From a virus, in the IMG/VR virus record IMGVR_UViG_3300031784_000226, positions 1 through 21,407 of that record: 21,407 nucleotides of DNA, one strand, 5' to 3'. The notes beneath the pieces are model-generated. The model was not told where the DNA came from. It ran no database searches and saw nothing but the letters and a program-made list of their open reading frames with translations. The position numbers and the translations under genes were made by a program. Positions 1 through 21,407 of the stretch are shown here, piece after piece; positions within the stretch are counted from its first letter, which is position 1, and every line of letters begins with the position of its first letter.

Positions 1-144
1 TTAGAAGGGGACTGCACAGGTTTAGAGTACGACCTGAACAATATACCTTGGGACCTTAGGCCTAATCGTTTAGAGAACTTCGTTGGGATAATCTCCGGAG
101 TTGGTAGTGACTATTCTCCCCCCTCTACCTTTAGGGTTGCATAA
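1..144 (+). CDS. C-terminal end of an unknown gene (partial)
   Basis: Frame 1 is open from the first base of the window to a TAA at 142-144 and gives 47 residues ending STFRVA. The next gene starts four bases later, the tight packing seen throughout the window, which supports this as a genuine gene end. The visible part is mildly acidic and contains an IISGVGSDYSPP segment. No motif allows a family call, and the true start lies outside the window. Confidence 0.6.
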   Translation, partial: LEGDCTGLEYDLNNIPWDLRPNRLENFVGIISGVGSDYSPPSTFRVA

Positions 145-148
145 CAAA

Positions 149-394
149 ATGAAACCCACTGAAGCAGGTTTTGACGGTGTCAAGGGCATACGACTAGGAA
201 TGACAAACATGCAGGGTGGTGGATTGTACCGGCTGCCACGCAGTAAAACTGCACCCAAAAACTCCCAAAACAAATCGTTAAAGAACATGCTGATCTGGTA
301 TTACCCCGACGATAGCGACTCTAAGCTCTTGTTCTGTAACTCTGACGGGGAGTGGTTTAATTTAACCTTTGAACCCAATAACATTGGAGAGTAG
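149..394 (+). CDS. Small unknown protein, 81 aa
   Basis: The ATG at 149 follows the upstream stop by four bases in an AACAAAATG context and has no Shine-Dalgarno sequence. A TTG at 101 in the same frame lies inside the upstream gene and is less likely. The N-terminal half is rich in Gly and Lys/Arg. The C-terminal half is more acidic and aromatic (LIWYYPDDSDSK, then GEWFNLTF) and could form beta strands. No signal peptide, membrane segment or known motif is visible. It is followed by a short spacer and the tRNA-Lys gene. Function unknown. Confidence 0.6.
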   Translation: MKPTEAGFDGVKGIRLGMTNMQGGGLYRLPRSKTAPKNSQNKSLKNMLIWYYPDDSDSKLLFCNSDGEWFNLTFEPNNIGE

Positions 395-424
395 CTCAAG
401 GGCTAAGAAAAAACTTTCAATATC

Positions 425-445
425 GCTCCAGGTAGTTTTCGGAGC
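425..445 (+). other. Hairpin just upstream of tRNA-Lys
   Basis: GCTCC at 425-429 pairs with GGAGC at 441-445 around an 11-nt loop that ends in TTTTC. It lies six bases before the first tRNA base and could be a weak terminator for the preceding gene or an RNA-processing element. There is no U-tract after the stem. Confidence 0.3.
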
Positions 446-451
446 AAATAC

Positions 452-563
452 GGGACCGTAGCTCAAATGGTAGAGCACGAAAAGTTATCTTGACAAAGAT
501 ACATCAGCAATTAAATTACCTCTTTTAAAGGCGCGGTTGCAGGTTCGAGTCCTGCCGGTCCCA
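452..563 (+). tRNA. tRNA-Lys(TTT) interrupted by a 39-nt insertion
   Basis: Acceptor GGGACCG (452-458) pairs perfectly with CGGTCCC (556-562), with discriminator A563 and no encoded CCA. The D-arm is 461-476 (GCTC/GAGC). The T-arm is 539-555 (GCAGG, TTCGAGT, CCTGC). The anticodon loop is CTTTTAA at 522-528, giving anticodon TTT at 524-526 with T33 and A37 as expected. Bases 29-31 (519-521) pair with 529-531, but bases 27-28 that would complete the stem (C478, G479, pairing with C532, G533) lie 39 nt upstream. So 480-518 is an extra segment inside the anticodon stem. The gene is either intron-like, folded unusually, or a pseudogene. Confidence 0.75.
480..518 (+). other. 39-nt insertion within the tRNA-Lys anticodon stem
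   Basis: This segment separates tRNA bases 28 and 29. It is AT-rich and contains a perfect 6-bp inverted repeat, TATCTT/AAGATA, around a GACA loop. It is far too short for a group I or group II intron. Removing it restores a normal cloverleaf with five anticodon-stem pairs. The boundaries are inferred from pairing only. Confidence 0.55.
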
Positions 564-565
564 TT
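534..565 (+). repeat. Direct repeat, copy 1 (3' end of tRNA-Lys)
   Basis: These 32 bases cover the variable loop, T-arm and 3' acceptor strand of tRNA-Lys plus TT. They match 1149-1180 at 29 of 32 positions, counted by eye. The two copies are 615 bp apart and flank the gene at 584-1126. Confidence 0.75.
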
Positions 566-577
566 CCCATTCCCATT
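560..577 (+). repeat. Three tandem copies of CCCATT
   Basis: The hexamer CCCATT occurs three times in a row. The first copy overlaps the tRNA-Lys 3' end (CCCA), so the array looks like slippage of the tRNA end. It is followed by TTT and the next start codon seven bases further on. Confidence 0.7.
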
Positions 578-583
578 TTTGCT

Positions 584-1126
584 ATGACTAACAGAAAAAC
601 CTCATTTCTCCTGACTCAAAACCACCTGAAACTGCTGAGAAGAATGCACGTTGGGTGGAGCAACTGTGAATTCGGTGCTCCGGAAATAGACCCGAAAAGA
701 CCGTATGGCAACAGTTGGGTTATCGGGGACATACACGAAATTCTGACTGGAGAAGACCTAGAAGAATTGACCGAGTCACAGGAAGAGGAGTACAGGCAGC
801 TCCACGAACAAACTCAAACAGCCCTACAAATCATTCTCTCTACGGGGAAGTTTGAGGAAGGTTTGTACATGCTTACTGAACCGTATTCTTCTACATGGGT
901 GCGGAAAGCCATGATCAATTCCATGATCTACAAAGACTACACAGCCAGTATGGTCTTCGATACTGAAGACAAGATTATTGTTGGTCATGTCCTAGACATC
1001 GACGACATTATCTCGTTTCACGGCGAAACGATAGCTGAATTTGAATCCAACTTTCATGCAGCCATCGAAGACTATCTAGCCGCATCGCAGGAACTTGGTT
1101 CTTCGCCGGAAAAGCCCGCAAGTTAA
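584..1126 (+). CDS. Unknown N-terminal domain fused to a HicB-like antitoxin domain
   Basis: 180 residues. Residues about 1-110 form a domain I associate with phage and bacterial hypothetical proteins (LTQNHLKLLRRM, then FGAPEIDPKRPYGNS, then a Glu-rich helix). Residues about 114-180 match the HicB antitoxin core: YKDYTASMVFDTEDKI, then GHVLDIDDIISFHGET and the helix AAIEDYLAASQELG. HicB proteins normally neutralise the HicA mRNA interferase and carry a C-terminal RHH or HTH DNA-binding domain. Here the protein stops at PEKPAS, before such a domain, and no HicA-like gene is adjacent. It may be a decoy antitoxin or a reused fold. It lies between two copies of a tRNA 3' half. Confidence 0.7.
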   Translation: MTNRKTSFLLTQNHLKLLRRMHVGWSNCEFGAPEIDPKRPYGNSWVIGDIHEILTGEDLEELTESQEEEYRQLHEQTQTALQIILSTGKFEEGLYMLTEPYSSTWVRKAMINSMIYKDYTASMVFDTEDKIIVGHVLDIDDIISFHGETIAEFESNFHAAIEDYLAASQELGSSPEKPAS

Positions 1127-1136
1127 GGTACTTCGG

Positions 1137-1178
1137 GTGTCTAAGGCTCGGTTTCAGGTTCGAGTCCCGCCGGTTCCA
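1137..1178 (+). pseudogene. tRNA 3' half without a 5' half (Asp-like)
   Basis: From the 3' end: acceptor strand CGGTTCC (1171-1177) and A1178, a T-loop TTCGAGT with partly mismatched stem, and a variable loop CGGTT. Aligned to tRNA-Lys, the anticodon loop is GTGTCTA with GTC at 1139-1141, which would read Asp. No D-arm or matching 5' anticodon strand is found directly upstream, where the previous gene ends. The 5' half of tRNA-Lys could pair with this acceptor strand, with one G-T wobble. It is best read as a tRNA remnant or integration scar. Confidence 0.55.
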
Positions 1179-1180
1179 TT
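1149..1180 (+). repeat. Direct repeat, copy 2 (orphan tRNA 3' end)
   Basis: Second copy of the tRNA 3'-end repeat, three mismatches from 534-565. It begins 23 bases after the stop codon of the HicB-like gene. The arrangement of tRNA 5' half, 3' half, gene, then second 3' half resembles the duplication left by integration at a tRNA 3' end. Confidence 0.75.
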
Positions 1181-1192
1181 TTCACACGAACA

Positions 1193-1390
1193 ATGAACAG
1201 AGTTTCAATTGCGATCTTAGTACTTTGTACCGTTTTGTCTGGCGGTGAGGCTTTAGGCAAGACTCAAGTAGTGATCACAGGCAGGAACGCAGAAGAAGTA
1301 CAAAGAAATGCGTTCAGAGCCAAAATGAGCTATCCGCTCAGGCCTCTAAAGTGTAGTCAACGGTGCTCCCAATTGTGGGAAAGAGATTGA
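1193..1390 (+). CDS. Small protein with a putative signal peptide, 65 aa
   Basis: The ATG at 1193 lies in a GAACAATG context without a Shine-Dalgarno sequence. Residues 1-21 look like a signal peptide: Asn-Arg, a hydrophobic core (VSIAILVLCTVL), then SGGEALG. The remainder holds QVVITGRNAEEVQRNAF, a plausible strand and helix, and two Cys near the end (KCSQRC). The export prediction is by eye. The gene ends shortly before a promoter cassette. A different frame stays open past the stop, so a frameshift in the last 15 residues cannot be excluded. Confidence 0.5.
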   Translation: MNRVSIAILVLCTVLSGGEALGKTQVVITGRNAEEVQRNAFRAKMSYPLRPLKCSQRCSQLWERD

Positions 1391-1419
1391 GTGTGATGTG
1401 GAGACTCTCAGCTCTAAAG

Positions 1420-1466
1420 AAAGGGCGGTTTACCCCCTTTCCTTTCCGACAGGAAAGCGGTATAGT
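1420..1466 (+). promoter_or_regulatory. Cassette promoter for the DUF932 gene
   Basis: A hairpin with stem AAAGGG/CCCTTT (1420-1440) holds CGGTT at 1426-1430. A weak -35 TTTCCT lies at 1438-1443 and a -10 TATAGT at 1461-1466, with 17-bp spacing. The spacer contains CTTTCC/GGAAAG (1442-1447 and 1452-1457). CGGTT to -10 is 35 bp, as in the other cassettes. The predicted leader is about 25 nt. Confidence 0.7.
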
Positions 1467-1496
1467 TATTTCAGTCCAAGCAACCCCTCACAAACC

Positions 1497-2324
1497 ATGC
1501 CCGCTTTCGCCATCACCAACAACCTTAATTGGTCTGTTTCCCCAAGGCCCACGGCATCGCTTAACTCCCAGGGAGTCTGGGTTGCGGATCCAGACCGCAA
1601 AGCGATTCACCGGGACGACACCGACGAACGCCTCGGATATGTTTCCACCGGGTACGAAGTGGTTCAAAACGCCCAGCTTCTCCAGATGATCAACCCTATG
1701 GTTGAAGAGGGGCTTCTGGTAGTGGAAAACATGGGATACTTGGCTCACGGGGCCAAGGTGTTTGCCCAAGCGAAAATCAACCAGGAGTTTCGTGTAGTTG
1801 GCGAGGACTACAACGCCTACATTACTCTTCTGAATGGGCACACGGGAAACGCCTCCGTGGCCATCGGTCCGGTTGCCACTCGCGTAATTTGCGGCAACAC
1901 TTTTTCGATGGCTTACTCTAACATCGGAGAAAAATTCCGCCACTCTTCCGGAGTAAACGAGCGGGTTTTGGCGAGCACCGCAGTTCTTGACTACGTTAAC
2001 GGGGCGATGAAGAAGTACTCCGAGAGCGTTGAAACCATCGCAAGTGCAACTTGCACTTCAACCCAATTCCGCACCTTCCTGGAAGCAACCTACAAGAAGG
2101 ATGCCGACAAGATGCGCAATGTCAACGTTCTCAACGACCTGTTTTACAACGGGGCGGGAAACGAAGGGCGTACCTTTTACGATGCCATGAATGCTGTTAC
2201 GGACTTTAGTTCCAATCGTAGTCGAAAGAGCGAGACCGGACGCTTCGGTTACGCAAACTTCGGCCAAGGCGCAACCATCAACCAGCGGGCGATGGAAGTG
2301 GCCCTTGAGATGGCTACTGTCTAA
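1497..2324 (+). CDS. DUF932 family phage/plasmid-like protein
   Basis: 275 residues from the ATG at 1497, preceded by a promoter ending 30 bases upstream. In-frame GTG 1398 lies upstream of the promoter and is rejected. The sequence follows the DUF932 / TIGR03299 pattern: N-terminal DRKAIHRDDTDERLGYVSTG with YEVVQN, a central YNAYITLLNGHTGNAS and GPVATRVICGNTFSMA, and C-terminal NRSRKSETGRFGYANFGQGA. The R-ICGNT segment is a hallmark. The family is common on phages and plasmids and its biochemical role is not established. The protein is soluble and complete, near the short end of the family's range. Confidence 0.88.
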   Translation: MPAFAITNNLNWSVSPRPTASLNSQGVWVADPDRKAIHRDDTDERLGYVSTGYEVVQNAQLLQMINPMVEEGLLVVENMGYLAHGAKVFAQAKINQEFRVVGEDYNAYITLLNGHTGNASVAIGPVATRVICGNTFSMAYSNIGEKFRHSSGVNERVLASTAVLDYVNGAMKKYSESVETIASATCTSTQFRTFLEATYKKDADKMRNVNVLNDLFYNGAGNEGRTFYDAMNAVTDFSSNRSRKSETGRFGYANFGQGATINQRAMEVALEMATV

Positions 2325-2378
2325 CCAAGAGGGGTTAGGACCCAAGGGTCCGGCTCCTGAGATCTTACCAAGGGGAAT

Positions 2379-2422
2379 GGGCGGTTTTCCGCCCCCATCC
2401 CTTACCGGGCACACGCTAAAGT
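2379..2422 (+). promoter_or_regulatory. Diverged cassette promoter / terminator hairpin
   Basis: GGGCGG-TTTT-CCGCCC (2379-2394) forms a strong hairpin after the DUF932 gene. CGGTT starts at 2382, and 35 bp later comes ACGCTAAAGT, with TAAAGT at 2417-2422, matching ACGCTATAGT at 15339-15347 except for one base. The -35 region is poor. It may act mainly as a terminator with a weak or controlled promoter. Confidence 0.5.
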
Positions 2423-2454
2423 TAATCAGCTTACCTCCCACCGCCAACCCTCCA

Positions 2455-2484
2455 ATGAAATACCGCATTCGACACGAGGTATGA
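2455..2484 (+). CDS. Possible 9-aa leader peptide
   Basis: ATG 2455 opens a nine-codon frame, MKYRIRHEV. Its TGA stop (2482-2484) overlaps the ATG of the next gene as ATGA, the coupling arrangement seen between several genes here. Its last codons hold GAGG, a good Shine-Dalgarno sequence for the next gene. It could couple or regulate translation, but so short a frame could also arise by chance. Confidence 0.3.
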   Translation: MKYRIRHEV

Positions 2485-2771
2485 AAACTGATAACCCGTA
2501 TGTTAGCATTGTCGCTGGCTTTGTTCTCATAGCTTCCATAGTCGGCCTACTTCTTTTAGGGCTCGGTGCGGTTAGCGTGGCCAGTCGTAGACTCGAAGAG
2601 AGCACCGCTGAGATTGAGAGGGAAGAAGCGAAGGTCTTAGCCGAAAAGTGCAAGCCGGTGAGTAACTCAGTTCGTGCAGACCCGTACATAACCGATAGGC
2701 CCCTAAGCCTCCACATTTGCAACGACCAAGGGGTCTCAACTTACTTTGTAACGCGTAAGCCTTTCCCCTAG
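2481..2771 (+). CDS. Small membrane-anchored protein, 96 aa
   Basis: The start at 2481 is preceded by ACGAGGT, one of the few clear Shine-Dalgarno sequences in the window. Residues about 8-33 form one long hydrophobic segment (VSIVAGFVLIASIVGLLLLG and onward). Residues 36-56 form a charged helix (RRLEESTAEIEREEAKVLAE) that could be a short coiled coil. A tail with two Cys (57 and 79) and Pro-rich ends follows. The most likely topology is a single-pass membrane protein with a soluble C-terminal domain. No family recognised. Confidence 0.65.
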   Translation: MKTDNPYVSIVAGFVLIASIVGLLLLGLGAVSVASRRLEESTAEIEREEAKVLAEKCKPVSNSVRADPYITDRPLSLHICNDQGVSTYFVTRKPFP

Positions 2772-2842
2772 GTTTGCTGGGCGAGGAAAACCCCTCACCG
2801 TTCACCTTTTCCAAACAAACTACCGTATTTTCGAACGAAACA

Positions 2843-3394
2843 ATGACCACAGCAACTTGCACCGAAGCCCTGACGCCAGCTGAAGCCACTCGGGTTGCTC
2901 ACCGGACGTGCACATCACAAGGGCTCCCTCCGCTCCCGCATATCCCGGCGAATTTCCTACTCGCCCTTGACGCCTTAGAGGAGTGCCAGTACAGAAACGT
3001 AGAAGAATTGGGAGGGTTGACACCCGAACAACAGGAAGCCAATCTCCTCCATGTCGCACTATGGATTGTTGAGCGCGACCGGAAAAACCTCCACATGGGT
3101 AGGTGGCACAAGCTCTGGTTTGACATTTCCCCACTTTCTTACAAAGACTGGTGCTACTATAAGGAACCTTCAAACGAAGCCGGTTTTCACACGTGCGGGA
3201 CCACCCACTGTCTGGCGGGCTTCGCGCAGGTTATGGGAGGGATTGGTGCTTTTGCTCTCACACCTGAAGAAGCGGGAGAGGTGCTTCTCGGATCGAATGC
3301 AGCAGACCACTTCTTCGACACTGACACACAAGCACTTGTTTTCCTAGAACAAGTTATTGAACGTAATTCCCGTTCAGTACCCCCCACTGAGTAG
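2843..3394 (+). CDS. Unknown phage protein with a CGTTHCLAG motif
   Basis: 183 residues from the ATG at 2843 (GAAACAATG context); an in-frame TTG at 2774 is less likely. The clearest feature is FHTCGTTHCLAGFAQVMGG at about residues 112-130. Proteins with a CGTxxCxAGxA signature are common among phage and bacterial hypotheticals. Its Cys and His could bind metal, but this is inference. Before it lies an amphipathic helical region with LLHVALWIVE and a Trp-rich stretch (WHKLWFDISPLSYKDWCYY). The next gene begins one base after the stop, suggesting an operon. Function unknown. Confidence 0.7.
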   Translation: MTTATCTEALTPAEATRVAHRTCTSQGLPPLPHIPANFLLALDALEECQYRNVEELGGLTPEQQEANLLHVALWIVERDRKNLHMGRWHKLWFDISPLSYKDWCYYKEPSNEAGFHTCGTTHCLAGFAQVMGGIGAFALTPEEAGEVLLGSNAADHFFDTDTQALVFLEQVIERNSRSVPPTE

Positions 3395-3395
3395 T

Positions 3396-3689
3396 ATGAA
3401 AATCACGTATAACGCACCGTCGAAAGTTGAACGCACCGTCGAACTTAACGAGTCCGATTTCCCGCCCCTTTATGGCGCAATCCGAGACTGTTTCCTGCAG
3501 AGACTTAAATCTTTCGGCTTGTCCAACCCGTTCTTCCCCTTTGAGTACGAAGCGATCGAGTTCTGTCGCACGGCGGGAGTTGATACGACTAATCGCATAG
3601 ACGTGGTCGAATTCTTTGAGACGCTTCTTTTGAGGGGGACCACGGAAGTTTCAAACATTTCGGAAGAAGATGAAAACGGCAATCACTAG
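3396..3689 (+). CDS. Unknown protein, 97 aa
   Basis: The ATG at 3396 lies one base after the preceding stop codon; this position favours it over an upstream in-frame TTG. The N-terminus (MKITYNAPSKVERTVELNES) looks like two beta strands. A helical middle (YGAIRDCFLQRLKSFGL) and an acidic C-terminus (SNISEEDENGNH) follow. No catalytic motif or membrane segment is visible. The 3' end overlaps the next gene by 20 bases, so the two are probably co-translated. Confidence 0.6.
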   Translation: MKITYNAPSKVERTVELNESDFPPLYGAIRDCFLQRLKSFGLSNPFFPFEYEAIEFCRTAGVDTTNRIDVVEFFETLLLRGTTEVSNISEEDENGNH

Positions 3690-4113
3690 CTTAAGGGTGG
3701 CCGAGAAGGTTTCGGTGAAGTCAGGGGACTTTCCCAACATCCCCTATCTCATTGTCAACCTAACCTGGAAAATCTCACCTGACGACTTTTACTTTCAGGC
3801 GTTCCTTGACGATACGAAAGATATCGTGCAGCAGATAAGTGTTGTAGACCCCGATACGTGGAACGACCCGTGCTCGCTACACGAAACGAACTTTGAAAAA
3901 GTTTGGATTCCGCACGGAGATAGGTGGAAGTACATTCCAAAGTTCGAAACTTTCTGGTACAAGGATTACGTTTCAGACTGCCCGGTCGTTAGGGCCACCT
4001 TAAAAGAGCTCGAACACTTTCAGCAGAGAGAAGAGTTTTCGTCGGAGTACCGGTTTTTCGATGCGAGTATTTTGTACAAGCATCTCTCGGTCTTGTGCAC
4101 CTTCACGGACTGA
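3670..4113 (+). CDS. Unknown protein, 147 aa
   Basis: The ATG at 3670 follows GGAAGAAG, a usable Shine-Dalgarno sequence inside the end of the upstream gene. The protein has many aromatic residues (DDFYFQAFLDD, WKYIPKFETFWYKDY) and alternating patterns that suggest a mixed alpha/beta fold. A helix ATLKELEHFQQREEF lies near residues 116-130. Three Cys are spread through the chain without a metal-site pattern. No family recognised. Confidence 0.6.
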   Translation: MKTAITSLRVAEKVSVKSGDFPNIPYLIVNLTWKISPDDFYFQAFLDDTKDIVQQISVVDPDTWNDPCSLHETNFEKVWIPHGDRWKYIPKFETFWYKDYVSDCPVVRATLKELEHFQQREEFSSEYRFFDASILYKHLSVLCTFTD

Positions 4114-4451
4114 TCCGGGTAAATTACACTATACATACCCTTTGCAGAGCAACTTTGGAACAAACGAATAAAGAGCCAGAGTGTTGCCGCAGAAGTTTCG
4201 GCGCATCCTTGATTGACACAGCTAAACGAATGCTGGACGATCCGTCGTTTGCCCCTCGCCAAGTGGCAAAGGACCGACTCGCACTTTGTGAGAGCAACGT
4301 GTGCGGCTCCTTCAATGAAAAAAGCTCAACCTGTGACGTGTGCGGATGCTTTCTTCCCGCTAAGACAACCATGGCAAACATGCGGTGCCCGCGAGACTAC
4401 TGGGTTGAGTGGGTGAGAGGGGAGTCCAATGACGCGGGAGAGGGGGCTTAA
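4095..4451 (+). CDS. Cys-rich zinc-ribbon-like protein (DUF6171-like)
   Basis: The diagnostic part is the C-terminal half: CESNVCGSFNEKSSTCDVC, then GCFLPAKTTMANMRCP followed by YW. This CxxxxC, CxxCGCfL, K(T), CP-W pattern resembles small zinc-binding phage proteins annotated DUF6171. A folded zinc ribbon is inferred from the Cys spacing. The start is uncertain: GTG 4095 overlaps the upstream gene by 19 bases, and later candidates are TTG 4155 and ATG 4230. The gene ends before the tRNA-Arg promoter. Confidence 0.65.
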   Translation: MHLHGLIRVNYTIHTLCRATLEQTNKEPECCRRSFGASLIDTAKRMLDDPSFAPRQVAKDRLALCESNVCGSFNEKSSTCDVCGCFLPAKTTMANMRCPRDYWVEWVRGESNDAGEGA

Positions 4452-4475
4452 GTCAGGGGTGCCTTGCAGATAAGG

Positions 4476-4503
4476 TTTACTACCCCCTGTGGGACGCTAT
4501 TAT
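4476..4503 (+). promoter_or_regulatory. Putative promoter of the tRNA-Arg region
   Basis: -35 TTTACT (4476-4481) and -10 TATTAT (4498-4503) are 16 bp apart. An overlapping TATAGT lies at 4501-4506. The context GGGACGCTATTATAGT resembles the other cassettes' CGCTATAGT. The transcription start would fall just before the tRNA at 4514. The upstream CGGTT box of the other cassettes is missing. Confidence 0.5.
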
Positions 4504-4513
4504 AGTCATGAAA

Positions 4514-4585
4514 GCCCTGGTAGCTCAGTGGAAGAGCACTGTCCTTCTAAGACACCGGTCGTGGGTTCGAATCCCTCTCAGGGCG
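4514..4585 (+). tRNA. tRNA-Arg(TCT)
   Basis: Acceptor GCCCTGG (4514-4520) pairs with TCAGGGC (4578-4584), with one G-T pair; discriminator G4585, no encoded CCA. The D-arm is GCTC/GAGC. The anticodon loop is CTTCTAA (4544-4550) with TCT at 4546-4548, which reads AGA. The T-arm has loop TTCGAAT and a T-T mismatch. Pair 27-43 is C-C. The mismatches suggest some degeneration but the core is intact. Confidence 0.88.
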
Positions 4586-4587
4586 TC

Positions 4588-4603
4588 GGCTGCCTTTGCA
4601 GCC
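4588..4603 (+). terminator. Hairpin after tRNA-Arg
   Basis: GGCTGC and GCAGCC form a perfect 6-bp stem around a CTTT loop, starting two bases after the tRNA-Arg discriminator. There is no U-tract, so it may be a 3' processing or stability element rather than a full terminator. Confidence 0.45.
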
Positions 4604-4626
4604 ACACTAAACAACAACAATACAAA

Positions 4627-4791
4627 ATGGCAAATCTTTCAATAGTTGATCGTGCCGCACGAATTAGCAACAAAAGCCCCAGGGGAGCAAAGCTCCTTCT
4701 GAAGCTTAGCGAGGCGAGCACCAGCACTGAAGTTCAAAGTGCTCTTGACGAATTTGACTTGGCGTTCGGAGTTCAAACTCCCTCTGTCTGA
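4627..4791 (+). CDS. Small unknown protein, 54 aa, with SALDE tail
   Basis: The ATG at 4627 follows an A/C-rich leader with no Shine-Dalgarno sequence; in-frame codons upstream lie inside tRNA-Arg and are rejected. The protein is mostly helical (VDRAARISNKSPRGAKLLLK). Its C-terminal part STEVQSALDEFDLAFG shares eight consecutive residues, EVQSALDE, with the gene at 5166-5483, encoded by an identical 24-nt segment. Function unknown. It sits between tRNA-Arg and two further tRNAs. Confidence 0.55.
   Translation: MANLSIVDRAARISNKSPRGAKLLLKLSEASTSTEVQSALDEFDLAFGVQTPSV
4729..4752 (+). repeat. 24-nt exact repeat, copy 1
   Basis: This segment, encoding EVQSALDE near the end of the 54-aa gene, is identical to 5436-5459. 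Flanking bases do not match. The identity at DNA level suggests recent copying or recombination, not just protein similarity. Confidence 0.85.
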
Positions 4792-4806
4792 GCTTTACCT
4801 TGGGTT

Positions 4807-4822
4807 CCACCCCACACGGTGG
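4807..4822 (+). other. Hairpin between the 54-aa gene and the next tRNA
   Basis: CCACC (4807-4811) pairs with GGTGG (4818-4822) around CCACAC. The flanking GGG and CCC could extend the stem past a TT mismatch. It lies 12 bases before the tRNA at 4835 and may be a processing or termination hairpin. Confidence 0.35.
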
Positions 4823-4834
4823 TTCCCCCTTCAT

Positions 4835-4923
4835 GGGCGCGTGGTGTACGGTGCACAGGGACCATTATAAAGTCCTCTCCGGCAGATTACCGGCTAGTTA
4901 GGGTTCGACTCCCTACGCGCCTA
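4835..4923 (+). tRNA. Unusual class-II-like tRNA, isotype uncertain (anticodon TAT?)
   Basis: Acceptor GGGCGCG (4835-4841) pairs with CGCGCCT (4916-4922), one G-T; discriminator A4923. The T-arm is TAGGG, TTCGACT, CCCTA (4899-4915). The D-arm GTGT/GCAC has a loop of only five bases. A hairpin at 4858-4876 has loop CATTATAAA; with a C-A mismatch at 31-39 the seven-base loop gives anticodon TAT (4866-4868, Ile). A second hairpin, CCGG-CAGATTA-CCGG (4879-4893), would be a long variable arm, but class II tRNAs are Leu, Ser or Tyr. Alternatively the second hairpin is the anticodon arm (GAT) and the first is an insertion. Confidence 0.6.
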
Positions 4924-5013
4924 CTTAGTTTCAACTAGCCGAAAACTCGTTAAAGAACCCACACAAAGGCCATCTTCGGTGAACGACACAGGAGTGGCCC
5001 ACCACGGTGACAA

Positions 5014-5098
5014 GGAAGAGTGGCTGAGCGGCCGAAAGCAGCAGCTTCGAACACTGTAGAGGGTTAAACCTCCGGGGGTTCAAATCCCCCCTCTTCCG
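5014..5098 (+). tRNA. tRNA-Ser(CGA)
   Basis: Acceptor GGAAGAG (5014-5020) pairs perfectly with CTCTTCC (5091-5097), with discriminator G5098 as usual for Ser. The anticodon loop is TTCGAAC (5046-5052) with CGA at 5048-5050, reading UCG. Pair 31-39 is a C-A mismatch. The long variable arm (GAGG-GTTAAA-CCTC) marks a class II tRNA. The T-arm is GGGGG, TTCAAAT, CCCCC. No CCA is encoded. Confidence 0.88.
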
Positions 5099-5165
5099 TT
5101 TACGGTTTCCCCTTTGACCACACAGATGTTCAACGGAGCTAAAGAAACCGTTATACACATGCAAA

Positions 5166-5483
5166 ATGACAATTAAAGACAAACCGGAATTCGTGAATGA
5201 AGTGATTTCACGGGTGATTAACAACGCACCAATAAGCGAAGTTCTCCGCGTATACTCCCTCTCCGTAAAAGCGGCAATTGATGAACTTGACGACGACGGC
5301 TTCTTTCAGGCCGTGCTTAACGCAGGGTACACAGACCTAATTGAAAAGTACACAGACCTTGACGACCTTGACGAATTTGTTGAGGGTTTCTCGGGGGGTG
5401 AAGGAAGTGTGGTTTACGATAACACAGGAAGGTCGGAAGTTCAAAGTGCTCTTGACGAACTAAGCTTTGACGCTAGTCTTTGA
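5166..5483 (+). CDS. Unknown acidic protein, 105 aa, with SALDE tail
   Basis: The ATG at 5166 follows an A-rich context (CATGCAAAATG) 67 bases after tRNA-Ser. The protein begins MTIKDKPEFVNEVISRVINN and continues with helices (VLRVYSLSVKAAIDELDDDG), a very acidic stretch (IEKYTDLDDLDEFVEG) and a Gly/Ser linker. It ends in SEVQSALDELSFDASL. The N-terminal region resembles conserved hypothetical proteins of cyanophages as I remember them, a weak host hint. The tail repeats that of the 54-aa gene at 4627. Function unknown. Confidence 0.65.
   Translation: MTIKDKPEFVNEVISRVINNAPISEVLRVYSLSVKAAIDELDDDGFFQAVLNAGYTDLIEKYTDLDDLDEFVEGFSGGEGSVVYDNTGRSEVQSALDELSFDASL
5436..5459 (+). repeat. 24-nt exact repeat, copy 2
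   Basis: Identical to 4729-4752 and in the same reading frame, encoding EVQSALDE near the end of the 105-aa protein. The copies lie 707 bp apart and flank two tRNA genes. Confidence 0.85.
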
Positions 5484-5579
5484 CGGACCGACGTTCGGAC
5501 TAGTGACACTGGATACCAGGGCCAAAGGAAGAAGAGTCTCGGATCCTACAGGATACACTTAAGACCCGGTGAAAAGGGA

Positions 5580-5620
5580 CGGTTTCCACCCTTGCCTTCC
5601 TGGATCAAAGGGGCTATAAT
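5580..5620 (+). promoter_or_regulatory. Cassette promoter for the 172-aa DSBH-like gene
   Basis: CGGTT at 5580-5584 lies in an AAGGG/CCCTT hairpin. -35 TTGCCT (5592-5597) and -10 TATAAT (5615-5620) are 17 bp apart, a near-ideal sigma70 promoter. ATG 5651 lies 30 bases past the -10 box. The rest of the 167-base gap from 5484 holds only a small CCGA/TCGG hairpin at 5488-5498. Confidence 0.8.
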
Positions 5621-5650
5621 GGGTGTGTAAGCGAGCTTGGTTCTCCAAGT

Positions 5651-6169
5651 ATGAAGCGTGCCATCAAAATTGACGGCAAGGTTACCGTCCCTAATTTCAC
5701 TATTGAAAAACTCCTGCGGTCGGTGTCAGAGGACGCGGCAGGTAGGTCCGACCCACGGTTGTGGACTCTCGGGGATGTCGGGTCCATGCCAGTGCCAGAC
5801 TGGCTTCGCGCCACTTTGCCTGAGGCTCTTACGCTTCTGAACCGTGCAGGACAGCAATACAGGTTTCCTGACCCGACTGACAATATGCGCCGCGAGGGCG
5901 CCACGGTTGTGTACGGGAAAGGGTCCGTAGGTTCGCACGAAGACTACGAAATGACTGGTTTGTCTCTCTTGGTTTTTCTCGGGGGGCACACCCCTGACGA
6001 CGAAGCTCCCTACGGCAGCCAGCTCATATCTGAAGGTGAGTTTTACGCTGGCGGAAAAACAACCCTACTAAGGTCAGGGGACTCGCTGGTTTTTGATGAC
6101 AGGGAAACGCACTCTTGGATGGCCAACGGCTGCTGGTTCTTTCTCGTTAGCCCCCTCAACAAAGTTTAG
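5651..6169 (+). CDS. Possible DSBH-fold (cupin / 2OG-Fe(II) oxygenase-like) protein
   Basis: 172 residues. The C-terminal half reads like a double-stranded beta helix. HED at residues 96-98 is followed by a strand (LSLLVFLGG), then EFYAGGKTTLLRSGDSLVF and a distal RETHSW with His154. H96, D98 and H154 would match an HxD...H iron triad. The Arg usually found about ten residues after the distal His is missing, so 2-oxoglutarate use is doubtful and a metal-binding cupin is equally possible. The N-terminal 80 residues are unrecognised. It heads a unit with the 69-aa gene one base downstream. Confidence 0.6.
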   Translation: MKRAIKIDGKVTVPNFTIEKLLRSVSEDAAGRSDPRLWTLGDVGSMPVPDWLRATLPEALTLLNRAGQQYRFPDPTDNMRREGATVVYGKGSVGSHEDYEMTGLSLLVFLGGHTPDDEAPYGSQLISEGEFYAGGKTTLLRSGDSLVFDDRETHSWMANGCWFFLVSPLNKV

Positions 6170-6170
6170 T

Positions 6171-6380
6171 ATGCCGAAACTTCTCCCACTTAATTCTTTC
6201 GTCGAACAAGTTGCACAACATTCCTTTGACAACTGGGATGGTGGCGGAGACGGCAGAATTGGGGACTTATTTTGGCCTGCGATTATCTACGGAGTGCCTG
6301 AAGTTGATTTAGAAAGGAAGGTTAGGGCAAAGTTTCAGGACATAAAAGCTGAGTATAACGAAAGATTCATCTTCAACTAA
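6171..6380 (+). CDS. Unknown protein, 69 aa
   Basis: The ATG at 6171 follows the previous stop by one base, which sets the start; an upstream in-frame ATG at 6093 would overlap heavily. A central Gly/Asp-rich stretch (NWDGGGDGRIGDLFWPAI) is followed by a charged helix (DLERKVRAKFQDIKAEYNER). The Asp/Gly run could bind a cation but matches no complete EF-hand. Function unknown. The next gene follows after 18 bases. Confidence 0.55.
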   Translation: MPKLLPLNSFVEQVAQHSFDNWDGGGDGRIGDLFWPAIIYGVPEVDLERKVRAKFQDIKAEYNERFIFN

Positions 6381-6398
6381 CCAACCGACAAGTGAAAG

Positions 6399-7043
6399 GT
6401 GCCGAAAAGTATTCTCTGCCAAATTGACCCCCGAGGGCGCCTACAAAAACCTGAAACACTTCAGGAGTACGGAAAGCTTCGGGACTACATGATTCAAAGG
6501 CCCTGGGAGTCGCTCAGTGACGGGGCCTTCATTGAGCTAGTTACCAAGAAAGGTTGCACCTTTTACGGCTGCCTGTTCAAAGGACTCGACCTCGTGGAGC
6601 TGCAGTACCAGAGACTTTGCTGGCATACGCAAACTCTCATTGGAGTAGATTTTGACAAGTGTCAGGTTAACCCTGAGAAAATGGTCAAGCTTTACACTGA
6701 GCTAGGCTACAAGCCTTGGCTCGCCTACCGAACGTTTTCCGACGGTCAACACCTTGGAAAAAGCTCCTACCGGCTCCTGTGGAAAGTTGACGTGAATCTA
6801 AATGTTTCCTACGAAACGACCCATGGCTTCATCAAAGCCCTTGCCGCATTAGCTGGAAAGGGGGTGGCGGACAAGCATAGCATGGACCCTAGCCGAATGT
6901 GGCAAGGTTCTCGAAAGGGATACGTGCACTACGACCCTGAAGCCCCCTTGCTCGACCTAAGGGGGCAACCGGTCCCGAAAACATCCAAAACATCTGACAT
7001 CCAAAACAACTGTGAAAACCGCTGTAACGTTCGGGCGATTTAA
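6399..7043 (+). CDS. Primase-like protein (AEP-type fold suspected)
   Basis: 214 residues from GTG 6399. Features that recall archaeo-eukaryotic primase-type replication proteins are GVDFD at 82-86 (possible DxD metal site), KSSYRLLWKVD at 121-131 and DPSRMWQGSRKGYVHYDP at 163-180. This order of Asp-x-Asp, a basic 'yRllw' strand, then D-x-S-R-x-w-x-G is found in plasmid and phage primases as I know them. No helicase or zinc-binding domain is attached. If correct, it would synthesise primers for phage replication alongside the 5'-3' exonuclease at 9009. The assignment is by pattern and not certain. Confidence 0.5.
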   Translation: MPKSILCQIDPRGRLQKPETLQEYGKLRDYMIQRPWESLSDGAFIELVTKKGCTFYGCLFKGLDLVELQYQRLCWHTQTLIGVDFDKCQVNPEKMVKLYTELGYKPWLAYRTFSDGQHLGKSSYRLLWKVDVNLNVSYETTHGFIKALAALAGKGVADKHSMDPSRMWQGSRKGYVHYDPEAPLLDLRGQPVPKTSKTSDIQNNCENRCNVRAI

Positions 7044-7515
7044 CATCGGTCATCCTGGCCATGTAGAGCTAATTGAGAAGTTGCTATCTTACGGTTCAAC
7101 CGCAAGAGTGTATGTGTCCTTAGGAGGGAGGAACAACGACTGGGACCTTCGAGTTTTACTTCTGCGGACGCTTTGCCGCCAAGCAAGCATTGATCTAAGT
7201 AGGGTATCATTTCTAAAGGCCATCGACCCCTTTGCCGGGTTGTCAGAGGTTCTAAAAGGTAGAAAGCCAAGCGAGGTGATCCTCGTTCTAGGGTCCGACC
7301 AAGTTTCGCTCGGGTTGCAACTTTCGCAAACTTTCGGTGTCTCTTTTCACGAGAACGAACGAAGTGGGTCTAGTACGACACTCCGAAAAGTTTTGGACAA
7401 AGGTGAAATCCCGGCACCTTTCCGGGGAAACAGGTACGCTTTAAAACTTGCAACACTCTTGAGAAACAATGAAAAGTTCAGAAAAGCTCAAAGAAAAGCT
7501 AAGGTATCTGCTTAG
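7012..7515 (+). CDS. HxGH-superfamily nucleotidyltransferase
   Basis: 167 residues from GTG 7012, overlapping the upstream gene by 32 bases. VTFGRFNIGHPGHVELIEKL carries the HxGH motif (H14-P-G-H17) of cytidylyltransferase-like enzymes such as NMN and pantetheine-phosphate adenylyltransferases. SGSSTTLRKVL (about 119-129) corresponds to their C-terminal (I)SxTxxR motif. These enzymes join a nucleotide to a phosphorylated substrate and release pyrophosphate. A role in NAD synthesis is plausible, since phages often carry NMN adenylyltransferases, but the substrate cannot be read from the sequence. Confidence 0.75.
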   Translation: MKTAVTFGRFNIGHPGHVELIEKLLSYGSTARVYVSLGGRNNDWDLRVLLLRTLCRQASIDLSRVSFLKAIDPFAGLSEVLKGRKPSEVILVLGSDQVSLGLQLSQTFGVSFHENERSGSSTTLRKVLDKGEIPAPFRGNRYALKLATLLRNNEKFRKAQRKAKVSA

Positions 7516-7690
7516 GGGTTACTCTGGCGTCAAAGTGCGATCGTCATGGCCCTGGAACGACCTTGAGTTTAGAGAAATTGCTTGGGTGGTTCAGGACTAT
7601 GTGAACAACAGTGGGGAGGTTGTGAATGAGGATCCTCTCCACGAGTGGGTTGAAGAGTACAACTTTTTTCGGTCTGAGACCAAAAGCTAA
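7469..7690 (+). CDS. Unknown small protein, 73 aa
   Basis: The ATG at 7469 lies in an AACAATG context inside the end of the nucleotidyltransferase gene. The N-terminus is strongly basic (KSSEKLKEKLRYLLRGYSG). The rest is acidic and aromatic (WPWNDLEFREIAWVVQDYV, HEWVEEYNFF), suggesting a compact helical protein. No motif or membrane segment. It ends the operon; a promoter cassette follows directly. Confidence 0.6.
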   Translation: MKSSEKLKEKLRYLLRGYSGVKVRSSWPWNDLEFREIAWVVQDYVNNSGEVVNEDPLHEWVEEYNFFRSETKS

Positions 7691-7694
7691 AGTT

Positions 7695-7759
7695 GGCCGG
7701 TAAACCTCTTGTCCTTGGCCGGTTTCCCGCCTTGCCCTGGCGAGGGGAAACGGTATAAT
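7695..7759 (+). promoter_or_regulatory. Cassette promoter placed directly at the kinase start
   Basis: Two GGCCGGT motifs (7695-7701 and 7717-7723) precede -35 TTGCCC (7732-7737) and -10 TATAAT (7754-7759), 16 bp apart. CGGTT (7720) to -10 is 34 bp. The spacer holds CCCT/AGGG. The -10 box ends six bases before ATG 7766, so the transcript should begin at or next to the start codon. Confidence 0.8.
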
Positions 7760-7765
7760 GTAAGT

Positions 7766-8230
7766 ATGGAAAACAACCCTGAAGCATACGTGATGGTCGG
7801 TGCCCCTGGCTCCGGAAAGTCAACCCATGTGGCTAAGCTACTAGAGCTTCACCCAGATGCCGTTGTACTTTCCGGCGATGAAATTCGCGCTGAGCTCTAC
7901 GGAAACGCGGACATTCAAGGAAATTACGTAGAAATCCACGACCGTATGCTGGAGATTCTCGAAGAGAATGTGGGCCGGACTGTAGTCATGGATGGAACCC
8001 ACTACAGAGCAGCTTACCGCAAGGAAGCAGTTGCTATGCTAAACTCGTACGGTTACTGCAAAATCACCGCTGTTGTCCTTGACAAGCCCCTCGCCGTTTG
8101 CTTGCGGCAAAATGCTTCTCGCGAGCGCAGGGTCCCGGAAGAAGTGATTGAGCGCATGCACGCTTCCTTACAAGCTTCCCTCAAGAATATCACCAACGAA
8201 CCCTTCCACCGTATTGACTTCATATACTGA
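7766..8230 (+). CDS. P-loop polynucleotide-kinase-like protein
   Basis: 154 residues, starting right after its promoter. GAPGSGKST (12-20) is a Walker A motif. LSGDEIRAELYG (35-46) carries the Asp that acts on the 5'-hydroxyl in T4 polynucleotide kinase relatives, VVMDGTHY (73-80) is a typical second motif, and NASRERRVPEEVIERM (116-131) provides the Arg-rich lid. The family phosphorylates 5'-OH ends of DNA or RNA, or occasionally small molecules. The fused phosphatase domain of T4 Pnkp is absent, but a phosphatase of that type is encoded separately at 11633-12034 and a PPP phosphatase begins four bases downstream. Confidence 0.8.
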   Translation: MENNPEAYVMVGAPGSGKSTHVAKLLELHPDAVVLSGDEIRAELYGNADIQGNYVEIHDRMLEILEENVGRTVVMDGTHYRAAYRKEAVAMLNSYGYCKITAVVLDKPLAVCLRQNASRERRVPEEVIERMHASLQASLKNITNEPFHRIDFIY

Positions 8231-8234
8231 TACA

Positions 8235-8963
8235 ATGATTTCCTACAGCAACAAATTACATCAAGGTGATGTAGTTGCCCTTGGTGACATTCACGCGACC
8301 TGGCCTCTTTTCGAGCAATTTTTGGCATGGGTGAAAGACTCTCAGGCTACAGTCGTCCTTTTGGGGGATATGTGTGACCGTGGCGGTGGCGACCTGAAAG
8401 TTTTAGAGCAGGTGAAAAGGCTCCTCGACGATCCGGAAAGTTGGGGGCTTCAAGCCTTTTACGCCCTGATGGGAAACCACGAGAAGATGTTTCTTGATGC
8501 TTTGGAAGACCCATTCGGCAGTAGCTACGTGCTGTGGGTTCAAAACGGCGGAAACTACGACCAGGTGGGCGACATGGAAAGAGAGCATAAGGAGTGGATT
8601 CGAAATCTACCCTTGTACATGACAATTGCGGACACTCTCTTCATTCACGCTGGGATCTACCCCGGTCACGATCCTGCAGAGAGCATTGCCTATGGAAGGG
8701 GTGAGGCACTGCTATGGATTCGACAACCTTTTCTGAGATACGGGCCGGAGTTCGAAGGGTGGAACCCAAGACTAAAGAAAGTTGTTCATGGGCACACACC
8801 GACCAACTTCGAAGAACCACCCCAGGACCATCTCCCCGTTGTGAAGGGACAACGCGTAAATATAGATACGGGTGCGTTCGTTAAGATAAAGGGCCGCCTA
8901 ACCGCTTACAACGCCACTCAAAATACTTTCCACCAGTTTTCACGGCAACCTTGCAAGAACTAG
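8235..8963 (+). CDS. Calcineurin-like (PPP-type) metallophosphatase
   Basis: 242 residues from ATG 8235. All PPP-family metal motifs are present: GDIHA (17-21), GDMCDRGG (44-51), GNHE (80-83), FIHAG (136-140) and VHGHTPT (184-190), then VNIDTGA. Lambda phosphatase, PrpE/ApaH-type enzymes and the phosphatase module of bacterial Pnkp share this set. Substrates could be phosphoproteins, dinucleotide polyphosphates or nucleic-acid 2',3'-cyclic phosphate ends. Its place four bases after a polynucleotide-kinase-like gene mirrors the kinase-phosphatase order of bacterial Pnkp, so an end-healing role is reasonable but unproven. Confidence 0.88.
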   Translation: MISYSNKLHQGDVVALGDIHATWPLFEQFLAWVKDSQATVVLLGDMCDRGGGDLKVLEQVKRLLDDPESWGLQAFYALMGNHEKMFLDALEDPFGSSYVLWVQNGGNYDQVGDMEREHKEWIRNLPLYMTIADTLFIHAGIYPGHDPAESIAYGRGEALLWIRQPFLRYGPEFEGWNPRLKKVVHGHTPTNFEEPPQDHLPVVKGQRVNIDTGAFVKIKGRLTAYNATQNTFHQFSRQPCKN

Positions 8964-9008
8964 TCTGGAGCCAAGTTCCGACACCAAAACCACACCAAAA
9001 CCTAAACA

Positions 9009-9893
9009 ATGAAACTGCTTCTCGTAGACACATCCGCGCTATTTTTTCGCTCGCGCTCAGCTCTCTGTCGAGCTATGGGTGAAATGGTTACGAGCTATGG
9101 AGCTCCAGTAACTGGGACTTATGGGTTTTGCAACGCCTTACTTGCCGTGATGGCTCAGTACGAGTACGATTGCGTAGTTCCTTGTATAGATAAGGGTGGA
9201 AACTTTCGCAAGAAAGAATCTGGTACTTATAAGGCGAATCGAGAAAAAGCCAGCGTTGAGCACTACTCCGACCTTTCCCTCCTGGTTGAAGACGTCCTTC
9301 CAGCTCTTGGCTTTTCGCCAGTGGGTGCTCAGGGTTTTGAGGCGGACGATGTTGTAGCTCATATTTCTCGTAACTCTCCTGGATATAGTGAAGTTCACAT
9401 TTTGACTTGCGACAAGGACTTGCTTCAGCTTGTCAACGACAGAGTAAAGGTGCTGCTTTTCAACTCAGCTAAGAAAATGGAGCTGGTTGACATTGAGGGT
9501 GTTAAGGGGCACTTCGGTGTTCCCCCCTCAGACGTCAAATTCTTCAAAGCTTTGTCAGGGGACTCCTCAGATAACATATCAGGTGTCCCCGGAGTTGGTC
9601 CGAAAACCGCAGTAAAGATAATCCAAGAGTGCCATACCAGCGACACAAACTCAGAGCTGTCGCTCGCCGATCGAATCGCATTTCACCCCAAGGTAATCAC
9701 AACTGCGTCCACATTCTTTAGAAACCTTCGCCTGGTCACTCTTGAGGACGATGTTCCCGATTTGTCGTGGTACGCATCTTCACCGCCGTCTGAACAGAGT
9801 GTAGAAGCACTCTTTGAGGGTTTAGAGTTCAAGTCGTACTTGAAGCCAGCACGGTTGAGCAAGATTCTGAAAACACTCAAGGTTGTTTCGTAG
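9009..9893 (+). CDS. 5'-3' exonuclease of the Pol I N-domain / FEN family
   Basis: 294 residues from ATG 9009 after an A/C-rich leader. The acidic clusters of the family are in order: LLVDTS (D7), GFEADDVVAHI (E111, D113, D114), TCDKDLLQL (D135, D137) and GDSSDNISGVPGVGPKTA (D185, D188), the last leading into the helix-3-turn-helix DNA-binding motif. Basic residues FRKKESGTYKANR (66-78) fit the substrate arch. Such stand-alone enzymes, like T4 RNase H and T5 flap endonuclease, remove primers or flaps during replication. Length is normal and no catalytic residue appears missing. Confidence 0.92.
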   Translation: MKLLLVDTSALFFRSRSALCRAMGEMVTSYGAPVTGTYGFCNALLAVMAQYEYDCVVPCIDKGGNFRKKESGTYKANREKASVEHYSDLSLLVEDVLPALGFSPVGAQGFEADDVVAHISRNSPGYSEVHILTCDKDLLQLVNDRVKVLLFNSAKKMELVDIEGVKGHFGVPPSDVKFFKALSGDSSDNISGVPGVGPKTAVKIIQECHTSDTNSELSLADRIAFHPKVITTASTFFRNLRLVTLEDDVPDLSWYASSPPSEQSVEALFEGLEFKSYLKPARLSKILKTLKVVS

Positions 9894-9924
9894 GACGAAT
9901 AACTACCGATCACACCTTAGGACC

Positions 9925-10170
9925 ATGAAATACCCACGTGTCCGCCCCAGACTCACTTACCTCCGCATCCTTGGAAATATTGCGTTGGTAGTTGGACAAT
10001 TTGTTTTGCTTTTCTTGGACCGCAAGGTGGGCCTATTAATTCTGATTACAGGGAGCACTCTGAGCCTTCCCTTCTTTGTAAAGAAAAAGCAGTGGGATGT
10101 AGTAGCTGTCATCGTAGTTGGAATAGCCCTGAACGTCTTTGGGCTAATATATAGTCCAATCTCTCACTAG
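9925..10170 (+). CDS. Small membrane protein with about three helices
   Basis: 81 residues from ATG 9925, preceded by TTAGGACC as a weak Shine-Dalgarno sequence. After a basic N-terminus (MKYPRVRPRLTYLRI), hydrophobic segments lie at about 15-34 (LGNIALVVGQFVLLFL), 38-52 (VGLLILITGSTLSLP) and 58-76 (VVAVIVVGIALNVFGLI). KKKQW separates the last two, consistent with the positive-inside rule. The pattern suggests an inner-membrane protein; function unknown. It is followed by a terminator-promoter cassette. Confidence 0.7.
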   Translation: MKYPRVRPRLTYLRILGNIALVVGQFVLLFLDRKVGLLILITGSTLSLPFFVKKKQWDVVAVIVVGIALNVFGLIYSPISH

Positions 10171-10205
10171 CCCTTGTTGGTGAGTGGGCGGTTAGCCCCC
10201 TTCAT

Positions 10206-10251
10206 AGGGCGGTTTCCGCCCTTTGTTTCTGCCTCGCAGAAACGGTATAGT
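10206..10251 (+). promoter_or_regulatory. Best example of the terminator-promoter cassette
   Basis: AGGGCGG-TTT-CCGCCCT (10206-10222) is a perfect 7-bp hairpin with a short T run. -35 TTGTTT (10223-10228) follows at once and -10 TATAGT (10246-10251) lies 17 bp later. The spacer includes a perfect inverted repeat TTTCTGC-CTC-GCAGAAA (10226-10242). A related GGGCGGTTAGCCCCC lies just upstream. The -10 box ends six bases before ATG 10258. Confidence 0.85.
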
Positions 10252-10257
10252 AAATGT

Positions 10258-10416
10258 ATGGAAAACGACTCAGTCCGCTCCAAACTCGGACCTCGCCAAA
10301 AGGGTCGGAAACGAAAGGGCAGAACCAAGCCCCAAGCTCTTCGCCAAGCGAGGGCTCGCCGCGCCTGCCTCCTTCAAAAGTTGACCCCTCAGTCCCACCC
10401 GCAAGCAAAGCAATGA
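10258..10416 (+). CDS. Very basic small protein, 52 aa
   Basis: ATG 10258 lies six bases after the -10 box. A second ATG at 10254 in another frame is only two bases after the -10 box and should be upstream of the transcript start, so it is rejected. The product is rich in Arg and Lys (RQKGRKRKGRTK, RQARARRACL), suggesting nucleic-acid or ribosome binding by charge; this is inference. Its TGA overlaps the ATG of the next gene (ATGA at 10413), indicating translational coupling. Confidence 0.55.
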   Translation: MENDSVRSKLGPRQKGRKRKGRTKPQALRQARARRACLLQKLTPQSHPQAKQ

Positions 10417-10691
10417 CCTGCACCCCTGCCACTGAGAAGAGTGAAACTAATGCTTCTGCCCTTGCGTCTGAGTACAACGGAGTTTGGGCGTCTGTTCACG
10501 ATGTCCGAAAGAAACTTGTCCAAGCGAACTGCCCCTCTCGTGGCGCTATGGATGAGGAAGCATGGGAGTTATTCTGCGAGGAACGAGAAGCGGCTCTTGA
10601 AAAGCTCAGGCAGGTAGAGGATTACCTTATGGACTTGGCTTTCCAGTACTCATGCGAAGCTTCTCGCAACCTTTCTGTGGAGCATGTGTAG
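10413..10691 (+). CDS. Unknown helical protein, 92 aa
   Basis: The start is set by the ATGA overlap at 10413. The frame is open back to 10254, but that region overlaps the basic-protein gene. A Ser/Thr-rich N-terminus (MTCTPATEKSETNAS) precedes an amphipathic region (VHDVRKKLVQ, EAWELFCEEREAALEKLRQV) likely to form long helices or a coiled coil. Cys residues are scattered. No family recognised. Confidence 0.6.
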   Translation: MTCTPATEKSETNASALASEYNGVWASVHDVRKKLVQANCPSRGAMDEEAWELFCEEREAALEKLRQVEDYLMDLAFQYSCEASRNLSVEHV

Positions 10692-10694
10692 GAC

Positions 10695-11024
10695 ATGGAA
10701 AACAGCAACTTAAGCAAAATTAAGCCGAAACTGCGAACGAACGGCAGAGTCTCGGGGAACTTCGGAAGGAACAAAATCCAAGGTAAACTAGGAACCCTGG
10801 ACCTCAGCTCTGAGGTACTGAACAAAGAAAACCTGCAGATCCCGAACCGGGCCGCAGTTTACGAGAGACTCGAACAAGCCTATAATACCACCACGGATCC
10901 TAAACTCAGGGCCACCCTGGCTGAAATGCTTAGAAAGCGAAGAGCTACGGTCCAAGTCCGAGTTGTGACGAAAACCAGCAAACCACGATCGGACTACTGG
11001 GAGGAGGTCAACCGTGTACGATAA
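10695..11024 (+). CDS. Unknown basic protein, 109 aa
   Basis: The ATG at 10695 follows the previous stop by three bases. The N-terminal half is basic and Gly/Asn-rich (KIKPKLRTNGRVSGNFGRNK), probably flexible. The second half contains a helix pair (AAVYERLEQAYNTT, LRATLAEMLRKRRATVQ). The basic character suggests nucleic-acid contact, but no motif confirms it. The end contains GGAGGAGGT, the strongest Shine-Dalgarno sequence of the window, serving the next gene, which overlaps by 11 bases. Confidence 0.6.
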   Translation: MENSNLSKIKPKLRTNGRVSGNFGRNKIQGKLGTLDLSSEVLNKENLQIPNRAAVYERLEQAYNTTTDPKLRATLAEMLRKRRATVQVRVVTKTSKPRSDYWEEVNRVR

Positions 11025-11253
11025 ACCTGCCCCATACAAGTCACCCCTTCGAGTTGGGTTTAATTTCCCATCGTTCGTAACATACAAGTGCCCCACTACG
11101 GATGTACTCGTAGGGAAAGTTTACAAAAATGCCGAAGGAAAGTGGTATCTTACCTCTTCGTACTTAAGGTGGCAACCAATCGAGGTTTTCACTAAGATAG
11201 GGGGCTTTCTCTTCCTAAACCAACTTCACAAGAGGCGACACCATACCCAATGA
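11014..11253 (+). CDS. Unknown protein, 79 aa
   Basis: GTG 11014 lies a few bases after GGAGGAGGT, which decides this start despite the rare codon. The protein looks like a small beta-rich domain (VGFNFPSFVTYKCP, VLVGKVYKNAEGKWYLTS) with a basic, His-rich end (HKRRHHTQ). No catalytic motif recognised. The stop overlaps the next ATG as ATGA. Confidence 0.6.
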   Translation: MYDKPAPYKSPLRVGFNFPSFVTYKCPTTDVLVGKVYKNAEGKWYLTSSYLRWQPIEVFTKIGGFLFLNQLHKRRHHTQ

Positions 11254-11369
11254 AACCAACAAAACCCACTCGAACACTCAACCATCTTAACCTTGTTAAG
11301 AAGGGTACCCAGAAGAGGGTGGCACTCTACAAGGCTCAGCTTGAAATGGCCAAAAAACCCCAATCCTAA
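11250..11369 (+). CDS. Very small basic protein, 39 aa
   Basis: The frame begins MKPTKPTRTLNHLNLVKKG and ends with a helix (RVALYKAQLEMAKKPQS). The start overlaps the previous stop (ATGA at 11250) and the stop lies three bases before the next ATG, so it fills the gap between two genes exactly. That placement is the main evidence that it is real. It is strongly basic. Function unknown. Confidence 0.5.
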   Translation: MKPTKPTRTLNHLNLVKKGTQKRVALYKAQLEMAKKPQS

Positions 11370-11372
11370 CCC

Positions 11373-11636
11373 ATGAGCCATACTTCCGCGATTACACAGG
11401 TCTTTACACAGTGTGAAGGTGAAGAAATTCACCGTTCGGTGAGTCTCCCCAACTCAGACTGGCTCGTTTTAGCTCAGTGTGCCGAAGCCTTTTCCTCCAC
11501 CTTCAGGGCACAAGCGAGTCAGGTAATTGCCACTTATGTGACACGTGGACAGCTTGATTTGGCTGTGAGCGAGGCAGCGAAAATGAACATATTGCTTCAA
11601 AAACTAGACAGTATTTATATTGCCCTTGTGTCGTGA
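11373..11636 (+). CDS. Unknown protein, 87 aa
   Basis: The ATG at 11373 follows the preceding stop by three bases. The N-terminal third is polar (MSHTSAITQVFTQCEGEE). A run of helices follows (WLVLAQCAEAFSSTFRAQ, LDLAVSEAAKMNILLQKLDS), suggesting an all-helical soluble domain. No known motif. The stop overlaps the GTG of the HAD phosphatase gene (GTGA), so the two are probably translationally coupled. Confidence 0.6.
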   Translation: MSHTSAITQVFTQCEGEEIHRSVSLPNSDWLVLAQCAEAFSSTFRAQASQVIATYVTRGQLDLAVSEAAKMNILLQKLDSIYIALVS

Positions 11637-12034
11637 CACCTAAAAATAACCCCTTAGTAGTGTTTGACATTGATATGACACTTACGAGTGAGTGGTATTA
11701 CGAAGATAATGTTGCAACGCTTCGAGCCAATTTGCCACTCGTTCAACTTGCGGTATCTCTAGCTGTATCCGGTGTTACAATCCTTATATCCACTGCTCGC
11801 CCAAATCGTCTTCGAGCCGACTCAGAAAACTGGCTACAAAGTGTGGGAGTTAAGTTCGACGCCATATATATGAGGAAGGACGGGGACGATCGCCCCGACC
11901 ACTACGTTAAGACCGAGCAAGCTCTTGCAATTATTGAAGATTTCGGACGTCCTTCGCTTTGGTACGACGACAACCAAGACAACTGCAAAGTTGTGAGAGA
12001 ACTTGGGATTCCTTGCGTTCAGGTTATGCAATGA
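11633..12034 (+). CDS. HAD phosphatase resembling the 3'-phosphatase domain of T4 Pnkp
   Basis: 133 residues from GTG 11633. VVFDIDMTLTS (9-19) carries the HAD motif I DxDxT with nucleophile D12 and acid D14. ISTARPNR (52-59) is motif II. RKDGDDRPDHYVKTEQAL (81-98) matches the T4 Pnkp region before its conserved Lys (here K93), and LWYDDNQDN (109-117) supplies the motif III Asp pair. The line-up suggests removal of 3'-phosphates or 2',3'-cyclic phosphates from nucleic-acid ends. In T4 this domain is fused to the kinase; here the kinase-like gene lies about 3.4 kb upstream. Confidence 0.82.
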   Translation: MTPKNNPLVVFDIDMTLTSEWYYEDNVATLRANLPLVQLAVSLAVSGVTILISTARPNRLRADSENWLQSVGVKFDAIYMRKDGDDRPDHYVKTEQALAIIEDFGRPSLWYDDNQDNCKVVRELGIPCVQVMQ

Positions 12035-12459
12035 TTCATACACACTCGCACCAACCCCCTAGGAAAAGAAGAGACTTAATGGCTACCATGGCCGAAATGA
12101 ACTTCCACCTGCCAAACGTCGTTCCTGAGCGACAGGAGCTTGTTGCAAACTTCATGGTAGACCAACTTCGTGGTGCTTCCCACCGGCCAAAACAACACCC
12201 GCAACACCAAACAACACCTATGAGAACTGACCCCGTTATTTCTGTTTCACTTCCTCGCGAGACATGGTCGTTTATAAACGACCTTCTTAAGGAGAAGCAA
12301 GCATCTTTCGAACGTGACATTGACAGAGTGGATGACATCGGTGGGGCTGACTACGCTCAAGTTCTAATCGATTGCGCCGACCAATGCAAGCAAGCGTCTG
12401 ATGAAATTTGCTTAGCACACTCCTTGGCCTCCTTCGACTTGCCTAAAGACAAGCGCTAA
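12031..12459 (+). CDS. Unknown protein, up to 142 aa (start uncertain)
   Basis: The ATGA overlap at 12031 suggests this start. Residues 1-60 are His/Pro-rich and low in complexity (MIHTHSHQPPRKRRDL, then HRPKQHPQHQTTP). After them, ATG 12222 follows an A/C-rich stretch typical of starts in this window and would give a compact 78-aa protein: MRTDPVISVSLPRETW, a helix, and LIDCADQCKQASDEICLAHS. Either one protein or two nested ones is possible. The C-terminal part recalls small helical phage proteins; no function known. Confidence 0.55.
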   Translation: MIHTHSHQPPRKRRDLMATMAEMNFHLPNVVPERQELVANFMVDQLRGASHRPKQHPQHQTTPMRTDPVISVSLPRETWSFINDLLKEKQASFERDIDRVDDIGGADYAQVLIDCADQCKQASDEICLAHSLASFDLPKDKR

Positions 12460-12484
12460 GCCAGCCCCACAATCCCCATATCAA

Positions 12485-12793
12485 ATGTTGTCCACTGACA
12501 CACGACTCCAGCTACAAGACATTGCAGACCGAATCTCAAGACACGAGGAGATTTCCTTTGAGGAGATTTCCTTTATCCAGAAATGGTCAGACCACAATCG
12601 CCACGCCTACGAAATCCTTAAGAGGGCGCGTCGGAGAGCAATCTCGGGGGAGCCTGAGCCGGGGTCACTCGACGAACTTATCGACGGGATGAACCTCGGC
12701 TTTGCGGATCCTTCCTCTCATTTAGTTGGACCACAGTCCCCAGACGATCTTGCAAACTTTTTCAGGGCGCCCCCGTGGCTGAGACATGACTAA
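12485..12793 (+). CDS. Unknown protein, 102 aa
   Basis: The ATG at 12485 lies 25 bases after the previous stop. The N-terminus is helical and charged (RLQLQDIADRISRHEEI). It is followed by EEISFEEISF, encoded by a perfect 15-bp tandem duplication. A basic helix (YEILKRARRRAISG) and an acidic, Pro-containing end follow. The stop is overlapped by the next gene. Function unknown. Confidence 0.6.
   Translation: MLSTDTRLQLQDIADRISRHEEISFEEISFIQKWSDHNRHAYEILKRARRRAISGEPEPGSLDELIDGMNLGFADPSSHLVGPQSPDDLANFFRAPPWLRHD
12545..12574 (+). repeat. 15-bp perfect tandem duplication
   Basis: GAGGAGATTTCCTTT occurs twice in direct succession and keeps the frame, duplicating the residues EEISF in the 102-aa protein. 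Recent slippage is likely. Confidence 0.9.
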
Positions 12794-12965
12794 GGGCCAT
12801 GGTACTTCTGAGACACGGGCAGAAGCCAAGCTCGAGACCTTAGATCCCACAACCCCGTGGTACGAGTTTCTCTCCTACTGTGAAGCTTGTCGGAGCTTGA
12901 ACGTGAAAGTGTCTGTTGGTCGCTTCACCCGTTACCAAAACTATATTCGAACAATTTCGCTATGA
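12786..12965 (+). CDS. Small protein with a CxxC pair, 59 aa
   Basis: The ATG at 12786 overlaps the end of the upstream gene by eight bases, and the TGA overlaps the ATG of dTMP kinase (ATGA at 12962). The product begins MTKGHGTSETRAEAKLETLD. YCEAC (31-35) offers one metal-binding or redox Cys pair, followed by a basic aromatic end (VGRFTRYQNYIRT). This fills the gap before dTMP kinase precisely and is preferred to extending the kinase upstream. Function unknown. Confidence 0.6.
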   Translation: MTKGHGTSETRAEAKLETLDPTTPWYEFLSYCEACRSLNVKVSVGRFTRYQNYIRTISL

Positions 12966-13765
12966 GCTACACAGGACAGTTAATAACCTTTGAAGGTCTT
13001 GACGGCTGCGGAAAGACAACACAGCTCCACGCTGTGTTTGACTGGCTATCACGTAGTGGGAGACTACCTGAAGGGACCAAGGTTGTTAAAACTCGAGAAC
13101 CAGGGTGTTTGCTCGGTGTACGAGACTTGCTTAAGAACCCTAAGGCTGCGATCACACCGAAAGCCGAACTTTTACTGCTCATGGCCGACCGGGCTCAGCA
13201 CGTTGCAACAGTAATAATGCCAGAGCTGGAAAAAGGTAACTGGGTGTTATGCGACCGATTTTACGCGAGCACCTTAGCCTATCAAGGGTGGGGACGAGGT
13301 TTGGGGCCTGAAGCGGTAGAGAAAGCCCACGAACTTGCCTGCGGAGTCTTGTACCCTGACTTGGAACTGTTTTTCGACGTTCCCGTTGATGAGTCCATGA
13401 GACGGCTTTCAAGGCGAGAAAACGACGGGCTGACTGTCCGAGACAGGTTTGAGCGGTCAGAACGACCTTTTTTCGACCGCATACTTACAGGATTTCATAA
13501 GCCCAACGAACAAATGGGACTGAAATGGTACCCCGTGGTTACAATCGACGGGTGTCAAACGGTTGACGAGATTACTCGGGAATGCATACGACTAGTATCC
13601 CAACTTTTGCCCCGAGAGGCGAACTTCACGGACGTGCCACCGTGCCGAGTAGACGATCCCGAGTTTTGGTACGACACTTCTAAAGAAACCTACAAAGTTC
13701 GGCTTGAGCGGGAGACCTCACGGATTCAGCCACGATCTTGCAAGACTGACGAAAAACTTTGTTAA
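12962..13765 (+). CDS. tmk: Thymidylate kinase (dTMP kinase)
   Basis: 267 residues from ATG 12962. FEGLDGCGKTTQ (10-21) is the P-loop, KTREPG (43-48) the dTMP-contacting motif, and CDRFYASTLAYQGWGRG (97-113) the DR-Y/S motif with the family's Tyr/Gln region. RRENDGLTVRDRFE (151-164) forms the lid. It converts dTMP to dTDP for DNA synthesis. The usual length is about 210 residues; here about 50 extra follow the core (from FTDVPPCRVDDPEFWYDTS), with a Cys near the end. Whether the enzyme accepts modified dUMP analogues cannot be judged from sequence. Confidence 0.92.
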   Translation: MSYTGQLITFEGLDGCGKTTQLHAVFDWLSRSGRLPEGTKVVKTREPGCLLGVRDLLKNPKAAITPKAELLLLMADRAQHVATVIMPELEKGNWVLCDRFYASTLAYQGWGRGLGPEAVEKAHELACGVLYPDLELFFDVPVDESMRRLSRRENDGLTVRDRFERSERPFFDRILTGFHKPNEQMGLKWYPVVTIDGCQTVDEITRECIRLVSQLLPREANFTDVPPCRVDDPEFWYDTSKETYKVRLERETSRIQPRSCKTDEKLC

Positions 13766-13781
13766 AACTTCCACATTTGAT

Positions 13782-14144
13782 ATGAAACCTTTTCTACACG
13801 GGAGGATACATGCCAGAAAGTACGGAGGCTCACCCGACGACTACGCCGACATCGACGACTTTATTGACAGTAGCAAGATCGCCTTTCCCGACATTCGTCA
13901 TCGGGCATTGCTGCACTCGTCGTTCGGGTGTTTTGTCGTTGAGCAGATGTTCGGTCGCACACGCACAAACTCTGCTGGACTAACTTACTCTCCCCGAGAC
14001 ATCGCCGAAGATCACATTGTTCAAGACCTCGGGTTCATTCCCACGGTCGAAAAGTACCTGAACAACATGGTTGCGCAACCGTGGATGTCCGGGACTAACA
14101 AGTCACCCAACAAACAAACCAAATTCATTCCAATCGGAGACTAA
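13782..14144 (+). CDS. DUF6915-like phage protein
   Basis: 120 residues from ATG 13782 (in-frame codons upstream lie inside dTMP kinase). The sequence has the pattern I associate with DUF6915: RHRALLHSSFGCFVVEQMFG (64-83), then SPRDIAEDHIVQDLGFIPTV, and a C-terminal QPWMSG. His and Asp residues in RALLHSSFG and AEDHIVQD are conserved in the group as I recall and could bind metal. The family has no established function. It is followed one base later by another conserved phage protein. Confidence 0.72.
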   Translation: MKPFLHGRIHARKYGGSPDDYADIDDFIDSSKIAFPDIRHRALLHSSFGCFVVEQMFGRTRTNSAGLTYSPRDIAEDHIVQDLGFIPTVEKYLNNMVAQPWMSGTNKSPNKQTKFIPIGD

Positions 14145-14145
14145 C

Positions 14146-14595
14146 ATGACACACCCCTTAGACACACTTCTTCAAGAGTTTACAGAGCAACAGGAGAAAT
14201 TTCAAAAGGTCGCACAGGAAAGGCTGAAAGAGTACTTTGCTGAGTTCTGGGAAAAGAACCCTGCCATCAAGGCCGTACATTGGTCTCAGTACGCCCCGTA
14301 CTTCAACGATGGGGAACCTTGTGAGTTTAGTGTTCATGATCCGTACTTCACGAACGCCGAAGGAGACGATCTTGATGACTTGTCAAGCTGGGGAGAGTAC
14401 GACGGAGAGAAGGAGGGTGTGTGGTCAGACCAAGACCCTGAGTTCGACGGCGTGAACGTTGAGTCCACACAATCCCTGGCAAAACTACTCACATCAGGTG
14501 TTATGGAGCCGATCATGGAGATCATGTTTGGTTCTGACAACGTCATAGTTGCGACTCGGGAGGGTTTCAGCGTAGACTGCGCTGAACATGACTGA
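14146..14595 (+). CDS. Conserved phage hypothetical with YFNDGEPC motif
   Basis: 149 residues from ATG 14146, preceded by GGAGACTAAC, a fair Shine-Dalgarno sequence. An N-terminal helical segment (LLQEFTEQQEKFQKVAQERL) leads into VHWSQYAPYFNDGEPCEFSV (58-77), a motif shared by many phage hypotheticals. A strongly acidic middle (EGDDLDDLSSWGEYDGEKEG) and a C-terminal region with GSDNVIVATREGF follow. Function unknown. It ends the transcription unit before a promoter cassette. Confidence 0.72.
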   Translation: MTHPLDTLLQEFTEQQEKFQKVAQERLKEYFAEFWEKNPAIKAVHWSQYAPYFNDGEPCEFSVHDPYFTNAEGDDLDDLSSWGEYDGEKEGVWSDQDPEFDGVNVESTQSLAKLLTSGVMEPIMEIMFGSDNVIVATREGFSVDCAEHD

Positions 14596-14604
14596 CTTGG
14601 TGAA

Positions 14605-14676
14605 GGGGTTGAACGGTTAACCCCCACCTTAGGGCGGTTCACCCCCCTTTGTTCTGCCCCACAGAAACGTTATAGT
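14605..14676 (+). promoter_or_regulatory. Cassette promoter with two upstream hairpins
   Basis: GGGGTT/AACCCC (14605-14610 and 14619-14624) is a hairpin containing GGTTAACC. AGGGCGGTTCACCCCCCT follows with CGGTT at 14635. -35 TTGTTC (14649-14654) and -10 TATAGT (14671-14676) are 16 bp apart; the spacer carries TTCTG/CAGAA. CGGTT to -10 is 36 bp. The -10 box lies 24 bases before ATG 14701. Confidence 0.75.
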
Positions 14677-14700
14677 TAAAGAGTCAATCAGACAACGAAA

Positions 14701-15243
14701 ATGCTAACTCAAACTGCTCAGCCCCGCAACAAGCAGCACGCTGGACAAATTCTCCTCCGCGCCACGCGCTCCCTGGCCGCACCTACCCTAAGTTACCAAC
14801 CCGAGGGGTCTGTTCAGCAGCTACCGAGGGATGTAGCACTCGACACCCGCTGGTTGGGGCGAGACCTCGTTCGTGAAGTTTTCCGGGGCCGAACTGCTGA
14901 CGAAAAGGATGGAAAGTACGTAGACGTTGTCACGGACACAGGGAAAAGGCTGCGAGTGTTCACTCGTGTTATTTCACGTAGAGCCAATAACGCACTGGTC
15001 GCACTTGCAGGGTCTGCTGAGATAAGCCCTATCAACTTCGCATCTGAAGCAGATAAGCCAGACTCAGTCTTGCTCGTTGCTGTAAACCCTCAGCGAAACA
15101 CTGTTGACGTTTTTGACTTCCCCCTTGAAGACCGATGTGGAAAGAAAGTGACCAAGGAGACCTTGGCCGTGTCGTGGTCGGTGAAAAAACAGAGTTACGG
15201 TAAGCACCAAGCAAAGCTCACGTACAGCTACAAAGCTAAATGA
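14701..15243 (+). CDS. Unknown protein, 180 aa
   Basis: The ATG at 14701 follows ACGAAA without a clear Shine-Dalgarno sequence. The N-terminal 60 residues are basic and polar (NKQHAGQILLRATRSLAAPT). The rest looks beta-rich: RGRTADEKDGKYVDVVTDTG, KRLRVFTRVISRR, and a strand pattern ending KLTYSYKAK. No catalytic motif or membrane segment is visible. It forms a one-gene unit, with a promoter cassette before and a hairpin plus the next cassette after. Its solo control suggests a function needed at a specific level or time. Confidence 0.62.
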   Translation: MLTQTAQPRNKQHAGQILLRATRSLAAPTLSYQPEGSVQQLPRDVALDTRWLGRDLVREVFRGRTADEKDGKYVDVVTDTGKRLRVFTRVISRRANNALVALAGSAEISPINFASEADKPDSVLLVAVNPQRNTVDVFDFPLEDRCGKKVTKETLAVSWSVKKQSYGKHQAKLTYSYKAK

Positions 15244-15246
15244 GAT

Positions 15247-15263
15247 CTGCTAGTCTCTAGCAG
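15247..15263 (+). terminator. Hairpin after the 180-aa gene
   Basis: CTGCTAG and CTAGCAG form a perfect 7-bp stem around TCT, four bases after the stop codon. The T-tract is weak (CACTTTC), so termination may be partial. Confidence 0.55.
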
Positions 15264-15283
15264 CACTTTCACCGGGCAAGTGA

Positions 15284-15347
15284 CGGTTAACCGAACCTTT
15301 CGAGGACGGTTTCCCCGCTTGCCTTTTTAATCGTAAGACGCTATAGT
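15284..15347 (+). promoter_or_regulatory. Cassette promoter placed directly at the SprT-like gene
   Basis: A 10-bp palindrome CGGTTAACCG (15284-15293) and a second CGGTT (15307-15311) precede -35 TTGCCT (15319-15324) and -10 TATAGT (15342-15347), 17 bp apart. CTTGCC, covering the -35 box, could pair with GGCAAG at 15275-15280. The -10 box ends five bases before ATG 15353. Confidence 0.8.
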
Positions 15348-15352
15348 AGGTT

Positions 15353-15958
15353 ATGGAACTAAAATCGACCCTTTCTGAGTCGTTCTTTCGCCGGTTCTGC
15401 CCAGATCCCACGGTGATGTACGATCTTGGAGAGATTTACGCAGAATTTAACATCCGCTACTTCAACGGGGACTTACCAATTCTTCCGTGTAAGATTCGGA
15501 CAGACGAAAACGGAGAAACTTGGTCGCGATATGACACTCTAAAGTGGGATGGTCGCATGGGTCGCAGAATCCTGGGCACATACAAAACGTCTGCACGGCG
15601 CGGGTTCGGAACCATTCGCCTCTCTCGCGTAATTGCAGGTGACCCTGTAAAAACAAGAAGCATTCTCCTGCACGAGATGCTTCACAAGTACCTTGATTTT
15701 GAGTGTCGAGACGACGGGATTAAGGGCCACGGTGAAAATTTCGTGAAGGAGGCAAAGAGAATCAACGAACTTTGTGAAAGAACCGGAGTTAAGCACCGCA
15801 TTCAATTCTACGACGAAGAGATCACACAGAGTTATCCGTTTGTTGTACCAGAGCTTCTGGGAGACAAAGTTCATTGCAGCAAAGACCTAGACATTGCTCG
15901 AAACATGCAGTCTGTGATGAGGGCCGCGTTCTCACAAAAATTCACGTACTTTCAATGA
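15353..15958 (+). CDS. SprT-like zinc metalloprotease
   Basis: 201 residues, starting right at its promoter. EFNIRYFNGDLPILPCKIR (31-49) is the typical SprT-family N-terminal signature. LLHEMLHKYLDFE (105-117) contains the zinc-binding HExxH, and IKGHGENFVKEAKRIN (123-138) supplies the third His in the usual GHG-x-F context. The family includes proteases acting on DNA-bound proteins. The C-terminal part lacks an obvious zinc ribbon, though one Cys (HCSKD) is present. Promoter, gene and strong terminator form a self-contained unit. Confidence 0.85.
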   Translation: MELKSTLSESFFRRFCPDPTVMYDLGEIYAEFNIRYFNGDLPILPCKIRTDENGETWSRYDTLKWDGRMGRRILGTYKTSARRGFGTIRLSRVIAGDPVKTRSILLHEMLHKYLDFECRDDGIKGHGENFVKEAKRINELCERTGVKHRIQFYDEEITQSYPFVVPELLGDKVHCSKDLDIARNMQSVMRAAFSQKFTYFQ

Positions 15959-15977
15959 GATCTCCGGATCTCTTTTT
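15957..15977 (+). terminator. Intrinsic terminator of the SprT-like gene
   Basis: GAGATC-TCCG-GATCTC (15957-15972) followed by TTTTT is a clear stem with U-tract. It begins inside the stop codon, so the hairpin directly abuts the coding sequence. Confidence 0.8.
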
Positions 15978-15990
15978 ATTGTGACAACCT

Positions 15991-16353
15991 ATGAAACCAT
16001 CAGACGAACAGTTAATCGAATGGGCAGAGCTTTATTGCTCGAAGTGGATTATTCCTACAGCAGTTTCAGGGAGTTCTATTCCTGCCTTCGTAGAAGACGT
16101 TATGAACTGGACCATTGAAAAAATCGCAGAAGAATTTGATCGCAAAGAACAAGCAGGTGCAAAAGGTTACGGGCCAAGTGTTCCCGCTAAACTAGTACGA
16201 CAGTTTGGTTCGCCACCTGGTCCAACACTGAAGCAGCTTTCCTTGCTTGCTCTAAACGAACTTGTGCCTCTCGAGGACAGGGAGAAAAGTTCATACAAGC
16301 TGCTGTTAACCGTTATTTTGACCTTGCCCGAGACACCAACCAATACTCTTTAA
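15991..16353 (+). CDS. Unknown protein, 120 aa
   Basis: The ATG at 15991 lies 13 bases after the U-tract of the preceding terminator, in an ACAACCTATG context without a Shine-Dalgarno sequence. The first half is helical with aromatic residues (EQLIEWAELYCSKWIIP, FVEDVMNWTIEKIAEEFDR). The middle has a Gly/Pro linker (GAKGYGPSVPAK) and the end is Leu-rich (LKQLSLLALNELV, LLLTVILTLPE). The last stretch is hydrophobic but too short for a sure membrane helix. Its promoter is not evident, so it may rely on read-through. Confidence 0.58.
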   Translation: MKPSDEQLIEWAELYCSKWIIPTAVSGSSIPAFVEDVMNWTIEKIAEEFDRKEQAGAKGYGPSVPAKLVRQFGSPPGPTLKQLSLLALNELVPLEDREKSSYKLLLTVILTLPETPTNTL

Positions 16354-16405
16354 GAGTTTGTGATTGATGTTAATAGTGACACCTTTCACCAGGGTCAACT
16401 CTTTT
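16352..16405 (+). terminator. Putative terminator before the first dioxygenase gene
   Basis: AAGAGTT (16352-16358) pairs with AACTCTT (16397-16403), followed by TT, with a nested GTGA/TCAC hairpin in the long loop. The large loop makes it less certain than the other terminators. No cassette-type promoter is seen in the remaining bases up to 16470; TAATAAT at 16446 lacks a -35 partner. Confidence 0.4.
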
Positions 16406-16470
16406 GTTTAGTCGCAAGAAAAAGAGCCAGTTAACCTCGTTGGGTAATAATTCATCCTGATCAACCGAAG

Positions 16471-17958
16471 ATGACTTTTGAGACAGAAAATTTAACGAAG
16501 GGTTCTAAAGCCGCTTCAACCGGAAATGAAAAATGCAACGATAACTGTTCAGTGAGTGAAGCCGTTGTCTGTGATTTACGCTCTCGCCAAGAGCCCCGCC
16601 GAATCGACCTCGACAAACTATACGAGTGCGACCCGAAAGAATACATTGGCTATTTCGCCGACGAAACCTCTTACGACAACCTTATTCAAGAAGACTGCGA
16701 CGTTTATGTGGGCGGAGTGAAAGTTGTTGCCTTTCGTAAGGCACTTTTTCCCAAGCTGCGCGATGGCTCGAAAGGTAGCCCGGAAACTTGGAAATACTTT
16801 CGCTGGGCAGCAAGAGATTTGTACTCAGATCAGCGAGGCCTAGTTGCTGGTAGAGAACTAACTACCCAACTCGAGATAAGGGTAACCAACGGTATTCTAA
16901 ACTTCTTCAAGAAGGCGATGGCCGGTCAAGTCACTGACGTGGAAGAGGCACTAAAAATTGCTTCTCTCTCTCCCGACATGTCAAAGCTCACTGTCCGAGT
17001 GAATGATGTTAAAAAGGACTTCCCAGAAATTGAGAAAGCTTTAGAACCTATCGAGAAGGAACTTCGCAAGAAAACGCTGAGCGAAGAAAGAAAGGTAGAG
17101 CTGAAGGAAGCGAAGGGTAGGGAACTTGCGAAGTGGTTCCCGACTTGGCTGTCTGAGACTTGGAGTGCATCTAAGGACAAGGTTTCTGAGGCGAAACGTG
17201 CCGACGACAGATACGTGGGAAAACAATACCGTTCAAACAAGTGCTATTCCAACGTGATTGGTGCTTTTGATAGGGGTGCACGTAACCCCTACGGTCGACT
17301 AACTGCAACTACCGTTCAAGATTACGAAGGGTTCGTCAGTCACACTGATATTTATCAAACCGCTTGTTCCGCACTCAAAGAGACCCTAAACACTCCTGAA
17401 AACCCTCGGTGGGACCGCCTTAACGAACGGTTCAGTAACGTGAAAGACCCGCACTACAACCTGTTCGGGACGGTATTCACTGCCCTAACGCTAAACTGGA
17501 ATTTCCGCTGTGCGATGCACTACGACGGAAATAACTGTGAAGGGGGTATCGCCGTTCTTACCGCAATTACTCAGGGCGAATATGACGGCCATTACCTTGT
17601 GTTCCCTGAGATCCGTTGCGCTTTTGACCTTCGCGACGGAGATTTCATTGCAGGCGACAACCAGGGCTTGATTCACGGCAACACCGCGATGATCCCGAAA
17701 ACTCCGGACGCTGAACGAGTGTCGTTCGTTTTCTATTCACGAGAGCGCATGACCGTTCTTGACGATCTGGAATGCGAGGAGTGCCGCCGTGACTTCATGA
17801 GATACGCGGCAGAAAACCACAAAGAATACGGAACGGGCCACAAGACCTGGAATGGTGTCTGGAGCGGAATGTGGAGATCACCGGAATGGATGTCGTATAA
17901 AGCCAAACACGGCATGGAACGTTGCTCAAACACCAACTACTGGGGAACTGAAAATTAA
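16471..17958 (+). CDS. TET/JBP-family 2OG-Fe(II) dioxygenase, paralogue 1
   Basis: 495 residues. The catalytic domain is C-terminal: FTALTLNWNFRCAMHYDGNN with H350 and D352, then GHYLVFPEIRCAFDLRDGDF, the distal His in LIHGN (H402) and the 2-oxoglutarate Arg in AERVSFVFYSR (R416). The last motif closely resembles RISLVFYQHK of TET enzymes. AFDRGARNPYGRL (265-277) is shared with the second paralogue. Residues about 150-215 form a charged helical insert, and DDLECEEC (431-438) may bind zinc. TET/JBP enzymes oxidise 5-methylcytosine or thymine in DNA; which base is used here is unknown. It has about 30 extra N-terminal residues relative to paralogue 2. Confidence 0.82.
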   Translation: MTFETENLTKGSKAASTGNEKCNDNCSVSEAVVCDLRSRQEPRRIDLDKLYECDPKEYIGYFADETSYDNLIQEDCDVYVGGVKVVAFRKALFPKLRDGSKGSPETWKYFRWAARDLYSDQRGLVAGRELTTQLEIRVTNGILNFFKKAMAGQVTDVEEALKIASLSPDMSKLTVRVNDVKKDFPEIEKALEPIEKELRKKTLSEERKVELKEAKGRELAKWFPTWLSETWSASKDKVSEAKRADDRYVGKQYRSNKCYSNVIGAFDRGARNPYGRLTATTVQDYEGFVSHTDIYQTACSALKETLNTPENPRWDRLNERFSNVKDPHYNLFGTVFTALTLNWNFRCAMHYDGNNCEGGIAVLTAITQGEYDGHYLVFPEIRCAFDLRDGDFIAGDNQGLIHGNTAMIPKTPDAERVSFVFYSRERMTVLDDLECEECRRDFMRYAAENHKEYGTGHKTWNGVWSGMWRSPEWMSYKAKHGMERCSNTNYWGTEN

Positions 17959-17973
17959 CCCCCGGTTACCAGG

Positions 17974-17999
17974 GCGGAGTAGATCCAGATTTACTCCGC
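17974..17999 (+). terminator. Terminator after the first dioxygenase gene
   Basis: GCGGAGTA (17974-17981) pairs perfectly with TACTCCGC (17992-17999) around a 10-nt loop, followed by TTTCG. The stem is strong and the T run is short. Confidence 0.65.
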
Positions 18000-18041
18000 T
18001 TTCGTCCAGCTACATTAGAACTGAAGTTTAATACGAGGAAT

Positions 18042-18345
18042 ATGTCAAACTTTGATGACCTTTTTGAAGCATTAGAGTCTTTTTTCATACGACTTGTCCA
18101 GGAGTTTAGACACTATACGTGATGAAATTGAAGGTCTCACGAGAGAATACGAGGAACTGCTTAACTTGCTACAAGTTTCTGACCATAAGTCAGCGGTAGA
18201 AGCAATTCTTAAGTTAAAATCGGACCCCTGGAAGTCCTCGACTACGGAGAAAATTAAGGGGGCCTTAGCAAAGGGAATCTCAAAAGCCATAGAAGCTGAG
18301 TTTCCTAAAGTCAAAACATTCCGTGACATCGCGGGCTTAATTTGA
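18042..18345 (+). CDS. Small helical protein with apparent +1 frameshift, about 100 aa
   Basis: ATG 18042 has a good Shine-Dalgarno sequence (CGAGGA) and opens MSNFDDLFEALESFF, but this frame stops at 18120-18122. The +1 frame, entered at a run of six T (18080-18085), continues without interruption to TGA 18345: SYDLSRSLDTIRDEIEGLTR, then a long charged helical protein ending FRDIAGLI. Joined, the two halves make a coherent helical protein of about 100 residues. Either one extra T broke the gene, or the T run allows programmed slippage, or the base is a sequencing error. Without the first part, a TTG at 18094 would start an 83-aa product with no Shine-Dalgarno sequence. Function unknown. Confidence 0.55.
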
Positions 18346-18376
18346 ACCTTTGAAGTCCTACCACATAATAACAAAC

Positions 18377-18658
18377 ATGACAACCGAACAACAAGCCCCC
18401 CAAACGACAATCTCAATTAATTTGCCGACAGACTTCGCCGAAGCTTTCAATTCTCTGGCAGAACTAGAAGGGTTGACTCAAGACGCTTTGGTCATGCGCT
18501 CTCTTGGCCTTTACTCAGTGGCATCACAAGCTGAGAAAGGAGGCTACGCTCTGTCGTTTACACGAATCGAAGGGACCAACGATCTGACCGCCAAGGAAGC
18601 AATTCGCATCGAAGATGAGCCCGAATCTAACTTGTTCATCCCCGGCAAGAGGCAATGA
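18377..18658 (+). CDS. Putative ribbon-helix-helix (CopG/Arc-like) protein
   Basis: 93 residues from ATG 18377 (AACAAACATG context). TTISINLPTDFAEAFNSLAE (11-30) followed by LEGLTQDALVMRSLGLYSVA has the strand-helix-helix layout of ribbon-helix-helix DNA-binding proteins, where the strand contacts DNA and the second helix starts at the Thr of GLTQDAL. The rest (GGYALSFTRIEG, acidic tail) could bind a partner. The stop overlaps the ATG of the second dioxygenase gene (ATGA at 18655), so the two are made together. A regulator of the dioxygenase or of its DNA targeting is an inference. Confidence 0.6.
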   Translation: MTTEQQAPQTTISINLPTDFAEAFNSLAELEGLTQDALVMRSLGLYSVASQAEKGGYALSFTRIEGTNDLTAKEAIRIEDEPESNLFIPGKRQ

Positions 18659-20142
18659 CTCGAGAAGCAATAGCGAAAGAATTGCAGTCTAGAGCTAAAC
18701 CTTTGCGGATTGATAGGGAAACCCTTGAAAACTGCCCTCGCAGTGAATACATTGGGCAATTTCCGGTACCCACTGACTATGATCGGGTTATCGATGAAGA
18801 CTGTGACGTTTACGTCTCTGGAGTGAAAGTTATTTCTTTCAGGAAAAACCTCTTCCCCATTCTTTCTGACGGGTCTTCCAAACATAAGGAAACTTGGGAC
18901 TTTTTCCGAGCAGCTTCTAGAGAAGTTTACGGAACACAGAGAGGTGTTGTCGCAGGCACAGAGTTTACAACTCGCCCAGAGTCTCGTTTAACTAAGGGGC
19001 AAGTTGCTTTCTTCGCCGGTGCTTCAGTAGGCTTGACTGCAACGCTTGCCCAAGCGCGAGAGGCTCTAGAAAGCTCGTGTAAACTTACCAGCAAGACACT
19101 CAAGATCAAGTACATAAAGAAAGACTACCCCGAACTCGCGGAAAGAATGAAGCCCTTAGAGGCAGAGATTCGCACCCTAAACCCCAACGACCCGAAACTA
19201 GAAAGTCTGAGGAACCAAAGAAGAGAGCAACTTTGGAGTTGGTTTGAACCCTGGCTGCTGGAAGTTTGGCTGCCCTCGGAAAACAAAGTAGAAGAAGTTA
19301 AAAAAGTTTTAAACACTTATATTAGTTCTCAGTTAAATTTCAACCATTGCTACAGTAACGTCCTGGGGGCAATTGACCGTGGGGCAAGATTCCCCTATGG
19401 TCGTTTGAGCGGAACCACTCAGAGATACTACGAGCAGTTCTCAAAATACAGAGACATTTATTACGCGGCCTGCGAAGGTTTTAGGTACAATTTTCCGGAT
19501 ACTTGGAGCAAAGTTAAGGAAGTAATTTCAAGGGCTAAAGACCCTAACTACAACTTGTTCGGCACTGCCTTTACGAGCGTAACTCTAAACTTCAATTTCA
19601 AGACTGCCTACCACGTTGACAAGAACAACTTGAAAGGGAGTATGGCCGTCTTAACTGCTTTTACAAAAGGTGTTTATGAAGGCCACTACTTGGTGTTTCC
19701 CGAAGTTAAGCTAGCTTTCAACCTGAGAGACGGGGACTTTATCGTAGGGGACACTCAAGTCCTACTTCATGGTAACAGCCCCATGACAAAACTTACTGAA
19801 GACGCTGAGCGGGTTTCTCTGGTTTTCTACTCACGAGAGAACATGACCCGATTGGACGATCTTGAGTGCGAAGAATGCCGAAAACAGTTCATGAAGTTTT
19901 CACTTCAGTCTCTGAAAGAACGGGGCAAAGATCATAAAGATTGGAGAGGTGTTTGGCAAGGTATGTGGACTTCTCAAGAATGGCTAGACTTTAGAAAAGA
20001 AAGAAACTTGGAACACTGTTCAAACTCTAATTGGCAGCTTTCCTCGCCGTACGAGAACGAAGTTACTAAAGAGGTGAAGTTGTTCAAGGATGATCCAGGC
20101 GAAGGGTGGAAACTCGTACAAGTGTTTACACAAGATCGGTAA
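18655..20142 (+). CDS. TET/JBP-family 2OG-Fe(II) dioxygenase, paralogue 2
   Basis: 495 residues, translationally coupled to the ribbon-helix-helix gene. Catalytic residues are H320 and D322 (FKTAYHVDKNN), H372 (LLHGNSPM) and R386 (AERVSLVFYSREN, even closer to the TET motif than paralogue 1). Shared blocks with paralogue 1 run along the whole chain: EDCDVYVSGVKV near the start, AIDRGARFPYGRL, KDPNYNLFGT, GHYLVFPE, DDLECEEC and HCSNSN. It lacks the 30-residue N-terminal extension of paralogue 1 but has about 35 extra C-terminal residues (LSSPYENEVTKEVKLFKDDP and on). All metal and co-substrate residues are intact, so both copies look active. Substrate unknown. Confidence 0.82.
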   Translation: MTREAIAKELQSRAKPLRIDRETLENCPRSEYIGQFPVPTDYDRVIDEDCDVYVSGVKVISFRKNLFPILSDGSSKHKETWDFFRAASREVYGTQRGVVAGTEFTTRPESRLTKGQVAFFAGASVGLTATLAQAREALESSCKLTSKTLKIKYIKKDYPELAERMKPLEAEIRTLNPNDPKLESLRNQRREQLWSWFEPWLLEVWLPSENKVEEVKKVLNTYISSQLNFNHCYSNVLGAIDRGARFPYGRLSGTTQRYYEQFSKYRDIYYAACEGFRYNFPDTWSKVKEVISRAKDPNYNLFGTAFTSVTLNFNFKTAYHVDKNNLKGSMAVLTAFTKGVYEGHYLVFPEVKLAFNLRDGDFIVGDTQVLLHGNSPMTKLTEDAERVSLVFYSRENMTRLDDLECEECRKQFMKFSLQSLKERGKDHKDWRGVWQGMWTSQEWLDFRKERNLEHCSNSNWQLSSPYENEVTKEVKLFKDDPGEGWKLVQVFTQDR

Positions 20143-20150
20143 ACGCCCTT

Positions 20151-20197
20151 AAGCCTTCGGCTTCCCCCTTGTTTCTGCTTCGCATAAATGCTATGAT
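20151..20197 (+). promoter_or_regulatory. Cassette promoter placed directly at the DnaQ-like gene
   Basis: AAGCC-TTC-GGCTT (20151-20163) is a short terminator-like hairpin. -35 TTGTTT (20169-20174) and -10 TATGAT (20192-20197) are 17 bp apart. The spacer carries TTTCTGC/GCATAAA, a one-mismatch version of the inverted repeat at 10226-10242. The -10 box ends six bases before ATG 20204. Confidence 0.75.
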
Positions 20198-20203
20198 TGT
20201 TTT

Positions 20204-20800
20204 ATGGAAATCTATTTCAGCACAGACGTTGAGACCGACGGACCGATCCCCGGACCTAACAGCATGCTTTCGCTTGGGTCAGCTGCGTTTTCTCCTAAAG
20301 GAGAACTCTTGGGCACCTTCTCTGTGAACCTGGAGACCCTACCCGGAGCCGAGCCGGACCCCACTACCCAAGCGTGGTGGGAGGCCCACCCAAAGGCTTA
20401 CAGAGCCTCTCGGGAGCATACCTGGAGCCCGGACCAAGCCATGTTGCTCTTCTCGGGTTGGGTTGACCAGACCGTGAAAGCTAACAGTAACCAAGGTTCA
20501 GGTGGTCGGAAAGCCTTGCCCGTATTCGTGGGTTTTCCTGCAGGGTTTGACTTTCTTTTCGTGTATTGGTACCTCATTCGATTTACCGGGAAGTCCCCAT
20601 TTAGCTTCTCGGCTCTTGACGGTAAGACCTATGCTATGGCCTTGCTCAAAAGAGGATACCGGGAGTCCACCAAACGGAACTACCCAAAGGAGTGGTTTCC
20701 ACTCGAAAACAAGCACACTCACATCGCTGTGGATGATGCCATCGAGCAAGGTCGTATTTTCTGCAATATGCTTCGACCCAATCTCAACATCCTATCTTAG
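20204..20800 (+). CDS. DnaQ-like DEDDh 3'-5' exonuclease
   Basis: 198 residues, starting right at its promoter. [11 protein letters not shown] (4-13 region) is exo motif I with D8 and E10. [17 protein letters not shown] (108-124) is motif II with D116, and [16 protein letters not shown] (171-186) is motif III with H173 and D178, the HxxxxD form of DEDDh enzymes. The family removes nucleotides from 3' ends of DNA or RNA, as in polymerase proofreading, RNase T and oligoribonuclease. No polymerase domain is attached. The stop overlaps the start of the next gene. Confidence 0.85.
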
Positions 20801-20979
20801 TGACTAACAAAGTTAAAGAGTACTGCGAAAAACTTAGCTTGTCCCTGAAGTTAAGGGGAGAGGGAAACGAGGACGCGGAGGAGGCCTTGCTCGACGAGCT
20901 TGACCTTCTGTGGCTGAAGTTGTCGAGAGAAGAGGCCCAGTGGGTCAATGCCAATGTACTGTCGTTGTTACCTAACTAA
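20800..20979 (+). CDS. Small acidic helical protein, 59 aa
   Basis: GTG 20800 overlaps the stop of the exonuclease gene (TAGTGA). The product is two charged amphipathic helices: VKEYCEKLSLSLKLRGEG and, after an acidic link, EEALLDELDLLWLKLSREEA ending QWVNANVLSLLPN. The DELDLLW and E-A-QWVN pattern occurs in small phage proteins I have seen annotated as hypothetical. The gap-filling position supports it as a real gene. Confidence 0.6.
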   Translation: MTNKVKEYCEKLSLSLKLRGEGNEDAEEALLDELDLLWLKLSREEAQWVNANVLSLLPN

Positions 20980-20991
20980 TTGCCCACCGTG

Positions 20992-21407
20992 ATGAAAAAT
21001 CCTACTTTCCTACTCCAGTCCGGAGGACCACTACAAATCGAAAAGGTTGCGTGTAGTTTCTCCTGTTACCCCGTTCGATATTGCTCGTTTGATGATCTGT
21101 CGAAGTTAGACCCTAAAGGTTTCATGGCTACATTAATTCCTGTGGGATCGGTGGAATTTGTTCAAGCTTACAGTGAACACGCAGGTATTGTGCTACCTGA
21201 AGACTTTTCTTACGGGTACGGTGAGGAACTGGAAAAGTACCTCATGAGAGCCATTCGACAAGGGTCGTACGGTGAAGCTACCCCTGAAGAGTTTGTGAAG
21301 CCGACCACAATAAAGTTGTTTACCGGGGACATTAAAGGAGGTCTCGAACTGAAGTCACCTGGACTAATTTCCGATAACACTTCAGTGTGGATCTCTCAGG
21401 CTGTGCC
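20992..21407 (+). CDS. Probable R2K-type ATP-grasp protein (partial, N-terminal part)
   Basis: The frame from ATG 20992 stays open for 138 codons to the end of the window. It has FMATLIPVGSVEFVQAYSEH (49-68), then a linker with a Tyr/Gly-rich loop, and EEFVKPTTIKLFTGDIKGG with a later SVWISQAV. The PVGSVEFV and FVKP-x-x-x-KLFTG elements are typical of phage ATP-grasp proteins of the R2K group (DUF4343), which couple ATP use to ligation of a carboxylate to an amine. The ATP- and metal-binding C-terminal part lies outside the window, so the call rests on half a domain. Confidence 0.55.
   Translation, partial: MKNPTFLLQSGGPLQIEKVACSFSCYPVRYCSFDDLSKLDPKGFMATLIPVGSVEFVQAYSEHAGIVLPEDFSYGYGEELEKYLMRAIRQGSYGEATPEEFVKPTTIKLFTGDIKGGLELKSPGLISDNTSVWISQAV

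Follow-up and report, generated by a model that had tools for sequence, protein, structure and literature searches.

Gene content of the locus

The stretch of DNA analysed here (hereafter the window) is a linear IMG/VR record of 21.4 kb, and its phage origin is indicated indirectly by the type of record and by its phage-type genes. Two forward-strand genes at positions 16471–17958 and 18655–20142 encode TET/JBP-family Fe(II)/2-oxoglutarate (2OG) dioxygenases of 495 amino acids each, which we term P1 and P2. The assignment draws on Pfam profile PF12851, AlphaFold2 models and fold matches in the PDB, together with the active-site residues. The preliminary description called the pair tandem. The genes do lie close together on the same strand, but they are not directly adjacent: 696 bases separate them and contain a small open frame (18350–18658, +; 102 aa) whose stop overlaps the P2 ATG by 4 bases. 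Neither this frame nor another one at 18094–18345 matched a Pfam profile over cut-off, and a 'ribbon-helix-helix' identity considered for the former was without support. The frame at 18350–18658 also occurs in relatives without P2; contig G008, a member of the amidotransferase/ADDT group described below, has the version nearest to the window's.

A SprT-like gene (15353–15958, +; PF10263, 1.1e-9) is kept slightly upstream of P1 in relatives (of P2 in G021) and is also found in Synechococcus phage S-CBWM1. P2 is followed by a gene for a 3'-5' exonuclease-like protein of 198 aa (20204–20800, +; PHROG 255, 6.3e-7; PF16473, 3.3e-5, below cut-off), which in syntenic relatives lacking P2 follows P1 and the small frame. 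The window end cuts the last gene (20980–21407, +), leaving the first part of a gene for an R2K-clade ATP-grasp (amide/peptide ligase-like) protein. By itself this partial frame has no Pfam match; it is 89% identical to a full-length gene of contig G004 that matches PF14243 (2.7e-19). The window stops before its own tailoring genes.

Family and fold of the two proteins

That both proteins belong to the TET/JBP family is practically certain. The Tet_JBP profile PF12851 scored 51.2 bits for P1 and 66.3 bits for P2 (curated Pfam cut-off 34.9), and the HxD...H iron triad and 2OG Arg fall at H350, D352, H402 and R416 in P1 and at H320, D322, H372 and R386 in P2, exactly the residues named in the preliminary description, which had proposed two complete paralogues of this family. 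The near-TET motif that it reported, RVSLVFYSR, is exact for P2 and reads RVSFVFYSR in P1; RISLVFYQHK of TET2 is visible in the profile alignment. BLASTP also bore out homology along the whole chain, with 49% identity over 461 columns (residues 30–490 of P1 against 4–460 of P2, E 3e-170), leaving surpluses of ~26 residues at the N-terminus of P1 and ~30 at the C-terminus of P2. These extensions had been read as a sign of divergence, of which they are a weak indicator because the N-terminal one is modelled as disordered (pLDDT <50 for P1 residues 1–19) and varies among P1 orthologues, being shorter in L010 and L080_a.

The AlphaFold2 models reached pLDDT values of 90.5 (P1) and 92.1 (P2). For each model, the best 16 PDB entries were TET2, CcTet, NgTET1 or CMD1 (Z 16.5–19.9), and the next fold family was ALKBH3 (Z 13.3 and 13.4 for P1 and P2, respectively). 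P1 aligned with TET2 entry 4nm6 at Z 19.8 (rmsd 4.0, 265 aligned) and P2 with 7ne3 at Z 19.9 (rmsd 4.1, 263 aligned); there was no JBP structure among the entries shown, which does not count against JBP. For P2, a single-sequence search of the PDB returned a chance match only, and a profile search a weak match to TET2 (E 0.006). No J-DNA-binding domain, as in JBP1, was among the Pfam matches of either protein at E up to 1. The TET-type folds and profile matches support the earlier suggestion that the proteins probably act on DNA, and a role as DNA hydroxylases for hypermodification is highly probable for both. We know of no chemistry described for any member of the window's TET clade.

Distribution and history of the paralogues

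P1 and P2 are old paralogues. Because P2 orthologues from several phages form their own clade (support 100/100) and P1 groups with the P1 proteins of other phages, we reject a recent duplication in the window's phage. P1 joins the TET of S-CBWM1 with support of 79/84, and a topology that places P1 and P2 together against S-CBWM1 was not rejected (AU p 0.164). Ten of 49 TET-bearing records have two TET paralogues in close proximity. P2 is optional: P1 occurs without it in seven records, including the complete S-CBWM1 genome, and P2 occurs without P1 in one 65-kb fragment. The gene is truncated or frameshifted in three of seven distinct P2 contigs, which may mean that it can be dispensed with or is in decay. 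Each frameshift is a change of one base in a metagenome contig and may reflect a sequencing error.

Both genes are under purifying selection, with dN/dS of 0.046–0.092 for P2 (10 pairs) and of 0.047–0.074 in 14 of 15 pairs for P1, values that are rough for 9 of the 15 because synonymous divergence exceeds 1.7 there. Between two lineages, synonymous divergence is 0.35–0.72 for P2, 1.73–2.72 for P1 and from 1.80 to saturation for the SprT-like gene; P2 has been exchanged between these lineages and most of its neighbour genes have not. Constraint on P2 is a less likely cause of its low synonymous divergence because between the window and G004 the value is higher for P2 (0.56) than for P1 (0.30). 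The occurrence of each paralogue alone, the damage to P2 and its exchange argue against an obligate heterodimer or a relay, and the heterodimer and successive-step readings of the preliminary description are weakened accordingly.

In bacterial and archaeal genomes, none of 128 pattern matches from a two-pattern scan based on the TET alignment was a relative, which does not prove absence, and at least 514 matching stretches of the viral TET clade were confirmed in one viral scan.

Tailoring genes in related phages

Close downstream of TET, relatives have one of two modules: a TET-associated glycosyltransferase (TAGT, PF20691) accompanied by sugar-activation-like genes, or else an amino acid:DNA transferase (ADDT, PF18724) accompanied by kinase, amidotransferase and amidoligase-like genes. 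These surroundings indicate DNA hypermodification. TAGT exceeded the cut-off in 14 of 44 records and in one of 14 control genomes. It lies at most ~2.5 kb downstream of TET in 13 of the 14 records (~3 kb upstream in DLP_6) and is adjoined by phosphatase-, nucleotidyltransferase- and kinase-like genes. In G002, G004, G006 and G038, which are near relatives, TAGT comes after the ATP-grasp gene, a position before which the window ends.

ADDT exceeded the cut-off in 20 of 44 records and the DNA kinase profile Ploopntkinase3 (PF18751) in 21 of 44, and GATase_6 genes were found in relatives. ADDT and DNA kinase genes are present in the P1- and P2-bearing records G003, G005, G019 and G020; neither gave a match in the window (21.4 kb), G001, G002, G004, G006 or G007. 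P2 is carried by five of five amidotransferase/ADDT contigs versus two of nine TAGT contigs (Fisher p 0.021), an association to which we give little weight because the contigs are related (G002/G004, G006/G007 and G019/G020 look near-identical, and G037–G039 are close), because G008, where no ADDT was found, entered the count through its amidotransferase and amidoligase-like genes, and because damage affects three of the five P2 copies.

Thymine or cytosine as the substrate

Of the 49 TET-bearing records, two (Melnitz and G016) carry a C5-cytosine methyltransferase (PF00145). This profile was absent from the window and its P1/P2-bearing relatives (most records are fragments), from S-CBWM1, DLP_6, Cr30 and C48C1, whose records are described as complete, and from relatives of 277, 201 and 190 kb. 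A thymidylate-synthase-type enzyme (PF00303) was present in one of 29 records. PF00145 does not cover all methyltransferases, and a host methyltransferase could supply 5-methylcytosine. Two genes after TET, P12024L has an annotated 'DNA methyltransferase', and HTVC112P has an annotated 'FkbM family methyltransferase' directly after TET.

Because PF00145 is so rare, the usual phage route of methylating cytosine and then oxidising it seems to be absent, which would leave thymine as the likeliest substrate. With no cytosine methyltransferase recognisable, thymine may be the oxidised base in place of methylcytosine; from gene content, we lean slightly towards thymine for both P1 and P2. Thymine-oxidising TET/JBP enzymes occur in kinetoplastids, and Iyer 2013 is said to have predicted hydroxymethylpyrimidines made by TET/JBP enzymes as starting points for phage hypermodification.

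Precedent speaks for the strongest alternative, in which both enzymes oxidise 5-methylcytosine from host or unseen phage methylation and the resulting hydroxymethylcytosine (hmC) is glycosylated, as in the known phage TET pathway. The published phage TETs known to us act on 5-methylcytosine, and the structural neighbours TET2, NgTET1 and CcTet are 5-methylcytosine enzymes according to their PDB titles. TAGT lies close to TET in the window's nearest relatives, and the TAGTs described in the available parts of PMC13390438 and PMC13216743 act on modified cytosine or hmC derivatives. PF00145 accompanies TET in Melnitz and G016, other annotated methyltransferases stand beside the two distant TETs noted above, and a methyltransferase may lie elsewhere in many phages because most records are fragments. 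Against this stand the absence of PF00145 from 47 of 49 records, including the four described as complete, the probably sparse 5-methylcytosine that host methylation would give, and the linkage of ADDT and P-loop kinase, which we take to be thymidine hypermodification families, to the same TET clade. We therefore regard cytosine oxidation by both enzymes as possible but somewhat doubtful. A route from hmdU through a kinase and a transferase is described in the available part of PMC6449724, and neither thymine oxidation by a phage TET nor paired phage TETs appeared in the titles and abstract openings of the papers listed in the literature searches.

Pocket residues gave no distinction between thymine and cytosine. 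At +8 from the 2OG Arg, 18 of 24 phage rows have Arg and 3 have Lys, and TET2 has His; Melnitz, which encodes a methyltransferase, has Asp, and Margaery and Altadena have Leu and Ile, respectively. We rejected the pocket as a base predictor, as the latter two also lack PF00145. By eye, pocket sequence does not track the downstream module (modules labelled for 37 of 46 rows).

Proposed pathway and the role of two enzymes

The full explanation that we favour, with a probability of just under one half, is that P1 and P2 are catalytically competent hydroxylases of one hypermodification pathway; the TET-like pair probably hydroxylates a DNA base, to which further groups could then be added as a shield for the viral DNA. 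Acting on phage DNA after replication, both enzymes would hydroxylate a pyrimidine at its 5-methyl group; most likely they would convert thymine to 5-hydroxymethyluracil (hmU), like JBP in kinetoplastids. The resulting hydroxymethyl group would be the handle for tailoring, namely glycosylation by TAGT in the window's nearest relatives and phosphorylation with amino-acid attachment in a sister lineage. P1 would be the resident enzyme, and P2 was probably received by the window's lineage from the sister lineage. The pair would most likely widen the set of modified sites (by flanking sequence, strand or expression time) rather than act as obligate partners or supply a second oxidation step. Such a division of labour, on the same base with different predicted sites or timing, is a tentative proposal. 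More tentative by a shade is the broader picture of cyanophage-like viruses making base-J-like DNA, in which a TET/JBP pair would hydroxylate thymine without a methyltransferase or dUMP hydroxymethylase, tailoring by TAGT or by kinase, ADDT, amidotransferase, amidoligase and ATP-grasp enzymes would be interchangeable, and a second TET exchanged between glycosylating and aminoacylating lineages would add target sites.

It is unlikely that P1 and P2 instead act on different bases, an option also raised in the preliminary description (thymine versus methylated or otherwise modified cytosine here), or on different oxidation states. Fixed differences beside HxD and the distal His in four orthologues each (HxDxNNCEG and DNQ in P1, HVDKNNLK and DTQ in P2) would fit this, as would G016 with its independent tandem TET pair and C5-methyltransferase; yet P1 and P2 agree at key pocket positions, namely at Asn +3 after the Asp and at Tyr +6 and Arg +8 of the 2OG Arg, records with both carry no PF00145, and each type also occurs alone. 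Marginally less likely again, P2 could be a redundant passenger that persists for dosage or through chance and is frequently lost. Its absence from seven P1 relatives, its exchange and the three damaged copies agree with that, whereas its low dN/dS, its complete set of catalytic residues and a clade preserved at ~61–63% identity across phages do not, and the frameshifts may be artefacts, as noted above. Action on RNA, protein or small molecules, which are substrates in the wider 2OG-oxygenase superfamily, is very improbable, since the TET folds stand clearly apart from other 2OG oxygenases and the linked genes are of DNA-modification families, and the queuine tRNA-ribosyltransferase label of PHROG 6059, which P2 also matches, looks like a misannotation.

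If hydroxylation of thymine by the pair is correct, a large viral TET clade (the at least 514 stretches above), mostly without PF00145, would extend base-J-type chemistry to phages and offer new enzymes to introduce hmU and to decorate it. Because the optional, exchanged P2 provides natural P1-only, P2-only and P1+P2 genotypes, the question of why there are two is directly testable.

Comparison with known systems

Burke et al. 2021 (PNAS) reportedly presented a phage pathway of TET, C5-methyltransferase and glycosyltransferase. Such a pathway is described in the available part of PMC12730594; the present phages share with it a phage TET and, in relatives, a nearby TAGT gene, and differ in that 47 of 49 records lack PF00145 and 10 of 49 have two nearby TET paralogues. 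P1 and P2 are also longer than the TETs of P12024L, HTVC112P and Melnitz (495 versus 288–345 aa). With kinetoplastid JBP1/JBP2 and J-glucosyltransferase, as far as the available text of PMC10276184 goes, the likenesses are the family, two dioxygenases in one genome, a predicted hydroxylation without prior cytosine methylation and a glycosyltransferase as second step. Unlike JBP1/JBP2, the present pair has no J-DNA-binding domain among its Pfam matches, sits in a viral gene cluster and has thymine as a putative substrate.

The thymidine hypermodifications of M6, ViI and PhiW-14 (PMC6449724 and PMC5977210, available parts) use the same hydroxymethyl handle and the same ADDT and P-loop kinase families, found here in sister lineages; here, however, a TET rather than a dUMP hydroxymethylase would make hmU, on DNA after replication. 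The ATP-grasp and amidoligase-like genes have a plausible counterpart in the amide-ligase tailoring of cyanophage S-B43 DNA, an amide-handle hypermodification by CmoX/CmoY (PMC12783734), but S-B43 uses a carboxymethyltransferase and the available part of that text makes no mention of a TET.

S-CBWM1 gp8, annotated as 'putative SNF2 DNA repair protein', is 59% identical to P1. As in the window, a SprT-like gene lies upstream of TET; downstream follow TAGT, phosphatase, nucleotidyltransferase and kinase genes. Unlike the window, S-CBWM1 has a single TET and the ATP-grasp gene is missing at its usual place. Being a named phage whose host strain is also named, it offers a route to the substrate question.

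Identity of P1 and P2 and TET copy number in relatives

The window encodes two 495-aa proteins, P1 (16471-17958, + strand) and P2 (18655-20142, + strand), which the preliminary description had placed there as tandem TET/JBP-type dioxygenase paralogues with a complete set of catalytic residues. Both frames and the catalytic residues in both proteins were confirmed; P1 and P2 each exceed the Tet_JBP (PF12851) cut-off and share 49% identity across 461 columns. AlphaFold2 models computed from 46-row alignments reached a mean pLDDT of 90.5 for P1 and 92.1 for P2. For both models, the best 16 PDB entries in VIA-align 2 were TET2, CcTet, NgTET1 or CMD1, with TET-enzyme Z values of 17.0-19.8 (P1) and 16.5-19.9 (P2), followed by ALKBH3 at 13.3 and 13.4, respectively. 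The best 26 Foldseek rows for the P1 model were all TET enzymes, and the top viral model for P2 was gp8, the single TET of the complete Synechococcus phage genome S-CBWM1. Some proteins matching these TETs bear the public labels 'queuine tRNA-ribosyltransferase' or 'SNF2 DNA repair protein' (PHROG 6059; MementoMori NC_047987; S-CBWM1 gp8, DLP_6 and Cr30).

Because the records were picked for similarity to the P1/P2 proteins, PF12851 matches in all 49 TET-bearing records (the window + 26 + 19 + 3) are given by construction; those of Margaery and Altadena (2/49) lie below the cut-off. Ten records carry two TETs (the window and the related viral records G001-G005, G008, G016, G019 and G020), and by PF12851 count none of the 49 carries more. 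The two TETs of G016 are each other's sisters in the tree (support 100/99) and arose by independent duplication; the remaining nine records have the P1/P2 pair. Since both G001 proteins are 100% identical to those of the window, and G002/G004 and G019/G020 are apparently near-identical, the records outnumber the independent cases. G016 (L018; L060) is a 249-kb viral contig with its TET pair at 9347-10711 and 12472-13881, a gene for an amino acid:DNA transferase (ADDT, PF18724) and, elsewhere on the contig, a C5-methyltransferase.

The P2 orthologues of the window, G004, G021 and G019 formed one clade with 100/100 support in two trees, one of which also took in P2 fragments from G003, G005 and G008. 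P1 clusters with G019's first TET, and its grouping with S-CBWM1 gp8 is weak (82/51 in one tree, 79/84 in the other). The firm P2 clade and the grouping of P1 with TETs of other phages therefore point to an old duplication. In a sister TET clade (L011, L012, L013, L014, L017, L086, L088, L090), Ser or Cys replaces the 2-oxoglutarate-binding Arg while the H-D-H triad is kept; either another residue anchors 2-oxoglutarate or the chemistry differs.

Distribution and evolution of P2

P2 is optional in this phage group. P1 occurs without P2, with both flanks read, in G006, G007, G018, G037, G038, G039 and S-CBWM1; P1 contigs 3300042303 and 3300008113 end too early and were left out of this count. 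In the first six, the genes after P1 keep their order (small frame, exonuclease, ATP-grasp), which makes the absence of P2 clean. Conversely, the 65-kb fragment G021 has P2 without P1. Damaged copies also occur: unrelated sequence replaces P2 residues about 13-106 in G003, two one-base changes affect P2 of G008, and in G005 (L007 10001-11487) a one-base change breaks the P2 gene into two frames that overlap at ATGA. This split gene could be a pseudogene, encode a two-chain enzyme or reflect an error in sequencing.

Where pairs could be compared, dN/dS was 0.046-0.092 for P2 (10 pairs) and 0.047-0.074 in 14 of 15 P1 pairs (0.218 in the remaining one), values that are rough for the nine P1 pairs with synonymous divergence >1.7. 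Between the window group (window, G004, G006, G038) and the G003/G005/G008 group, the exonuclease has a synonymous divergence of 0.99-1.60, P1 of 1.73-2.72 and SprT of 1.80 to saturation, and the ATP-grasp part is saturated. P2, missing from G006 and G038, stands out with just 0.35-0.72. Between the window and G004, P2 is more divergent than P1 (0.56 vs 0.30). Because of these two discrepancies, we consider that P2 was probably moved from lineage to lineage by recombination, perhaps on more than one occasion. The small frame upstream of the window's P2 has 86% nucleotide identity to G008 and 60-64% to the window's near relatives, and so seems to have travelled with P2.

Downstream modules and the likely substrate

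Two alternative gene modules lie downstream of the TETs in relatives. As far as the contigs reach, the first, with a TET-associated glycosyltransferase (TAGT, PF20691), is found in G002, G004, G006, G007, G018, G037-G039 and S-CBWM1; in G004 the TAGT is followed by an EcbF-like phosphatase and a sugar nucleotidyltransferase-like protein (both below cut-off) and an APH-type kinase-like protein, and the module genes of the other contigs were recognised by BLAST. The second (G003, G005, G019, G020) comprises a glutamine amidotransferase, one or two amidoligase-like proteins (PF12224 at 0.0027, below cut-off, in 1/3 scanned), ADDT and Ploopntkinase3 (PF18751); G008 has its amidotransferase and amidoligase-like genes alone. 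Except in S-CBWM1, both modules come after an R2K-clade ATP-grasp gene, which in the window is truncated by the contig end. The window shares 90-95% nucleotide identity with G002, G004 and G006 in the shared downstream part and 91% with G038 in the ATP-grasp part; because all four carry TAGT there, we infer by synteny that one would lie beyond the window's end.

TAGT exceeded the cut-off in 14/44 records vs 1/14 controls, and ADDT was found in none of the 11 TAGT-bearing records also searched for it; Cr30 combines ADDT with a sub-threshold TAGT. Across 91 loci of the wider TET clade, with genes clustered within 4.5 kb and one representative per cluster scanned, the ADDT-representative cluster occurred at 46, the amidotransferase at 39, the kinase at 31 and a glycosyltransferase group 1 cluster at 14, and another cluster, with sub-threshold glycosyltransferase matches alone, at 30. 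A cluster whose representative matches inositol-1-phosphate synthase also lies near the TET, often along with ADDT (L011-L014, L017, L022, L100, L102-L104, L146, L149; Cr30 too), and a DNA decoration derived from inositol is conceivable.

We favour thymine as the substrate of the P1/P2 TETs, at a probability of about 0.55. Published work describes hmdUMP made in PhiW-14 by a phage synthase (PMC5977210), thymidylate-synthase-domain enzymes as makers of such hydroxymethylpyrimidines (PMC8670742) and, after that synthesis, a DNA kinase and transferases (PMC6449724). A thymine-acting TET would stand in for the hmdUMP synthase after replication. The thymidylate-synthase-type PF00303 was present in 1/29 records (Cr30). 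The C5-cytosine methyltransferase PF00145, present in 10 of 14 control genomes, so that the search works, was found in 2/49 records (Melnitz and G016), a scarcity that favours thymine. Action on 5-methylcytosine is the less probable, at perhaps one chance in three, and has these points in its favour: most of the records counted are fragments, cytosine is the base targeted both by the TAGTs described and by the structurally characterised TETs, and other annotated methyltransferases lie beside two distant TETs (HTVC112P and P12024L), which makes us slightly less confident of thymine.

As for why there are two TETs, differences fixed between four P1 and four P2 orthologues adjoin the HxD and the distal His, and the main pocket positions are common to both. 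Our tentative preference is that P1 and P2 would carry out one reaction, differing in flanking-sequence preference or timing. The heterodimer or successive steps suggested earlier are unlikely in obligate form, since each of the two proteins is also found by itself.

The TET/JBP family and TAGT are already known, and TET-primed hypermodification in phages is an existing idea. As far as searches of the open-licence literature show, the conserved paired TET paralogues and their exchange are new, as is a TET clade largely free of PF00145 and tied to modules of the glycosyl or the aminoacyl kind.

Other features of the window and G004

A P-loop kinase (AAA_33; 7709-8230) and a PNKP-type phosphatase (11633-12034) are encoded by separate genes in the window and resemble a split polynucleotide kinase/phosphatase. 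Upstream of P1, the 277-kb relative G004 (L006 1-6100) lacks the window's gene order and has few long plus-strand frames, possibly through rearrangement or an assembly join. Between tRNA-Arg and tRNA-Ser, the window has a predicted tRNA-Ile (tat) at 4835-4924 that, at 90 bases, is seemingly long.
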